Of a stretch of DNA of 64,000 nt, positions 1 through 64,000 are shown piece after piece. The first letter of the stretch is position 1. Each line of letters starts with the position of its first letter. Under the pieces are notes generated by a model. It saw nothing but the letters and a program-made list of their open reading frames with translations, was not told the origin of the DNA and did no database searches. The DNA comes from an uncultured Acetobacteraceae bacterium. Its GTDB lineage: Bacteria > Pseudomonadota > Alphaproteobacteria > Acetobacterales > Acetobacteraceae. Location of the stretch: assembly GCA_937873095.1 (NCBI GenBank), contig CALMVI010000152.1, forward strand, positions 1-64,000, given 5' to 3'. Made by a program: the position numbers and the translations under genes.

Positions 1-103
1 GCTTGAAGCCGGTGGTGCTCATGTTGGCGATGTTGTTGGAGATGACCTCCACGTTCGTCTGCTGCGCCTGCATGCCGGTGCCGGCAATGTCCAAGGACCG
101 CAT
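1..103 (-). CDS. flgG: FlgG, flagellar distal rod protein (N-terminus only)
   Basis: Only the first 34 codons are in the window. Read on the minus strand from ATG at 103, the protein begins [15 protein letters not shown] and continues with the [13 protein letters not shown] signature. That signature is the conserved N-terminal D0 helix of flagellar rod/hook proteins, and the opening matches FlgG. FlgG forms the distal rod across the periplasm. It lies 31 bases downstream of flgF in the same direction, the usual flgF-flgG order. The gene is truncated only by the window edge. Confidence 0.93.
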
Positions 104-134
104 CGTCGTGCCTCGCTTCTACAGGGGTGCCGGA

Positions 135-875
135 TCAGCTCGCAGGCGCCGCGATCTTGTCGATCGCGCTCTGCCGACGCTGGCCCTCGGCCTCCACCAT
201 CTGCGTCACGAACTGGAAGTCGCGCTCGGTGGTGATCATCCGGGTGATCTCGGCGATCGGCTGCACGTTGCTGTCCTCGACCGTGCCCTGGACGATCTTC
301 GGCCGCGCAACCGCGGTCGTCGGCACGTCGGCGCGGAACAGCCGCCCGCCCTCGGCGGTCAGCCGGTTCGGATCGTTCGGCACCACCACCGCAATCTGGC
401 CGATGGGGCCGTTCTGGCTGCGCAGCGAACCATCCGCCTTCACCGTCAGATCGGTATCCGCGGTCGACAGCTTCAGCGGCTGCGACTTCACGTCCAGCAG
501 CGGGTCGCCCGCCTCGTCGGTGATGGTGCCGTCCTTCTGCAGCGTGAACCGGCCGGCGCGGGTCAGCCGTGTGCCCGAGGCAGTCTGCACGGTGAACCAG
601 CCATCGCCCGACAGGGCGAGGTCGAGCGGGTTGCCGGTCTGGGTCAGCGCGCCCTCGGTCCGGTCGCGGTAGGTGGCGCGCATCTGGGTGAACGCCATGG
701 TTCGGCCGCCCGCGGGCTCGCTGCCGGCGGGCTCGCGCATCAGCCAGTCGGCGAACACCGTGCGCTCCGCGCGATAGCCGGGCGTGCTGGCGTTGGCCAG
801 GTTGCCCGCCACCACATCCATCGCACGCTGCTGTGCCGACAGCCGCGACAGGGCGATGTTGTTGATGTTGTCCAT
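135..875 (-). CDS. flgF: FlgF, flagellar proximal rod protein
   Basis: A 246-aa protein starting MDNINNIALSRLSAQQ, with the rod/hook N-terminal motif GNLANASTPGYRAER, a central LSGDGWFTVQ segment (typical of FlgF/FlgG domain D1) and a C-terminal helix with TRMITTERDFQFV. FlgF is a structural subunit of the proximal rod. The start at 875 places the conserved helix at the N-terminus. The reading frame stays open upstream, but that extension is low-complexity Ala/His/Gly sequence antisense to the glycine-rich gene and is not believed. It heads the flgF-flgG unit. Confidence 0.93.
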   Translation of the reverse strand: MDNINNIALSRLSAQQRAMDVVAGNLANASTPGYRAERTVFADWLMREPAGSEPAGGRTMAFTQMRATYRDRTEGALTQTGNPLDLALSGDGWFTVQTASGTRLTRAGRFTLQKDGTITDEAGDPLLDVKSQPLKLSTADTDLTVKADGSLRSQNGPIGQIAVVVPNDPNRLTAEGGRLFRADVPTTAVARPKIVQGTVEDSNVQPIAEITRMITTERDFQFVTQMVEAEGQRRQSAIDKIAAPAS

Positions 876-1112
876 GGTCTCTGGCGCCTTGATGAGGGCC
901 CTGCGGAGTGCAGGGCGTAGCCATCCCACCGCAAGCGGCGTGCCACCACGCTGCGCCCGGAACGCGGCGCCCGCGTTCCTGCGCCCGGCAAATCCTGCCC
1001 GGTCGGATCTGCCGTCCGCGCGTGGGCGTGCCGACCAAACCGCTGGCCGCAGGGGGCGTTCGAAAGAGGGGCCCGGCCACGTGCAGGAGCCGCCAACACA
1101 CGGAGGATCCGG

Positions 1113-1589
1113 ATGCTGAAGATCATGAGGACGATGGCGCTTGCAGGCTGCATGGCCGCGCTGGCGGGCGGGGCGGCAATGGCCCAGGCCGCGGGCGGCG
1201 CAGGCGCTGCCGGCGGCGCAGCCGGCATGGGCGCGGGCGGTGGGAGCATGGGTGCCGGCGGCGGGAGCATGGGTGCCGGCGGCGCGGGCATGGGCGCAGG
1301 CGGGGCCGGCATGGGTGCGGGCGGCGCCATGGGCAGCGGACTGGGCGCGGGCAGCAGCGGCATGGGCGGCAGCACGGGCACCGGGGTGACCGGCGCTGGC
1401 GGCAATGGCGGCGCGATGGCCCCCAGCGGCATGAGCGCCCCCAGCACGCCCGGCGGCGGCATGCAGGGCAGTGTCGGCACCGGTCTCAGCGGCCCTGGCG
1501 GAACGGTCGGCTCGGGAGCCGGCAATAACGGCACCCCGGCCGGCACCGGCAGCACCGGCACCAACACCACCACGCCGTCGCCGCAGTAA
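1113..1589 (+). CDS. Glycine-rich exported low-complexity protein
   Basis: A 158-aa protein with a lipobox-free signal peptide (MRTMALAGCMAALAGGAAMAQA, cleavage likely after AMA or AQA). The mature part is almost entirely Gly, Ala, Met, Ser and Thr. Residues 39-72 are four and a half copies of a seven-residue MGAGGxx unit. GGAGG at 1102-1106 sits six bases before the ATG and supports the start. It is divergent from flgF and followed by a perfect 14-bp stem-loop. Function is unknown; an extracellular or periplasmic structural role would be a guess. Confidence 0.7.
   Translation: MLKIMRTMALAGCMAALAGGAAMAQAAGGAGAAGGAAGMGAGGGSMGAGGGSMGAGGAGMGAGGAGMGAGGAMGSGLGAGSSGMGGSTGTGVTGAGGNGGAMAPSGMSAPSTPGGGMQGSVGTGLSGPGGTVGSGAGNNGTPAGTGSTGTNTTTPSPQ
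1227..1328 (+). repeat. 21-bp tandem coding repeat (MGAGGxx units)
   Basis: About four and a half tandem 21-bp units inside the glycine-rich gene, each starting at an ATG codon: 1227, 1248, 1269, 1290 and a shorter unit at 1311. Units differ at third positions and in the last two residues (GS or AG), so copies have drifted while keeping the amino-acid pattern. Confidence 0.8.
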
Positions 1590-1606
1590 CGCGCCACTCG
1601 CCAGCC

Positions 1607-1640
1607 GCACGGCGCCAGGTCATTCCACCTGGCGCCGTGC
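1607..1640. terminator. Perfect 14-bp stem-loop after glycine-rich gene
   Basis: Arms 1607-1620 and 1627-1640 are exact reverse complements (core ggcgcc) with a six-base loop. It lies 18 bases after the stop of the glycine-rich gene and 51 bases before the aminotransferase start. There is no downstream T-run, so it is either a terminator of reduced efficiency or an mRNA 3'-end stabiliser. Confidence 0.6.
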
Positions 1641-1667
1641 TGATCTAGGGTCGGGCGCGCACAGTAA

Positions 1668-2891
<1,224 letters not shown>

Positions 2892-2914
2892 GGGCAGTGC
2901 CGCCCCGCGCGCGG

Positions 2915-4123
2915 ATGGCCGAACCGGCGCTGTCCGGCCGTCAGTCTGCCGTACCGGCCGCGGCCACGATGACGGCGGCGGCGCGTGCCCGGGCGATGCG
3001 GGCGCAGGGCCGCGACGTGATCTCGCTCACCCTCGGCGAGCCGGACTTCGCCTCCCCGCCCCACGCCGTGCAGGCGGCGCACGAGGCGGCGCTGCGGGGC
3101 GAGACGAAATACCCGCCCGTGAACGGCACGCCCGGTCTCAGACACGCCGTGCGCGCCAAGTTCGAGAGAGAGTCCGGCCTGGTGTTTTCGGACGCCGAAA
3201 TCCTGGTCGGCCACGGCGCCCGGCAGATCATCTACGACGCGCTCACCGCAACCCTCGATGCCGGAGACGAGGTCGTCGTTCCGGCGCCGTTCTGGAACGC
3301 CTACCCGCTGATCGCCGCCATGGCGGGCGCGCAGCCGGTGTTCGTCGCCTGCGCGGCGGCCGACGGTTTCCTGCCGGATCCCGACGCGATTGCGCGCGCC
3401 ATCACGTCCCGCACCAAATGGCTGGTGCTGAACTACCCGAACAACCCGACAGGCGCCGTCTGCACCGCCGAGCGTCTGCGCGCGATCGCCGAAATCCTGC
3501 GTCGCTCGCCGCATGTCTGGGTCATGTCGGACGACATGTACGAGCACCTGATCCACGACGGCACGCCGAACCCGACCCTCGCCGCCGTGGCGCCCGACCT
3601 CGCCCCGCGCGTGCTGACGATCAGCGGCGTGTCCAAGACCTACGCCATGACCGGCTGGCGGGTCGGCTTCGCCGGCGGGCCGGCGCGGCTGATCGGCGCC
3701 ATGACCAAGGTGCAGGGCCAGTCCACCGGCGGCGTGTCGCCGGTCGCCCAGGCTGCGGCGCAGGCCGCGCTGGAGGGTCCGCAGGACATGGTGGGCGTGA
3801 TGCGCGCCGCCTACGCCGCCCGAAGCAGGCGCGTGGTGGCGGCGATGCGCGACGTGCCTGGCCTGGCCTGCCGCGCGCCGGCCGGCGCCTTCTACCTCTT
3901 CGTCGACGTCGCGGGCATGATCGGCCGCACCAGCGCAGGCGGCTGCCGCATCGACAGCGACGAGGCATTCTGCTCGGCCCTGCTCGAGGAAGCGGGGGTG
4001 GCCGTCGTCCACGGCGCCGCTTTCGGGGCGAGCCCCTACATGCGGCTGAGCACCGCCGCCGACGATGCCGCGCTGCACGCGGCATGCGCGAGGATCGCCG
4101 CGTTCTGCGCCTCGTCCGTCTGA
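2915..4123 (+). CDS. Class I aminotransferase, paralogue of the preceding gene
   Basis: A 402-aa protein closely similar throughout to the upstream aminotransferase (LTLGEPDFASPP, NYPNNPTGAVC, SDDMYEHLI, SGVSKTYAMTGWRVGFAGG; PLP lysine about residue 241). This indicates tandem duplication followed by divergence. The start is uncertain: ATG 2915 is used here, but an in-frame GTG at 2897 (VPPRARMAEP) just after a GGGG is possible. It likely forms a two-gene unit with the preceding gene. Substrate is unknown; divergent residues such as the SPFW/PSCW region suggest different preferences between the pair. Confidence 0.84.
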   Translation: MAEPALSGRQSAVPAAATMTAAARARAMRAQGRDVISLTLGEPDFASPPHAVQAAHEAALRGETKYPPVNGTPGLRHAVRAKFERESGLVFSDAEILVGHGARQIIYDALTATLDAGDEVVVPAPFWNAYPLIAAMAGAQPVFVACAAADGFLPDPDAIARAITSRTKWLVLNYPNNPTGAVCTAERLRAIAEILRRSPHVWVMSDDMYEHLIHDGTPNPTLAAVAPDLAPRVLTISGVSKTYAMTGWRVGFAGGPARLIGAMTKVQGQSTGGVSPVAQAAAQAALEGPQDMVGVMRAAYAARSRRVVAAMRDVPGLACRAPAGAFYLFVDVAGMIGRTSAGGCRIDSDEAFCSALLEEAGVAVVHGAAFGASPYMRLSTAADDAALHAACARIAAFCASSV

Positions 4124-4208
4124 ACCGCGATGGAAACCGTTCAGTAATCCTGGTCCCGTAGGTTCAGCTTCAGCGCCGGCGCGAGACGGCCGGCGAGCTG
4201 AGGCCTGG

Positions 4209-6092
4209 ATGAAGAATTACGGTGCCACCCTGCCGCCGCCGCATATGCGCCGACCCGCTCTGCGGCGCGCGCAGCGGACGCCGCCGCCTGACGATGAGGC
4301 GCTTGTCGCGGCGGCGTTGGGCAGCGCGCCGTTCGGGTTGCTGGTGCTCGACGACAGCCTGGCCGTCCGCATGCTGACGGAAAGTGCTGCGAAGCTGCTG
4401 GACTGCGGCGCGGTTCACCCGGTCCGGGGCGTTGTGGCCGACCTGCTCGCCCAAAGCAGGGCGCTGTCGCCCGCCGCCTCGCAACTGCTGATGTCTGCCC
4501 TAGAGCGCGTCCGGGCCGACGATGGACGTTCGGCGCGCTCCAGCCCTTGTTCACAGGACCAGCTCGCCCAGTCCGACAATCCCAGTCCGCGTGCGGTCGC
4601 TCCAGCCGACGGCGCCGAGGCGCGTGAGGCTGCACTCACGGTGCAGACCAACGCCGGCGGCACGCTGGCGGTCGATATTCGGCCCGCGGGCCGGCTCGGC
4701 TGGGTGCTGAGCCTGTCCGACGTCACGCAGACGCGGGCGACGCAGGATTGGCTGCTCGAACACGTCTCGTCGGACCCGGTGACGGGCTTGTGGAACCGGC
4801 AGCATTTCCTGCTCATGCTCGACGATGCTCTGTCGCACGCCGGGGATGCGCTGCCCTGTGCGGTGCTGATCGGCCTCAACCGTCTGCGGCCGGCGTCCGA
4901 CCCCGGTTTCCTGCACGCCGCCGACATGCTTCTCCGCATGGCGTCCGAGCGGGTGTCGGCACTTCTGGGCGATGGCGACATGATCGCGCGGTTTTCGGAA
5001 ACCGAATTCGCCGTGGCGCTGAGCCGGCCAGGCGGGCGGGCCGAGATCGAAGGTTTCTGCACGCGTGTGCACGAGGCGCTGTCGCGCCCCTTCCTGCTGG
5101 ACAGCCATGTCGTGCTGCTCGGATGCCATGTCGGCGCGGCCGACGCTCCGGATGATGCGTCGTCGCAGGACGCGTCGTCGGACGGGACGTCCGCAAGCCT
5201 GGGCAGCGGCGAACACCTCATGGCGCATGCCCGCCTGGCGCTCGACGCCGCCTGCGCTGCGTCTTCGGAGCCGATCCGTTTCTACGACCCGGAACTGCTG
5301 CAACGCGCGCAGCAGCGCCGGTGCTTCGAGGCGGACCTTCGCTGCGCCCTGCACAAGGGCGAGTTCGAACTGCACTACCAGCCGCAGGTGGACGTGACGC
5401 GGGGCCGCGTCACCGGGCTGGAGGCGTTGATACGCTGGCGCAGCCCGGAACGCGGCCTGGTTTCGCCAGCCGAGTTCATTCCGATGGCCGAGCAGATCGG
5501 CATGATCGACGAGGTCGGCGCCTGGGTGCTTCATCAAGCCTGCCTGCAGGCGGCATCCTGGCCCGACGGCATGACGGTGGCCGTGAACGCCTCACCGTTG
5601 CAGTTCGAAACCGGTCGCTTCGCGCAGACGGTTGCCGATGTGCTGCAGGCCACGCATCTGCCGCCGCATCGCCTGGAGGTGGAGGTGACCGAGAACCTGC
5701 TGCTCCAGGACACCGGCGAGGTGATGGGAACGCTGGCGGCGCTGCGCGAACTCGGGGTGCTGCTGGTGCTGGACGATTTCGGCACCGGCTACGCGTCCCT
5801 GAGCCAGCTCAGCCGTTTCAAGTTCGACAAGATCAAAATCGACCGCTCCTTCGTCAGCCCGGACGGCGCGTCCGGGCAGAACAGCGTCATCGTCCGTTCG
5901 GTCGCGGCCCTGGGCTCCGGCCTGGGCATCCCCATCACCGCGGAGGGCGTGGAAACGGCGACCCAGCTGGACCAGATCAAGGCCGATGGATGCACCTGCG
6001 TCCAGGGCTACTACTTCAGCCGTCCGGTGCCGGCGGACGACATCGGCCCGCTGCTGGCCAGGCTGCATCGTCCGGCCACGCTGCCGTGCTGA
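4209..6092 (+). CDS. EAL phosphodiesterase with PAS-like region and degenerate GGDEF domain
   Basis: A 627-aa cytoplasmic protein. Residues about 35-175 look like a PAS sensor (ending WVLSLSDVTQTR). Residues 185-310 are a GGDEF fold whose signature is replaced by SETEF at 263-267, so cyclase activity is unlikely. Residues 375-620 are an EAL domain with intact hallmarks: GLEALIRW (405-407 EAL), VTEN near 494-496 and LDDFGTGYASL near 521. The likely role is cyclic-di-GMP hydrolysis, perhaps with the degenerate GGDEF as a GTP-sensing module. GAGG at 4200-4203 supports the start at 4209. An acidic/Ser-rich linker (DASSQDASSDGTSAS) precedes residue 331. Confidence 0.9.
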   Translation: MKNYGATLPPPHMRRPALRRAQRTPPPDDEALVAAALGSAPFGLLVLDDSLAVRMLTESAAKLLDCGAVHPVRGVVADLLAQSRALSPAASQLLMSALERVRADDGRSARSSPCSQDQLAQSDNPSPRAVAPADGAEAREAALTVQTNAGGTLAVDIRPAGRLGWVLSLSDVTQTRATQDWLLEHVSSDPVTGLWNRQHFLLMLDDALSHAGDALPCAVLIGLNRLRPASDPGFLHAADMLLRMASERVSALLGDGDMIARFSETEFAVALSRPGGRAEIEGFCTRVHEALSRPFLLDSHVVLLGCHVGAADAPDDASSQDASSDGTSASLGSGEHLMAHARLALDAACAASSEPIRFYDPELLQRAQQRRCFEADLRCALHKGEFELHYQPQVDVTRGRVTGLEALIRWRSPERGLVSPAEFIPMAEQIGMIDEVGAWVLHQACLQAASWPDGMTVAVNASPLQFETGRFAQTVADVLQATHLPPHRLEVEVTENLLLQDTGEVMGTLAALRELGVLLVLDDFGTGYASLSQLSRFKFDKIKIDRSFVSPDGASGQNSVIVRSVAALGSGLGIPITAEGVETATQLDQIKADGCTCVQGYYFSRPVPADDIGPLLARLHRPATLPC

Positions 6093-6134
6093 GGCCGTGG
6101 GCAGGGCCTGCGCCGGCCCGCCGTTCCACGAGCG

Positions 6135-7895
6135 ATGTCGCTGCGCATCCGGGTCTGGTATCGCCGGGCCATGGCGATGTCGTTCAAGCCGCTGGTCTCC
6201 TGGCCCCGCACGGCGCACCTGCGGCAGGGCCGCCCCCGCGCGCGGCTGGCGGCGGTGCTGCTTGCGGCGGTGCTGCTTGCCGGGGGGGTGCTGCTGGGCG
6301 GCGGCAACGTCTTCTTCCCGTATCTCAGCGCCCGCAACCCTCTGCTCGTCTGGAACGCCGCCATCGGGTTGCCGCTGGGCGTGCTCATCGTCTTCGCAGC
6401 ACGGGCGGCGCGGGTGCCGGCGCCGCGTCCGGGATGGGTGCTGGCTGCCGGTCTTGCGGCCACGTTTGCGGTGGAGTGGGCAGCCGAGACGTGGTGGCCC
6501 AATTCGGCCGACGAGTACGGCTACGTCTTCCTCGCGCGCACGCTGCTGCACGGGCGGTTGTGGAACCCTCCTGCACCGGCACCCCAGGTCTTCGAGATCG
6601 CCTGGACGTTCACCCGCGGCCAGGAATGGTTCTCGCAGTACCCGCCGGCCTGGCCCGCTGTGCTGGCGCCGTTCCTGGCCGCCCACCTCGCCTGGCTCGC
6701 CCCGCCTTTGCTCGCCCTCGCTCTCGGCGCCCTCGTTTGGGCCGGGATGCGCGAGCTGGGCGTGCGGCCCGAGGCGGCGTCCGCGCTGCTGATCCTGCTG
6801 GTGTTCTCCCCGTTCGTGATGTTCAACGGCGCCTCGCTGTTCAGCCACATGATGGCGGCCGATCTGGTGGCAGCCATCATCGTCGTGCAGGCGCGCGACG
6901 AGCGGCGAAGGACTCCCGCGAACCCCGTGGTGATCGGAGCCCTGTTCGGCCTGCTGCTGCTGACGCGCTACGACGTGTTCCTGCTCGCAGCGGTGCCGTT
7001 CGCCCTGGACGTGGCGTGGCGCCGCCGCGCCGCTCTCCTGCGCGACGCTGCGCTGATGGCTGCGGGAGGCTTGCCGTTCCTCGCGGCCTTCGCCGGCTAC
7101 AACGCCGCCATCACCGGCCACCCGCTCAAGACGCCCTATGCCTGGGTGTCGGGCGGCGCCAAGATCGGCCTCCTGGGCAAGCACGTGGTGGTGCTGGACG
7201 CGCTGACGGAGGCTGTTCTGCGCACGCTGCACTGGACGGGCGAACTCGTGGCATATGGCGGCCCGGTGCTGCCGGTGCTTGCGGCCGCGTCGGTGTGCAA
7301 GCAGCTGCGGTCGCGTCGACTGCGCTGGTTCGACGCGCTGCTGCCGCTCGCCATCGGCTTTTTCTTCCTCTACCCGAACAACGGCGGCCACGAGTTCGGC
7401 CCGCGCTACTGGTTCTTCGCCTGGCCCGCAGCCATCCTGGGCATCGGCCACGCGCTGGGGCGGGATGGCGCCCAGGCGGGATGGCTTCGAACGGGATGGC
7501 TGCGGGCGGGGCGCTTGCGGCTGCACGCGCCGAGTCTGGCCGCGGCCCATCTGCCGGTTTTCGCAGGCGCCGCCCTGTCCCTCGCCGCGTTCAACCACGC
7601 CTATGTCGACCAGCGGCGGCGTGTGGAAAACCTGGTTGCACCTGAGCGTCCTGCGGTCATCCTGATACCCACACGGTCGATCATGGTCACGCCCTGGCAG
7701 AGTGTGCCGATCGTGGCCCACAGCGCGGATTTCTGCCGCAACGGCGTCGATCTCGACCGCGACGTGCTGTACGCGCGCGCCGACAACGCGTTTGCGCACC
7801 AGCAGGAGTTCGCGGCCCTGGCCTGCACCCTGATCGACAGGCACATCTACCGCTGGCGTCCGCCCGGCGTGATCGAGCCCGTCACCTGCCCATGA
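6135..7895 (+). CDS. Polytopic membrane protein, GT-C glycosyltransferase-like
   Basis: A 586-aa protein with an N-terminal membrane helix (residues about 38-55), many further hydrophobic segments and a soluble C-terminal tail. After the first helices it carries NSADEYGYVFLARTLL. An acidic motif at this position of the first extracytoplasmic loop is typical of GT-C enzymes (ArnT/PMT-like), which move sugars from polyprenyl phosphates. YPNNGGHEFGPRYWFF is a second conserved-looking patch. Sugar and acceptor are unknown. The start could instead be ATG 6171 or 6177. Its 3' end overlaps the convergent downstream gene by 14 bases. Confidence 0.7.
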   Translation: MSLRIRVWYRRAMAMSFKPLVSWPRTAHLRQGRPRARLAAVLLAAVLLAGGVLLGGGNVFFPYLSARNPLLVWNAAIGLPLGVLIVFAARAARVPAPRPGWVLAAGLAATFAVEWAAETWWPNSADEYGYVFLARTLLHGRLWNPPAPAPQVFEIAWTFTRGQEWFSQYPPAWPAVLAPFLAAHLAWLAPPLLALALGALVWAGMRELGVRPEAASALLILLVFSPFVMFNGASLFSHMMAADLVAAIIVVQARDERRRTPANPVVIGALFGLLLLTRYDVFLLAAVPFALDVAWRRRAALLRDAALMAAGGLPFLAAFAGYNAAITGHPLKTPYAWVSGGAKIGLLGKHVVVLDALTEAVLRTLHWTGELVAYGGPVLPVLAAASVCKQLRSRRLRWFDALLPLAIGFFFLYPNNGGHEFGPRYWFFAWPAAILGIGHALGRDGAQAGWLRTGWLRAGRLRLHAPSLAAAHLPVFAGAALSLAAFNHAYVDQRRRVENLVAPERPAVILIPTRSIMVTPWQSVPIVAHSADFCRNGVDLDRDVLYARADNAFAHQQEFAALACTLIDRHIYRWRPPGVIEPVTCP

Positions 7896-9438
7896 CGGCC
7901 AGGGCGGGCCGCGTGCAGGACGCAGGCCAGACTCCGCAGGGCAGCCCGAGCACGATGGACTGGCGGAACGCGACGGCCCGCAGGGGTGCCGTAAGGGCCA
8001 TGCCGGGCGCCAGGATCAGCGTCGCCGGCCCGGCGGGCAGGCTGCGCAGCGGCACCAGCAAGGCGCCCCCCTGCATCGGCAGCAGCTTGACGTCGCGTTT
8101 GGCGACGAACTGCCTGCCGCCCGCGTCCACCGCGAGCGCGCCCAGATAGAGTGCGCTCCAGCTTCCGGACACCGGCAGCAAGGCCGCCTCCGAGAGCGAC
8201 GGCAGGCCGCCGGTCAGCACCGCGCCGCGCGCGTCCGGCAGCAGCCCGAGCGGCCTGGGATGGTCGAGCACCGGCCGCCAGACAAAGAGGGCGAGCGTTG
8301 CCGCCAGGGCCGCGACTGCGCGCCTGCGCTCGCTCGGGCGCAGGATGGCTGCGGCCAGTTGCGCCGCCCAGAGCACCAGGAAGGGAAACGTCCATTTGAA
8401 GTAGTGGACGTTGTAGAAACGCCAGAGCCCGAACGGGTGCATGTCGCGATAGGCGAGGTAGCTCGCCCAATGCAGGCCAACGGCAGAGGCCGCCAGCAGG
8501 GCGGCCGCGTTGCGCCGCGACACGCCCAGGGTCAGGCCGGCGATGCCCGGCACGATCCAGGGCAGCGCCTCCGCCAGGCCGCGGCCTTCGGGAAGCAGGG
8601 GTCTTGGGTCCACCACCAGCGTCACCCAGCGCAGCGGCAGCAGCCGCCATTCGAAGCCGATCGACGCCGACTCGCCGACATACGGGCCAGGGCTGGCGCC
8701 GAACACGGCCGCGTGCGCGACCAGGGCGGGCAGCAGCCCGGCAGCCAGGCCCGCACCGGCCGCGATCGCCATCGTGCCGGCAGCGCGCGCGCCATGCCGC
8801 AGCACCATGATCGCGGCGTAGCTGCCGGTCACGGCGAGCAGCACCGCCGCGTCGCTCGGCCGGAAACCAGCGACCACGCCGAGCACGGCGCCGAGCGCTG
8901 CCGCCCGGGCGGCGGACGGGCGTTCGCCGAAACGCATCGCGAACAGGATGGCGGCGAACTGCCAGGGCGCCGAGCCGGTCGTGCTCCAAGGCACCACCCA
9001 GATCGCCACGATGGTGCGGCCCCACAGGCAGCCGGCCAGGAAACAGGCGGCGGATGCCCAATCGGGCCAGCCTGGCGCCAGACGGCGGCCGATGCGGACG
9101 AAGACCAGCAGGGAGACGACCCAGCACGCCGCGTCCGGCACCAGGAACGGCTGCCAGGGCGTGAGCCGGACGAAGGCCGCGCCCAGCATCGGGTAGAGCG
9201 GCAGATAATGGTGCCGCCCTGGCGAGAGGTCCAAGGCGGCCCAGGCGCGCGCGGACTGAAGATAGCGTTGCTGGTCGATGCCGGCCCAGAACCCGGAGAA
9301 GTCGGGGTATTTCGCCAAATGTATCCCGACCGACACCAGCACCAGGCAGAGGCAGGCGGCTGCCACCGGCCGCCCGGCCGGCGACAGGCGGATCAGGAGG
9401 CGGGGCGGCACGACCGGTCCCACCAGGCCAGGCCGCAC
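7882..9438 (-). CDS. Polytopic membrane protein, GT-C-like, paralogue of next upstream gene
   Basis: A 518-aa hydrophobic protein. Its first extracytoplasmic region reads GIDQQRYLQSARAWAALD and YPMLGAAFVRLTPWQPF, followed by repeated membrane helices and WRFYNVHYFKWTFPFLVLW, then a soluble beta-rich C-terminal domain. It is co-linear with the protein at 9393-10934 over the whole length, so the two arose by duplication. Its start overlaps the end of that gene by 46 bases, suggesting coupling; a shorter start inside is possible. Probably an envelope-polysaccharide glycosyltransferase or flippase-like protein; substrate unknown. Confidence 0.7.
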   Translation of the reverse strand: MRPGLVGPVVPPRLLIRLSPAGRPVAAACLCLVLVSVGIHLAKYPDFSGFWAGIDQQRYLQSARAWAALDLSPGRHHYLPLYPMLGAAFVRLTPWQPFLVPDAACWVVSLLVFVRIGRRLAPGWPDWASAACFLAGCLWGRTIVAIWVVPWSTTGSAPWQFAAILFAMRFGERPSAARAAALGAVLGVVAGFRPSDAAVLLAVTGSYAAIMVLRHGARAAGTMAIAAGAGLAAGLLPALVAHAAVFGASPGPYVGESASIGFEWRLLPLRWVTLVVDPRPLLPEGRGLAEALPWIVPGIAGLTLGVSRRNAAALLAASAVGLHWASYLAYRDMHPFGLWRFYNVHYFKWTFPFLVLWAAQLAAAILRPSERRRAVAALAATLALFVWRPVLDHPRPLGLLPDARGAVLTGGLPSLSEAALLPVSGSWSALYLGALAVDAGGRQFVAKRDVKLLPMQGGALLVPLRSLPAGPATLILAPGMALTAPLRAVAFRQSIVLGLPCGVWPASCTRPALAVMGR

Positions 9439-10934
9439 GGCAGGCCGGGCACGATGGCCTGCCGGGCCAGCTCCGCCCGCAGCGGCACGCCGGCGCTGAC
9501 GCCCGGCAGCAGGTCCAGCGCCGCAGGCCCGGCCGGCAGCTCCCTGAGCGGCAGCAGCAACGCGCCGCCCGGCACCGGCACGACCTTGAAGTCGCGGGTG
9601 TTCTCGAAGCGGCGTCCGCCGGCCTGCAACGGAAAGAAGTCGAAATACAGCGCGTCCCAGCCGCCCTGCAGGTTGAGCCGCAGCGCGGTGCCCAAGGAGG
9701 ACGGCCCGGCCGACAGGCGGATCGTCCGGCCGTCCAGGACTGCCTGGGCCGGCGTCGCGTCACGCAGCACGGGGCGCCAGGAAGCCAGCAGCGCGCACCC
9801 GGCCAGCACGCACCCCGCACGCCGCCGCGCGCCGGGCAAGCAGAGTGCTGCGGCCAGTTGCGCGGCCCACAGCACCAGCAGCGGGAATGTCCACTTGAAG
9901 TAGTGCACGTTGTCGAACCGCCACAGCCCCGCGGGCTGCAGGTCGCGGTAGCTGAGGTAGAGCGTCCAATGCAGCACCACCGACGCGGCCGCCAGCACGG
10001 GCGCAGCACCCGGGGTGTCGCGCCGCAGCAGCGCCAGCAGCAGGCCGCCGAAACCGGGCAGCAGCCAGGGGAACACCTCCGCCATGCCGAGCCCAGAGGG
10101 CAGCAGCGGCCTGGCGTCGCCGACCAGCATCACCCAGCGCATCGGCAGCAGCCGCCATTCGAAGCCGTTGGCCGATGCGGCGCTGAGGTACAGCCCGGCC
10201 GAGCCGCCGAACACGGCGTAATGGGCGGCGATGGCTGGCAACGCACCGACCGCCAGGCCGAGCGCGCCGGCCAGGCCCGTGCCGCACCAGCGCCGCAGCC
10301 CTGCGCCGCTGCGCGCCAGCGCCCAGGCGGCGCCCAGCCCACACGGCAGCAGCACCGCCGCGTCGCTGGGCCGGAACCCCGCGGCCGCGCCGATCACCAG
10401 GCCGAGCGGCAGGGCGCGGGCCCAGCCTGGCCGCTCGGCCAGGCGGAACGCCAGCAACAGCGCACCGAACTGGCAGGGTGCGACACCGGTCGTGGTCCAC
10501 GGGATCACCCATAGCTCGAGCAGGCGGCGGCCACCGAGCGTGCCGACCAGGAAGCAGGCGGCGGAGGCGGCGGGCGGCCAGTCCGGCGCCAGCCGCGTGG
10601 CAAGCCGAAGGAAGATCGGCAGGCAGGCCGCCCAGCACAGGGCGTCCGGGATCATGAACGGCTGCCACGGCGTCAGCCGCACGAAGGCCGCGCCCAGCAG
10701 CGGGTAGTATGGCGGGTAGTGGTGTTCCGAGGGCAGCAGGTCCCACTGCGCCCAGGCGCGCGCCGCTTGCAGGTAGCGTGCCTGGTCGCCCCAGGCGGCG
10801 AAGCCGCGGAAGCTGCCGGGGTATTCGTAGGCGTGCACGCCCAGCGACACGGCGACCAGAACCAGTGCCCCGACCAACGCGGTCATCGTGTCGGCTTGGA
10901 GCGACCGCTTGGCTTGCTGGACGGTTTCTGGCAT
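9393..10934 (-). CDS. Polytopic membrane protein, GT-C-like, first of a duplicated pair
   Basis: A 513-aa protein from ATG 10934 (497 aa if ATG 10886 is used; neither has a strong ribosome site). After an N-terminal helix it has GDQARYLQAARAWAQWDLL and YPLLGAAFVRLTPWQPF, the same blocks as its downstream paralogue, then FNVHYFKW-like WRFDNVHYFKWTFPLLV and a soluble C-terminal domain. Arrangement and length suit GT-C transferases, but no family-defining motif beyond the loop Asp can be seen. It is divergent from the PLP decarboxylase, whose start is only about 10 bases away, so promoters of one must lie inside the other. Confidence 0.68.
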   Translation of the reverse strand: MPETVQQAKRSLQADTMTALVGALVLVAVSLGVHAYEYPGSFRGFAAWGDQARYLQAARAWAQWDLLPSEHHYPPYYPLLGAAFVRLTPWQPFMIPDALCWAACLPIFLRLATRLAPDWPPAASAACFLVGTLGGRRLLELWVIPWTTTGVAPCQFGALLLAFRLAERPGWARALPLGLVIGAAAGFRPSDAAVLLPCGLGAAWALARSGAGLRRWCGTGLAGALGLAVGALPAIAAHYAVFGGSAGLYLSAASANGFEWRLLPMRWVMLVGDARPLLPSGLGMAEVFPWLLPGFGGLLLALLRRDTPGAAPVLAAASVVLHWTLYLSYRDLQPAGLWRFDNVHYFKWTFPLLVLWAAQLAAALCLPGARRRAGCVLAGCALLASWRPVLRDATPAQAVLDGRTIRLSAGPSSLGTALRLNLQGGWDALYFDFFPLQAGGRRFENTRDFKVVPVPGGALLLPLRELPAGPAALDLLPGVSAGVPLRAELARQAIVPGLPCGLAWWDRSCRPAS

Positions 10935-10944
10935 CGCGCCCGCT

Positions 10945-12456
10945 ATGCCAGACATCGCCGTGCCGCACATACCGGACCCGCAGCCTACGCTCGATCCGGA
11001 AGATTGGGCGCAAACCCGCGCGCTCGGCCACCGCATGCTGGACGACATGATCGACTGGCTGGCGGGTGCCCGCGCGCGCCCGGTCTGGCAGCGCATGCCC
11101 GACGCGTTGCGGGCCGAACTGCGCACGCCGATCCCCCGCCAGGGCGCGCCGATGGACGCCGTCTACGCCGATTTCCAGCGTTTCGTGCTGCCCTACAGCA
11201 GCGCCAACGAGCACCCACGCATGATGGGCTGGGTGAACGGCGGCGGCAGTCCTGCAGGCTTCCTGGCCGAGCTGCTGACCGGCATCTTCAACGTCAATTG
11301 CGGCGGCAGGGACCATGCGGCCATCGAGGTCGAACGGCTGGTGGTGGCCTGGGCCGCCGAAATGGTGGGCATGCCCGCAGAGACCACCGGCATCCTGTTG
11401 ACCGGCTCGTCGATGGCCAACATGGTGGCGGTGCTGGTCGCGCGGCGCGCGGCGCTCGGCGGGCGGGTGCGCGCGCAGGGCCTGCGCTCGGCGCCCCTGG
11501 TGGCCTACGCGTCGGCTGCCGCCCATGGCTGCGTGCCGCGCGCGCTCGACATGGCCGGGATCGGCTCGGACGCGCTGCGGGCCGTGCCCGCCGGTCCCGA
11601 CCACCGGATGGACGTGCCCTCCCTGCGCCGCGCCATCGCCGCGGATTCGGCGTCCGGCCTGCAGCCGTTCCTGGTCGTGGGCACGGCCGGTACGGTCGAT
11701 ACCGGCGCCATCGACGATCTGGCCGCCATCGCCGACGTGGCCCAGGGCGCGGGCATCTGGTTCCACGTCGACGGGGCGTTCGGTGCGACGGCTGCGCTGT
11801 CGCGGCAGCTGCGCCCGCTGCTGGCGGGGATCGAGCGGGCGGACAGCCTGGCCTTCGACTTCCACAAATGGGCGCAGGTGCCGTACGACGCCGGCTGCGT
11901 GCTGGTGCGTGACCCGGCCGCCCATATCGAGACCTTCGCCCAGTCGCTGGCCTACCTCACCCATGCCGAGCGCGGCCTTGCCGGCAACCCGCCCTGGCCG
12001 AGGGACCTCGGCCCGGACCTGTCGCGCGAGTTCCGGGCGTTGAAAGTCTGGATGACGCTGAAGGCCTATGGCGCGGACGGCATCGCGCGCGTGGTCGAAT
12101 CCGGCTGCGCCGTCGCCCGCCACCTGGCCGCCCGCATCGCGCGCGAACCCGAGCTGGAGCTGCTGGCGCCGGTGGTGCTGAACATCGTCTGCTTCCGCGT
12201 GGCTGCCGGCGCCGCCGACCTCGACCGGTTGAACCGGGACGTCGTGGCAGACCTGCAGGAAGCCGGCATCGCCGCGCCCTCCACCACCACCATCGGCGGC
12301 CGGCTGGCCATCCGCGCCGCCCTGTTCAACCACCGCACGGTCGAGGCGGACGCGGACGCGCTGGTCGACGGGGTGCTTGCGATGGCGCGCCGCCGCAGCG
12401 AAGGTCGTGTCCACCAGGCGACCGCCGACCACCGACACCCGGAGTATCCAGCTTGA
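10945..12456 (+). CDS. Pyridoxal-dependent group II decarboxylase (aromatic-amino-acid decarboxylase family)
   Basis: A 503-aa PLP enzyme. Family marks are HPRMMGWVNGGGSPAGFLAE, TGSSMANMVAV, GTVDTGAIDDL, the WFHVDGAFG aspartate/histidine segment and the Schiff-base site DFHKWAQVPYDAG with lysine near residue 308 (usual form NPHKW). Such enzymes convert L-amino acids to amines (Trp, Tyr, DOPA, Glu, 2,4-diaminobutyrate), and the substrate cannot be assigned. GTG 10888 is an alternative start, but ATG 10945 gives a normal length. Its stop overlaps the start of the M61 peptidase gene (TTGA), so the two are translationally coupled. Confidence 0.85.
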   Translation: MPDIAVPHIPDPQPTLDPEDWAQTRALGHRMLDDMIDWLAGARARPVWQRMPDALRAELRTPIPRQGAPMDAVYADFQRFVLPYSSANEHPRMMGWVNGGGSPAGFLAELLTGIFNVNCGGRDHAAIEVERLVVAWAAEMVGMPAETTGILLTGSSMANMVAVLVARRAALGGRVRAQGLRSAPLVAYASAAAHGCVPRALDMAGIGSDALRAVPAGPDHRMDVPSLRRAIAADSASGLQPFLVVGTAGTVDTGAIDDLAAIADVAQGAGIWFHVDGAFGATAALSRQLRPLLAGIERADSLAFDFHKWAQVPYDAGCVLVRDPAAHIETFAQSLAYLTHAERGLAGNPPWPRDLGPDLSREFRALKVWMTLKAYGADGIARVVESGCAVARHLAARIAREPELELLAPVVLNIVCFRVAAGAADLDRLNRDVVADLQEAGIAAPSTTTIGGRLAIRAALFNHRTVEADADALVDGVLAMARRRSEGRVHQATADHRHPEYPA

Positions 12457-14396
12457 CCCGACGCATCGCGTTCCTTTTCGCCGGGCTCGCCTGGCTGCCC
12501 GCCCATGCCGCCCAGCCACAGCCGCAGCAGCCCCAGCAGCCGCAACCGCTTCCCTATCCGCCCGCAATCCCCGCGCCGCAGGACGTCGCGTGGCCCGGCA
12601 CCATCGCGCTCACGGTCGACATCACCGACACCGCCCGGCACATCATGTCGGTCCACGAAAAGATCCCCGTGCAGCACGCGGGCGACATGGTCCTGCTGTA
12701 CCCGCGATGGGTGCCTGGCGACCACGGACCGACAGGGCCGCTCGCCGACCTGGCCGGGCTGGACGTGCAGGCGAACAACGAGAGGCTTGCCTGGGTGCGC
12801 GACACGGTGGACGTGAACGCCTTTCACGTGCCGGTGCCGGACGGCGCCACCAGCCTGGACGTGCGCTTCCAATACCTCTCCCCGCCCACCGAGCGTGAGG
12901 GCAGGGTGGAGATGACGCCGGACATGGTCGACCTCGCCTGGAACACGGTCGTGCTCTACCCCGCCGGCGTGTTCAGCCGCGGGATCACGGTCCAGGCGAG
13001 TGTCGCGATGCCGAAATCCTGGCAGGCGGCCACCGCGCTGGAGCGCGCCGACGGCTGGGACGGCGCCGTCAGCTTCAGGCCGACCACGCTCAACACGCTC
13101 GTCGACTCGCCGCTCTACGCTGGCCGGAACGTCTCGCGCATCGATCTCGCGCCGGGCGCCGCCGTCCCCGTCCACCTGAACGTGTTCGCCGACCGTCCGC
13201 AGGACCTGGCCATGACCCCCGAGCAGCTCGCCAAGCACCGCGCGCTGGTGACCCAGGCGGTGAAGCTGTACGGCGCGCAGCACTACGCCCATTACGACTT
13301 CCTGCTCGCGCTCAGCGACCAGCTGGGCGGCGTGGGCCTGGAGCACCACCAGTCCAGCGAGGACGGGGTCGGGCGCGGCTACCTCACAGACTGGGACCGG
13401 ACCGTCGCCGACCGTGACCTGCTGCCGCACGAATACACCCATTCGTGGAACGGCAAGTTCCGCCGCCCTGCCGATCTGTGGGCGCCCAACTTCAACGTTC
13501 CGGAACGCGACAGCCTGCTGTGGGTGTACGAAGGCCAGACGCAGTTCTGGGGCCAGGTGCTGGCCGCCCGCTCGGGGCTGTGGAGCCGGCAGGAGGCGCT
13601 GGACGCGATCGCCGACGACGCGGCCAGCATGCAGGCCGAGGTCGGCCGCCTGTGGCGCCCGCTGCAGGACACCACCAACGACCCGGTGATCAACGCCCGC
13701 CGCCCGCAATCCTGGCACAGCTGGGAGCGGCAGGAGGATTACTACACCGAGGGCCTGCTGATCTGGCTCGACGCCGACACGCTGATCCGCGAGCAGACGC
13801 ACGGCGCAAAGTCGCTCGGCGATTTCGCGCACGCCTTCTTCGGCATCGAAGACGGCAGCATCGTCACCCACCCCTACGTCTTCGCCGACGTGGTCAGCGC
13901 GCTGAACGGCGTGCTGCCGTACGACTGGGCGGGCTTCCTGCGCACCCGCCTGGATGCGCGCGGCGGCAGCGCCCCGCTGGACGGCCTGACCCGCGGCGGC
14001 TACCGCCTGATCTACACCGACACGCCGTCCGACGCACTCAAGAGCGTCCAGACCCGCCGCAAATCCCACGACTACACCTGGTCGATCGGGCTGAGCCTGC
14101 GCAGCGGCGGCGTGATCGGCGACGTCATCTGGGACAGCCCGGCCTACCGCGCCGGCCTGGTCAAGGGCGGCAAGCTGATCGCCGTCAACGGGCTGTCGTT
14201 CGAGGATCCGGGCGAGCTGAGCAGCGCGATCAAGCTGGCGGCGGGGTCGAAGGACCCGATCGAACTGCTGGTCCAGGACGACCGGCAGTTCCGCACCGTC
14301 CGCCTCGACTACCATGACGGCCTGCGCTACCCGCATCTGCAGCGGATCGACGGCAAGCCGGCGCTGCTGGACGACCTGCTGACACCGCTGAAATGA
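12453..14396 (+). CDS. M61-family glycyl aminopeptidase with PDZ domain, exported
   Basis: A 647-aa protein with a signal peptide (FLFAGLAWLPAHA), a Gln/Pro-rich stretch, an N-terminal beta domain, a catalytic domain and a C-terminal PDZ domain (residues about 545-620). The zinc site HEYTHSWNGK begins at His326 and matches the M61 HExxH plus tryptophan signature; YEGQTQFWG supplies the third ligand region. M61 enzymes remove N-terminal Gly/Ala from peptides in the periplasm. Translation starts at TTG 12453, which overlaps the decarboxylase stop by four bases, with GGAG about ten bases upstream. The mature region starts with an unusual QPQPQQPQQPQP run. Confidence 0.88.
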   Translation: MTRRIAFLFAGLAWLPAHAAQPQPQQPQQPQPLPYPPAIPAPQDVAWPGTIALTVDITDTARHIMSVHEKIPVQHAGDMVLLYPRWVPGDHGPTGPLADLAGLDVQANNERLAWVRDTVDVNAFHVPVPDGATSLDVRFQYLSPPTEREGRVEMTPDMVDLAWNTVVLYPAGVFSRGITVQASVAMPKSWQAATALERADGWDGAVSFRPTTLNTLVDSPLYAGRNVSRIDLAPGAAVPVHLNVFADRPQDLAMTPEQLAKHRALVTQAVKLYGAQHYAHYDFLLALSDQLGGVGLEHHQSSEDGVGRGYLTDWDRTVADRDLLPHEYTHSWNGKFRRPADLWAPNFNVPERDSLLWVYEGQTQFWGQVLAARSGLWSRQEALDAIADDAASMQAEVGRLWRPLQDTTNDPVINARRPQSWHSWERQEDYYTEGLLIWLDADTLIREQTHGAKSLGDFAHAFFGIEDGSIVTHPYVFADVVSALNGVLPYDWAGFLRTRLDARGGSAPLDGLTRGGYRLIYTDTPSDALKSVQTRRKSHDYTWSIGLSLRSGGVIGDVIWDSPAYRAGLVKGGKLIAVNGLSFEDPGELSSAIKLAAGSKDPIELLVQDDRQFRTVRLDYHDGLRYPHLQRIDGKPALLDDLLTPLK

Positions 14397-14409
14397 GCGG
14401 GCCATCTGA

Positions 14410-14580
14410 AGGCCAGGGGCGTTTGCCCCTGGACCCCATCAAAGGCAAGCCTTTGAAATCCTAATTCTAAGAATTGGGGGTCTGGGGCTTCAAACCCCGG
14501 CGGGGTCCAGGGGTGTCGTGCGGCGCACGCTCACGCTTGCGCATGACGTGCGAAGCACGCTGGCGCGTGACGCCCTGGCC
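14410..14580. repeat. Dispersed multi-hairpin intergenic repeat, copy A
   Basis: This non-coding stretch between two convergent genes matches copy B at 42031-42132. Modules in order: ccaggggc/gcccctgg hairpin (14412-14431), tcaaaggc/gcctttga hairpin (about 14439-14456), a gggtctgggg...ccccggcggggtcc block, then a GC-rich tail ending gacgccctggcc. Relative to copy B, the tail carries an extra internal segment of roughly 35 bases. The end abuts the stop codon of the dehydrogenase at 14581. It may act as a bidirectional terminator for the flanking convergent genes. Confidence 0.75.
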
Positions 14581-15900
14581 TTACGGAAACAGCCCGCGGG
14601 TCAGCTTTGCCTTCTGCACCCGCTCGATGCCGATCGCCATGGCGGCGGTGCGGTGGGGCACGTCGTCGCGTTCGGCCCGCGCCATCACCGCCTGGAAGGC
14701 ACGCTCCAGCACGCGGTTGAGGCGGTCGCGAACCTCCGGCTCGGTCCAGAACAGCTGCTGCAGGTCCTGCACCCATTCGAAGTAGCTGACGACCACACCG
14801 CCCGCGTTGCACAGGATGTCGGGGATGACGAAGATCTCGCCCCTGCGCTGGTTCAGCACGCGGTCGGCCTCCGGCGTGGTCGGGCCGTTCGCGCCCTCGG
14901 CCAGGATGCGGCATCGCAGCGACCGCGCCACGTCCTCGGTGATCACCTGCTCCATCGCGGCCGGCACCAGGATGTCGCAGCGCTGCGTCAGCAGTTCGGC
15001 CGGATCGGACAGCGCTTCGTGGGACCAGCCGGCCAGCGTGCCATGCGCCTCCGTCCACCGCACCAGCGAGGGCACGTCCAGCCCGCGCGGGTCGAAGTAG
15101 CAGGCGGTGTGGTCGGACACGCCCAGCACCTTGATGCCCTGCTGCACCAGTGCCGCCGCCGTCACGCTGCCGACATTGCCGAAGCCCTGGATGATCGCGG
15201 TCGTCTCCGCCGGGTTCAGCCTCAGCCGCTCCATCGCGCGGCCGATCAGGTGCACGACGCCGCGTCCCGTGGCCTCGCGCCGGCCGACGGTTCCGCCCGC
15301 ATCGACCGGCTTGCCGGTGACGATTTCGGTGACTGTCTGCCCCTGGTACATGGAGTAGGTGTCCATGTACCAGGCCATCACCTGCTCGTTGGTGCCCATG
15401 TCGGGCGCCATCACGTCAGTCTTGGGGCCGACGAACGGGATCATCTCCTGCATGTAGCGCCGGCTGACCGCCTCGAGCTCGCGCCGCGACAGGCCGTAGG
15501 GATCGACCGCGACCCCGCCCTTGGCCCCCCCGTAGGGCAGGCCGGCGAGCGCGCATTTCCAGCTCATCGAGACCGCCAGCGCCGCCACCTCGCCCAGATG
15601 CAGGTTGGCGGCGTAGCGCGTGCCGCCCTTGGTCGGGCCCATCGTCAGGTGGTGCTGCACGCGGAAGCCGTGGAACACCGCTTCCGACCCGTCGTCGCGG
15701 TGGATCGGGCAGCTGACCACGATGGCGCGCTTGGGCAGCAGCAGCCGGTCGCGGTTATGCTCCTCGATGCCGAGATAGTCGGCGATGACGGCAAAATTCT
15801 CGCGCGCCTGTTCCCAGAACGGGCCGGTGTAGATGCCGGCCGACGGGTCGGCCGTGTGCCCCGCCGCGCGTGGGCGGGGAGGGGGCAGGTGCGTGTCCAT
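14581..15900 (-). CDS. Glu/Leu/Phe/Val dehydrogenase (glutamate dehydrogenase type)
   Basis: A 439-aa cytoplasmic oxidoreductase. The substrate domain shows GFRVQHHLTMGPTKGGTRY with a substrate-binding lysine at 91, then KCALAGLPYGGAKGGV with the catalytic lysine near 127 and the APDMGTNEQVM aspartate. The Rossmann domain carries QGFGNVGSVTAAALVQ (GxGxxG variant) and an EGANGPTTPEAD segment. The enzyme interconverts an L-amino acid and its 2-oxoacid plus ammonia using NAD(P). Length and motifs fit glutamate dehydrogenase best. Its 3' end abuts the repeat copy A. Confidence 0.9.
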   Translation of the reverse strand: MDTHLPPPRPRAAGHTADPSAGIYTGPFWEQARENFAVIADYLGIEEHNRDRLLLPKRAIVVSCPIHRDDGSEAVFHGFRVQHHLTMGPTKGGTRYAANLHLGEVAALAVSMSWKCALAGLPYGGAKGGVAVDPYGLSRRELEAVSRRYMQEMIPFVGPKTDVMAPDMGTNEQVMAWYMDTYSMYQGQTVTEIVTGKPVDAGGTVGRREATGRGVVHLIGRAMERLRLNPAETTAIIQGFGNVGSVTAAALVQQGIKVLGVSDHTACYFDPRGLDVPSLVRWTEAHGTLAGWSHEALSDPAELLTQRCDILVPAAMEQVITEDVARSLRCRILAEGANGPTTPEADRVLNQRRGEIFVIPDILCNAGGVVVSYFEWVQDLQQLFWTEPEVRDRLNRVLERAFQAVMARAERDDVPHRTAAMAIGIERVQKAKLTRGLFP

Positions 15901-16031
15901 GAGCGGTGTCCGTGTCTGTGATGGCGCCGTGCACGCCGGCTGTTCTTGCTTGTTTGCCGCGCGCCCTGGCGGGATGCGGCACCATCTGGCAGGCGGAGCG
16001 TTTTGTCACCCGACAGTATTGCAGGTCCCGT

Positions 16032-17015
16032 ATGTCCAGCCCCGCCGAACCACCATCGACCGAGCACGACGGCGCGCGCCGCAGCATGGCGCTGGTGATG
16101 AACGCCAAGGCCGGGACGCTGCTGGGGGAGGGCGGCGGCGGGTCGTTGCGCGAGCTGCTCGAACGGCAGGCGTCCGAGCTGCACGTCGTCGACGAGGGTG
16201 CCGGCACGCTGCCCGAACGGGTGGCCCTGGCGCAGGATGCGGGCAGCGCGTGCATCGTGGTCGCCGGGGGAGACGGCACGGTCGCCTGCGCCGCCCAGGC
16301 GCTGACCGGGACGGACGCGGTGCTGGGCGTGATCCCCGGCGGCACGATGAACCTGCTGGCGCGCGACCTCGGCCTCGATCCGGACGACCGCGAGGCGGCG
16401 GTCCGCACGCTGGGCCAGGGCAGGGTGCGCGCCATCGACGTGGGCGAGGTGGCGGACCGGGACGGCGCGCCGCACCGTTTCCTGTGCGCCTCGATGATCG
16501 GGACGCCGGCCCGGCTGAGCCGCCACCGCGAAGCCGGGCGCGAGCGCGGCAACGGGCCGCTCGCCTGGGCCGCCTTCGCCTGGGCGGCCCTGCGCGCGCT
16601 GGTGCGCAACCGTTCGATGCGGCTGGTGCTGCGCCATGACGGCGCGGAGCGGACCGTGCGCACGCCCTCGCTGACGGTGACGGTGAACCGGCTGGACGAC
16701 GAGTCGGGCCGCATCTTCGGCCGGTCCTGCCTCGATGGCGGCAGGCTCGCGGTCTATGTGGTCCGGCGCGACTCGGTGGCGGGCCAGCTGCGGCTGCTGC
16801 TGCGCACCGCCTGGAGCGGCAGCATGCGTGCGCCCCAGATCGAGGTGATCGACACCGACGCGATCGAGATCAGCAACCGCCACGCCGCGATTCACGTGCT
16901 GGTCGACGGCGAGCGCCGCCTGCTCAGGCCGCCGCTGCGCTACACCATACGGCCCGGCGCGCTGCGCGTGATGGCCCCGCACGATCCGCCCCCTGCCGGT
17001 GGGGCCCCTGCATGA
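16032..17015 (+). CDS. Diacylglycerol kinase / sphingosine-kinase-like lipid kinase
   Basis: A 327-aa protein with the DAGK catalytic fold: MNAKAGT near the N-terminus, the VVAGGDGTVACAAQAL nucleotide-binding loop (GGDGT at 79-83) and the IPGGTMNLLARDL motif (102-107). The C-terminal half has the DGGRLAVYVV and beta-sandwich elements of YegS/DgkB-type kinases. It probably phosphorylates a lipid at the inner membrane face. ATG 16032 is chosen because the kinase domain begins soon after; the open frame extends to 15906 without conserved sequence, and ATG 16086 is possible. The next gene follows after 28 bases on the same strand. Confidence 0.85.
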   Translation: MSSPAEPPSTEHDGARRSMALVMNAKAGTLLGEGGGGSLRELLERQASELHVVDEGAGTLPERVALAQDAGSACIVVAGGDGTVACAAQALTGTDAVLGVIPGGTMNLLARDLGLDPDDREAAVRTLGQGRVRAIDVGEVADRDGAPHRFLCASMIGTPARLSRHREAGRERGNGPLAWAAFAWAALRALVRNRSMRLVLRHDGAERTVRTPSLTVTVNRLDDESGRIFGRSCLDGGRLAVYVVRRDSVAGQLRLLLRTAWSGSMRAPQIEVIDTDAIEISNRHAAIHVLVDGERRLLRPPLRYTIRPGALRVMAPHDPPPAGGAPA

Positions 17016-17043
17016 CCGGCCCCCGGGCCGGTCGGGGCGCCGC

Positions 17044-17889
17044 ATGACGGGCGGCGAGCCCGCCCTCACCCGCATCGCCCACCTCACCGACGTGCATTTC
17101 GGCGCGGCCGATCCGGCCGTGGTCGACGGCCTGGTTGCCGACATCCGCGCCGAGCCGCCCGACCTGGTGGTGATCAGCGGCGACCTGACGATGGGCGCGC
17201 GGCGGTGGGAGTTCCGCGCCGCGCGCGCCTTCATGGACCGGCTCGGCACGCCGACGCTGTGCGTGCCCGGCAACCACGACATCACGCCCTACAAGCTGGT
17301 CGAGCGTTTCTTCGTGCCGTACCGGCGCTGGCGCGAGGAGGTGGCGGCCGATACCGAGCCGGTCTGGACCGATGCCCGGGTGGGCGTGGTGGGGCTGAAC
17401 ACCGCGCATCGGATAGGTCCCCATCTCGACTGGTCGCGCGGGCGGGTCAGCCCGCACCGGCTGCGGCGCGTGCTGGCCAGGCTGGACGCGCTGCCCGGCA
17501 ACCTGACCCGCATCGTGGTGGCGCACCACCCGCTTCTGCCGCCACTTGGCGAGACCAGCCGGCAGGTGGCCGACAACGCCCGCTGCGCGCTGGCCGCCTT
17601 CGCCGAGCACGGGGTGCGGCTGGTGCTGGCCGGACACCTGCATCGCAGCTACGCGCGGCTGAGCGCGCCAGAGGAACCCGCGCCGCTGATCCTGCAGGGC
17701 GGTTCGGCGACCTCGGTCAGGCTGCGCGGCGAGCCGAACGCCTACAACCGCATCACGGTCGCGGCCGATGGCGGCGCGCATATCGAGGGCCGGGTGTGGG
17801 AGGCCGGCGCCTGGGTGGTCGCCGTCGAGCACGCGGTGACGCTGAAACCGCGCTCGTCCGGCGGCGACGTTCCGGCCCCGGGCCGGTAG
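17044..17889 (+). CDS. Calcineurin-like metallophosphoesterase
   Basis: A 281-aa cytosolic protein with all dimetal phosphoesterase blocks: HLTDVHFG (D16, H18), VISGDLT (D47), PGNHD (N77-D79), VVAHHPLLPP and the closing AGHLHRSY. The family hydrolyses phosphodiesters, including cyclic nucleotides (CpdA-like) and lipid headgroups. The gene directly follows a lipid kinase on the same strand, so a role in phospholipid metabolism is plausible but inferred. ATG 17044 starts eight residues before the first metal-binding strand. Confidence 0.87.
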   Translation: MTGGEPALTRIAHLTDVHFGAADPAVVDGLVADIRAEPPDLVVISGDLTMGARRWEFRAARAFMDRLGTPTLCVPGNHDITPYKLVERFFVPYRRWREEVAADTEPVWTDARVGVVGLNTAHRIGPHLDWSRGRVSPHRLRRVLARLDALPGNLTRIVVAHHPLLPPLGETSRQVADNARCALAAFAEHGVRLVLAGHLHRSYARLSAPEEPAPLILQGGSATSVRLRGEPNAYNRITVAADGGAHIEGRVWEAGAWVVAVEHAVTLKPRSSGGDVPAPGR

Positions 17890-17961
17890 AGCAGCACCAT
17901 CCAGGCTGAGCGCGTATCCTGCGTGCTTGCCGGAACGTTACGGTTCCGGTCTTATGCCGCC

Positions 17962-19509
17962 ATGAGCCTCGCAACCATACGCAGTTTCGCCTTTGCCGGC
18001 ATCGAGGCGGTGCCGGTGGAAGTGCAGGTGCAGATCTCGTCCGGGTTGCCGGCCTTCCTGGTGGTGGGCCTGCCGGACAAGGCGGTGGGGGAGGCGCGCG
18101 AGCGGGTCCGGGCGGCGCTGACGGCGATGGGGCTGTCGCTGCCGCCCAAGCGCGTGCTGATCAACCTGGCGCCTGCGGACCTGCTGAAGGAGGGATCGCA
18201 TTTCGACCTGCCGATGGCGCTGGCCGTCCTGGCGGCCATGGAGGTGCTGCCGCGCGAGGACGTGTCGCATTACGCCGCGATCGGCGAGTTGTCGCTCGAC
18301 GGCAGCCTGAACCCTGTCGTTGGCGTGCTGCCGGCGGCGATCGGCGCGGGCCTGCAGGAGCTTGGGCTGATCTGCCCTGGCAGCCAGGGGGGCGAGGCGG
18401 CCTGGGCCGGCAGCGTGGAGGTGCTGGCGCCGCCCGACCTGCTGTCGCTGATCAATCATTTCCGCGGCACCCAGGTGCTGACACCGCCGGACACGGCGGG
18501 CCTGGCGGCGGCTGCGGCAGCGCCTGACCTGAGCGAGGTCAAGGGCATGGAGACGGCCCGGCGGGCGCTGGAGATTGCGGCGGCCGGCGGACACAATTTG
18601 CTGCTCGTGGGGCCGCCTGGCGCCGGAAAGTCGATGCTGGCGGCGCGGCTGCCCGGCCTGCTGCCCGACCTGCTGCCGTCGGAGGCGCTGGAGGTGAGCA
18701 TGATCCACAGCGTGGCCGGCCTGCTGGATGGCGGGCGGCTGCTGCGCCGGCCGCCGTTTCGGGAGCCGCACCACGGTGCCAGCCAGGCGGCGCTGGCCGG
18801 CGGCGGCACGCGGGCAAAGCCGGGAGAGGTCAGCCTCGCGCATCGCGGCGTGCTGTTTCTGGACGAACTGCCGGAATTCCCGAGGCAGGTGCTGGAGGTT
18901 CTGCGCCAGCCGCTGGAGAGCGGCCGCACCACGGTTGCGCGTGCTGCGGCCCACGTCACCTACCCGGCCCGCTTCCAGCTCATCGCGGCGATGAACCCGT
19001 GCCGCTGCGGCCATCTGGGCGATGCCGGACGCGAGTGCGGCCGCGCGCCGCGCTGCGGGGAGGACTATCTCGGCCGCATCAGCGGACCCTTGCTGGACCG
19101 CATCGACCTGACGGTGCAGGTTCAGCCCGCCTCGGCCGCCGACCTGTCGCGCGCGCCGCCCGGCGAGCCGAGTGCTGCCGTGGCGGCACGGGTGGCGACC
19201 GCGCGCGCCGCGCAACGTGCGCGCGGCGGCGATGCCGGGCCGTTCACCAACGCCGAGGCCGATGGCGGCCAGATCGCGCTGGCCCAAGACGCCCGTGCCC
19301 TGGCGGAGCAGGCGATGGAACGCCTGCACCTCTCGCCGCGCGGGTTCACCCGGGTGTTGCGGGTGGCGCGCACCATCGCCGACCTCGCAGGCTCGGCGGC
19401 GGTGCGGCGCCAGGACGTGGCAGAGGCGCTGGCGTTCCGCCACCGCATTCCCGGCCGCGACGTCGGCACAGCGCCGGCCGCCAAGGCACGGGCAGCGATG
19501 GCGGGCTGA
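17962..19509 (+). CDS. comM: ComM/YifB family Mg-chelatase-like AAA+ ATPase
   Basis: A 515-aa protein with the YifB layout: an N-terminal Lon-protease-S5-like domain (FAFAGIEAVPVEVQVQ, GLPDKAVGEARERV), then an AAA+ Mg-chelatase module with Walker A GPPGAGKS (217-224), Walker B VLFLDELPEF and sensor AAMNPCRCG. The segment CRCGHLGDAGRECGRAPRC is the family's cysteine-rich loop. ComM is a hexameric helicase that promotes branch migration during natural transformation; that role is inferred by homology. ATG 17962 gives the family N-terminus. Confidence 0.92.
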   Translation: MSLATIRSFAFAGIEAVPVEVQVQISSGLPAFLVVGLPDKAVGEARERVRAALTAMGLSLPPKRVLINLAPADLLKEGSHFDLPMALAVLAAMEVLPREDVSHYAAIGELSLDGSLNPVVGVLPAAIGAGLQELGLICPGSQGGEAAWAGSVEVLAPPDLLSLINHFRGTQVLTPPDTAGLAAAAAAPDLSEVKGMETARRALEIAAAGGHNLLLVGPPGAGKSMLAARLPGLLPDLLPSEALEVSMIHSVAGLLDGGRLLRRPPFREPHHGASQAALAGGGTRAKPGEVSLAHRGVLFLDELPEFPRQVLEVLRQPLESGRTTVARAAAHVTYPARFQLIAAMNPCRCGHLGDAGRECGRAPRCGEDYLGRISGPLLDRIDLTVQVQPASAADLSRAPPGEPSAAVAARVATARAAQRARGGDAGPFTNAEADGGQIALAQDARALAEQAMERLHLSPRGFTRVLRVARTIADLAGSAAVRRQDVAEALAFRHRIPGRDVGTAPAAKARAAMAG

Positions 19510-19520
19510 ACGGTCCGGTC

Positions 19521-20564
19521 TCACGTCATGTGCTGCAGGTTCAGCACGAAGGCGTGCGACTGGGAGGTGGAGTGGGCGTGCGGCTGGATGGCCAGCGTGC
19601 TGAGCGCATGCTCCGTGCTGGTGGTCACCTTGGTCGAGGCGGAGGCGGCCGTGCTGTGCGCGGCGGTCAGCGAGCCGGCCGTCCAGTCGCTTGCCGAAAG
19701 GGCGGCGGCCCCGTTGAGGGTGGGCGCGGCACTCAGGCCCGACGTGCTGGTGATCGCCGCAGAGCCGCTGACATCGCGCGTGGCAGCGGTGGCGTAGGCG
19801 CGCACCCAGGCGATCTTCATGCTGGCCGGAGCGGTCGAGGTGTCCGCGCCTGGCCAGCTTCCCTGGCCGCCGACGGCCAGGTTCAGGATCATGTACATCG
19901 GCGAGTTCAGGCTGCCGGGCGTGGGGACCGAGACGGTCTTGTGGCCGTCGAAATAGAACGTCGTCGTCGTGGGTTCCCAGTCCACGCCGTAGGTGTGAAA
20001 GCTGGTCGAGACGTTGGGCACGTGAATCGGATTGAAGTTGACGACCCAGTTCGGGCCCGTCTCGCCATGCGTGGTGGAATAGATGGTGTTCGGATCGTTG
20101 CCGAGCTGCTCGAACACGTCGAGCTCGGACGAGTACACGTTGTTCGCCGGCAGCAGCCAGAAGGCTGGCCATAGCCCCTGTCCCGCAGGCAGCTCCGCCC
20201 GGACGGCGAAGTATCCGTAGGTCTGCGCAAACGAGCCGAAGGTGGTGATGGCGCCCGACCGGTACGCCTGCCCTTCCGGCGTGGTGCCGGGAGCGGCCGG
20301 CGTTGCGGTGATCGACAACACGCCGTGCGACACGGAAAACGGATTCTCACCGACCGAGGGATCGGAGTAATACTGCGCCTCGTGATTGCCCCACAGCGTG
20401 CGTCCGTCATCGCCCCAATCGGGCAGCTTGGTCATCCAGCCGACCGACCCGTCCGGCGAGGACTGAAATCCGTTGGTGAATTCATCGTCGAAGGTAAGGT
20501 GCAGCTTGAAGCCGGGCCCGTCGGTATCCGGCGTGCCGTCTGTGCTGGAATTCGGTGTCGACAC
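19521..20564 (-). CDS. Glycoside hydrolase family 16, no signal peptide
   Basis: A 347-aa protein. Residues about 20-262 form a GH16 beta-jelly roll with catalytic signature ELDVFE (E147, D149, E152), GLWPAFWLLP and WEPTTTTFYFDG. This family cleaves beta-1,3/1,4-glucans or bacterial exopolysaccharides by a retaining mechanism. There is no N-terminal signal peptide. The last 85 residues are Ser/Thr/Ala-rich without known repeats. This architecture recalls ExoK/ExsH-type glycanases, where C-terminal type I secretion signals are used, but no type I exporter lies nearby. It is convergent with comM, 11 bases apart. Confidence 0.88.
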   Translation of the reverse strand: MSTPNSSTDGTPDTDGPGFKLHLTFDDEFTNGFQSSPDGSVGWMTKLPDWGDDGRTLWGNHEAQYYSDPSVGENPFSVSHGVLSITATPAAPGTTPEGQAYRSGAITTFGSFAQTYGYFAVRAELPAGQGLWPAFWLLPANNVYSSELDVFEQLGNDPNTIYSTTHGETGPNWVVNFNPIHVPNVSTSFHTYGVDWEPTTTTFYFDGHKTVSVPTPGSLNSPMYMILNLAVGGQGSWPGADTSTAPASMKIAWVRAYATAATRDVSGSAAITSTSGLSAAPTLNGAAALSASDWTAGSLTAAHSTAASASTKVTTSTEHALSTLAIQPHAHSTSQSHAFVLNLQHMT

Positions 20565-20658
20565 AATTGCCCTCGTCTCGAAAAGCGGCCGGCTGGCCGG
20601 TGAGACTTGAGCCTATTCGCGGCAGGTGAACGAAAGGTTCAGGCGGCAACAAACAAGT

Positions 20659-20868
20659 TCAGGTCGGCGCCGCCGCGGCGCCGCAGATTGCATGGCCCGA
20701 CAGCACGCAATCCTGCACGTCTGCTTCTGCTCTCAAGATGTTGATCAGGTACAAGCCGATCACCACGAGAAGAAGCGTCACGGCAAGCCCGGCAAGGCTG
20801 CCCGTTCGTCGCGCGGAAACGTCGTTGGCCGACGCCGCGGAAACCTTCATCGGTCGAGCGCGATGCAT
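20659..20868 (-). CDS. Small single-pass membrane protein
   Basis: A 69-aa protein with a basic N-terminus (MHRARPMKVSAASANDVSARR), one membrane helix (about 24-45, LAGLAVTLLLVVIGLYLI) and a short tail with two cysteines (DCVLSGHAIC) facing the other side, probably the periplasm. The positive-inside pattern and tail look like a genuine small inner-membrane protein. Start could be ATG 20868 or ATG 20850; neither has a clear ribosome site. Function unknown. Confidence 0.55.
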   Translation of the reverse strand: MHRARPMKVSAASANDVSARRTGSLAGLAVTLLLVVIGLYLINILRAEADVQDCVLSGHAICGAAAAPT

Positions 20869-20997
20869 GTGGTTGCCGGATGCAGGCGTTGATCCGCTCA
20901 AGATGTTTTCGCCGACAGCGCAATGCAAGCAGGATCGGTCAGCCAACCGTCCGCCGACCGGCAGCGATGTCCGCGCAGGTGGCGCGCCGCAACCGGC

Positions 20998-21761
20998 TCA
21001 AGCCGCCAGGAAATCTTCTGCAAGCTTGCCGAAAGCGTCCGGCTGGTCGGCGTGCAGCCAGTGTCCGGCATCGGCCAGGTGCACGATGTCTGCCGCCGGA
21101 AACAGCATCCGGGTCGCGGCGCGGTGCGCCTGCTGGATGTAATCCGAGCGCTCCCCGGCGATGAACAGCGCGGGACCAGGGTAGCGCGGATCGCCGGGCA
21201 AGTCCGGCCAGCCTTCGATGTCGGCGATGCCCTCGGCGATGTGGTCCAGTCCGATCCGCCACGACGGCCGAGGTCCGAAAGCGAGGTTCTGCAACAGGAA
21301 CGCCCTGACCCCGGCCTCGGGCACCGCATCGGCCAGGGCGGCTTCGGCCTGCCGACGGTCCAGCCCCGGGCGAAGTTCCAGCCGCATCATCGCGCGCGCG
21401 ACGCGGCCGTTGTGATGGGCGTAGGCCACCGGCGCGATGTCGGCGATGGCGAGGCGCGAGACCAGGGAGGGCGCCTGCAGGGCCGCAACCATGGCGACCT
21501 TGCCGCCATCGAGTGGCCGAGCAGGCGGACGGGCAGGGCGCCGAGCGCGGCCAGGGTCTCGATCACGTCCTGCGCGAGCGCCGGGTAGCCCATGCCCGGC
21601 GCGTGCGGGCTGTCGCCGTGGTTGCGCAGGTCCGGCGACAGCACGCGGAACCGGGCTGACAGTCGGCGGGCCAGGCCCGCGAGGTTCTGCGCGCGCCCGA
21701 ACAGCCCGTGCAGCAGGCAGACCGGCGGGCCCTGGCCCCGCTCGGCCGCATGCAGGATCAT
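20998..21761 (-). pseudogene. Alpha/beta hydrolase, one-base frameshift at the nucleophile elbow
   Basis: The gene starts at ATG 21761, overlapping the oxidoreductase stop (ATGA). It encodes CLLHGLFGRAQNLAGLARRL, SPDLRNHGDS and VRLLGHSM, then loses frame near 21506. A different frame continues directly with GGKVAMVAALQAP, ADIAPVAYAHHNG, ERSDYI and DAGHWLHADQP to a stop at 20998. Adding one G in the ATGGCGG run restores GHSMGGKVAM, the usual nucleophile elbow, and a 254-aa protein of normal length (YbfF/epoxide-hydrolase-like). Ser, Asp and His regions are otherwise present. It is therefore either a recent inactivation or an assembly error. Confidence 0.85.
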
Positions 21762-22768
21762 CCCCGGCCCGTCAGCGTCAGCACGATCTTGCCGATATGC
21801 GCGCTGCTCTCCATCAGCGCGTGGGCGTCGGCCACCCTGTCGAGCGGGAACACGCCGTGGATGACCGGCGCGCACTGGCCCGCATCCAGCTTGGGCCATA
21901 GCTGGGCGAGCAAGGCCGCGGCGATCTCGCCCTTCTCAGCCCGGGTGCGCGGCCGCATGGTGGAGCCGGTGATCGTCAGCCGCTTCATCATGACGAGCCG
22001 GATGTCGAGCTCCGGGTCGCGCGTGCCGCCCTGCACGGCGATGACGACGAGCCTGCCATCCTGGGCCAGGACATGGGTGTTGCGCGACAGATAGGGTCCG
22101 GCGACCATGTCGAGCACCACATCGACGCCCCGTCCGCCGGTCAGCGCCAGGGTGCGGGCGACGAAGTCTTCCTGCCGGTAGTCGATCGCCGCTTCTGCGC
22201 CGAGTTCGACGCAGGCGCGGCATTTTTCCGCAGAGCCGGCAGTGGCCAACGGGCGCGCCCCGAAGGCGCGGGCAAGCTGGATGGCCGTGGTGCCGATGCC
22301 GCTGCTGCCGCCATGCACCAGCACGCTCTGCCCGGACGACAGGCGGCCCAGTCCGAACATGTTGGCCCACACGGTAAAGGTCGTTTCCGGCAGCGCCGCG
22401 CTGCGCACCGCGTCGTAGCCGCGCGGCCATGGCAGGCACTGGACCGCCGGCGCCACGCAGTACTCGGCATAGCCGCCGCCGTTGACCAGCGCGCAGACCG
22501 GTTCGCCAGGCCGCAGGCCGGTCACGCCTTCGCCCAGGGCCGCCACTTCGCCCGCCACCTCGAGCCCGAGCACCGGGCTTGCGTCGCCGGGCGGCGGGTA
22601 TAGTCCGCGGCGCTGCGCCACGTCCGGCCGGTTGACCCCGGCCGCGTCGACCCGGATCAGCACCTCGCCCGCGCCCGGGCGGGGCAGGTCGGCCTGCTCG
22701 ACATGCATCACCTCCGGGCCGCCCGGCTCGGCCACAGCCACCCGGCGCATGGTGTGCGGAAGGCTCAC
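21758..22768 (-). CDS. Zinc-independent NAD(P)H quinone oxidoreductase (PIG3/QOR type, MDR family)
   Basis: A 336-aa medium-chain reductase. The N-terminal GroES-like part has VDAAGVNRPDVAQRRGLYPPP and LGLEVAGEVAALG without the zinc cysteines. The Rossmann part has VLVHGGSSGIGTTAIQLA, then AGSAEKCRACVELGA and STMRPRTRAEK, which are PIG3/TP53I3-like. It likely reduces quinones or enals with NADPH. GTG 22768 is chosen because it overlaps the stop of the 44-aa gene upstream (GTGA); ATG 22750 is the alternative. The downstream hydrolase overlaps its stop in the same way, giving a tightly coupled three-gene operon. Confidence 0.88.
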   Translation of the reverse strand: MSLPHTMRRVAVAEPGGPEVMHVEQADLPRPGAGEVLIRVDAAGVNRPDVAQRRGLYPPPGDASPVLGLEVAGEVAALGEGVTGLRPGEPVCALVNGGGYAEYCVAPAVQCLPWPRGYDAVRSAALPETTFTVWANMFGLGRLSSGQSVLVHGGSSGIGTTAIQLARAFGARPLATAGSAEKCRACVELGAEAAIDYRQEDFVARTLALTGGRGVDVVLDMVAGPYLSRNTHVLAQDGRLVVIAVQGGTRDPELDIRLVMMKRLTITGSTMRPRTRAEKGEIAAALLAQLWPKLDAGQCAPVIHGVFPLDRVADAHALMESSAHIGKIVLTLTGRG

Positions 22769-22899
22769 GCCTGCAGCGGCGTGGGCGGCGGGTCGGCGGG
22801 CACCCCGATCGGGTCCGACGGCTCCTCGATCGGCACGGGCAGGTCGGGATCGGGGAAGTCCGCCGGGATGGGCGGCGGCGGGTCGGCGGGAATCTGCAT
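22765..22899 (-). CDS. 44-aa proline-rich small protein heading an overlapping operon
   Basis: A short gene read from ATG 22899: it begins MQIPADPPPPIPADFPD and ends IGVPADPPPTPLQA. About 40 percent of residues are proline, with repeated PADPPP and acidic residues and no basic ones. A strong GAGGGA ribosome site lies 2-4 bases upstream. The stop TGA overlaps the GTG start of the quinone oxidoreductase. No signal peptide or helix is predicted. It may be a leader-like peptide or a small acidic scaffold; function is unknown. Confidence 0.6.
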   Translation of the reverse strand: MQIPADPPPPIPADFPDPDLPVPIEEPSDPIGVPADPPPTPLQA

Positions 22900-23008
22900 G
22901 GTCCCTCAACATCGCCGGCGGGGAGCGGTTGCGGCACCCTGCCCGCCAGGTCTAGCACGGGTCCGGGTCACCGCTCCCCGCACGGGTGGCCCGCTTGGAC
23001 CAACCACG

Positions 23009-24814
23009 ATGCCGCCCAGTTCCACCCTGTCCGGGCGCGCGGCCCTGCTGCTGCGCCGGCGCCGTGTCGGCGACCTTGCGATGCAGGCGCCGCAGGCGTT
23101 GCGCGCGCTGGTGCGCGGCAACGAGGTGTGGCTGGTGCTGCTGGCGGCCGTGCTCGGCCTGGCGGCGGGGCTGCTGGTCGTGGCGATGAACCAGGCGACG
23201 CAGCTGGCGCATGAGTGGCTGTTCGCCCTGCCGGCGGGGCAGCGCCTGTCCGGCCAGGCGCATCTGGTCGGCTGGCGCGCGCTGGCGGTGCCGTGCGGAG
23301 GCGGCCTGTGCGTCGGCCTGCTTGCCTGGTCGCTGGCGCGCTGGCGGCCCGCCCGCACGGTGGACCCGATCGAGGCCAACGCGTTGTACGGCGGCAAGAT
23401 GTCGCTCAACGACAGCCTGGTGGTCGTGGCGCAGACCGTGCTGAGCAACGGCGTGGGCGCGTCGGTTGGGCTGGAGGCGGGATACACGCAGATCGGGTCG
23501 GCGATCGCGTCCCGCACCGGCCGCCTGTTCAGGGTGCGCCGCGCGGATCTGAGGCTGCTGGTCGGGTGCGGCGCGGCCGGCGCCATCGCCAGCGCGTTCA
23601 ATGCGCCCCTGACCGGCGCGTTCTACGCCTTCGAGCTGGTGATCGGCACGTATTCGCTGGCCAGCCTGCCGCCGGTGGTCGCGTCGGCCATCAGCGCCGT
23701 CATGGTGCAGCGCTGGATCCTGGGCAACGAGCCGGGCTACGACGTGGCCTTGCCCGCAGGCCTGGACACCGTCGACTTCATCCCGGTTCTTGCCCTGGGC
23801 ATACTGTGCGCGCTGTGCGGCATCGCCATCATGTACAGCGTCACCGTGACCGAGCAGGCGTTCACCCGCAGCCGCGTCCCGCTCTGGCTGCGTCCGGCGA
23901 TCGGCGGGCTTGCGGTCGGCTCCTTGGCGCTGTCCACCCCGGCGGTGCTGGGCGCCGGGCACGGGGCGTTGCGCGCCAGCCTGACGGCCGAGCTGCCGCT
24001 GGGCACGCTGGTCATGCTGCTGGGGTGCAAGGCAGCGGCGTCCGCGATCTCGCTCGGTTCGGGGTTCCGCGGCGGGCTGTTCTTCGCCTCGCTGTTCCTG
24101 GGCGCCATGCTCGGCAAGGCGTTCGCGGCGGTCATGCTGCTTGCCTGGCCGGTGCCGGTGTTCCCCGACGCCGTCTATGGCCTCATCGGCATGAGCGGCA
24201 TGGCGGTGGCCATCGTGGGCGGGCCGTTGACGATGACGTTCCTCGCACTCGAGAGCACCGGCAGCCTGCCGGTGACGGTCGCCGTGCTGGCAGCGGCCGT
24301 GATCTCGTCGCTGACGGTGCGGCGCACCTTCGGCTACTCTTTCGCCACCTGGCGGTTCCACCTGCGGGGCGAGAGCATACGCAGCGCGGTCGATATCGGC
24401 TGGATGCGCAACCTGACCGTCGGCCGGATGATGCGTCGCGACATCCGCACCGTGCGCTCGGACATGAGCGTGGCGGCGTTTCGCCGCGCCTACCCCCTGG
24501 GCTCGGCCAGCCGCGTCGTCGCGGTGGACGAGCAGGACCGTTATGCGGGGATCGTGTGGGTGGCCGACGCCCATGCGGCCGAGCTGCCCGTCAGCGGAGT
24601 GAGCGAGCTGCTGCACCACGCCGGCAGCGTGCTGACGGCGGAGATGACGGTCAAGGAGGCGGCGACCGTGTTCGAGCAGGCCGAAGCGGACGCGCTGGCG
24701 GTGGTCGACGGGGTGCAGACGCTTCGGGTGATCGGCCTGCTGACCGAGCAGTTCGCTTTGCGGCGGTATAGCGAGGAACTGGAGCGGCGGCGGCGGGACC
24801 TGAGCGGGGAGTGA
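23009..24814 (+). CDS. ClC-type chloride channel/antiporter with CBS domains
   Basis: A 601-aa inner-membrane protein. Helices span residues about 35-450. ClC landmarks are present: the NGVGASVGLEAGYTQIGS loop with the gating-glutamate position (GLEA, replacing the usual GREGP), FNAPLTGAFYAFE and GSGFRGGLFFASLFLG (usual GxFxP replaced by GLFFA). The C-terminal 170 residues hold a pair of CBS-like repeats (VGRMMRRDIRTVRSD, then VLTAEMTVKEAATVFEQ). The family exchanges Cl- for H+. ATG 23009 is chosen because the open frame upstream is antisense to the oxidoreductase operon. It is divergent from that operon. Confidence 0.88.
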   Translation: MPPSSTLSGRAALLLRRRRVGDLAMQAPQALRALVRGNEVWLVLLAAVLGLAAGLLVVAMNQATQLAHEWLFALPAGQRLSGQAHLVGWRALAVPCGGGLCVGLLAWSLARWRPARTVDPIEANALYGGKMSLNDSLVVVAQTVLSNGVGASVGLEAGYTQIGSAIASRTGRLFRVRRADLRLLVGCGAAGAIASAFNAPLTGAFYAFELVIGTYSLASLPPVVASAISAVMVQRWILGNEPGYDVALPAGLDTVDFIPVLALGILCALCGIAIMYSVTVTEQAFTRSRVPLWLRPAIGGLAVGSLALSTPAVLGAGHGALRASLTAELPLGTLVMLLGCKAAASAISLGSGFRGGLFFASLFLGAMLGKAFAAVMLLAWPVPVFPDAVYGLIGMSGMAVAIVGGPLTMTFLALESTGSLPVTVAVLAAAVISSLTVRRTFGYSFATWRFHLRGESIRSAVDIGWMRNLTVGRMMRRDIRTVRSDMSVAAFRRAYPLGSASRVVAVDEQDRYAGIVWVADAHAAELPVSGVSELLHHAGSVLTAEMTVKEAATVFEQAEADALAVVDGVQTLRVIGLLTEQFALRRYSEELERRRRDLSGE

Positions 24815-24854
24815 TCGGGCGCGTCCCGACGGCCAGGCTTTCTGCTCTGTCGGC

Positions 24855-25171
24855 CTATCGATCCGTTTCCGCAACTTTGTCGAGGCTGCGCCGAAACTCC
24901 TCGTATAAAGAGCGCTCACGCCTCGTCGCCTGGCGCACGGAAATCAGCCTGATGTCGCCCCTCGGCTCGTATGGGTTACGTTGACGACGACCTGCTCGCC
25001 CATCTCGCCAAGCGAATTTATACGAACTTCGCTATAGTTTCTGCGATCGTCCACCCGGCTGAGCATCGGACCGGCGAACACCCGCACAGCGTCACGGAAG
25101 TCGATCCCGTGCGTGCGCATGTTGGCGTGATTTTTCGCCTCGTCCCACTGAAAGCCGCGTGGAAACGCCAC
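24855..25171 (-). pseudogene. brnT: BrnT-like ribonuclease toxin, one-base frameshift near the C-terminus
   Basis: From GTG 25171 the frame gives GFQWDEAKNHANMRTHGIDF, DAVRVFAGPMLSRVDDRR and VRINSLGEMGEQVVVNVTHT, a clear BrnT. It then runs into a stop at 24944. Reading one base shifted after the CCCC at 24958-24961 gives DIRLISVRQATRRERSLYEEF, the expected BrnT C-terminus, ending at 24855. One extra C would restore about 105 aa. BrnT is an RNase toxin of type II systems. It follows the BrnA-like gene by three bases, the reverse of the usual toxin-first order. Confidence 0.8.
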
Positions 25172-25174
25172 GGC

Positions 25175-25357
25175 TCATCGCTTGATGGCGGTGTCGGGCT
25201 TGTATTCGCGGCGCATCTCCTCGTCCGACAGGATCGGCGCTGCGTCGGGGTCGTGGACCACAGCTTGTGCAATCTCGGCGTCGGTCATCTTTCGAAGCCG
25301 ATCCCAATCTGTCCTGCCCTCCGGTTTGTCTTCGACCCGCTCGCCTTGCTGTTGCAT
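25175..25357 (-). CDS. Short BrnA-like antitoxin fragment
   Basis: A 60-aa protein (MQQQGERVEDKPEGRTDWDRL...) with the DWDRLRKMTDAEIAQAV and HDPDAAPILSDEE segments that open BrnA/DUF4415-type antitoxins. It stops after EYKPDTAIKR, before any ribbon-helix-helix DNA-binding part, so it either lost its C-terminal domain or belongs to a short subclass. A textbook ribosome site, AAGGAG, lies six bases before ATG 25357. It precedes the brnT-like gene and is presumably co-transcribed. It could still bind the toxin, but self-repression by DNA binding is not expected. Confidence 0.65.
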   Translation of the reverse strand: MQQQGERVEDKPEGRTDWDRLRKMTDAEIAQAVVHDPDAAPILSDEEMRREYKPDTAIKR

Positions 25358-25533
25358 GTCGCTCTCCTTCAGCCGTGCATCGTATCAGCGCTGGACCGGA
25401 TCGTCATGACCGCGTCCGTCCGCCCAGTCCCCGCGTGGCCGATCCGACGCGAGAAAGCGCCGTGTTCGCGCATTCCTTGACACGCCCCCGCCCTGGCGTG
25501 TTCATCCGGCACCTCGTCCGGATCGTGACCTCC

Positions 25534-26325
25534 ATGCCTGCTTCGCAAAAAATCGTCCGCGCCAAAGCCGCCAAGCCGCAGGCCGGCGGCATCCTGGAGA
25601 CCGTCAAGACGCTGGTCTATGCCGGGCTGATCGCGCTCGGCATACGCACGGTCGCGTTCGAGCCGTTCAACATTCCGTCCGGGTCGATGATCCCGACCCT
25701 GCTGATCGGCGACTTCGTCTTCGTCAGCAAGTTCAGCTACGGCTACTCCCATTTCTCCGCGCCGTTCGCGCCGCCGCTGTTCTCCGGGCGCGTCCTCGGC
25801 TCCTACCCGCATCGCGGCGACGTGGTGGTGTTCCGCAACACGCGCAACACCAGCGAGGACTGGATCAAGCGGGTGATCGGGCTGCCGGGCGACCGCATCC
25901 AGGTCAAGCAGGGCCAGCTCTACATCAACGGCGCCGAGGTGCCGCGAACGCTGGTGACCGACGACTACAGGACCGACGAGGAGGGCGGCGCGGTCAGCCA
26001 CGAATACCTCGAAGCGCTGCCCAGCGGCCCCAGGCACGACCTGCTCAAGCAGAGCGACGAACACATCTTCGGCGACCCCGACTTCGACCCGAACAACACC
26101 GACGAGTACGTGGTCCCGGACGGCCACCTGTTCATGATGGGCGACAACCGCGACAACTCGGCCGACAGCCGCTTCATGAACGGCCTGGGCTTCGTGCCGC
26201 TGGAGAACGTGATCGGCCGCGCGCAGTTCATCTTCTTCAGCTTCGATGCCGAGCACCCGTGGTGGCAATTCTGGCAGTGGCCGATGGAGGTCCGCTGGAG
26301 CAGGCTGCTGAAAGGCGTGGATTGA
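25534..26325 (+). CDS. lepB: Signal peptidase I
   Basis: A 263-aa S26 peptidase. One N-terminal membrane helix (about residues 20-38) is followed by box B NIPSGSMIPTL with catalytic Ser51, box D DWIKRVIGLPGD with Lys112 and box E GDNRDNSADSR. It cleaves signal peptides at the periplasmic face of the inner membrane. It is the first gene of lepB-rnc-era-recO, and the rnc start overlaps its stop codon. ATG 25534 is preferred; GTG 25525 is also in frame. Confidence 0.95.
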   Translation: MPASQKIVRAKAAKPQAGGILETVKTLVYAGLIALGIRTVAFEPFNIPSGSMIPTLLIGDFVFVSKFSYGYSHFSAPFAPPLFSGRVLGSYPHRGDVVVFRNTRNTSEDWIKRVIGLPGDRIQVKQGQLYINGAEVPRTLVTDDYRTDEEGGAVSHEYLEALPSGPRHDLLKQSDEHIFGDPDFDPNNTDEYVVPDGHLFMMGDNRDNSADSRFMNGLGFVPLENVIGRAQFIFFSFDAEHPWWQFWQWPMEVRWSRLLKGVD

Positions 26326-27074
26326 CGGGAGCCGGCGACGGCGCCCAGCAGCGGCTGCAGCAGGCCGAAGAGCTGCTCGGCCATCGGTTTGCCCAGCCCG
26401 GCCTGCTGGCCGAAGCGCTGACCCATCGCTCCGCCGCGTCCGGCCGGGCTGCCGGGCGAACTGCCGGCCGAGCTGCCGGGCAACGCCGGCGCCTGCCGAA
26501 ATCGACCGGTGCCGGCTCCAACGAACGGCTGGAGTTCATCGGCGACCGGGTGCTGGGGCTGGTGGTGGCCGAGTGGGTCGCCGAACGATTTCCCGCCGAG
26601 CAGGAAGGCGAACTCGGCCCGCGCCACGCCCAACTGGTGTCGCGCGAGGCGGTGTGCGCGGTGGCCGAGCGCATCGGGCTCGCCGGCGTGCTCTCGCTCG
26701 GGTCGAACGAGGCGCTGGCGGGCGTGGGCCGGCTGGCGACCGTTCTGGCGGACGCGCTGGAGGCGGCGATCGGCGCGCTGCACCTCGATGGCGGGCTGGA
26801 TGCCGCCAGGCGCTTCATCCGACGCACCTGGGCGCCGCTGCTGGAGGCGCAGGTCAGGCCGCCCAAGGATCCGAAGACCGCGCTGCAGGAACGCGTGCTG
26901 GCGCATGGCGAGACCTTGCCCGCGTATCGCGTGGTCTCTCGCGAGGGTCCCTCGCACGCGCCGCACTTCGTCGTCGAAGCGACCGCGCGCGGGCAGGTGG
27001 GCAGCGGCCAGGGCAGCACCAAGCGGCTCGCCGAACGCGCGGCCGCCGCCGACCTGCTCGGCAAGCTCCTGTGA
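26322..27074 (+). CDS. rnc: Ribonuclease III
   Basis: A 250-aa double-strand-specific RNase. The nuclease domain has EALTHRSA, the signature NERLEFIGDRVLGLV with catalytic E71 and D75, and VLADALEAAIGAL. The C-terminal dsRNA-binding domain follows (KTALQERVLAHG ... ERAAAADLLGKLL). Translation starts at TTG 26322, overlapping the lepB stop (TTGA). Between HRSA and NERLEF is an unusually long basic Gly/Arg/Ala insert (about residues 39-66) encoded by imperfect 12-bp repeats; the family usually has 4-12 residues there. Confidence 0.93.
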   Translation: MTGAGDGAQQRLQQAEELLGHRFAQPGLLAEALTHRSAASGRAAGRTAGRAAGQRRRLPKSTGAGSNERLEFIGDRVLGLVVAEWVAERFPAEQEGELGPRHAQLVSREAVCAVAERIGLAGVLSLGSNEALAGVGRLATVLADALEAAIGALHLDGGLDAARRFIRRTWAPLLEAQVRPPKDPKTALQERVLAHGETLPAYRVVSREGPSHAPHFVVEATARGQVGSGQGSTKRLAERAAAADLLGKLL

Positions 27075-27973
27075 GCGCCGCCGGCAGCCGCTGCGGCTTC
27101 GTGGCCATCGTGGGGGCGCCCAACGCCGGAAAATCCACGCTGCTGAACCGCATGACCGGTGCGAAGCTGTCGATCGTCAGCCCCAAGGCGCAGACCACGC
27201 GGTTCCGTGTGCTGGGCATCCTGCTGCGCGGGCCGGCGCAGATCCTGCTTGTCGATACGCCCGGGATCTTCGCCCCGCGGCGCAAGCTGGACCGGGCGAT
27301 GGTCAATGCGGCCTGGACCGGTTCGGATGATGCGGACCTGACCCTGTTCCTGGTCGACGCACGCGCCGGCCTGACCGAGCAGGTGGGCACGATCGCCGGC
27401 CGGCTTGGCGCCGCATCGCGCCGCTGCTGGCTGGTGCTGAACAAGGTCGACCTGGTGCCGCGCCTGCGCCTGCTGCCGCTGACCGCGGCGCTGGCCGGGC
27501 TGGCCCCGTTCGAGCAGACCTTCATGGTCAGCGCCGCCAACGGCGACGGGGTCGCCGACCTGATGGACGCGGTGGCGCAGGCGCTGCCGGAAGGGCCGCA
27601 TCTGTATCCGGACGACGAGATCACCGACCTGCCGGACAGGATGCTGGCCGCCGAGATCGTGCGCGAGCAGGTGTTCCTGCAGACGCATGAGGAGGTCCCC
27701 TACGGCACCACCGTGGAGACGGAGAGTTTCGCCGAGCGGCCGGACGGCTCTGTGCGCATCGACGCCACGATCTACGTCGCGCGCGCCGGCCAGAAAGCCA
27801 TCCTCATCGGCGAGCGCGGGGCGCGGGTGCGCGACATCGGCGCCCGCGCGCGCTCGCATCTGGCGCAGCTGCTGGACCGGCCGGTCCACCTGTTCCTCAA
27901 CGTCAAGGAACGCTCCGGCTGGGACGAGGAACGGGCACGCCTGCGCGCGATCGGGCTGGACGATCCGGACTGA
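27071..27973 (+). CDS. era: GTPase Era
   Basis: A 300-aa ribosome-assembly GTPase. G-motifs are GAPNAGKS (15-22), the SPKAQTTR switch I, DTPG (62-65) and NKVD (124-127). The C-terminal KH domain shows VRDIGARARSHLAQLL and ERSGWDEERARLRAIG. Era binds the 3' end of 16S rRNA during 30S maturation. The start is GTG 27071, overlapping the rnc stop (GTGA), as expected for the coupled lepB-rnc-era operon. Confidence 0.95.
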   Translation: MSAAGSRCGFVAIVGAPNAGKSTLLNRMTGAKLSIVSPKAQTTRFRVLGILLRGPAQILLVDTPGIFAPRRKLDRAMVNAAWTGSDDADLTLFLVDARAGLTEQVGTIAGRLGAASRRCWLVLNKVDLVPRLRLLPLTAALAGLAPFEQTFMVSAANGDGVADLMDAVAQALPEGPHLYPDDEITDLPDRMLAAEIVREQVFLQTHEEVPYGTTVETESFAERPDGSVRIDATIYVARAGQKAILIGERGARVRDIGARARSHLAQLLDRPVHLFLNVKERSGWDEERARLRAIGLDDPD

Positions 27974-28237
27974 GCGGCAGCTGCCGAGTAACTCGACCGG
28001 CCGGCATTCGCCGCCTTCGGCACGCCCGCGCGGGTTGCAGGCTACGCGCGCTCGCAGATTGCCGGCCGTTGGTTCGGCACCATGTGCCTGTCCGAGCCGC
28101 AGGTAGGTCCTCGCTGGCCGACATCGTGACCAGGCCGAACCGGACGGCGAGGCCGCGCTCGGCCAGCGCTACCGGCTGCCGACATGCCCGTCGGGCAGTT
28201 CTGATTTCGCGCGCTGCCTTGACCGGAGGACGGTCCG

Positions 28238-28981
28238 TTGGAGTGGTCTGCCGCAGGCATCGTGCTCTCGGCCGTGCCGTATGGCGAGGGGGACGCGCTG
28301 GCCACCGTGTTCACCGAGGATCACGGCGTGTATCGCGGCTTGGCCAAGGGCGGGCTGTCGCGCGCGCGGGCGGGCGTCTGGCAGGCCGGCAACCTGGTCG
28401 AGCTGCGCTGGGTGGCGCGGCTGCCCGACCAGCTCGGCAGCTTCAGCGGCGAGCTGGTGCATCCTTCCGCGGCGCTGGCCATGCACGATCCGCTCAGGCT
28501 GGCGGTGCTGTCTTCCGCCTGCGCGGTTGCCGAGGGCGCGTTGCCCGAGCGCGAGCCGCAGACGCGCGTCTTCGCCGGGCTGCTGCACCTGATCGTTCAC
28601 CTGGGCGACGGGCTGTCCGGCGTGGCGCCGCTGGCCGCGTGGGAGCTGGGGCTGCTGGCCGAGCTCGGCTACGGGCTGGACCTGTCGGCCTGCGCGGTGA
28701 CGGGCGGCCGCGACGGGCTGGCCTATGTTTCCCCAAAGTCGGGCAGGGCGGTCAGCGAAGCGGGAGCGGGCGAGTGGCGCGACCGGCTGTTGCGCCTGCC
28801 GCCGTTCCTGCACGGCGGCGAGGCCGCGCCCGAGCCGGAAGACCTGCTGCATGGCCTTCGCTTGACCGGGCATTTCCTGGCCAGGAACGTCTTCGGGGTG
28901 CGGCACAGCCCGGTGCCGGCGGCCAGGACCATGCTGGCGGACAGGATCGCCGTGTCGGCGGCAGCGTCGCAGGGGCGGTAA
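28238..28981 (+). CDS. recO: DNA repair protein RecO
   Basis: A 247-aa protein with the RecO N-terminal OB fold (GIVLSAVPYGEGDALATVFTEDHG, GLAKGG) and helical C-terminal domain (WELGLLAELGYGLDLSACAVTG, LRLTGHFLARNVFG). RecO works with RecR to load RecA on SSB-coated single-stranded DNA. The start is TTG 28238, with GGAGG at 28225-28229 eight bases upstream. It follows era after a 264-base gap in which no gene or clear signal was seen, so it may have its own promoter. Confidence 0.93.
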   Translation: MEWSAAGIVLSAVPYGEGDALATVFTEDHGVYRGLAKGGLSRARAGVWQAGNLVELRWVARLPDQLGSFSGELVHPSAALAMHDPLRLAVLSSACAVAEGALPEREPQTRVFAGLLHLIVHLGDGLSGVAPLAAWELGLLAELGYGLDLSACAVTGGRDGLAYVSPKSGRAVSEAGAGEWRDRLLRLPPFLHGGEAAPEPEDLLHGLRLTGHFLARNVFGVRHSPVPAARTMLADRIAVSAAASQGR

Positions 28982-29069
28982 GCCCGCTCTTCGTTTCCGA
29001 GGGTGGACACCCTAGAGCGGTGTTGCTTACATTGGACCGCAGGCGGAAAACGCCGCGGACAAGGGATGG

Positions 29070-30422
29070 ATGACGACCATGAAGCACCTGCTGCTTGCAG
29101 CGACGATGTTGGCCGGATCGGCGTTGGCCGCACAGGCGGATGCGCAGACAGCGGCCGATCTTGGCCGCAGCCTGACGCCGTTGGGCGCGGTCAAGGCCGG
29201 CAACGCCGACGGCACCATCCCTGCGTGGACCGGCGGCCTGACCACCCCGTCCTCGGGCTTCGTGCCCGGCCAGTATCGGGCCGATCCCTTCGCCTCCGAG
29301 CGGCCGCTCTTCGTGATCACGGCGCAGAACGTCGACCGTTATGCCAGCCACATGGCCGACGGCACGGTCGCGATGGTGCGCACCCTGCCTGGCTACCACG
29401 TGGACGTGTATCCGACGCACCGCACGGCAGCCGCGCCGCAATTCATCTACGACAACGCGATCGCCAATGCCGGCCGCGCGCATCTGACCGAAAACGGCCA
29501 GGGCGTCGCGGACGCCAAGCTGTCGATCCCCTTCCCGGTGCCCAAGAACGGCAACGAGGCGATCTGGAACCACATCCTGCGCTGGCGCGGCAGCCAGGTG
29601 CAGCGCACCACCGACAACGCGATCACCACGCCGGGCGGCGACTACTCCGTGACACGCTGGCACGAGCAGATCCTGCTCGCCTACAACTCGCCTGGGCTGG
29701 CCAACCCGGCCAAGTGGGACAGCCTGTTCTGGCAGGAGGTGCAGGAGCCGCCACGCATCGCCGGCCAGCTGACGCTCGTGCGCAGCTACCAGGACCCGTT
29801 CTCGCAGCCGCGCGAAGCCTGGACCTACAACCCAGGCGAGCGCCGCGTCCGCCGTGCGCCGGAGATCAACTACGACACGCCGGTGCAGAACACCGATGGC
29901 TTGGAAACGGTCGACGACTACGACATGTTCAACGGCGCCGTGGACCGCTACAACTGGACGCTGAAGGGGAAGAAGGAAGTCTACATCCCCTACAACACCT
30001 ACAAGATCCAGCAGCCAGGCGTTAAGTACAACGACATCGTCAAGCCAACCGCCGTCAATCCCGACCTGATCCGGTTCGAGTTGCACCGCGTGTGGGTTGT
30101 GGAAGCGACGTTGAAGCCGGGTTTCCGCCACATCTATGCACGCCGGACGTTCTACATCGACGAGGATAGCTGGCAGATCGCCATTGCCGATCGCTACGAC
30201 ACGCGCGGCCAGCTCTGGCGCACGGCGCTCGCCTTCATCGCCGAGGCGCCCGACGTTCCGCTCTGCGGCGCCGACGGGTACGAGTTCATGGACCTGCTGG
30301 CCCGCCGCTACCTGGTGCAGGGCCTGCACAGCCAGGAATCTACGGCGCCGACCTACACGACGACGACGCTGACGCCCGACGATTTCACGCCGGACGCGCT
30401 GCGCCGCGCCGGACGCCGTTAG
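29070..30422 (+). CDS. DUF1329 exported protein
   Basis: A 450-aa protein with a signal peptide (HLLLAATMLAGSALAAQADA). The body is typical of DUF1329: IPAWTGGL early on, NHILRWRGSQV, YSPGLANPAKWDSL-like text, EAWTYNPGERRVRRAPEINYDTP, GLETVDDYDMFNGAVDRYNWTLKGKKE and FYIDEDSWQIAIADRYD. DUF1329 proteins are periplasmic, LolA/LolB-like in fold and often found near MMPL exporters; their role is unsettled. ATG 29070 has AAGGG just upstream; ATG 29079 is also possible. No exporter gene is adjacent. Confidence 0.85.
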   Translation: MTTMKHLLLAATMLAGSALAAQADAQTAADLGRSLTPLGAVKAGNADGTIPAWTGGLTTPSSGFVPGQYRADPFASERPLFVITAQNVDRYASHMADGTVAMVRTLPGYHVDVYPTHRTAAAPQFIYDNAIANAGRAHLTENGQGVADAKLSIPFPVPKNGNEAIWNHILRWRGSQVQRTTDNAITTPGGDYSVTRWHEQILLAYNSPGLANPAKWDSLFWQEVQEPPRIAGQLTLVRSYQDPFSQPREAWTYNPGERRVRRAPEINYDTPVQNTDGLETVDDYDMFNGAVDRYNWTLKGKKEVYIPYNTYKIQQPGVKYNDIVKPTAVNPDLIRFELHRVWVVEATLKPGFRHIYARRTFYIDEDSWQIAIADRYDTRGQLWRTALAFIAEAPDVPLCGADGYEFMDLLARRYLVQGLHSQESTAPTYTTTTLTPDDFTPDALRRAGRR

Positions 30423-30429
30423 AACCTAG

Positions 30430-30479
30430 CTGCAACGGGACGCTCCCGGCAACGGGACGCTCCCGGCGCCCCGTTGCAG
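30430..30479. terminator. Inverted repeat enclosing a 17-bp tandem duplication
   Basis: Arms ctgcaacggg (30430-30439) and cccgttgcag (30470-30479) are perfect complements. The interior contains an exact tandem repeat of a 17-bp unit (30433-30449 and 30450-30466, beginning caacgggacgc). It sits eight bases after the DUF1329 stop and before a convergent gene, so it may terminate transcription in both directions. No T-run follows. Confidence 0.5.
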
Positions 30480-30528
30480 TCGACCCTATGTCCTGCGGTC
30501 GTCCATCCCGGGGGCAGTCCGCGATGGA

Positions 30529-30738
30529 TCAGGTGCGGCCGTGGTCGCGGTAGTGATGCCCGCCGCCGCCGGCGTCGTCGCCGCCGCCGGTGTCCTTCAT
30601 GTGGTCGGGTGCGGAGCCTGGCTTGCCGCCGCCCTTCTTGTGGCCGTGCTCCTGGTGGTTCTTGCCCGGATGCTCCTTGTCCTGATGGCTGCTGCCGGGG
30701 CCGCCGAAGCGGCCGGTGTGCTCGTTCTTGTCGGGCAT
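30529..30738 (-). CDS. Small His/Gly/Lys-rich hydrophilic protein
   Basis: A 69-aa protein starting MPDKNEHTGRFGGPGSS, with HPGKNHQEHGHKKGGGK and ending GGGGHHYRDHGRT. It has nine or more histidines and almost no hydrophobic residues, so it is probably unstructured. GGAG lies about seven bases before ATG 30738. Composition resembles small stress-associated or metal-binding hydrophilic proteins, but no motif identifies it. Confidence 0.6.
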   Translation of the reverse strand: MPDKNEHTGRFGGPGSSHQDKEHPGKNHQEHGHKKGGGKPGSAPDHMKDTGGGDDAGGGGHHYRDHGRT

Positions 30739-30838
30739 GATCTCTCTCCACTGTCCAGCGCGTCCGGCCAGGGTGCGACCCCGGCCGGGGAAGGCTGCTC
30801 GGGCTGAACGGCGCCGTCCGGTCCGGGTTTTCGACGCC

Positions 30839-31888
30839 TCACTTGCCGCGTGCGATGCGCCAGCTCGCCTCGGCACAGGTGCGGAACATCTGGCCGTACA
30901 GGTGCGCGCGCTGGTCCGCCGCGTTGCCGCGCCGCGAGCGGTCGTAGACGCCCCAGCCGATGGAGGCGGAGCGGAAAAGCGAGAAGGCGAGGTAGAACGG
31001 CCAGTCGTCTTCCGGGAACGGCCGCCCGACGCCCTCGCAGTAGCGGCCGACAAGTTCCGTCTCGGTGGGCAGTCCGAGTGCGGCTAGGTCGGCGCCTCCC
31101 AGGCCCTTGAACGGGTCGCCGTCCTGCGGCAGGCGGTAGAACGAGGCGAGGTAGGCGAGGTCGGCCATAGGGTGCCCGATCGTCGCCAGCTCCCAGTCCA
31201 GTATGGCCAGCAGGCGCGGGCCGTCCTCGGCGAACATCAGGTTGCCGAGCCGGTAGTCGCCATGCGCGATCACCGCCGGCTCGTCGGGCGGCAGGTGCGC
31301 CGGCAGCCACTCGATCAACGCCTCCATGTCCGGGTTCGGCTCCGGGTCGGACGCCAGGTACTGCTTGGTCCAGCGGCCGATCTGGCGCGCGATGTAGGCT
31401 TGCGGCCGGCCGAAATGCTCGAGCCCGGCGGCGCGCCAGTCCACGCGGTGCAGCGCCGCCAGGCCGTCGGCCATGGCGAAGTAGTAGGCGCGGCGTTCGT
31501 CATGCGCGATCGCCGTCAGGCGCAGATCGGTCAGCACGCGCCCTTCCAGGTAGTCCATGACGTAGAACGGCGTGCCGATGACCGCGCTGTCCTCGCACAG
31601 CAGCCGGGCGTTGGGCACCGGCGCCCCCGTCGGCCCCAGCGCGCGCATGGCGGCGTATTCGCGCTCGACCGCATGGGCGGATGGCAGGATGGCGCCCGGC
31701 GGCTTCTTGCGCAGCACGTATCGCCGCCCTGCGGCGTCGGTCAGCAGGAAGGTCGGGTTCGACTGCCCGCCCTGGAATTGCCGGACCTCCACCGGCGAGG
31801 CCAGTTCCGGCAGGTGCTGCGCCAGGTAGCGTTGCAGGGCGGCTTCGTCGAAGCGGTGCTGCGCGCGCACCTCGATCAGTGTGGTCAT
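30839..31888 (-). CDS. Phosphotransferase of the ACAD10/11 (LvaA-like) kinase family
   Basis: A 349-aa APH-fold kinase. The N-lobe reads QFQGGQSNPTFLL, then RYVLRKKPPGAILPSAHAV and CEDSAVIGTPFYVMDYLEG. This is near the consensus of the kinase domain fused to acyl-CoA dehydrogenases in ACAD10/ACAD11. The catalytic loop is HGDYRLGN (D211, N216) and the metal site LDWELATIGHP (D231). Related stand-alone kinases (LvaA) phosphorylate 4-hydroxyacyl-CoA so that a dehydrogenase-like partner can eliminate phosphate. Neighbouring thiolase, SDR, acyl-CoA dehydrogenases and CoA ligase fit that idea. It lies 71 bases downstream of the TetR gene on the same strand. Confidence 0.85.
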   Translation of the reverse strand: MTTLIEVRAQHRFDEAALQRYLAQHLPELASPVEVRQFQGGQSNPTFLLTDAAGRRYVLRKKPPGAILPSAHAVEREYAAMRALGPTGAPVPNARLLCEDSAVIGTPFYVMDYLEGRVLTDLRLTAIAHDERRAYYFAMADGLAALHRVDWRAAGLEHFGRPQAYIARQIGRWTKQYLASDPEPNPDMEALIEWLPAHLPPDEPAVIAHGDYRLGNLMFAEDGPRLLAILDWELATIGHPMADLAYLASFYRLPQDGDPFKGLGGADLAALGLPTETELVGRYCEGVGRPFPEDDWPFYLAFSLFRSASIGWGVYDRSRRGNAADQRAHLYGQMFRTCAEASWRIARGK

Positions 31889-31959
31889 GACTCAGCTTGT
31901 GCCCCAGCTGCGGTGGCCGTGCCTAGAGAGGTGCACGCACGGCGCCCCAGGGCGGCGTC

Positions 31960-32583
31960 CTAGCCAGCCTTGCGGATCATGACGGACCGATTGACCGTCC
32001 GGGCGTAGGGCGTGAACAGCGCTTCGACCTGCGCGTAGCCCCAGCGCAGGTCGTCGCGCGTGATGGTCTGCACTCCCTGCCTGAGATGCAGGTAGTCGAT
32101 CCAGTAGCTCGCCACGATCCAGGCATTGACGACAAGCCGGTCGATCTCGACGGGATCGGCCGTCAGCAATCCGTCCTGGACCAGACCGTTCAGCACCCGG
32201 CCGACCTGCGCCTGCACGCGGTCGGTCATGCGCGTCAGCCGCGGCTTCAGCATCGGCGCCATACGGTACACGCCGGCGGCATAGAACAGCCGCCACTCCC
32301 ACATCATGTTGAACCAGCCGGACAGGTACTGGCGGTGCGGCTCGGGATGGCTGGTCATCGCAGCGCCCGGCTGGCCCGCCCGGTCGTTGGCGGCCTCGAA
32401 CTGGTCGAACAGCGCCACCAGGATCAGCTCCTTGCGGCGGAAATGGTAGTGCAGGTTGCCCTCGCTGATGCCGACCGCGCTGGCGATCTCGGCCGTGGTC
32501 ACCTCGGCAGGCCCGCGTTCGTTGAACAGCATGCGGCAGGTGTCCAGGATGCGGTCGCGCGTGCTGGGGCGTGAGTCTGGCAT
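31960..32583 (-). CDS. TetR-family transcriptional regulator
   Basis: A 207-aa protein. The N-terminal helix-turn-helix is RDRILDTCRMLFNERG, then VTTAEIASAVGISEGNLHYHFRRKELI. The C-terminal helical domain is typical of ligand-binding regulators controlling fatty-acid or CoA-ester metabolism. ATG 32583 has GAGG four bases upstream; ATG 32622 would add 13 residues. It is divergent from the thiolase gene across a 200-base gap, so it is the likely local repressor of the acyl-CoA genes. No clear operator palindrome was identified. Confidence 0.88.
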   Translation of the reverse strand: MPDSRPSTRDRILDTCRMLFNERGPAEVTTAEIASAVGISEGNLHYHFRRKELILVALFDQFEAANDRAGQPGAAMTSHPEPHRQYLSGWFNMMWEWRLFYAAGVYRMAPMLKPRLTRMTDRVQAQVGRVLNGLVQDGLLTADPVEIDRLVVNAWIVASYWIDYLHLRQGVQTITRDDLRWGYAQVEALFTPYARTVNRSVMIRKAG

Positions 32584-32783
32584 TTTGCCTCGCTGCTCGG
32601 CGGTCCCGGGTCGCGTTGACATGGCTAGGGTGAACACCCGACACTGGCGACTATGGCAAACCGCCCTTCGCCGGTCCAGCCGATCCGGGACGACGAGGGC
32701 TCCGGGGATGGCCGGGCTGCATTGGCGGGCTGCCCAAACACACGGCGCGGCCGGCAGGCGCGCGCCGCACACGGAGTGCACCA

Positions 32784-33968
32784 ATGCGCGAAGCCGTCAT
32801 CGTCTCCACCGCCCGCACGCCGATCGGACGCGCCTATCGCGGCGCCTTCAACGACACCCATGGCGCGACGCTGGCCGGCCACGCCGTAGCGCAGGCTATG
32901 GCGCGCGCCCGCGTCGAGGGCGGCGAGGTTGAGGACGTGATCCTGGGCTGCGCGCTGCAGCAGGGGGCGACCGGCGGCAACATCGCCCGCCAGGCGGCCA
33001 TACGCGCCGGCCTGCCTGTGACCACGGCGGGCACCACCGTCGACCGGCAGTGCAGCAGCGGGCTGCAGGCCATCTCGATCGCGTCGCAGAGGGTGATGTT
33101 CGACGGGCTGCCGGTGGCCATCGGCGGCGGGCTGGACAGCATCAGCCTGGTGCAGAACGAGCACATGAACCGCTGGCATGGTTTCGACGACTGGCTGCAG
33201 GCGCACAAGCCGGAGATCTACATGCCGATGATCGACACGGCCGAGGTGGTCGCCCAGCGCTACCAGATCACCCGGGAAACCCAGGATTCCTATGCGCTGG
33301 AATCGCAGAAGCGCACCGCCGCGGCGCAGGCGGCCGGCCGGTTCGACGACGAGATCGTGCCGTTCGAGACCCGCATGGGCGTGGCCGACAAGGCAACCGG
33401 CGAGGTGACCTTCAAGACGACCACGCTGACCCGCGACGAGGGCAACCGGCCCGACACGACCGCCGAGGGCCTGGCCGCGCTCAAGCCGGTGCGCGGCGAG
33501 GGCCACGTGATCACTGCGGGCAACGCGTCCCAGCTGTCGGACGGCGCATCGGCCTGCGTGGTGATGGAGGCCGCCGAGGCGTCGCGGCGCGGGCTGACGC
33601 CGCTGGGCGCGCTGCGCGGCCTGGCCGTCTCCGGCTGCGAGCCGGACGAGATGGGCATCGGGCCGGTGTTCGCGGTGCCGCGCCTGCTGGAGCGCAACGA
33701 CCTGAGCGTGGACGACATCGATCTGTGGGAGCTGAACGAGGCGTTCGCGGTGCAGGTGATCTACTGCCGCGACCGCCTGGGCATCGATCCCGCCCGCCTG
33801 AACGTGGACGGCGGCGCCATCTCCATCGGCCACCCCTACGGCATGTCCGGCGCAAGGATGGCCGGCCACCTGCTGATCGAGGGCCGACGCCGCCGCGCGA
33901 AATGGGGCGTGGTGACCATGTGCGTCGGCGGCGGCATGGGTGCCGCCGGCCTGTTCGAGATCTTCTAG
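32784..33968 (+). CDS. Acetyl-CoA C-acyltransferase (thiolase II family)
   Basis: A 394-aa thiolase. It has the nucleophile segment [13 protein letters not shown] (Cys90), the [10 protein letters not shown] loop, the [10 protein letters not shown] histidine and the [14 protein letters not shown] second cysteine near the C-terminus. It cleaves 3-oxoacyl-CoA to acetyl-CoA and a shortened acyl-CoA, or condenses in reverse. It is the first plus-strand gene of the acyl-CoA island, opposite the TetR gene. An SDR gene follows after the AT-rich triple-hairpin repeat. Confidence 0.92.
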
Positions 33969-33984
33969 AATCAAAAGTTCTTTG

Positions 33985-34040
33985 CTTCTTTCTTTCAAGA
34001 AAGAAGTTCTTTTCTGAAGAAAAGAACCAAAAGACTTTTG
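33985..34040. repeat. AT-rich block of three adjacent perfect hairpins
   Basis: Three perfect palindromes lie end to end: 33985-34006 (9-bp arms cttctttct/agaaagaag, 4-base loop), 34007-34026 (9-bp arms ttcttttct/agaaaagaa, 2-base loop) and 34028-34040 (6-bp arms caaaag/cttttg, 1-base loop). The block is strikingly AT-rich against GC-rich surroundings. It fills the gap between thiolase and SDR, ending just before the SDR ribosome site. It may be a dispersed repeat unit or mRNA processing/termination signal. Confidence 0.75.
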
Positions 34041-34056
34041 TTCTTGGAGGATACCG

Positions 34057-34845
34057 ATGGACGTGCGCGGCAAGACGATCGTCATCACGGGCGGGGGCAG
34101 CGGCATCGGGCGGGCGATGGCGCAGCTGTTCCATGGGGAGGGTGCGCGGCACATCGCGGTGGCCGACCTGAACGAGGCGGGCGCGCGGGAGACGGCGGAG
34201 ATGGTGCACGGCGCCGCCTTCGCCTGCGACGTCTCGTGCGAGGCCGACATCCAGCGCGTGGTGCGCGAGACCGGCGAGGTGGACATCTTCTGCAGCAACG
34301 CGGGGCTCATCGCGACCGACCCGGATTTCGACAACCCGGCCTCCGCCCCGGACGCGGACTGGGCGCGGCTGTGGGCCGTGCACGTGATGGCGCATGTCTA
34401 TGCCGCGCGCGCCGTGCTGCCGGGCATGGCGGCGCGGCGCTCGGGCTGGCTGCTGAACACGGTGTCGGCGGCGGGGCTGCTCAGCCAGATCGGCTCGGCC
34501 ACCTACAGCACGACGAAGCACGCCGCCATCGGGTTCGCCGAAAGCCTGGCCATCGCCTGCCGCGACCAGGGCGTGGGGGTCTCCGTGCTGTGCCCGCAGG
34601 GGGTGCGCACGCCGCTGGTCACGCGCAACTATTTCGGCGGCGCGGACGTGGACGGCGTGCTGACCGCCGAGGAGGTTGCAGCCTCGGCCCTCGAAGGCCT
34701 GCGCGAGGAACGCTTCCTGATCCTGCCGCATCCCAACGTCGCCAACTACATCCGCGTGAAGGCCGAGAATTACGGGCGCTGGATCGGCGGCATGGCCAAG
34801 CTGCGCCGCAGCGTGAAGGAGGCACGAATGCGCGCGAATGCCTGA
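34057..34845 (+). CDS. Short-chain dehydrogenase/reductase
   Basis: A 262-aa classical SDR: VITGGGSGIGRA nucleotide loop, CSNAGLIATD, and the catalytic YSTTK with Tyr150 and Lys154. The C-terminus ENYGRWIGGMAKLRR is a common ending in SDRs of acyl-CoA clusters. It probably oxidises a 3-hydroxyacyl-CoA or similar alcohol feeding the thiolase. GGAGG at 34046-34050 is six bases before ATG 34057. It is on the same strand as the thiolase. Confidence 0.88.
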   Translation: MDVRGKTIVITGGGSGIGRAMAQLFHGEGARHIAVADLNEAGARETAEMVHGAAFACDVSCEADIQRVVRETGEVDIFCSNAGLIATDPDFDNPASAPDADWARLWAVHVMAHVYAARAVLPGMAARRSGWLLNTVSAAGLLSQIGSATYSTTKHAAIGFAESLAIACRDQGVGVSVLCPQGVRTPLVTRNYFGGADVDGVLTAEEVAASALEGLREERFLILPHPNVANYIRVKAENYGRWIGGMAKLRRSVKEARMRANA

Positions 34846-34891
34846 CGCGCGTGGACTGGGTGGTGGTCGGCCGCGGCCCGGCGGCCGCTCG

Positions 34892-35887
34892 ATGGAGCGG
34901 TTCTGCAGGCCTGCCTCGGTGGCCGGCTGCGCGGCGCTGCTGTTCCTGCTGGGCGCGTCGCAGGCTGGGCAGGCCGAGTGCCGGCTCGGTGCGGTCGCCG
35001 TCCTGCCCGAGCAGGGGCGTCACAGCCCGGTCGTGACGGTCGACATCAACTCCAAGCCCGCGACGCTGGTGCTGGACACGGGCGCGTTCACGACCACGCT
35101 GACGCTGCGGTCGGCCGAACGGCTCGGCGTGCGCATGAGCCAGCTCGATGCCAATTCTTACGGCGTGGGCGGGGTTTCCCACCTGCATCGCGGTCTTGCC
35201 GGGCGCATGCGCATCGGCGGCATATCGGCAGACGGCCTGACCCTGGCGGGCGTGGATTTCTTCGACCGGCCCGAAGACGCCGAACTCGACGGCCTGCTCG
35301 GGATGAACCTGATGGCGGCCTACGACGTGGACCTCGATCTCGCCGGGCGGCACGTCATCATCTACGAGGCGGACGGGGATTGCTCCAAGCCCACCGTGGC
35401 GCTGGCGCAGCCGCTCTACATGGTTCCGCTCGAATTCATCGAGCACGACCGGCAGGCCGACGTCGAACTGGTCATCGACGGCCGCAGGGTTCGTGCCGTC
35501 GTCGACAGCGGCGCCGCACGCACCGTCATGTTCCGATCGGCCGCCAGCCGCCTGGGCGTCGACATCGCGGCCCTGCGATCCTCGCGTCGTGTCGGCTATG
35601 GCGTCGGTCCTCGGCCGGTGCCGATGATGGAGCACGTCTTCGCCACCGTGCGTATCGGCGACCTGCAGATCAACAACATGACGATCTTCGTCCTGGACCA
35701 GGCGAACATGGGGCTCGACATGGTCCATGTCGGTTCGCGCCTGGCCGACCCGAGTCTGGGCGAAACCGGCGGAGAGGAAATGCTGCTGGGCGCCGATTTC
35801 ATGCGCAAGGTCCATTTGTGGATCTCGCATTCGTCGCACAGGCTGATCATGCAGTATCCGCCGCAACCCTCGGTGCTGCCGCAGTGA
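34892..35887 (+). CDS. Exported protein with two retropepsin-like aspartyl protease domains
   Basis: A 331-aa protein with a signal peptide (VAGCAALLFLLGASQAGQA). Two similar halves each carry an aspartyl protease site: LVLDTGAFTTTL (Asp62) with a distal DGLLGMNLM, and RAVVDSGAARTVM (Asp205) with a distal MLLGADFM. Bacterial retropepsin-like proteins usually carry a single site and dimerise. Here both sites are in one chain, so it could act as an intramolecular dimer. ATG 34892 is chosen for the signal peptide; ATG 34838 would overlap the SDR stop. The stop is directly adjacent to that of the convergent channel gene. Confidence 0.8.
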   Translation: MERFCRPASVAGCAALLFLLGASQAGQAECRLGAVAVLPEQGRHSPVVTVDINSKPATLVLDTGAFTTTLTLRSAERLGVRMSQLDANSYGVGGVSHLHRGLAGRMRIGGISADGLTLAGVDFFDRPEDAELDGLLGMNLMAAYDVDLDLAGRHVIIYEADGDCSKPTVALAQPLYMVPLEFIEHDRQADVELVIDGRRVRAVVDSGAARTVMFRSAASRLGVDIAALRSSRRVGYGVGPRPVPMMEHVFATVRIGDLQINNMTIFVLDQANMGLDMVHVGSRLADPSLGETGGEEMLLGADFMRKVHLWISHSSHRLIMQYPPQPSVLPQ

Positions 35888-36730
35888 TCAGCCTGTCTCG
35901 GGTTGGATGTCGCTGATGCGCGTCATGTCGGCGGTGGGGCGCTGGTTCTCGTCGATCGTGATCACGTCGGCGTAGCGCATGCCGAACACCACGTCGGCGG
36001 GGTCGTAGTCGTGCAGGTCGTAGACCACGGCCGCAAGATCAGGATCGCGCGCTTCGAGCGAGACGAACATGCGCACGTCGTCGGTCACGAACGCGGCTGG
36101 GTCCAGGCCGTATAACGGGCTGTGCTCGTCGATCTCGTGCATGATCGTCCAGGTCAGCGCGAAGACCGGGATCGTGGTGCGCGCCAGCGCCAGTTCGTGG
36201 GTGCGGCGGAACGACGTGCCCTCCTTGGACTGCTCGGCCAGCAGCACGCTCATCTTCACCCGCGCGTCGGACAGCACCGCCGCGCGCCCGTTGCCCACGC
36301 GCAGCATCAGCGTGGGCCGGCCGTTATGCGTGGTGACGACGGGGTGGTCCGCGAACACGAATTTTGCCCGCGGCTTGGAGAAGCGCACGAAAACCAGGCC
36401 GGTCAGGATGGCGGTGAAGAACACGCCGGTCAGGATTTCGGCAGTTGCGATGCAGTGTCCGTAGAGCGTGGCGGGGTAGAGTTCACCGTAGCCGACCGTC
36501 GCCAGCGTCTCGAGGCTGAAGAAGAAGTGGTCGGAAAATGCGTGCGGACGGGCGTTGCCGACCGCACCCGGCACCAGCATGTAGGCGCCGGCGAAAACGG
36601 CGGTGAACGCCACGTAGATGCACAATATGGTGGCGAGGAAGCGCCGCCATCCAAGCCGCACGGCCATGCCGTAAGGGTCGGCCCAGTCGAAGCGGGACAC
36701 GCCCTTCTTGGTCAGCGAGTAGGAGCCCAT
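35888..36730 (-). CDS. KirBac-type inward-rectifier potassium channel
   Basis: A 280-aa channel. It has an amphipathic slide helix (RFDWADPYGMAVRLGWRRFL), TM1 (about 32-54), a pore helix and selectivity filter LATVGYGELYP (TVGYG at 78-82), TM2 (about 92-115), and a C-terminal immunoglobulin-like cytoplasmic domain (FVFADHPVVTTHNGRPTLMLRVGN, HEIDEHSPLYGLDP). It conducts K+ across the inner membrane. The start at ATG 36730 is the only good candidate but has a weak ribosome site, so the N-terminus may be slightly longer from a rare start. Confidence 0.88.
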   Translation of the reverse strand: MGSYSLTKKGVSRFDWADPYGMAVRLGWRRFLATILCIYVAFTAVFAGAYMLVPGAVGNARPHAFSDHFFFSLETLATVGYGELYPATLYGHCIATAEILTGVFFTAILTGLVFVRFSKPRAKFVFADHPVVTTHNGRPTLMLRVGNGRAAVLSDARVKMSVLLAEQSKEGTSFRRTHELALARTTIPVFALTWTIMHEIDEHSPLYGLDPAAFVTDDVRMFVSLEARDPDLAAVVYDLHDYDPADVVFGMRYADVITIDENQRPTADMTRISDIQPETG

Positions 36731-36837
36731 GTTGATCAGGGCGGATTTTTCGCGCCGCCCCCGCCGTCTTGGCGGAGTTACGACGAAGATCGGCCGGGCC
36801 TCGCCGATCAGCCCCGACTGTAAATCTTCTTCGTCGC

Positions 36838-37995
36838 TCAAGCGGCTTCCAGAAGGCTGCCGATCGAATCGATCTGTCGCATGTGGTGGTCGGTGTCGCC
36901 GAGCAGGCTTTCGATCATCGTCAGCCGCTTGAAGTAGTGGCCGGCACGATACTCCATCGTCACGCCGATGCCGCCATGCAGCTGCACGGCAGTCTGTCCC
37001 ACGAAGCGGGCGGAGTTGTTGATCTGCACCTTGGCCGCCGAAATCGCCGCGCGGCGCGCGGTGTGGCTCGGCGCCGTCGCCATCATCGCCGCGTAGTATT
37101 CCATGCTGCGGGCCTGTTCGAGTGCGGTGAACATGTCCACCGCCTTGTGCTGCAGCGCCTGGAAGCTGCCGATCGGCACACCGAACTGGCGGCGGGTCTT
37201 GAGGTAGTCGAGCGTCAGCGCGTGCAGGGCGGTCATGGCACCCACCGCCTCGGCGCACACGGCGGCGATGGCGATGTCGGTCACCTGCTCGATCAGCTCG
37301 CCGCCATGGTCCAGCGTGCCCAGGATGGCGGTGTCCGGCACGACGACGCTGCCGAACGAGACGGACGCGCCGCGCTGGCCGTCCTGCGTCGGGAAATCCC
37401 GGCGAGAGATCCCCGGCGTGTCCGCATCCACCAGGAACAGGGTGATGCCATGGCGGTCGCGCTGGCTGGCCGACGACGTGCGCGCGCTGACGATCAGCTT
37501 GTCGGCGCTGTCGCCGTGCACGACGACGCTCTTGTCGCCCTCGATCGTGTAGCCGCCCGCGCTCTTGCGGGCATGCGTCCTGACGTCGAACAGGTCGTAG
37601 CGCGCCTGCCGCTCGACATGCGCGAAGGCCAGCTTGAGCGAGCCGTCCGCAACCGCGGGAATGGTCTGCGCGCGCTGCTCCGCCGTGCCGCCGAGCCGCA
37701 GGAAGTTGCCGCCGAACACCACGGTCGCGAGGTACGGTTCGAGCGCCAGTCCGCGGCCGATCGCTTCCATGACCACCATGGTTTCGACAGGGCCGCCGCC
37801 GAAGCCGCCATCCTCCTCGGAGAAGTTGACGGCGAGAAGGCCGAGCTCGGCGTATTTCGACCAGAGTTCCGCGCTGAACCCGCCAGGCTGCTTCTGGGTC
37901 TCGCGCCGGCGGACCAGGTCGTCATAGGCCGGCCCGATCAGCCGGTCGACGCTGTCCTTGAGCATCCGCTGTTCGTCGCTGTACTCGAAATCCAT
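36838..37995 (-). CDS. Acyl-CoA dehydrogenase, small-subunit type (PimD-like)
   Basis: A 385-aa flavoenzyme with the ACAD fold: N-terminal helical domain (DEQRMLKDSVDRLIGP), GLLAVNFSEEDGGFGG, middle beta domain (LAFAHVERQARYDLFDV) and C-terminal helices (RRQFGVPIGSFQALQHKAVDM, TAVQLHGGIGVTMEYRAGHYFKR). It inserts an alpha-beta double bond in an acyl-CoA. Together with the larger ACAD gene upstream it resembles the PimC/PimD heteromeric pair. ATG 37995 begins the family N-terminus MDFEYSDEQ. A 131-bp inverted-repeat element separates the two genes. Confidence 0.88.
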   Translation of the reverse strand: MDFEYSDEQRMLKDSVDRLIGPAYDDLVRRRETQKQPGGFSAELWSKYAELGLLAVNFSEEDGGFGGGPVETMVVMEAIGRGLALEPYLATVVFGGNFLRLGGTAEQRAQTIPAVADGSLKLAFAHVERQARYDLFDVRTHARKSAGGYTIEGDKSVVVHGDSADKLIVSARTSSASQRDRHGITLFLVDADTPGISRRDFPTQDGQRGASVSFGSVVVPDTAILGTLDHGGELIEQVTDIAIAAVCAEAVGAMTALHALTLDYLKTRRQFGVPIGSFQALQHKAVDMFTALEQARSMEYYAAMMATAPSHTARRAAISAAKVQINNSARFVGQTAVQLHGGIGVTMEYRAGHYFKRLTMIESLLGDTDHHMRQIDSIGSLLEAA

Positions 37996-38043
37996 AATCC
38001 TGCCAGTCCTTTTGCCTGGGCCATCAGGCCCACGCCACAAGCT

Positions 38044-38174
38044 ACGTCATGGCCGGGCTTGACCCGGCCATCCACGCCCATGCCGCGACGCCCTGTATCG
38101 AGAGGGCCGCAGCTTTTTCAAACACCACACCGGCCGGGCCGCGTGGATGGCCGGGTCAAGCCCGGCCATGACGT
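38044..38174. repeat. Perfect 34-bp inverted repeat element (MITE-like)
   Basis: Arms 38044-38077 and 38141-38174 are exact reverse complements over 34 bases and enclose 63 bases. Each arm contains its own small hairpin (ggccggg...cccggcc), so the whole can fold as one long stem or as two separate hairpins. It lies between the two acyl-CoA dehydrogenase genes, seven bases from the upstream gene's stop. It has no coding capacity. The arm core resembles GC-rich palindromic repeats seen in several alphaproteobacterial genomes. Confidence 0.85.
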
Positions 38175-38181
38175 CGAACTA

Positions 38182-39390
38182 TCAGAAGCCCAGCACCATC
38201 TTGGCGATGATGTTGCGCTGGATTTCGTTGGACCCGCCGTAGATCGAGACCTTGCGGTAGTTGAAATATTCGGGCGCGGCCGTGTCGGCCCAGCCGAAAC
38301 CGTCGGGAAGGTCGTTCGCACCTTCGGGGATGTCGTGCTCGGCGTCGTGGTAGGCGAGCGCGAACGGGCCTGCCATCTCCAGCGCCAGCTCGGTCGTCGC
38401 CTGCTGGATTTCCGAGCCCTTGATCTTGAGGATCGAGGATGCAGGGTTGGGCTTGTTGCTGTGATCGCGGTCGGCGGCGACCACGCGCAGCTGGGTCATC
38501 TCCAGCGCCTTCAGCTCCACCTCGACCGCGTTGACGCGGCGGCGGAAGCCCATGTCGTCCCACAGCGCGCCGTCGCCCGCCGGCACCTGGCGGGCCAGCT
38601 CGCGGATCCGCTTCAGCCGGCTCTTGCTGGCGCCGATGCGGGCGATGTTGCTGCGTTCGTTGCCGAGCAGGAACTTGGCGCAGTCCCAGCCGCGGTTCTC
38701 CTCACCCACCAGGTTGGCCACCGGCACGCGCACGTCGTCGAACCACACCTCGTTGACCTCGGCCTCGCCGTCGATCAGCTGGATCGGACGCACGGTCACG
38801 CCTGGGGTCTTCATGTCGACCAGGATGAAGCTGATGCCTTCCTGCGGCTTGCGCGCCTCCGGATTGGTGCGGGCGAGCACGAATATCCAGTTGGCCCATT
38901 GCGCCAGAGTGGTCCAGGTCTTCTGCCCGTTGATCACGTAATGGTCGCCGTCGCGCACCGCGCGGGTCTTCAGGCTGGCCAGGTCCGACCCGGCGCCCGG
39001 CTCGGAGAAGCCCTGGCACCACCAATCGTCCATGTTGGCGATGCGCGGCAGGTAGTGCGCCTTCTGCTCCTCGGTCCCGAAGGCGATGATCACCGGGCCC
39101 ACCATGTGCGTGCCGAAAGGCAGCGGGGCGGGCACGTTCTCCTTGAGCATTTCCTCGTTGTAGATGAACAGCTGGATCGGGCTCCAGCCGCGGCCGCCGT
39201 ACTGCACCGGCCAGTGCGGCACCGCCAGGCCCGCCCTGTTGAGGATCTGCTGGCTTTCGACCCAGGCCTCCCGGCCGACATGGCGGCCGGCACCCAGGCG
39301 CTCGCGGGTGGAGGCGGGGATGTTGTTGCGGAAGAAGCTTCTCATCTCGTCGCGGAAGGCGACCTCTTCGGGGGTGAATCGCAAGTCCAT
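38182..39390 (-). CDS. Acyl-CoA dehydrogenase, large-subunit type (PimC-like)
   Basis: A 402-aa ACAD. Blocks seen are HWPVQYGGRGWSPIQ, MVGPVIIAFGTEEQKAHYLP, the FAD/substrate segment CQGFSEPGAGSDLASLKTRA, WTTLAQWANWIF and the C-terminal YGGSNEIQRNIIAKMVLGF. It probably pairs with the downstream 385-aa ACAD in a heterotetramer, as PimC/PimD do for dicarboxylyl- or fatty acyl-CoA. AAGGA lies about ten bases before ATG 39390. The CoA ligase gene ends only 13 bases upstream on the same strand. Confidence 0.9.
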   Translation of the reverse strand: MDLRFTPEEVAFRDEMRSFFRNNIPASTRERLGAGRHVGREAWVESQQILNRAGLAVPHWPVQYGGRGWSPIQLFIYNEEMLKENVPAPLPFGTHMVGPVIIAFGTEEQKAHYLPRIANMDDWWCQGFSEPGAGSDLASLKTRAVRDGDHYVINGQKTWTTLAQWANWIFVLARTNPEARKPQEGISFILVDMKTPGVTVRPIQLIDGEAEVNEVWFDDVRVPVANLVGEENRGWDCAKFLLGNERSNIARIGASKSRLKRIRELARQVPAGDGALWDDMGFRRRVNAVEVELKALEMTQLRVVAADRDHSNKPNPASSILKIKGSEIQQATTELALEMAGPFALAYHDAEHDIPEGANDLPDGFGWADTAAPEYFNYRKVSIYGGSNEIQRNIIAKMVLGF

Positions 39391-39403
39391 GGTTTTCGGG
39401 TCC

Positions 39404-41101
39404 TTATCCTGCGGCCGCCAATTTGGCGCGCTCCTCGTCGGCCAGCTGTGTCGCGAGCAGCTTGCCTACAGGGCTTCTCGGAAGGCTTTCGCGGATTTCA
39501 AGGGAGGTGGGCATTTCGTGGCGTCCGACACGGTCGGCCAGGAAGGCCCGCAGCGCCTCCAGCGTCAGGGCTTCGGTGCCGGCGCGCTGCTTGACGAACG
39601 CCTTGGCCGCCTCCCCGCGATAGGAGTCCGGCACCCCGATCACGATGACTTCCTCGACCGCGGGGTGCTCGTAGATGCTGTTCTCGATCATCGCGGGATA
39701 GACGTTGAAGCCGCCCGAGATGATCATCCGCTTCTTGCGGTCCACCAGGGTGAACAGCCCGCGCTCGTCCATGCTGCCGATGTCGCCGGTCAGGAAGAAG
39801 CCGTCGGCGAAGCTCTTGGCGGACAGCTCCGGCTGGTTCCAGTAGCCGGACGTCACGTTGGGCCCGCGAATCGCGATCTCGCCCACCTCGCCGGGCGCCA
39901 GCACCCGGTGCGGGTCCGACAGCGAGACGATGCGCATCTCGACGTTGGGCAGCGGCACGCCGATCATGCCGGGGGTGACCGGAACGCCCGGCGGCACGCG
40001 GGTGCCGATGGCTGCGGTCTCGGTCATGCCCCATCCGGTGCGAATCTCGCGGCCGACCAGCCGCTCGATCCGTCCGGCAACATCGGTCGGAAGCGGCGCG
40101 CCGCCGGAGCCAACCATGGTCAGGGAGGAGAAATCGGTGTGCGCCACCGCGGGATCGCTCAGCAGCGCGATCAGCATGGTCGGCACGGCAGGCAGGCTGG
40201 TGGCGCGCTTGACGCCGATGTCCTGCAGCGTCGTCGCAACGTCGAAGCGCGGCCGGAGCAGGATCTCGTTGCCGTCGGCGATGTTGAGCAGCAGCACCAC
40301 GCCCAGCGCATAGACGTGGAACATCGGCAACACGCCGATCACCCGCGTGGCGCCCGCACTCGCCTCGTCCTCGTCGCGCCAACCGAGATAGCTGTAGGTC
40401 GCGGCTACCAGGTTGGCATGGGTCAGCATGGCGCCCTTCGGCATGCCGGTGGTGCCGCCGGTATATTGCAGCAGCGCCAGATCCTCGGCGCGCAGGCCGG
40501 GCCAGGCCGCCGGCAGGTGGTCGGCGAACATCGCATCCAGCTTCGTGACCTTGTCGGAATATTCGACTGGATCGCCGGTCATGCTGCCCCAATGGGCGTC
40601 CTCGCCCACCAGCAGGCGATCGATCGCGCCGGCGGCTGCGAGCTTTGCCGCCCCCGCGGCCAGCCCGCCGAGATTGGTCGTGATGACGAGCCTCGCTCCG
40701 CTATCGGCGAGCTTGAACATGATCTCGCGCGGGGCGTCGAGCGGGCTCAGGTGAACCAGCCTGGCGCCGGCCTTGAGTGCTGCGAAAAAGCACACGCTGT
40801 GCCAGGGCGTGTTCGGCAGGAACAGCGCGATGGTCGAGCCCGGCCCGTAGCCGGCCGCGATGAACCCGGCGGCCAGGTGGTCCACCAGATCGGCCAGCTT
40901 GCGGAAGCCGATCTGCCGGTCCCGGTACTCGATCGCCGGCCTGTCGCCCCATTGGGCTGCGGCGCGATCGAGCAGGTCCGGCACCGTGCCGGGTTGCGCC
41001 TGCTGTCGCCAGCTGACATGCGGCGGATACGACGCCTCCCACGGATGGGGCGCCGGTGCGTCCTGTGCCGTATCGAGTGTGGCAGACCCGTGATGGTCCA
41101 T
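39404..41101 (-). CDS. Acyl-CoA ligase (AMP-forming, fatty-acid/PimA type)
   Basis: A 565-aa adenylate-forming ligase. The P-loop is LQYTGGTTGMPKGAMLTH. Further motifs are GWGMTETAAIG, FLTGDIGSMDERG, VDRKKRMIISGGFNVYP and the catalytic-lysine region PRSPVGKLLATQL. It activates a carboxylic acid to its CoA thioester with ATP. It heads the minus-strand operon ligase, large ACAD, small ACAD. The start at ATG 41101 has GGGAGG six bases upstream. Substrate is unknown; neighbours suggest a medium-chain, dicarboxylic or hydroxylated acid. Confidence 0.9.
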   Translation of the reverse strand: MDHHGSATLDTAQDAPAPHPWEASYPPHVSWRQQAQPGTVPDLLDRAAAQWGDRPAIEYRDRQIGFRKLADLVDHLAAGFIAAGYGPGSTIALFLPNTPWHSVCFFAALKAGARLVHLSPLDAPREIMFKLADSGARLVITTNLGGLAAGAAKLAAAGAIDRLLVGEDAHWGSMTGDPVEYSDKVTKLDAMFADHLPAAWPGLRAEDLALLQYTGGTTGMPKGAMLTHANLVAATYSYLGWRDEDEASAGATRVIGVLPMFHVYALGVVLLLNIADGNEILLRPRFDVATTLQDIGVKRATSLPAVPTMLIALLSDPAVAHTDFSSLTMVGSGGAPLPTDVAGRIERLVGREIRTGWGMTETAAIGTRVPPGVPVTPGMIGVPLPNVEMRIVSLSDPHRVLAPGEVGEIAIRGPNVTSGYWNQPELSAKSFADGFFLTGDIGSMDERGLFTLVDRKKRMIISGGFNVYPAMIENSIYEHPAVEEVIVIGVPDSYRGEAAKAFVKQRAGTEALTLEALRAFLADRVGRHEMPTSLEIRESLPRSPVGKLLATQLADEERAKLAAAG

Positions 41102-41295
41102 CTCTCGCCTCCCTGTCGCCGCGCTGCACGCCATGGCGCGAACGTTCCTGGCCGTCCTGTGCGGCCGTTTCTCCCGAAGCTAGGTTAGGGTATCTGCCTC
41201 TAAGGTCAAATCACCTGCGCGGGCGCGCGCCGCGGCTGCTGCTTCGTTGGACGAGCGCGTCTGCCGGCCCGGGTGGTTCCAGCGAGGGGGCGGCG

Positions 41296-42054
41296 ATGTT
41301 GGCGGGCGTGCGGGCGCTGGTGTTCGACGTGTTCGGAACCGTGGTGGACTGGCGCAGCGGGGTGGCGCGCGAGGCTGGTCCGTTCCTGCAGCGGCACGGC
41401 GGCGATCCCGCCCGTGCGGACGCGCTCGCCGATGCGTGGCGCGGCCGCTACGCGCCGTCGATGGAGGAGGTGAGGAGCGGACGCCGCCCGTTCGTCCGGC
41501 TGGACGTGCTGCACCGGGAGAGTCTGGTGGCGGTGCTGCCGTCCTTCGGCATCGATCCCGCCACGGTGCCGCAGGCGGAAATCGACGGGCTGACCCTGGC
41601 GTGGCACCGGCTGGACCCCTGGCCCGATGCGGTCGAAGGGCTGACGCAGCTGCGGCGCCACTTCATCATTGCGCCGCTGTCGAACGCCAACATCGTGCTG
41701 GCGCTGGACATGGCCAAGCGCGCCGGGCTGCCCTGGGACGCCATACTGGGCGCCGAGGTGGTGCAGGCCTACAAGCCTACCCGGGAGGCGTACCTGCGGA
41801 CCGCCGAGGTGCTGGCGATGCGGCCGGGCGAGCTGTGCATGGTGGCGGCCCATCCCAGCGACCTGGCGGCGGCGCGGGCGTGCGGGCTGCGCACGTGCTT
41901 CGTGCCGCGGCCGCTAGAACACGGTCCCTCCGCCGGTCCGCCGCCCGGCCCCGGCGAGGCCTGGGACGCGACCGCAGCAGACTTCATCGCGCTGGCGCGG
42001 ATGCTGGAGCCCTCGGCGGGCCGGCTCAAAGACCCATCAGAGGCGAGCCTTTGA
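41296..42054 (+). CDS. HAD hydrolase, haloacid dehalogenase type II family
   Basis: A 252-aa HAD protein. The nucleophile motif is LVFDVFGTVVDW, motif II lies in IIAPLSNANIVL and the lysine in VVQAYKPTREAY, with a helical cap between. Type II members hydrolyse 2-haloacids or small phosphates. GAGGGGG precedes ATG 41296. The last eight codons and the stop (42031-42054, DPSEASL) come from the dispersed repeat copy B, so the native C-terminus was replaced or extended by the repeat. Confidence 0.85.
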   Translation: MLAGVRALVFDVFGTVVDWRSGVAREAGPFLQRHGGDPARADALADAWRGRYAPSMEEVRSGRRPFVRLDVLHRESLVAVLPSFGIDPATVPQAEIDGLTLAWHRLDPWPDAVEGLTQLRRHFIIAPLSNANIVLALDMAKRAGLPWDAILGAEVVQAYKPTREAYLRTAEVLAMRPGELCMVAAHPSDLAAARACGLRTCFVPRPLEHGPSAGPPPGPGEAWDATAADFIALARMLEPSAGRLKDPSEASL

Positions 42055-42132
42055 ATTGTGGGTCTGGGGTTCCAGACCCCAGCGGGGTCCAGGGGCGTCG
42101 TGCGAAGCACGCTAGCGCATGACGCCCCTGGC
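42031..42132. repeat. Dispersed multi-hairpin intergenic repeat, copy B
   Basis: This matches copy A at 14410-14580 in the same module order: tcagaggc/gcctttga near-hairpin (about 42037-42054), gggtctgg/ccagaccc hairpin (42060-42079), the cggggtccaggggcgtc block and a closing gacgcccctggcc. The arms ccaggggcgtc (about 42089-42099) and gacgcccctgg (42121-42131) are perfect complements enclosing tgcgaagcacgct. The left end supplies the stop codon of the HAD gene. Confidence 0.78.
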
Positions 42133-42185
42133 CTTTCCCTAGGCCGCGCATTGCCCGCCCCGCCGCCGCACCGCATGCTCGTCCG

Positions 42186-42887
42186 ATGAAGGAGCTGCCG
42201 CCCGAGTCGGTCGCCTTGCCGGGCGGGCCGGCACAAATCTGCTGGCGCCGCCACGCGCGGGCCCGCAGGATCACCCTGCGCATCGACGCGCGCGAGGGCC
42301 GGGTGGTCGTCACCCTGCCAGGACGGGCGGGCCGGCCGGCCGGCCTCGCGCTGCTGCGGCAGAACGCCGGCTGGGTGTCCGAACGGCTGGCGGCGTTGCC
42401 GGCCAGCGCGCCGTTCGCCGACGGCGCTTCGGTCATGATCGACGGCGTGCCGCATGTGATCCGCCATGCGCCCGACGCGGCAGGCGGCGCCTGGCTCGCC
42501 GATGGTGTGCTGCACGTCGCAGGCGACGCGGCCTTCCTGCGTCGGCGCGTGGCCGACTTCCTGCGCGCCGAGGCACGCCGGCGCTTTGCCGCCCAGGCGG
42601 CCGCGAAGGCCGCGCAGGCCGGGCTGGCGCTGCGGCGGGTCACGGTCAAGGACACGGCGAGTCGCTGGGGCAGCTGTTCGTCCGACGGGGTGGTGATGTT
42701 CTGCTGGCGGCTGCTGATGGCCCCGCCGCACGTGCAGGATTACGTGGTGGCGCATGAGGTGGCGCATCTGCGGCACATGGATCACGGGCGCGAGTTCTGG
42801 GCGCTGACCGACGCCCTCTCGCCGCATCGGGGCCGGGCCTCGGCCTGGCTGGCGCGCGAGGGAGCGCGGCTGCTCCGGGTGGGCTAG
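42186..42887 (+). CDS. YgjP/WLM-like metallopeptidase (SprT-like zinc protease)
   Basis: A 233-aa protein of the YgjP (DUF45) family. It opens with the beta hairpin RRHARARRITLRID and VVVTLPGRA, followed by KDTASRWGSCSSDGVVMFCWRL and the zinc site HEVAHLRHMDHGREFW, which gives HExxH plus a distal histidine. The fold is that of gluzincin proteases related to SprT; cellular targets are unknown. Length is normal for the family. Start ATG 42186 lies in the segment downstream of repeat copy B. Confidence 0.87.
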   Translation: MKELPPESVALPGGPAQICWRRHARARRITLRIDAREGRVVVTLPGRAGRPAGLALLRQNAGWVSERLAALPASAPFADGASVMIDGVPHVIRHAPDAAGGAWLADGVLHVAGDAAFLRRRVADFLRAEARRRFAAQAAAKAAQAGLALRRVTVKDTASRWGSCSSDGVVMFCWRLLMAPPHVQDYVVAHEVAHLRHMDHGREFWALTDALSPHRGRASAWLAREGARLLRVG

Positions 42888-42888
42888 A

Positions 42889-44058
42889 TTACCGCGCGGC
42901 CGCTAGGGCCCCGTCCGCCGGTCGGGACGACGCCGGCCGGGCCAGGGCGAGCACCACCGGCAGCCAGATGATGAACCACATGGGCCCGGGGCCCTTGGTG
43001 ATCTGGCCGAGATCGGTCAGCCCGGACAGCGCCGCGTTGATCCACAGCGACACTGCCCACAGCCAGTCCGGCCCAGGCGTGCGCCGGCCCTGCCACAACC
43101 GCAGGGTGACGGCGCCCGCGAGGCCCAGGAACAACAGCAGTCCGACCGCGCCGCTGTAGAACAGCACTGACAGGTAGAGGTCATGCGGGAAGGTCATGCC
43201 CGGCAGGTCGAGGTTCGCGGCCAGGCCGTTGCCGAGCAGCGGGTGGGCCGCGACCATCTGCAGCGTGCGGTGCCAGATCTCGAACCGGTGCGATGCGCCG
43301 CGCGCGACCAGCACCGATGCCTGGTGATGGCGGAACGATTGCGGCAGCAGCGACCAGGCGGCGGTGCAGGCGGCGGCAAAGGCCAGCGCACGCCATCGCC
43401 ATGGTCCGGCGGCGCACAGGAACAGCGTGGCGACCGAGGCGGCCAGCAGGGGGCCGCGGCTTTCGGTGAGCAGGATGAACAGGGCCATGGCCGCGCAGGC
43501 GGCAGCGTTGGCCGCCCGGCACGGCCGTTCGCCCAGCACCCGGGTCAGCGCCGCGAGGTAGCCCGCCGCCATCACGGAGGCGCCCAGGATAGGATGCGAG
43601 GTGACGCCCCAGCCGTGCAGACGGTCGCCGTTCTGCGGTTCGAACGGCCCGAGCGCCACCGACAGCACGGCGTTGGCCGCCCCGGCCCAGATCAGCACCG
43701 TGGCAAGCCGCCGCCGCCACTCGGCTGCGTTGCGCCACGCCTGCACGCTGCCGGCGAAGAACAGCAGCGTGCAGGCGGCGCCGGCCGCGAACCGCAGGCT
43801 CCGGTGCCCGTCATCGTGCCCCCAGAGCAGGGTGCACGCCGACCACAGGATCAGCAGGCAGCCCAGCACCACGCCCGGGTCGGACGGGCCGGCACGGCAG
43901 CGCCACGATGCTGCGGCCGTTGTCGGCAGCACCAGCACGTAGAACACCATCGCGTAGGCCGGTTCGGTGGGCAGCAGGAAGGCCGCCGCCGCGAACACCA
44001 GGAGCGATGCGCGCAGCGCCTGCCGCGGGGCGGCCCACCATCGGCGTGCGGCGTTCAT
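42889..44058 (-). CDS. O-antigen ligase-like membrane protein (WaaL/Wzy fold)
   Basis: A 389-aa polytopic protein. Multiple helices are followed by the large periplasmic loop and a C-terminal SHRFEIWHRTLQMVAAHPLLGNGL segment, the WaaL-type HxxxW...G block; FLLPTEPAYAM opens the N-terminal part. O-antigen ligases join polymerised glycan to lipid A-core at the periplasmic face. The start ATG 44058 overlaps the stop of the glycosyltransferase upstream (ATGA), linking it to sugar transfer. Ligase and polymerase (Wzy) cannot be separated from sequence alone. Confidence 0.8.
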   Translation of the reverse strand: MNAARRWWAAPRQALRASLLVFAAAAFLLPTEPAYAMVFYVLVLPTTAAASWRCRAGPSDPGVVLGCLLILWSACTLLWGHDDGHRSLRFAAGAACTLLFFAGSVQAWRNAAEWRRRLATVLIWAGAANAVLSVALGPFEPQNGDRLHGWGVTSHPILGASVMAAGYLAALTRVLGERPCRAANAAACAAMALFILLTESRGPLLAASVATLFLCAAGPWRWRALAFAAACTAAWSLLPQSFRHHQASVLVARGASHRFEIWHRTLQMVAAHPLLGNGLAANLDLPGMTFPHDLYLSVLFYSGAVGLLLFLGLAGAVTLRLWQGRRTPGPDWLWAVSLWINAALSGLTDLGQITKGPGPMWFIIWLPVVLALARPASSRPADGALAAAR

Positions 44059-45101
44059 GCGATCAGGGTCGGCCATTCGAAGCGGGCCGGGTCGTGCGTG
44101 CCGGTCGCAACGCCGACCAGGTACTCCGCAACCGCGGTTTCGTTGAACAGCGCGTGGTAGCGCGCCCGGCCCGCCTGGGCCAGGGCACACCGCCAGGCGG
44201 GTTCGGCCATCATGCGCCGCACCAGGCCGGCGACCTCGTCGAAGCTGGAGAAGAACGCCATCTGGTCGGGGCCGAACAGCGTGCCGTAGCCGGTCGCGCG
44301 GTCGATCAGTATGGCCTGGCCGTTGCCCGCCATGTGGGCCAGCCGGTCGCTGCTGTAGAGGAACACGTCCTGCCGTCGGCTGGCGTTCAGCCCGGCCGCG
44401 CACCGGCCAAGCGCATCCTGGTAGGCGGCACCGGTCAGATGCGGCCTGCCGCGCAAGCCTGCCAGACACAGGCGTATGCCAGGCGCCGCGCGTACCAGCT
44501 CGGCGAAGAACTGGTCCATGTCCCATTCCCGCCCGCCCAGCACGCGGCGCGGCCGCGAGGGGTGGCCGCAGGCGAAGAACAGGTCGTAGGACAGGCAGTC
44601 AGTCAGGTCGGCTCGGTCGCTTTCCACCGAGACGTCCACCGGGTTGGGCATGAAGCCGAGCCGCATGCCGGCCCGGCGCAGCGGTGCCAGGGCCTCGCCG
44701 GCGGTGGAGACCAGGGTGGCGTCCACCACGTCGAGCTTGCTGCGCAGACGGGCGATGTTGTCCGCCTCGAAGATCGGGTCGACGTTCCATTGCAGCACGC
44801 GCATGGCGGGCAAGGCGCGCCGCAGGGCCGCTATGGTGTCGGCCCTGATCGTGTCGGCGTGGCCGAGCACCAGCAGGTCGGGCCGCATGTCGGCTGCCAG
44901 GCGCGCCAGCATGCGGTTGGCGTGGGCCAGCCCCAGCTTGCGGGCGCCGAACGCGGTGCCCGCCCGCGCCACGTCGCGGTCGGCGAAGTCGACGACCTGG
45001 TGCCCGCAGCGCACGAAGCCGCGGCTCAGCTTGGGGGCGACGGAATGCAGGAAGGCCCCCTTGGCCCGCGACCCGAAATTGCCGACGTGCAATATGCGCA
45101 T
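44055..45101 (-). CDS. Glycosyltransferase, GT-B fold (group 1-like)
   Basis: A 348-aa protein opening with MRILHVGNFGSRAKGAFLHS, a GT-B-type N-terminal Rossmann strand and loop. The second Rossmann domain includes FACGHPSRPRR, ACLCLAGLRGRP-like sequence and the acceptor/donor segment FSSFDEVAGLVRRMMAEP. It likely adds a sugar in LPS core or exopolysaccharide assembly, coupled by a four-base overlap to the O-antigen-ligase-like gene. The sugar is unknown. Confidence 0.8.
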   Translation of the reverse strand: MRILHVGNFGSRAKGAFLHSVAPKLSRGFVRCGHQVVDFADRDVARAGTAFGARKLGLAHANRMLARLAADMRPDLLVLGHADTIRADTIAALRRALPAMRVLQWNVDPIFEADNIARLRSKLDVVDATLVSTAGEALAPLRRAGMRLGFMPNPVDVSVESDRADLTDCLSYDLFFACGHPSRPRRVLGGREWDMDQFFAELVRAAPGIRLCLAGLRGRPHLTGAAYQDALGRCAAGLNASRRQDVFLYSSDRLAHMAGNGQAILIDRATGYGTLFGPDQMAFFSSFDEVAGLVRRMMAEPAWRCALAQAGRARYHALFNETAVAEYLVGVATGTHDPARFEWPTLIA

Positions 45102-45190
45102 GCCGCCAGCTATCAGCACTCGGCCGGCGGTGGCCAGAGAGGCGGCGCCTATCTTTCCGGGGTGCGGTGCAGTAGAAACTGGCTCTGGTC

Positions 45191-45267
45191 CGGGGCGTAG
45201 CTCAGCCTGGTAGAGCACCTGCTTTGGGAGCAGGGGGCCGGAGGTTCGAATCCTCTCGCCCCGACCA
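45191..45267 (+). tRNA. tRNA-Pro (anticodon TGG), CCA encoded
   Basis: A complete cloverleaf of 77 bases. The acceptor stem cggggcg pairs with cgccccg, followed by A and encoded CCA. The D-arm has agctcagcctggtagagca. The anticodon stem cctgc/gcagg encloses loop tttggga with anticodon TGG (45225-45227). The T-arm is ggaggttcgaatcctc. It reads CCA and, by wobble, other proline codons. Confidence 0.96.
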
Positions 45268-45302
45268 ACTCGCCTGAGACAATCGCCTGACCGGAGACCG
45301 CA

Positions 45303-45608
45303 ATGCGCGCCCGCATCTTTCAGCAGCCCAGGACCGTGACGCAGTCGGGCACCGCCAACACCAGCAAGTGGTCGCTGGAATGGGCGCCGGCCGAGCAGCG
45401 CCACCAGGACGCGCTGATGGGCTGGTTCGGCAGCGGCGACACGCAAGCGCAGGTTCACCTGCATTTCGACACCAAGGAGGAAGCGGTCGCGTACGCCGAA
45501 AAGGCGGGCGTGGCCTATGACCTGGAACTGCCGCCCATCCGCGTGCACAAGCCGAAGGTCTATGCCGACAACTTCAAATACGGCCGGGTGGAAAACTGGA
45601 CGCATTGA
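45303..45608 (+). CDS. NDUFS4-like NADH dehydrogenase (complex I) accessory subunit
   Basis: A 101-aa soluble protein matching the ETC complex I NDUFS4 conserved region: RIFQQPRTVTQSGTANTSKWSLEW, MGWFGSGDTQAQVHLHFDTKEEAVAYAEKAGVAYD and KPKVYADNFKYGRVENWTH. This subunit stabilises the NADH module of complex I in Alphaproteobacteria and mitochondria. It is sandwiched between two tRNA genes, away from any nuo operon. The family is largely limited to Alphaproteobacteria and mitochondria, so it supports the lineage call. Confidence 0.92.
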   Translation: MRARIFQQPRTVTQSGTANTSKWSLEWAPAEQRHQDALMGWFGSGDTQAQVHLHFDTKEEAVAYAEKAGVAYDLELPPIRVHKPKVYADNFKYGRVENWTH

Positions 45609-45640
45609 GCGTCAGAATAACCTACTCCGCGTCGGCCGAT

Positions 45641-45714
45641 GCGCCCTTAGCTCAGGTGGATAGAGCAATAGCCTTCTAAGCTATGGGTCGCTGGTTCGAG
45701 TCCAGCAGGGCGCG
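45641..45714 (+). tRNA. tRNA-Arg (anticodon TCT), CCA not encoded
   Basis: A cloverleaf with acceptor stem gcgccct/agggcgc and discriminator G. The D-arm is tagctcaggtggatagagca. The anticodon stem atagc/gctat encloses loop cttctaa with anticodon TCT. The T-arm is gctggttcgagtccagc. The 3' end is followed by TCA rather than CCA, so CCA must be added post-transcriptionally. Confidence 0.94.
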
Positions 45715-45779
45715 TCAAAACTCCTTTCGAGAACCGAACTCGCGGCATGGTGCTGTCCAGACGCCTCCTACGGGCGCGC

Positions 45780-46223
45780 TCAGAACCGGCCGATGATGCC
45801 GATGCCCAAGACCATCAGTGCCGCGCCGGCGAGACGCATCAGGCCCGCGCTGTGCTGCCGGAAGCCGAAGACCCCGAAATGGTCGAGCAGGATCGACGTC
45901 AGGATGGCGGCGGTGATGGTCAGGCCGGTGAACAGCCCGGCGCCCATCCTTTCGGCGAAGAACAGCGTGCTCGCCACGTAGGCGGCACCGCACAGCCCGC
46001 CGGTCCAGGCCCACCATGGGGCGCTTGCCAGCCGGCCAGCCTCCGGCAGGCGCGCACCGCTGGCGAGGAGGGCCACGACGAAGGCGGCCGCCGTGACCAG
46101 GCTGACAAGCAGCGCCACCAGCCATGGCCGGCCCAGCGAGCGCGCGAGTTGCGCGTTGCTTCCCGACTGCGCGGCGGTCAGTGCGCCGGAGACGGCGACG
46201 AACAGGTAGGCCTGGGCGCTCAT
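45780..46223 (-). CDS. DMT-family transporter of the YdcZ type (half-size)
   Basis: A 147-aa protein with about five membrane helices (AYLFVAVSGALTAAQSGSNAQLARSLG, WLVALLVSLVTAAAFVVALLA, YVASTLFFAERMGAGLFTGLTITAAIL, AGAALMVLGIGIIGRF). Length and the N-terminal AQSGSNAQL motif fit the YdcZ half-size drug/metabolite transporters, which usually dimerise. The substrate is unknown. GGAG lies eight bases before ATG 46223; GTG 46232 is in frame upstream. Confidence 0.8.
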   Translation of the reverse strand: MSAQAYLFVAVSGALTAAQSGSNAQLARSLGRPWLVALLVSLVTAAAFVVALLASGARLPEAGRLASAPWWAWTGGLCGAAYVASTLFFAERMGAGLFTGLTITAAILTSILLDHFGVFGFRQHSAGLMRLAGAALMVLGIGIIGRF

Positions 46224-46376
46224 CGTCTGCACTCCGCGTCGTTTCGGGCATGCGGCGGGAAGCTCGGCCTGGTTTGGCGTCCCGCATGTGCCTGGAGCAG
46301 GCTACTCTGAAAACGCAAGGCAAGATGCCGCGTTGTGCAGCCAGGGCGATGGTCGCCAGATCGAGGGCACACCGAC

Positions 46377-46550
46377 ATGCTACGCTACGCACTGATATTC
46401 GCGGTCATTTCGCTAATAGCCGGTTTTCTCGGTTTCAGCGGCGTCTCGGCGGCAACTGCCGGAATAGCGAAGATCTTCTTCTTCATCGCCATCGCCGTGT
46501 TCCTGCTGTTCGTCATCCTGGCCATCACCGGCGTCAACCTGCTGACCTGA
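46377..46550 (+). CDS. DUF1328 (YtjA-like) small membrane protein
   Basis: A 57-aa protein with two membrane helices: MLRYALIFAVISLIAGFLGFSG, then a short loop SAATAGIAK, then IFFFIAIAVFLLFVILAI. It matches DUF1328 closely, a widespread family of unknown role often linked to stress expression. GAGGG is nine bases before ATG 46377. It is divergent from the YdcZ-like gene, and its last 17 bases overlap the convergent NRDE gene. Confidence 0.87.
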   Translation: MLRYALIFAVISLIAGFLGFSGVSAATAGIAKIFFFIAIAVFLLFVILAITGVNLLT

Positions 46551-47283
46551 CGCGGACGCCGCTCCGCTCGGGCCAGCCGACCTCCTCGAACGGCGCCGCA
46601 TCGGGCGGGCCGTTGGCCGCCAGCAGGATCGTCGTTGCGCCGATGGCGACGAGGCTGCTGCTGACGGTGCCGAAGCCGGAGCGTGGCGTGATGTTGATGG
46701 CGGTTTCGTCCTGCGCTGCGCCGTCGGACAGCAGGCGTGTCCAGCTCGACCAGTCGGGCGGTTCGGGCAGCGGAGCCCGGCGGAACAGCGGCAGGTTCCT
46801 GGCCACGCGCGGGCTGGCCATGTCGTCTGGGTCGCAGGCGGTGACCATGTGGGTGCCTGGCGGCAGGACCTGGACGTTCACCGCGCCTTGCCCCGCGCCG
46901 CGCAGGCAGTAGGCGCCGGCCCGGTCGGCGATGACGAGGTTGAAGCTGCGCCACCTGCCGGCATCCGGCGCGGCCAGGGCGCGCACGGCAGCCAGCGCCG
47001 TCGCGTGCGCCAGGGCCAGGAGGGGCAGCTCGCCACGGCTCGCCTTGCCCGGTGCCGGACCCAGGCTTCCGGCGCGGTTGAGCACGGCGGCAACCACGCC
47101 CGCGCGGTTGATGCCGAGCCAGGTGCCGCCGCCCAGCGTGTCGAGTCCGGCGAGCATGTCCGGCCGGTCCGGCCAGTGACAGGCGGGCGGCAGCCACGGA
47201 CGGTCCAGCCGCTCGTCCCGGTTCGCGCCGAGCAGCAGCGGCCAGCCTGGATGCTGCCCGACCGACAGGACGACGGTGCACAT
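46534..47283 (-). CDS. NRDE/TANGO2-family protein
   Basis: A 249-aa protein starting MCTVVLSVGQHPGWPLLLGANRDERLDRPW, with the NRDE motif that names the family, then GGTWLGINRAGVVAAVLNR. The N-terminal cysteine at position 2 is typical of Ntn-hydrolase-like folds. Members have been linked to haem trafficking and lipid homeostasis, but the biochemical role is open. It starts 15 bases downstream of purB on the same strand, so it is probably co-transcribed. Confidence 0.87.
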   Translation of the reverse strand: MCTVVLSVGQHPGWPLLLGANRDERLDRPWLPPACHWPDRPDMLAGLDTLGGGTWLGINRAGVVAAVLNRAGSLGPAPGKASRGELPLLALAHATALAAVRALAAPDAGRWRSFNLVIADRAGAYCLRGAGQGAVNVQVLPPGTHMVTACDPDDMASPRVARNLPLFRRAPLPEPPDWSSWTRLLSDGAAQDETAINITPRSGFGTVSSSLVAIGATTILLAANGPPDAAPFEEVGWPERSGVRVRSAG

Positions 47284-47298
47284 GGCGGTATCGCGTCG

Positions 47299-48651
47299 TC
47301 AGGCGGCGGCCGGGCCGGGCTCGCCGAACACGCTTGCGAAGATGTGGTCGAGCGATCTGAGGTGCAGCGCCGGGTCCATGCTGGCATCCAGCAGCGCCGG
47401 GTCGATCCGGCCTGCGACCTCATCGTCGGCCAACAGATTGTCGCGGAAGCTGCGATGGGCCGGCTGGCCCAGCGTGGTCCAGGTCGCCATCGCGTTGCGC
47501 TGGACGATGCCGTAGGCAGCCTCACGCGAAACGCCGGCGCGCGCCAGGGCGAGCAGCACCTCGCCGCTATGCACCACGCCGCCGAGGGACTCGAGGTTCT
47601 CGCGCATGCGCCCGGGATACACCAGAAGGTTTTCCACCAGGCCGGTCAGACGGGCGAGAGCGAAGTCCAGCGTGACGGTCGCGTCCGGCGCGATGCCGCG
47701 CTCGACGCTGGAGTGGCTGATGTCGCGCTCATGCCACAGGGCCACGTTCTCCAGCGCCGGCGTTGCCGCTGCACGCACCAGCCGGGCCAGGCCGGTGAGG
47801 TTCTCGCTCAGCACTGGGTTGCGCTTGTGCGGCATGGCCGAGCTGCCCTTCTGGCCGGGATGGAAGAACTCCTCTGCCTCCCGCACCTCGGAGCGTTGCA
47901 GGTGGCGTATTTCGGTGGCCAGACGCTCGACCCCGCTGGCGATGACGGCGAGCGTGCAGAAGAACGCGGCATGCCTGTCGCGCGGGATGACCTGGGTGGA
48001 CACGGGTTCGGCCGCCAGCCCGAGGTGGCGGGCGACATGCGCCTGCAAGCGCGGGTCGACATGGGCGAAGGTGCCGACGGCGCCGCTGATCGCGCAGGTG
48101 GCGATTTCGGCCCGGGCCGCGGCCAGGCGCGCGCGGTTGCGGGCGAACTCGGCGTAGTGGCCCGCGAGCTTCAGCCCGAAGGTGGTGGGCTCGGCATGGA
48201 TCCCGTGGCTGCGGCCGATGGTCAGCGTGTGCTTGTGCTCGAACGCGCGGCGTTTCAGCGCCGCCAGCAACGCCTCGATGTCGGCGGCCAGGATGTCGGC
48301 CGCCTGGCTGAGCTGCACGGCGAGACAGGTGTCGAGCACGTCGCTGCTGGTCATGCCGAGATGGACGAAGCGGCTGTCCGGGCCGATCTTTTCCGCCAGC
48401 CAGGTCAGGAACGCGATGACGTCGTGCCGCGTCTCGCGCTCGATCTCGTCGATGCGCGCCACATCCGCGGCGTCCAGCGCGGCCAGCGCCGGCGCGCCGC
48501 GTTCCCGTATGGTGCGGGCTGCCTCCTGCGGGACCTGGCCGAGCTCCGCCATCGCGTCGGCGGCCAGGGATTCGATTCGGAACCAGGTCCGGAAGCGGTT
48601 TTCCGGCGACCAGATCGCGGTCATCGCCGGCCGCGCATAACGGGGGATCAT
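47299..48651 (-). CDS. purB: Adenylosuccinate lyase
   Basis: A 450-aa enzyme of the fumarase/aspartase superfamily. It carries [34 protein letters not shown] and the signature [20 protein letters not shown]. It catalyses two fumarate-releasing steps of purine synthesis (SAICAR to AICAR, adenylosuccinate to AMP). The N-terminus [20 protein letters not shown] is the standard family start, supporting ATG 48651. It has the alphaproteobacterial/Gram-positive (short) length rather than the E. coli form. Confidence 0.95.
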
Positions 48652-48772
48652 GGCGCCACGGCATACAAGACAGGCCGGCGATGGTCCACGCTGGCCAGCC
48701 GCCGCGGCGCGGCCGTGACGCGGTGCGTGCATACCGGCCGCACAGGCGTGATCGCCGAGCTATGATGCCGGC

Positions 48773-49396
48773 ATGAACACCGGCTTGCTCGCCTTTTTCC
48801 AGGTCCTGCTGATCGACGTCACGTTGGCGGGGGACAACGCGGTCGTCGTGGGGCTGGCGGTGGCTGGCCTGCCGCAAGCCTTGCGGGCGCGGGCGATCTG
48901 GGGCGGCATCGCGGCCGCGGCAGTGATCCGGGTCGCACTCTCGGTGGTGGCGATCCGGATGCTGGCCGTGCTGGGATTGACGCTGGCCGGCGGCGTGCTG
49001 CTGCTCTGGGTCTGCTGGAAGATGTTCCGCGAGTTGCGGGACCATCACGCGAGCGGCGTCGCCGCGTCCGGCCGCCGCCGCAAGACGGTGTGGCAGGCGA
49101 TCGGGCAGATCTTCGTGGCCGATCTGTCGATGAGCCTGGACAACGTGCTGGCAGTTGCCGGTGCCGCGCGCGAGCACGTCTGGATCATGGTGGTCGGGCT
49201 TGGCCTGTCGGTGGCGCTGATGGCGCTGGCGGCCAACATGCTGGCGCGCCTGCTGGACCGTTACCGCTGGATTGCGTGGCTGGGGCTGGCCGTGGTGGTC
49301 TATGTGGCCGGCGACATGATCGTGCACGGCTGGCGCGAAGTGTCCGGGCATGTGCTGCCCTGGGCGGACGCGATCCGCCACTGGTTCAGCCGGTGA
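48773..49396 (+). CDS. TerC-family integral membrane protein (YjbE type)
   Basis: A 207-aa protein with about seven helices. It has two acidic intramembrane motifs, LIDVTLAGDNAVVVGLAV and FVADLSMSLDNVLAVAGAA, typical of TerC. A hydrophilic loop (RELRDHHASGVAASGRRRK) lies in the middle. YjbE/TerC proteins are implicated in metal (Mn) export or tellurite resistance. The last 11 bases overlap the convergent radC gene. Confidence 0.9.
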   Translation: MNTGLLAFFQVLLIDVTLAGDNAVVVGLAVAGLPQALRARAIWGGIAAAAVIRVALSVVAIRMLAVLGLTLAGGVLLLWVCWKMFRELRDHHASGVAASGRRRKTVWQAIGQIFVADLSMSLDNVLAVAGAAREHVWIMVVGLGLSVALMALAANMLARLLDRYRWIAWLGLAVVVYVAGDMIVHGWREVSGHVLPWADAIRHWFSR

Positions 49397-50174
49397 GCAG
49401 GCCCAGGGCGCGCAAGCTGAGCCAACGGCCGTTGCCGATGATGACGTGGTCGTGCACCGCGATGGACAGCGCCGCTGCGGCGTCCACGATGCGCTGCGTC
49501 ATCGCGATGTCGTCCTGCGACGGGGTCGGGTCGCCGCTCGGGTGGTTGTGCGCGACGATGATCGCAGCCGCCTGCAGCTCCAGCGCACGGCGCACCACCT
49601 CCCTCGGATAGACCGGCGCGTGGTTGACGGTGCCGCGGTTGGCCACCTCGTCGGCCAGGAGGCGGTTGCGGCTGTCGAGGAACAGGATCCTCACCTGTTC
49701 GGTCCGTTCCCGCGCCATCGCTGCGTTGAGGTAGGCCATCAGCGCGTCCCAGTTGGACAGGACGGGGCGGTCTGCCACCTCTGCGCGGACCAGGCGCAGG
49801 GCGGCCGCCTGCACCAGCTTCAGCGCGGCCGCACCGGCCTGGCCCATGCCGTCGACCGCGACGATCTCGGGCGGTGCGGCGGACACGACGTTGGCGAAGC
49901 TTCCGAAGCGGGCCAGCAGCCGCTTGGCCACCGGCTTGGTGTCGCTGCGCGGCACGGCCAGGAACAGCGCCATCTCCAGCAGCTCGTGATCGGCCAGCGC
50001 GTCCGCCCCGCCAGTCAACAGGCGTTCGCGCATGCGCAGCCGGTGCCCGTCGGTGCTGGCGGCAGGGTGTCTGGACGACGCCTTGGGCGTGGCCTGGCCG
50101 GCGGTCAGCAGGTCGGCTTGCTTGGGCCCGGGATCAGAGACGGCGTCGGCGTCAGTGTCCCGGCCGGCCGTCAC
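49386..50174 (-). CDS. radC: RadC / JAMM-domain protein
   Basis: A 262-aa protein. After a variable N-terminus it has the helix-hairpin-helix UPF0758 region (LADHELLEMALFLAVPRSDTKPVAKRLLARFG, AVDGMGQAGAAAL) and the JAMM metal site VAHNHPSGDPTPSQDD. Despite the name, a DNA repair role is not established; the JAMM domain suggests a metallopeptidase or isopeptidase-like enzyme. The start is GTG 50174, overlapping the map stop (GTGA). Confidence 0.9.
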   Translation of the reverse strand: MTAGRDTDADAVSDPGPKQADLLTAGQATPKASSRHPAASTDGHRLRMRERLLTGGADALADHELLEMALFLAVPRSDTKPVAKRLLARFGSFANVVSAAPPEIVAVDGMGQAGAAALKLVQAAALRLVRAEVADRPVLSNWDALMAYLNAAMARERTEQVRILFLDSRNRLLADEVANRGTVNHAPVYPREVVRRALELQAAAIIVAHNHPSGDPTPSQDDIAMTQRIVDAAAALSIAVHDHVIIGNGRWLSLRALGLLTG

Positions 50175-50971
50175 GCATAGACTGGATGATGCAGGCCCGC
50201 GGGGGAGATGGTGAAGACCTCGCACCCGTCCTCGGTGACGCCGACCATGTGCTCGAACTGCGCGGACAGGCTGCGGTCACGGGTGACGGCGGTCCAGCCA
50301 TCGTCGAGCACCTTCACCTCCGGGCGGCCGGCGTTGACCATCGGCTCGATGGTGAAGAACATGCCCGGCCGCAGCGCAGGGCCTTCGCCCCGCCTGCCGA
50401 AATGCAGCACGTTGGGCGCCGCGTGGAACGACCGGCCGATGCCGTGGCCGCAGAAATCGCGCACGACGCTGAAGCGGTTGGCCTCCACGAAGGTCTGGAT
50501 CGCGTGGCCGATGTCGCCGAGCGTGGCGCCCGGGACGACGGCCGACACCCCCATCATGAGGGCCTTGTAGGTCACGTCGAGCAGCATGCGGGCGCGCGTG
50601 GACGGCGTGCCCGCGACGTACATGCGGCTGGTGTCGCCGTGCCAGCCGTCCAGCACCACCGTCACGTCGATGTTGACGATGTCTCCCTCCAGCAGCTTCT
50701 TGTCGCCAGGGATGCCGTGGCAGACCACGTGGTTGACGCTGGTGCAGATCGATTTCGGAAAGCCGCGATAGTTGAGCGGGGCCGAGATCGCGCCATGCGC
50801 CTCGATGAACGCGTGGCACAGCCGGTCCAGCTCGCCGGTGGTGACGCCTGGCCTGACATGGGGCGTGATCATGTCCAGCGTCTCGGCAGCCAGCTTGCCC
50901 GCCGCCCGCATGCCGGCGAAATCCGCCTGACTGTGGATGACGATACGCCGCGCCTCGCTCCCGCCGTCCAT
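50171..50971 (-). CDS. map: Methionine aminopeptidase, type I
   Basis: A 266-aa cytosolic metallopeptidase. Metal ligands lie in GDIVNIDVTVVLDGWHGDTSRM (Asp pair), CGHGIGRSFHAAPNVLHFG (His) and FFTIEPMVNAG (Glu). The substrate histidine is in NHVVCHGIPG. It removes the initiator methionine from new proteins. GGAG five bases before ATG 50971 supports the start; an open frame continues 54 bases upstream. It is coupled to radC downstream. Confidence 0.94.
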   Translation of the reverse strand: MDGGSEARRIVIHSQADFAGMRAAGKLAAETLDMITPHVRPGVTTGELDRLCHAFIEAHGAISAPLNYRGFPKSICTSVNHVVCHGIPGDKKLLEGDIVNIDVTVVLDGWHGDTSRMYVAGTPSTRARMLLDVTYKALMMGVSAVVPGATLGDIGHAIQTFVEANRFSVVRDFCGHGIGRSFHAAPNVLHFGRRGEGPALRPGMFFTIEPMVNAGRPEVKVLDDGWTAVTRDRSLSAQFEHMVGVTEDGCEVFTISPAGLHHPVYA

Positions 50972-51071
50972 GGAAACTCCTGATCGTCCGGTGCGCAAGA
51001 TGCGGCTTGGCGCGGGTCGGTGCAAGGTGGAGATGACGAGCGGGTCGGGCAGGAGGACAAGGCGACGCGGG

Positions 51072-53279
51072 CTACCTGGCGAGCGTCTCGCGCAGGAAGG
51101 CGGCGCGGGTCTCGTCGACCCTGGCCCTGATCAGCGGGTCGGGGAGCAGGTGCGTCCCGGGAAGCAGGAGCAGCCGGTAGGGTCTGCCGGCCGTGGTCAG
51201 CGCCTGGGTCAGCTTGACGGTGTTTTCGAAATACACGTTGTCGTCCGTCAGCCCGTGCATGATCAGCAGCGGGCGGGAGAGGCTTGGCGCGTATGTCAGC
51301 ACGTTGCTGGCCCTGTACCCGGCGGCATCGTTCTGCGGCGTGTCGAGGTAGCGTTCGGTGTAGGCCGTGTCGTAATCGGCGAAGTCGACGACCGGGGCGC
51401 CGGCGGCGCCGGCGGCAAACACGTCCGGCCGACGAATGGTCGCCATCGCCGTGAAGTAGCCGCCGAACGACCACCCCTCGACGCCCACATGCCGCATGTC
51501 CATCTCCGGCACCAGCCTGCCCGCGGCCTGCAAACCCTCGACCTGGTCGTCCAGCGGCAGGTCGATGAGGTTGCCCTTGGTGGCGTGCTCGAAATCGTGG
51601 TCTCGCCCGGGCGTGCCGCGGCCGTCGACGCTGACGACGATGAAGCCGTGATCCGCCAGGCACTGGTTTTCGAGGCTGAGGCGAGGCGCGCGCTGCACCA
51701 CCTTCACCGTCGGTCCGGCATAGACGGACAGCACGACGGGATACTGGCTGCCGGGCAGGAAATTGGCCGGGCGGAGGATGGCGGCATCCAGGCTGCGCGG
51801 CCCGACGGTAAGGTATTCCACCTCGGGCAGGCTGCCGGGCAGCTCGGCATGGTTCGGCAGCTCGCCCGTGGCGCGTCCGTCTGGCGCGCGCAGGATGGTG
51901 CCGGCCTGACCGTCGGCCAGCGAAACCGTGTCGGCAAACAGCGCGTGGCCCCGCTCGGCCGAAAGATCCTCGGCGAAGCTCGCGCTGTGCAGGCCAGGCT
52001 GCGCCGCGACCGGCGACGGCTGGCCGCCTGCCAGGTCCACGCCGTACAGCCCGAGCGAGAGCCGGTCCGGACTGCCGGTGACGATCACCCGGCGATGCGC
52101 CGCATCCGCGTCGTTAAGGGCGACGAAAGGCCACCCGGCCGGCGTGACCGCGTGGTCGAGCGTGCCGTCTGCCCGGCGCAGCTCGAGCTGCCAGGTGGCG
52201 CCCCGGTCGGCCGCCCACAGGAAGGCCGATCCGTCCGGCAGCCAGACCGGCATCGGGCGGCCAGGCGCCTCGTTCATCGCCGTCAGATCGAGCCAGGCAG
52301 GGTCGTTCTCGGTCAGCAGCGTGGCCGTGTCGCCCGTCCGGGTGTCGATTGCGACCAACGCCTCGCGCGTCTGCGTCCGGTTCAGGACCACCATCGTCAG
52401 CCTGCCGTGCTGCGGCCAGACGACCCTGGCGACGTATGGCCACTCGGCCTGGTCGAGCTTGACCCAGGTGGTCGGTCCGCCCTCGCGCGCGATGAGCCCG
52501 AAGCGTATGCGGGCGTTGGCAGTGCCGGCGCGCGGGTAGCGGAACGCGGTCGGTGGCGTTTGTGGGTGCGATGGGTCGGCGATGAAATGCTGTTCGACGG
52601 CCGAGGTGTCCGCCTCCTCATAGAGCAGCCGCCGGGAGTCCGGCGACCACCAGACGCCGTCTGCGCGGTCCAGCTCCTCGGCGGCGGCAAACTCGGCGAC
52701 GCCCCTGGTCAGCGTCTCCGTCCCGCCGCGTGTCAGTTGGGCGTCCTGGCCGGTTGCACGCTCGACGACGTGCAGGTCGTGGTCGCGCACCACAGCGACG
52801 GCTTGCCCGTCGGGCGAGAGGCGCGGCGCGATCCAGCCGCGCCCAGGCAGCGGTGCCACCGAACCCTGCGGCAGCGACACCACCGAGAGCGTGTCGGCCT
52901 GGCTGATCAGCACCGTATCGCCGCTGTCGGACACGGCAAAATCGGTGATGCCGGACATCGTCATGCGTGCCCGCTCACGCCTTGCGCGCTCCTCGGCGCT
53001 CAGATGCTCGGGCTCCAGGCTGGGGGCGGCCAACTCCCGCTCGGTCCGGCTGCCCACATCGTATTCGAACAGCCTGAGCCGGGTGTCGCGGGGGCCGCTG
53101 CGCAGGTAGAGGACGTGCGTTCCGTCCGGCAGCGGCACCACGTGGCGGGGCTGACCGAGGGTGAAGTTTCGCGTCTGCGCGAGCGTCTCGAAACAGTCGG
53201 GGGCGGCGTGGCCCGGTTGGCCGACCAGCGCCCCCGCTGCGATCAGCAGGGCGGCCAAGCCGTGCCGGAACACGGTCAA
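51072..53279 (-). CDS. S9 prolyl oligopeptidase family peptidase (DPP-IV-like), exported
   Basis: A 735-aa protein with a signal peptide (FRHGLAALLIAAGALVGQPGHA). The first 450 residues form a beta-propeller (GWIAPRLSPDGQAVAVV, WWSPDSRRLLYEE). The C-terminal alpha/beta hydrolase carries the nucleophile GWSFGGYFTAM, the acid loop HGLTDDNVYFENT and histidine GTHLLPD. DPP-IV-like enzymes cut dipeptides from peptides in the periplasm. The start is TTG 53279, overlapping the stop of the upstream carboxypeptidase (TTGA); GTG 53273 is an alternative. Confidence 0.88.
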   Translation of the reverse strand: MTVFRHGLAALLIAAGALVGQPGHAAPDCFETLAQTRNFTLGQPRHVVPLPDGTHVLYLRSGPRDTRLRLFEYDVGSRTERELAAPSLEPEHLSAEERARRERARMTMSGITDFAVSDSGDTVLISQADTLSVVSLPQGSVAPLPGRGWIAPRLSPDGQAVAVVRDHDLHVVERATGQDAQLTRGGTETLTRGVAEFAAAEELDRADGVWWSPDSRRLLYEEADTSAVEQHFIADPSHPQTPPTAFRYPRAGTANARIRFGLIAREGGPTTWVKLDQAEWPYVARVVWPQHGRLTMVVLNRTQTREALVAIDTRTGDTATLLTENDPAWLDLTAMNEAPGRPMPVWLPDGSAFLWAADRGATWQLELRRADGTLDHAVTPAGWPFVALNDADAAHRRVIVTGSPDRLSLGLYGVDLAGGQPSPVAAQPGLHSASFAEDLSAERGHALFADTVSLADGQAGTILRAPDGRATGELPNHAELPGSLPEVEYLTVGPRSLDAAILRPANFLPGSQYPVVLSVYAGPTVKVVQRAPRLSLENQCLADHGFIVVSVDGRGTPGRDHDFEHATKGNLIDLPLDDQVEGLQAAGRLVPEMDMRHVGVEGWSFGGYFTAMATIRRPDVFAAGAAGAPVVDFADYDTAYTERYLDTPQNDAAGYRASNVLTYAPSLSRPLLIMHGLTDDNVYFENTVKLTQALTTAGRPYRLLLLPGTHLLPDPLIRARVDETRAAFLRETLAR

Positions 53280-54409
53280 GCGCTGTGCCCGGTTCTCCTG
53301 TCGCGTACCGCCAGGGTGCAGCCGTGATGTCCGGTGCCGCAGGCGGCGCTGGCCTTGGCCGCGGCCGGATGCCTGGCGCCGGCGGACACGGCCGGCCGGG
53401 ACGCAAGGGCGACGGCCCACCGATGTGCCGGCACGCGAGCGAACTTGCCATGATGGCCGGCCAGGTGGAACGCGGCCAGCCGCAGCGCGGTGGGCGGCAG
53501 AGCCGACGGATCGGCACTGGCCATGAGCGACGGCAGCCGGAACCGCGGCGCGGCATGGCGCGTGACCGGGACGCCAAGCTGCTCGAAACCGTCATCGAGC
53601 AGGCTCGCCATGTGGAGGTCGCGCTCCGGATTGGAGCGGGCGCCCATGACCACGCCGATCAGGCGGACGCCACCGCGCATCGCCGAGGTGACGAGGTTGT
53701 GGCCGGCGAGCAGTGTGTAGCCAGTCTTCAGCCCATCCGCGCCGTCATAGGCCTGAAGCATGCGGTCATGGTTGGGGATGTTGCGGCCGTGAAAGAAGAA
53801 CACCGGCTCGCTGAAGTAGTGGTAATGTTCCGGGAAATCCTGGATGAGGTGATGCGCCAGCAAAGCCAGGTCGCGCGCCGTGGTCGTCTGCTCGGCATCG
53901 GGCAGGCCGGATGCGTTGCGGAACGTGCTGTTCGACATGCCGAGCGAACGCGCCCGCAGCGTCATCATCTGGGCGAACCGGTCCTCGTTGCCGCCGATCA
54001 GCTCGCCCAGCGCGCAGGCCGCGTCGTTGGCCGACTTCGTGACGATCGCGAGGATGGCGTCGCTGACGGTAAAATACGTGCCCGGCAACAAGCCGAGCTT
54101 CGAAGGCTCCATCGAGGCGGCGTGTTCGGTGACGGGCACGCTCTGCCCGAGGGTAAGGCGTTTGTCCCGCAACGCCTCGAACGCCATGTATAAGGTCATC
54201 AGCTTGGTCAGGCTGGCAGGGTAGCGTAGCGCGTCCGCGTTCGCCGCCTCCATCACCTTGCCGGAAGCGTTGTCGACCACGATGGAAGCGTAGCGGGCAG
54301 ACCCTATCTGGGCCTGGGCGATGCCGAACGTCGACGCCGCGATGATCACGCCAGTCACAAGGTTGCGAACCGCTGGGCCGAGCAGGCGGAAAGGTGCCGT
54401 TACGTCCAC
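53276..54409 (-). CDS. D-alanyl-D-alanine carboxypeptidase (S11, DacA-like)
   Basis: A 377-aa penicillin-binding protein. An N-terminal signal segment ends in AQA near residue 34. Catalytic motifs are SLTK (Ser66, Lys69), SAN (126-128) and KTG (228-230). It trims terminal D-Ala from peptidoglycan stem peptides in the periplasm. The last 90 residues (after about 285) are Ala/Arg/His-rich and lack the amphipathic helix that anchors many DacA proteins. It precedes the S9 peptidase and shares a four-base overlap. Confidence 0.9.
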   Translation of the reverse strand: MDVTAPFRLLGPAVRNLVTGVIIAASTFGIAQAQIGSARYASIVVDNASGKVMEAANADALRYPASLTKLMTLYMAFEALRDKRLTLGQSVPVTEHAASMEPSKLGLLPGTYFTVSDAILAIVTKSANDAACALGELIGGNEDRFAQMMTLRARSLGMSNSTFRNASGLPDAEQTTTARDLALLAHHLIQDFPEHYHYFSEPVFFFHGRNIPNHDRMLQAYDGADGLKTGYTLLAGHNLVTSAMRGGVRLIGVVMGARSNPERDLHMASLLDDGFEQLGVPVTRHAAPRFRLPSLMASADPSALPPTALRLAAFHLAGHHGKFARVPAHRWAVALASRPAVSAGARHPAAAKASAACGTGHHGCTLAVRDRRTGHSA

Positions 54410-54567
54410 ACTGGTCCCCGTGCCTGTCTGCCGCGACTTAACGCGGCAATTTCGTGGTTGTCCAGCACATTGGACGCCGATTACGTTAAGCGCCGGTTAG
54501 GGCTGGCCGTAGCGGCACTGTGTTGGCGTTTACGGCCAACGGATGATGGTGCAGTGCACAAATCCTG

Positions 54568-54596
54568 TTGACTGCCTGAAATTGCTACTTTAGATT
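54568..54596 (+). promoter_or_regulatory. Putative sigma-70 promoter of the phasin gene
   Basis: TTGACT at 54568-54573 and TAGATT at 54591-54596 are separated by exactly 17 bases. They lie about 86 bases upstream of the phasin ATG in an AT-richer gap. The match to the housekeeping consensus is good (5 of 6 and 4 of 6). Confidence 0.6.
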
Positions 54597-54682
54597 GCTT
54601 TTGCTGCGCCGCACAACGGCGTGCAACACCATTGTGACGGTTCGCCTGCTTATGGAATCGTCCCTGAAACGGAGCAGGTAGC

Positions 54683-55186
54683 ATGATTACGAAGTCGAAG
54701 GCGGTGGAGGCCGCTATGGGCGAGTTGAAGAAGACCGAAGCCGTGACGTTCGACCGCGCGGTCGAGGATCTGAAGCAGGGCGCCGAAACGGCCAAGGCGA
54801 GTGTGGACCACGTCCAGGCCGATGTGAAGGTCGGGCTGGATAAGGTGCTGAAGACGGGCGAGAAGGTGACAGAGTTCGGCAAGGGCAACCTGGAAGCGGT
54901 GATGAAGTCCGGCCAGATCCTGACATCGGGCCTGACCGAGATGTCCCGCCTGATGGTCGAGAACGCGCGCACCGGGTTCGAGGAGGCGATGTCGGTGTTC
55001 AAGGCGGCCACGTCGGTGACGTCGGTCAAGGAGGCGATCGAGCTGCAGAGCAACTTCGCCCGCACCCGCATGGAGAAGGTGGTGAGCCAGAGCGGCCAGC
55101 TGACGGAGCATTCGCTCAAGATCGCCGAGCAGGCCTTTGCGCCGATCTCGGCGCGCGTCAACGCGGCGGTGGAGACGTTTTCCTGA
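54683..55186 (+). CDS. Phasin family protein
   Basis: A 167-aa protein that is almost all amphipathic helix, with the phasin pattern FDRAVEDLKQGAETAKASVDHV, VLKTGEKVTEFGKGNLEAVMKSGQILTSGLTEMSR and SVKEAIELQSNFARTRMEKVVSQSGQLTEHSLKIAEQAFAPI. Phasins coat polyhydroxyalkanoate granules and tune their size. GGAG is eight bases before ATG 54683. It is flanked by its own promoter and a strong terminator, indicating a monocistronic, highly expressed gene. Confidence 0.9.
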   Translation: MITKSKAVEAAMGELKKTEAVTFDRAVEDLKQGAETAKASVDHVQADVKVGLDKVLKTGEKVTEFGKGNLEAVMKSGQILTSGLTEMSRLMVENARTGFEEAMSVFKAATSVTSVKEAIELQSNFARTRMEKVVSQSGQLTEHSLKIAEQAFAPISARVNAAVETFS

Positions 55187-55214
55187 CGCTTCGGCGACAG
55201 GCTAAAGCATAGCG

Positions 55215-55242
55215 GGCCCGGGAGCGATCCCGGGCCGTTTTT
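55215..55242 (+). terminator. Rho-independent terminator of the phasin gene
   Basis: A perfect 9-bp GC stem (ggcccggga/tcccgggcc) closes on a GCGA tetraloop of the stable GNRA class and is followed by g-TTTTT. It begins 29 bases after the phasin stop. Confidence 0.9.
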
Positions 55243-55393
55243 GTAGGACCGGGCCGCCCGCACGCAACGCGCCCTTTTCCCCGGCGGCAGGCTTCCGATA
55301 TCATCGGATCTGATTAAACCAGGTTTGCTTGCCCCCTGGGCCGCACGGCCTGCACAGGTGCCGCACGCGCCATGGCGTCAGGATGGTCCGACG

Positions 55394-55717
55394 ATGAGTG
55401 ACAACGACAAGCGGGGCGACGGGCCCAGCACTGGTGTGGTGGTCAAGGCGCGCCCGAAAACGCGCAAGCCTGCCATGTACAAGGTGCTGATGCTGAACGA
55501 CGACTACACGCCGATGGAGTTCGTCGTCCACGTGCTGGAGCGGTTTTTCCAGAAGACCCGTGAGGAGGCGACACGCATCATGCTGCACGTGCACCGGCGC
55601 GGCGTGGGCGTGTGCGGCGTGTTCACCTACGAAGTGGCCGAAACCAAGGTGACGCAGGTCATGGACCTCGCCCGGCAGAACCAGCACCCCCTGCAATGCA
55701 CGATCGAGAAAGACTGA
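55394..55717 (+). CDS. clpS: ATP-dependent Clp protease adaptor ClpS
   Basis: A 107-aa protein with [25 protein letters not shown] (N-degron pocket Asn/Asp) and [29 protein letters not shown]. ClpS binds N-end-rule degrons and delivers them to ClpA, encoded 278 bases downstream on the same strand. ATG 55394 gives a normal disordered N-terminus ([11 protein letters not shown]). Confidence 0.95.
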
Positions 55718-55867
55718 CCGGGCCATCAGCCATCAGTCTTCGACCCGGCGGGAATCGTCCGCCAGCCGGCGCCTGCGGCGATCGAGGCTTGAGGTGACGC
55801 GCCCGCCCAGGACGTCGTGCGCCCGCGCCCCAGGCTTTTACGGTGCGTATATCATCCCCAAGTAAGT

Positions 55868-55896
55868 TTGACCGGCAGGGTATGCTGGCGACAATT
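55868..55896 (+). promoter_or_regulatory. Possible clpA promoter
   Basis: TTGACC (55868-55873) and ACAATT (55891-55896) are spaced by 17 bases, about 100 bases before clpA. The -10 match is weak. The clpS-clpA gap of 278 bases otherwise contains no gene. Confidence 0.3.
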
Positions 55897-55995
55897 TCAC
55901 TATCAGGGTGCCGGCAATTGCGGTCATCCTGTCATCTCCGGATAGGCGCGGGCACTGGACCCCCGTCATCAGGTGCCAAGGGGCGCTGAACCAAC

Positions 55996-58350
55996 ATGCT
56001 GTCACGCAATCTCGAACAAACGCTGCACCGGTCCCTGTCCTTCGCCAGCGACCGCAGGCACGAATATGCCACGCTCGAACACCTCCTGCTCGGATTGGCT
56101 GACGACAGCGATGCCGCCACTGTTCTGCGCGCCTGCGGAGTCGATCTGGACAAGCTGCGCCAGGACCTGACCGAGTTCCTCGACAAGGATCTGTCCGGCC
56201 TGACCACGGACCGGACGACCGAGCCGAAGCCCACCGCCGGCTTTCAGCGCGTGGTGCAGCGTGCGGCCATCCATGTGCAGAGCTCGGGGCGCGACGAGGT
56301 TTCGGGCGCCAACGTCCTGGTTGCCCTGTTCAGCGAGCGCGAGAGCCATGCCGTCTATTTCCTGCAGATGCAGGACATGACACGGCTCGACGCGGTGAAC
56401 TTCATCTCCCACGGCATCGCCAAGGCGCCTGGCCGGACCACGCCGCGGCCGTCCGCCAGCAGCGGCGGCAGCAACGGCCCGACGCCGGACACCCCCGAGC
56501 ATGAGCGGGAAGACAAGCCGCGCGGCCGCAGCCAGGACGCGCTGAGCACCTACTGCGTCAACCTCAACAAGAAGGCGCAGGCCGGCAAGATCGACCCGCT
56601 GATCGGTCGCGACCAGGAGGTGGAGCGCACGATCCAGATTCTGTGCCGCCGGACCAAGAACAACCCGCTCTACGTGGGCGACCCCGGCGTCGGCAAGACC
56701 GCGATCGCCGAGGGCCTGGCCAAGCGCATCGTCGAAGGCGACGTGCCCGAGGTGCTCGCCAAGAGCACGATCTTCGCGCTCGACATGGGCGCGCTGCTGG
56801 CCGGCACCCGCTATCGCGGCGATTTCGAGGAGCGGCTGAAGGCGGTGGTGACCGAGCTTGAGAACCAGCCGGGGGCCGTGCTGTTCATCGACGAGATCCA
56901 CACCGTGATCGGCGCGGGTGCGACCAGCGGCGGGGCGATGGATGCCTCCAACCTGCTCAAGCCGGCGCTCGCCAGCGGCTCGCTGCGCTGCATCGGCTCG
57001 ACGACCTACAAGGAGTTTCGCAACTACTTCGAGAAGGACCGCGCGCTGGTGCGGCGGTTCCAGAAGATCGACGTGGCCGAGCCGTCCGTCGAGGACACGG
57101 TCAGGATTCTCAACGGCCTGAAGACCAACTACGAGAAGCACCACAAGGTGCGCTACACCGACGAGGCGATCCGCGCCGCCGTCGAGCTGTCCGCCAAGTA
57201 CATCAACGACCGCAAGCTGCCGGACAAGGCGATCGACGTGATCGACGAGGTCGGCGCCAGCCGCATGCTGTTGCCCGAGGACAAGCGCCGCCGCACCGTG
57301 ACGCTGAAGGACGTGGAAGAGATCGTGGCCAAGATCGCCCGTATCCCACCCAAGAGCGTGTCCGCGGACGACAAGGAGACGCTGCGCAACCTGGAACGCG
57401 ACCTCAAGAGCATGGTGTTCGGCCAGGACCGGGCGATCGATGCCCTGTCCGCGGCGATCAAGCTGAGCCGCGCCGGCCTGCGGGAGAGCGAAAAGCCGAT
57501 CGGCAACTACCTGTTCAGCGGACCGACCGGCGTCGGCAAGACGGAGGTGGCGAGGCAGCTGGCCAGCACGCTGGGCATCGAGCTGATCCGGTTCGACATG
57601 AGCGAGTATATGGAGCGGCACAGCGTCAGCCGCCTCATCGGCGCCCCGCCCGGCTACGTGGGCTTCGACCAGGGCGGCTTGCTGACCGATGCGATCGACC
57701 AGCACCCGCATGCGGTGCTGCTGCTCGACGAGATCGAGAAGGCGCACCAGGACCTCTACAACATCCTGCTGCAGGTCATGGACCACGGCAAGCTGACCGA
57801 CCACAACGGCAAGACGGTCGACTTCCGCAACGTCATCCTGATCATGACGACGAACGCGGGGGCGGCCGACCAGGCCAAGGAGGCGATCGGCTTCGGCAGC
57901 ACCGTGCGCCAGGGCGAGGACGAGGAGGCGATCAAGCGGATGTTCACGCCGGAGTTCCGCAACCGGCTGGACGCGACCATCACGTTTGCCGGCCTGACCG
58001 AGGAGATCGTCGGCCGCGTGGTGGAGAAGTTCGTCATGCAGCTCGAGGCGCAGCTGGCCGACCGCAACGTGACGATCGAGCTGTCTTCGGCGGCCAAGGA
58101 GTGGCTGGCCGAACGTGGTTACGACCGGCTGTATGGCGCGCGTCCGCTGGGCCGTGTCATCCAGGAATACATCAAGAAGCCGCTTGCCGAGGAGCTGCTG
58201 TTCGGGCGGCTGGTCCGCGGCGGGTCGGTCAAGGTGGCGATGAAGGACGGCAAGCTCGATTTCGAGTTCACCGAGGCGCCGCCGACCGCAGTCATCGGCG
58301 GCGAGGATGGCGAGGGCAGTGCCGAGCGCGAGCCCGAAGTGGTGCAGTAA
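55996..58350 (+). CDS. clpA: ATP-dependent Clp protease ATPase subunit ClpA
   Basis: A 784-aa AAA+ unfoldase. The N-domain (residues 1-145, [30 protein letters not shown]) docks ClpS. The first AAA domain has Walker A GDPGVGKT (228-235) and Walker [13 protein letters not shown]. The second has GPTGVGKT (509-516) and [11 protein letters not shown]. It unfolds substrates and feeds ClpP. A Gly/Pro/Ser linker (about 146-180) joins the N-domain to AAA-1. No clpP is in the window. Confidence 0.96.
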
Positions 58351-58458
58351 GCTCGAGGGCGGCCGGTGATCGCGCCGGCCGCCGCTGGTTTGCCCACCGC
58401 AGGGCGACGATTGGCATGTGATCGTCACCCGCGCCGGAAGCGACGCAGGAGAGTGATG

Positions 58459-58740
58459 ATGAAAGCCACGTGGAACGGCCAGGTGATCGCCGAGAGCGAC
58501 GACATCGTCACCGTCGAGGGCAACGCCTATTTTCCGCTCTCGTCGGTCAGGCCGGACGTGCTGCGCGAAAGTGGCACGCATAGCACCTGCCCGTGGAAAG
58601 GCACCGCGTCGTATTACTCGATCGAAGCCGGTGGACAGACCAACAAGGACGCTGCGTGGTACTACCCGGAGCCCAAGCAGGCCGCCGCCGAGATCAAGGG
58701 CCGTGTGGCGTTCTGGAAGGGCGTCAGCGTCGTATCCTGA
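58459..58740 (+). CDS. DUF427 domain protein
   Basis: A 93-aa protein: MKATWNGQVIAESDDIVTVEGNAYFPLSSV, STCPWKGTASYYSI and DAAWYYPEPKQAAAEIKGRVAFWKGV. These are the hallmark DUF427 motifs, including the CPWKG and YYPxPxxAA blocks. The family is small, soluble and of unknown function. AGGAG lies seven bases before ATG 58459; ATG 58456 is adjacent and possible. The GNAT gene follows after seven bases. Confidence 0.87.
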   Translation: MKATWNGQVIAESDDIVTVEGNAYFPLSSVRPDVLRESGTHSTCPWKGTASYYSIEAGGQTNKDAAWYYPEPKQAAAEIKGRVAFWKGVSVVS

Positions 58741-58747
58741 GGCGGCC

Positions 58748-59230
58748 GTGCACGCTTCTGCCCGAGCGGACGCGTTCCAAATCCGTCGGGACGATCTGTC
58801 CGGGCCGGCCGCCCGCGAGTTGGTGGCCCTTCACATCGCCGGCATGCAGGCCAGTTCGCCCTCGGACGGCGTCTTTGCGCTCGGCCTCTCCGCGCTGCAG
58901 AAGCCCGACATCGCTGTCTGGACAGTCTGGCGTGACGCTCGCATCGCAGGCATCGGCGCGCTTCGCGACTTCGGCGACCGGACGGCAGAGGTCAAGTCGA
59001 TGCGCACCCATCCCGATTTCCTGCGTCGCGGGGTGGCCACCCTGCTGCTCGACCATCTGATCGCGCATGCCAACGCGAGGAGAATCGCCCGGCTGAGCCT
59101 CGAGACGGGCAGCGGGCCCCAGTTCGAGGCGGCGTGGTCCTTCTACACGCGACGCGGCTTCGTCCCCGGCCCTGCGTTCGCGGCTTACCCGGCAACCGAG
59201 TTCAACCGGTTCTTGCACTTGGCGCTCTGA
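58748..59230 (+). CDS. GNAT-family N-acetyltransferase
   Basis: A 160-aa protein. It has IAGIGALRDFGDRTAEVKSMRTHPDFLRRGVATLLLDHLI with the acetyl-CoA loop R-R-G-V-A, then IARLSLETGSGPQFEAAWSFYTRRGF, typical of GNAT motif B. The acceptor is unknown. The start is GTG 58748, with GAGG about nine bases upstream overlapping the end of the DUF427 gene region. Probably co-transcribed with it. Confidence 0.85.
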   Translation: MHASARADAFQIRRDDLSGPAARELVALHIAGMQASSPSDGVFALGLSALQKPDIAVWTVWRDARIAGIGALRDFGDRTAEVKSMRTHPDFLRRGVATLLLDHLIAHANARRIARLSLETGSGPQFEAAWSFYTRRGFVPGPAFAAYPATEFNRFLHLAL

Positions 59231-59247
59231 ACGAGAGCGGGCACACG

Positions 59248-60135
59248 CTACTCCGCGCGCAACGCCTGTTCCGCCTCTCGCAGCCGTGCTGCGGCGTCGG
59301 GGGACGGTTTCGGCACATGCAGATCGCAGCTTTGCAGTGCCTCGATCATCGCCTCGGCCACGATCAGGTGCGCAAAGCGTTTGTCGTCCGCCGGCACCAC
59401 GAACCATGGCGCGCGGGGTGCGGCCGTTGCCGCGATGGCTGCCTGGTAGGCGTCCTGGTAGTCGTCCCAGCGCTCGCGCTCGATCAGGTCGGCGGCGCTG
59501 AACTTCCAGTTCTTGTCCGGGTGGTCGATGCGGTGCAGGAAGCGGCGCTTCTGCTCGTCGCGCGAGAGATGCAGGAATATCTTGACGATCTGCGTGCCCT
59601 GGCGGGCGAGGTAGGTCTCGAACGCGGCGATGTCCTCCAGCCGGTGACGCCAGAACTTCTTTCCACCGACCGGACCCGGCAGGTTGAGGCGGTCCAGCAT
59701 CTCGGGGTGGACGCGGGTCACCAGAACGTCTTCGTAATGGCTGCGGTTGAAGATGGCGATCTGCCCGCGGGACGGGGCGTGGGCGTGCACGCGCCACAGG
59801 AAGCCATGCGCCAGCTCGGCAGGTCCTGGCTGCTTGAAGGCGGTGACCTGCACGCCCTGGGGGTTCACCCCGGTCATCACGTGCTTGATGGTGCCGTCCT
59901 TGCCGGCCGCGTCCATCGCCTGCAGCACCAGAAGCATGGACCGCCGGTCGTCGGCGTAGAGCCTGGCCTGCAGGTCGGACAGGCGAGACACCCCATCGGC
60001 CGTGAGGGTGTCGAGCTGGCTGTGCTCGACCAGGCCGCCGCCTGTGTCGGCAGGGTCGTGATCCTTCAGGCGGAACTTGGCTCCGTCAGCGACGCGGTAG
60101 CGGTCCAGCAGCGCGCCTGCCGTCTTGGGCGTCAC
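59248..60135 (-). CDS. ppk2: Polyphosphate kinase 2
   Basis: A 295-aa PPK2 with Walker A LQAMDAAGKDGTIKHV (about 75-82), GFLWRVHAHAPSRGQIAIFNRSHYEDVLVTRVHPE, lid module and IFLHLSRDEQKRRFLHRIDHPDKNWKFSAADLIERERWDDY. It moves phosphate between polyphosphate and nucleoside mono- or diphosphates. The length fits single-domain class I or III enzymes. The start is GTG 60135, overlapping the stop of the SDR upstream (GTGA). Confidence 0.9.
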   Translation of the reverse strand: MTPKTAGALLDRYRVADGAKFRLKDHDPADTGGGLVEHSQLDTLTADGVSRLSDLQARLYADDRRSMLLVLQAMDAAGKDGTIKHVMTGVNPQGVQVTAFKQPGPAELAHGFLWRVHAHAPSRGQIAIFNRSHYEDVLVTRVHPEMLDRLNLPGPVGGKKFWRHRLEDIAAFETYLARQGTQIVKIFLHLSRDEQKRRFLHRIDHPDKNWKFSAADLIERERWDDYQDAYQAAIAATAAPRAPWFVVPADDKRFAHLIVAEAMIEALQSCDLHVPKPSPDAAARLREAEQALRAE

Positions 60136-60902
60136 GCCGTCGCCCGTTTGACCGTCAGCGGGGCAGGACCCTGGCAGGTCGGCATCATCTCGATGCGGTT
60201 GATGTTGACATGCGCGGGAAGGGCTACCACCCAGGCCACCGCCTCGGCAACGTCGTCGGCGGTCAGCGGCGTGGTTCCGCGATACACGGACTCGGCGCGG
60301 GCTGCGTCGCCGTCGAACCGCACGGTCGAAAACTCGGTGCCGCCGCACAGGCCCGGCTCGATGTCGGTCACGCGCACGTTGGTGCCGACCAGGTCCGCCT
60401 TCAGGTTCAGCGTGAACTGCTTCACGAACGCCTTGGTGGCGCCATAGACGTGTCCGCCGGGATAGGCGTAGTCGCCCGCGATGCTGCCGAGGTTGACCAC
60501 GTGCCCATGGTTGCGCGCCACCATGCCGGGCAGCAGCGCGCGGGTCATGTGGATCAGGCCGGTCACATTGGTCGCGACCATGCGGTCCCAGCCCGCCAGA
60601 TCGGCCTCGTGCGCCGGGTTCAGCCCGACGGCCAGGCCAGCATTGTTGACCAGCAAATCGATCGCCTGCCAGCCGTCGGGCAGGCTGCCGGGCAGTGCCG
60701 CCACCGAGGCCGCGTCGGTCACGTCCAGCTGCAGCGGCCGTAAGGCCTGGCCCAGCTCGGCGGCCAGCGCGTCGAGCCGGTCGCGGCGCCGGCCGGCGCC
60801 GATCACGCGCCAGCCCGATCGGGTCAGCCTGCGGGCGATCGCCGCGCCGAAGCCTGCGGTGGCCCCGGTGACCAGCGCGGTCCCGGCGACGCTTGCGGTC
60901 AC
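60132..60902 (-). CDS. Short-chain dehydrogenase/reductase (YdfG-like)
   Basis: A 256-aa classical SDR: ALVTGATAGFGAAIARRL, DLLVNNAGLAVGLNPA, VVNLGSIAGDYAYPGGHVYGATKAFVKQF and DIEPGLCGGTEFSTVRF. This pattern fits YdfG-like NADP-dependent 3-hydroxy acid/serine dehydrogenases. The start is GTG 60902, overlapping the stop of the Ohr gene, and its own stop overlaps ppk2. It therefore sits in a coupled minus-strand run. Confidence 0.87.
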   Translation of the reverse strand: MTASVAGTALVTGATAGFGAAIARRLTRSGWRVIGAGRRRDRLDALAAELGQALRPLQLDVTDAASVAALPGSLPDGWQAIDLLVNNAGLAVGLNPAHEADLAGWDRMVATNVTGLIHMTRALLPGMVARNHGHVVNLGSIAGDYAYPGGHVYGATKAFVKQFTLNLKADLVGTNVRVTDIEPGLCGGTEFSTVRFDGDAARAESVYRGTTPLTADDVAEAVAWVVALPAHVNINRIEMMPTCQGPAPLTVKRATA

Positions 60903-61297
60903 TGCAGCTCGATCTCGACGGGCACGTTGTTCCGGGTGGCCTTGCTGTAGGGGCAGACCTGGTGGGCCTTGTGGACCAGCTCCTCGGCGGTCGCCCGGTC
61001 CACGCCGTCGATCTTCGGCTTGAGCTTGACGCTGAGGCTGTAGTCGCTGCCGTTGACGTTGAGGGTGACCTCGGCGGTCACGTGGACGGCTTCGGGCTTG
61101 ACCTTGCCGGCGCCGGCGACAGCCATGATTGCCGAGCCGAAGCAGGACGAGTAGCCGGCCGCGAAAAGCTGTTCGGGGTTGGTGGCGTTCGCCTTGTCAG
61201 AGCCGGGCATGGCAAGGTCGTGGTGCAGCACGCCGTCGCTGCTGTCGACGTGACCGTTGCGTCCGGCGGTCGTGGTCGCGATGGCGGTGTAGGCCAT
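60899..61297 (-). CDS. Organic hydroperoxide resistance protein (Ohr subfamily of OsmC)
   Basis: A 132-aa peroxidase. The peroxidatic cysteine is in GYSSCFGSAIM (Cys52) and the resolving cysteine in VCPYSKATRNNVPV (Cys115), with the conserved arginine in AGRNGHVDSSDG. It reduces organic and fatty-acid hydroperoxides using a lipoylated donor. GGGAGG six bases before ATG 61297 is a strong start. No MarR-type OhrR regulator gene is adjacent. Confidence 0.92.
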   Translation of the reverse strand: MAYTAIATTTAGRNGHVDSSDGVLHHDLAMPGSDKANATNPEQLFAAGYSSCFGSAIMAVAGAGKVKPEAVHVTAEVTLNVNGSDYSLSVKLKPKIDGVDRATAEELVHKAHQVCPYSKATRNNVPVEIELQ

Positions 61298-61371
61298 GCC
61301 CGTCCTCCCTTCTCGTTGCGTGCGGTGTGGAACGGATGAACGTTGCCGGGGTTCGACCGCCGCATAGGGCG

Positions 61372-62643
61372 TCATGCGGGCAGGCGCTGGCCCACGGTCT
61401 CGGTCGCCGCCGGGATCACCAGCAGCCCCAGGGCGAAGGCGACGGCGGTGAGCGCCACCGGGGTGCCGAGCGTGCCCATGTGCTGCACCCCCGCGGCGAG
61501 CGCGAAGTTCACGCCGGCGCCCACGAAGCGGCCGATCGAGGTGCAGAAGGCGAAGGCGGTGGCGCGCACGTCGGTGGTGTACTGCTCGGGCAGCCACAGG
61601 CTGAACAGGGCGAAGTTGCCGCCGGCGATGCCCAGGAAGAACAGCACGGCCAGAAACACCGGCAGGGCGGTCTGCGGCGGCAGGTAGTATGCCCAGCCGA
61701 AGCCGGCCGCGATGGTGACAGCCATGCCGGCGAAGTAGAGGGCCAGCGTCCAGCGTCGGCCGAGGCGGTCGGCGATGCCGGGCAGGATCAGGCAGCCGAT
61801 GATGGTGCCGGTCGAGAGCAGGGCGGTGGCGTAGGACGCCATGCGCTGTGCGGCGGGCAGGGCGTATCCCGCCGAGCGGGCAAGCTTGATCACCGCGGTC
61901 GGCTCGTACACCGCGCCCGCCCACAGCCCGATGATGGCGACGGCGACCAGCGTGGTGTTCACCACCGTGCGGCGCAGCAGCGGGGCGGACAGGATGCGCG
62001 CCAGCGGCGAGCGGCGGGGCAGCGCCTCGTGCGCCGCCACCCAGCGCTCGGGCTCGCGGACGCGCAGCAGGGTCACGATGGAGACCACGACGGGTGCGAG
62101 GCCGCAGAGGAACATGGCGCGCCAGCCATAGGCGGCGCCCACGGTGAAGTTCAGCACGGCGGCGACGAAGAAGCCGGCGTAGTAGCCGGTCTGCAGGTAG
62201 CCTGCCCCCTGGCGCCGGCGGTCCTCCGGCCAGGCTTCGGCGACGTAGGTGCCGGCCATCGCCCATTCGCCGCCGATGCCGATGCCGGCGAGGAAGCGGA
62301 AGGCGGCCAGTTCCCACACGTTGCCGGCCAGGGCGGCGGCGCCGGTGAACACCGAGTAGATCAGCACGGTGCCGGCCAGCGTGCGGGTGCGGCCGTAGCG
62401 GTCGGCGATCGGGCCCCAGATGAAGGACAGCCCCCAGCCGATCAGGAACAGGGCGAACAGCAGCGAGCCCGCATAGGCCACGTGGGCGTCGTCGGCCTTG
62501 TAGCCGGACCGGGGCAGCAGCTCGCGCATCGCGGGTGCAAGCACCAGGGCGTAGATGAAGCTGTCCATTCCATCAAGCATCCAGCCGGCCCACGCGGCCC
62601 AGAAGCCGGTGATCTGCTGCCCCGACAGCCGTGTTCCCGCCAT
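61372..62643 (-). CDS. MFS transporter (acid:H+ symporter type)
   Basis: A 423-aa inner-membrane protein with 12 predicted helices. The first cytoplasmic loop is GPIADRYGRTRTLAGTV and the helix 4-5 signature is FLAGIGIGGEWAMAGTYVAEAWP, seen in aromatic acid, sialate and metabolite:H+ symporters. A second GIADRLGRRWTLAL loop lies mid-protein. GGGGAG is just before ATG 62643. It lies 23 bases after malonyl-CoA decarboxylase, so a dicarboxylate such as malonate is a reasonable but unproven substrate. Confidence 0.85.
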   Translation of the reverse strand: MAGTRLSGQQITGFWAAWAGWMLDGMDSFIYALVLAPAMRELLPRSGYKADDAHVAYAGSLLFALFLIGWGLSFIWGPIADRYGRTRTLAGTVLIYSVFTGAAALAGNVWELAAFRFLAGIGIGGEWAMAGTYVAEAWPEDRRRQGAGYLQTGYYAGFFVAAVLNFTVGAAYGWRAMFLCGLAPVVVSIVTLLRVREPERWVAAHEALPRRSPLARILSAPLLRRTVVNTTLVAVAIIGLWAGAVYEPTAVIKLARSAGYALPAAQRMASYATALLSTGTIIGCLILPGIADRLGRRWTLALYFAGMAVTIAAGFGWAYYLPPQTALPVFLAVLFFLGIAGGNFALFSLWLPEQYTTDVRATAFAFCTSIGRFVGAGVNFALAAGVQHMGTLGTPVALTAVAFALGLLVIPAATETVGQRLPA

Positions 62644-62666
62644 GCGCTCCCCCCAGGAGTTCCTCG

Positions 62667-64000
62667 TCAGGCGGCCTTGCTGGCTGCCTTGGTCTTGCGG
62701 CCTGCCGCCAGCTGGTCGACCTCGGCCGACCGTGCGACACGGCCCGTGTTCACGAATGCCTCATGGTTGGCTTCGATGCTACCCGGGTCGTAAAGATAGT
62801 TGACCATGATGCCGAACGATTCGCGCATCCCGCGGTCGGAAACGTTGCCCAGCCAGTCGATGCGTTCCAGCCTGGCGCCGTTCCCCAGGTGGAAGCGGGC
62901 CACCGGGTCCAGCTTCTCGCCGCCCTGCGCGCCGCGGGTGAGGTAGGCGGCGGCCAGGCGCAGCAGCGGCGCGCGCAACGCCTTGGCGCGCTTGTCCACC
63001 CACCATTCGCCCTGCAGCGCCGCCGACAACGCCTCGGCCTGCGTCTGCCCCGGTTCGGCGGACAGGCCTGCCAGCTCCTCCTCCTGCAGCGGCGGCGTTT
63101 CGCCCGCCAGCTCCCGGTCGAGCCAGGCGCGGAAGCCGGGCACCGGGGAGAGGGTGGCGAAGCGGCGCAGCTTGGGCAGTTCGGCGTGCAGCTCCTCGAC
63201 CACCTGCTTGATGAGGAAGTTGCCGAAGCTGACGCCGCGCAACCCCTCCTGGCAGTTGGAGATCGAGTAGAAGATGGCGCTGTCGGCCCCCTTTGGCGGC
63301 TGGCCCGCGCCGTCGGCGGGCGGGGCGAGCAGCGGCTGCACCGCGTCGGCCAGGCCCGCGGTGAGGGCGACTTCGACGAAGATCAGCGGCTCGTTCGGCA
63401 GCGCCTGGTGGAAGAAGGCAAAGCAGCGGCGGTCCGGCAGCAGGCGCCGCCGCAGGTCCTGCCAGCCGGCGATCTCGTGCACCGCCTCGTAGGTGATCAG
63501 CTTTTCCAGGATGGCGGCCGGCGTGTCCCAGTCGATGCGTCGCAGTTCGAGGAAGCCGCGGTTGAACCAGGACGAGAACAGGTGGAGCAGGTCGTGGTCG
63601 AGCAGGCGCAGCGCCTGGTCGGCGCGTAAGTGGGGCAGCATCTCGTGCCGCAGCCTGACCAGCATGGCGGTGCCGCCTGTGGCCATGTTCATCCGCCGCA
63701 GCAGCTCCTGCCGCGGCGGTTCGGCGGCGGTGTGCAGGCGGTTGGCGGCCTCGGGGCACGGTTCGGCGAGATAGGCGGAGGCTGCCGCGCGCACGCGTTC
63801 GGGGTCTGGCGCGAAGCCCTCGCCCATGCTGCGCAGCACGGCCAGGCGGTCCTGGTCGGGCAGCGCGCGCAGGCACTCCAGCAGCTCGCGCGCGACCGCG
63901 GCGCCGGAGGCTTCGCCGCGTTCGGACAGCAGGGCGGCGGCCAGCTGCCGGGCGCGTTCGGGGCCTTTCACGTCCACGGAGGGCACGCGGGCGAACAGCC
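62667..64000 (-). CDS. Malonyl-CoA decarboxylase (5' end beyond window)
   Basis: At least 440 residues. The N-terminal helical part (LLRRMNMATGGTAMLVRLRHEML, LEKLITYEAVHEI) is followed by the catalytic domain: FVEVALTAGLADAVQPLL, FYSISNCQEGLRGVSFGNFLIKQVV with the catalytic Ser, and FHLGNGARLERIDWLGNVSDRGMRESFGIMVNYLYD with the catalytic His. It decarboxylates malonyl-CoA to acetyl-CoA. A GTG at 63986 is in frame, but the frame stays open to the window edge, so the true start probably lies outside. It heads the MFS-Ohr-SDR-PPK2 string. Confidence 0.9.
   Translation of the reverse strand, partial: LFARVPSVDVKGPERARQLAAALLSERGEASGAAVARELLECLRALPDQDRLAVLRSMGEGFAPDPERVRAAASAYLAEPCPEAANRLHTAAEPPRQELLRRMNMATGGTAMLVRLRHEMLPHLRADQALRLLDHDLLHLFSSWFNRGFLELRRIDWDTPAAILEKLITYEAVHEIAGWQDLRRRLLPDRRCFAFFHQALPNEPLIFVEVALTAGLADAVQPLLAPPADGAGQPPKGADSAIFYSISNCQEGLRGVSFGNFLIKQVVEELHAELPKLRRFATLSPVPGFRAWLDRELAGETPPLQEEELAGLSAEPGQTQAEALSAALQGEWWVDKRAKALRAPLLRLAAAYLTRGAQGGEKLDPVARFHLGNGARLERIDWLGNVSDRGMRESFGIMVNYLYDPGSIEANHEAFVNTGRVARSAEVDQLAAGRKTKAASKAA

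Follow-up and report, generated by a model that had tools for sequence, protein, structure and literature searches.

A short BrnA-like protein without a recognized DNA-binding domain is encoded ahead of a frame-broken brnT gene in an Acetobacteraceae contig

The window, the whole 64,000-nucleotide stretch of contig CALMVI010000152.1 from an uncultured Acetobacteraceae bacterium that was analysed, contains a small module in which a 60-residue BrnA-like protein is encoded ahead of a brnT toxin gene with a broken reading frame (Table 1). This module is best read, with a probability of roughly 60%, as a rare, antitoxin-first form of the BrnT/BrnA modules that has decayed in this genome and whose antitoxin would lack a DNA-binding domain. 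The antitoxin-first layout without a ribbon-helix-helix (RHH) domain is rare. An earlier note on this DNA had proposed a compact antitoxin subclass rather than a remnant; a second pair, found on a Methylomonas plasmid and containing an intact toxin, supports the subclass, but it has two members only and the local toxin is broken, a feature absent from that note.

Table 1. Features of the BrnA-like/BrnT module and its surroundings (positions in the window).
Feature	Position	Strand	Remarks
Short BrnA-like antitoxin, 60 aa	25175..25357	(-)	ATG start, TGA stop; N-terminal segment and tail, without RHH
Shine-Dalgarno AAGGAG	25364..25369	(-)	6 bases upstream of the short-antitoxin ATG (read in the sequence)
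brnT, first frame, 75 aa	24944..25171	(-)	GTG start; PF04365 positions 1-62 of 77; Thr at the Brucella Lys16 column
brnT, last strand, other frame (DIRLISVRQATRRER...)	24855..24956	(-)	Missing from the first-frame product; carries the Arg72 and Glu78 equivalents
clcA-lepB interval holding the module, 719 bases	24815..25533	.	Same interval 164 bases in G049

The stop codon of the short open reading frame is separated by three bases from the GTG start codon of brnT (25171), and the ribosome site that the earlier note had called perfect is present and strong, six bases before the ATG. The protein follows the pattern TDW..L..MTD.EI..AV..DPDAAPI, with a 19-residue tail after DPDAAP. It has no Pfam match up to E=10, BrnA_antitoxin (PF14384) included, a single NCBIfam hit that lies below the cut-off, and no match in PHROGs or PADLOC. 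A profile of the BrnA N-terminal segment, built from 97 other BrnA rows after removal of the window and Methylomonas rows, scores it at 51.5 bits, compared to 12.9 bits for the top of 2000 shuffles; the rows came from loci gathered with the window antitoxin as query, and the profile therefore leans towards it. Support that is independent of this profile comes from a match to a BrnA-RHH protein (L003) with a genome-wide E of 5.7e-9. This relative itself matches PF14384 weakly with its C-terminal part (E=0.016, below the cut-off). The same segment recurs as the N-terminus of proteins that continue into an RHH or HTH domain. Judged from its sequence, the short protein is the N-terminal half of BrnA, with the N-terminal segment present and the C-terminal RHH absent, as the earlier note had described it.

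No RHH or HTH frame was found at E<=10 on either strand of window positions 20001-30000 with two profiles, and a hidden or frameshifted RHH close to the short reading frame was rejected on this basis. Additionally, the RHH stretches in the RHH profile span about 37 residues, and thus the 19 residues following DPDAAP are too few for this domain. An AlphaFold single-sequence model of the short antitoxin consists of three short helices and is of low confidence (pLDDT 60). A promoter scan at the module found none, and a palindrome scan found weak arms only.

The toxin gene matches PF04365 with an E of 1e-15 (residues 9-71, 58.2 bits against a cut-off of 34.5). It is split over two frames, and the 75-residue reading frame therefore ends early, without the last strand. 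One window frame aligns with residues 2-69 of the Methylomonas toxin (E=2.9e-27) and another with residues 72-91 (E=1.9e-4); the sequence after the break is still conserved (55% identical across 20 residues). A complete BrnT catalytic fold in a single frame is present in Methylomonas and absent from the window. According to the accessible parts of the respective papers, Lys16, His17 and Arg72 of Brucella BrnT are important for toxicity (PMC13284704), and Asp6, Glu7, Lys9, Arg41 and Glu78 for its RNase activity (PMC5086665). Based on residue equivalences from an alignment with 3u97, the window BrnT keeps the Asp6, Glu7, Lys9 and His17 positions and has Thr in place of Lys16, while the equivalents of Arg72 and Glu78 lie only beyond the frame break. 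Among 125 distinct BrnT rows, Lys occupies the Lys16 column in 79 and Thr only in the window toxin; since Lys is not invariant at this column (46 rows differ, 10 of these being gaps), Thr alone is no proof of inactivity. The loss of the last strand to the frame break, together with Thr at Lys16, suggests that, barring an assembly error at the break, the window BrnT product is probably not toxic and this copy probably inactive. A search for a second sequence of the window locus, against which the break could be checked, found none.

The module lies between a gene ending at 24814, which we take to be clcA from its chloride-channel-like sequence, and a gene starting at 25534, presumably lepB. In a genome of the same genus (G049, locus L158), these two genes adjoin with 164 bases between them and the module is absent. 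The G+C content of the module is 60%, versus 70% for the window. The module-free junction and the lower G+C content fit a gain of the module by transfer between clcA and lepB, or else it may have been lost in the sister. Elsewhere in the window's own genome, contig C162 carries a second, complete BrnT (L162:957-1641), which is toxin-first with an RHH-like antitoxin downstream.

The earlier note had suggested a search for short-BrnA/BrnT pairs in the same order, and one independent pair was found. A plasmid search with the short antitoxin gave a single record at E<=0.01, from Methylomonas sp. AM2-LC (CP157007.1). The Methylomonas antitoxin contains 59 residues, is 52% identical to the window antitoxin over aligned positions (the match covers residues 10-53 of 60), and likewise has no PF14384 match up to E=10. 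It ends one base ahead of the ATG of its BrnT, antitoxin-first as in the window, and the BrnT is intact (PF04365 E=2e-27, 95.7 bits, model positions 1-77). With the same two profiles, the 4.1-kb Methylomonas stretch (L032) gave no frame for an RHH or HTH at E<=10. As this arrangement is present at an independent locus beside an intact toxin, truncation of a BrnA in one genome does not by itself explain the short form. The window and Methylomonas toxins pair as sisters in a FastTree tree of 135 toxins with a support of 0.857, for which 66 residues of the window toxin were used; they are 47% identical, and by this measure each of them has equally close or closer counterparts among other BrnTs. 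Support for a single origin of the two toxins is thus modest. The Methylomonas BrnT occupies a 189-residue frame (L032:2164-2730) with a long polar, low-complexity C-terminal tail. Beyond it, on the opposite strand, lies what we take to be an ATPase frame of the conjugation type.

Of 142 genomes of the window's class searched for BrnT with Pfam, 27 had matches, counting that of the window. None of the 60 loci drawn from this search (L096-L155, window excluded) has a BrnA-like frame upstream; downstream, an RHH is found in 26, an HTH in 12, and neither by the profiles in 22, many of which show another antitoxin-like frame by eye. Similarly, among the family loci that best match the Methylomonas toxin (200 genomes; 30 loci including the window, from 30 of 32 match rows read), the 29 other than the window include none with a BrnA-like frame upstream, and have an RHH (14) or an HTH (15) downstream. 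Counts are quoted only from these two sets; the wider census of 145 toxin loci contains duplicates (the window as L001, L035 and L048, L032 again as L047, and several family loci twice).

Searches with the antitoxin, each with the window genome included, gave matches in 32 of 200 genomes of the family (E<=0.01), 10 of 395 of the order (E<=1e-7), 19 of 385 of the class (E<=1e-5) and 3 of 398 of the phylum (E<=1e-5); a search in another class gave matches in 2 of 78 genomes (E<=1e-7). The loci read for the family, phylum and class matches are a subset of the match rows, and new order loci were added to the wider census. Wherever a BrnT is adjacent in the loci read, the order is toxin-first; for some matches, no neighbouring toxin was found or the product is shortened (L055, L057). 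The earlier note had named, as the observation that would count against a subclass, that all close homologues carry a full RHH domain. This does not hold for the Methylomonas antitoxin, the one homologue to match most of the query; all other matches are confined to the N-terminal segment and, with few exceptions, belong to toxin-first BrnAs that carry an RHH or HTH. A pattern scan of genome contigs returned nine loci, all BrnA-RHH, but as it used two short patterns it is weak evidence for rarity. The phylum and class draws contained no visible relatives of Methylomonas, and the rarity therefore applies mainly to the window's own class and family.

In the accessible parts of the literature, BrnT systems are toxin-first with RHH or HTH antitoxins, BrnT-BrnA fusions are also described, and in the Brucella-type module, toxin-first as well, the C-terminal RHH of BrnA controls the operon (PMC11980606); an Acidovorax relative is likewise toxin-first (PMC10714953, in part). 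The classical order given by the earlier note, brnT and then brnA with an RHH, is that of the Brucella type; neither the window nor Methylomonas has the toxin before the antitoxin. The Brucella abortus BrnT/BrnA module (Heaton 2012; known here via citing papers) resembles the window in its PF04365 toxin and two-gene operon, but the window module is antitoxin-first and its antitoxin has no RHH. The HTH antitoxins and the fusions share the N-terminal segment with the window, joined there to another DNA-binding domain; they sit after the toxin and retain that domain, whereas the window antitoxin comes first without it. The small antitoxins PaaA2 and epsilon also have no DNA-binding domain, but they belong to unrelated families and their systems contain a regulator as third gene (PMC5086665, in the part available). 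No linked, separate regulator gene was detected by the RHH and HTH profiles in window positions 20001-30000 or in L032. A description of the antitoxin-first, RHH-less form was not found in the accessible portions of the open-access literature searched; the original Brucella paper (Heaton 2012) was outside this search.

As a variant of this kind, the module would work through the BrnA N-terminal segment, to which the binding and blocking of BrnT is ascribed; the half with the RHH or HTH, which serves dimerisation and promoter binding, is missing. From sequence features we infer neutralisation, toxin binding, translational coupling, the lack of promoter binding and the loss of toxicity in the window copy. 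The antitoxin would be translated first from its strong ribosome site, and the toxin start, 1-3 bases past the antitoxin stop, would couple the two, such that an excess of antitoxin may be set by gene order and not by autorepression. The pair would have been gained between clcA and lepB, or lost in sisters. Because brnT has lost its last strand, the surviving window antitoxin probably serves no protective function, or acts against other BrnTs. A broader proposal, somewhat short of an even chance, is that the BrnA N-terminal segment may be a self-sufficient neutralising module, joined in evolution to an RHH, an HTH or nothing, and that the antitoxin-first form without DNA binding may represent a separate, plasmid-spread BrnT lineage, with the ratio set by gene order and coupling rather than autorepression. 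If true, this would offer a naturally occurring minimal inhibitor of BrnT, some 60 residues long, as well as a BrnT module that dispenses with the usual autorepression and in which the roles of toxin binding and promoter binding could be looked at separately. Such antitoxins are missed by Pfam-based annotation, as they do not match PF14384.

The conserved sequence after the break and the undamaged antitoxin could also indicate that the module is intact and active, with the break introduced during sequencing or assembly. The Lys column is changed too, however, and the analysis gave no independent sign of an error; we consider this reading unlikely, although less so than the others. Slightly less probable is a plain remnant, in which an ordinary BrnTA module has been rearranged, with loss of the RHH half of its BrnA, and is in the course of decay. 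The broken local toxin is in line with a remnant, as is the finding that nearly all other antitoxins with the N-terminal segment follow their toxin and carry an RHH or HTH, but the Methylomonas pair, whose toxin is intact, is alike in gene order, length and close spacing, window positions 20001-30000 hold no trace of an RHH, and a toxin-first module that loses its RHH would still have the antitoxin behind the toxin.

It is more doubtful that the antitoxin has been kept for anti-addiction, that is, to neutralise a BrnT of a plasmid or phage, with its linked toxin dispensable. An intact antitoxin next to a broken toxin would be consistent with such a role, as would a viral contig with a lone RHH-less relative (L221, see below); however, a close relative of this antitoxin that occurs without a toxin, on which selection could be gauged, is not known. 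Least likely, and improbable in our view, is that the short antitoxin relies on a DNA-binding partner supplied in trans, similar to the three-component PaaR-PaaA-ParE and omega-epsilon-zeta systems (PMC5086665, PMC8630535; accessible parts). The complete module on C162 might offer such a partner within the genome, but BrnA would dimerise via the RHH half, which the short form lacks, and no RHH or HTH regulator gene was seen beside the pair in the window or in Methylomonas.

Viral contigs scanned for close relatives of the antitoxin contained none, and the pattern DPDAAPIL..EE gave no match in them. A search for toxin relatives in these contigs returned L074, with no recognised antitoxin, and L075, which was rejected as a chance match. 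A wider antitoxin pattern matched 89 stretches in viral contigs, 80 of which were read; these yielded a single BrnT-RHH pair of the usual kind (L220) and the lone L221. Three BrnT toxins were matched in phage records. The L221 protein (L221:6085-6288, minus strand; viral contig IMGVR_UViG_3300033997_000310) is a BrnA-like protein of 68 residues without an RHH and with a ribosome site; no BrnT was found near it in 11.9 kb, and it is possibly a phage-borne antitoxin against a host BrnT.

Two cyanobacterial plasmids, from Geminocystis (L088:1448-1642) and Synechococcus PCC 6312 (L090:1225-1350), encode short RHH-less proteins after BrnT. They resemble the window antitoxin in length and in having no RHH, and differ in their toxin-first order and their tails. 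Since these antitoxins follow their toxins, the absence of an RHH and the gene order are not always linked. A Euhalothece plasmid protein annotated as BrnT (L091:949-1356) consists of a BrnT minus its last strand fused to an RHH-less BrnA N-terminal segment. Genome G640 contains two BrnTs (L135:694-957 and L141:718-1008), each followed by a short DWxDA-motif protein with a basic tail and no RHH or HTH by the profiles.
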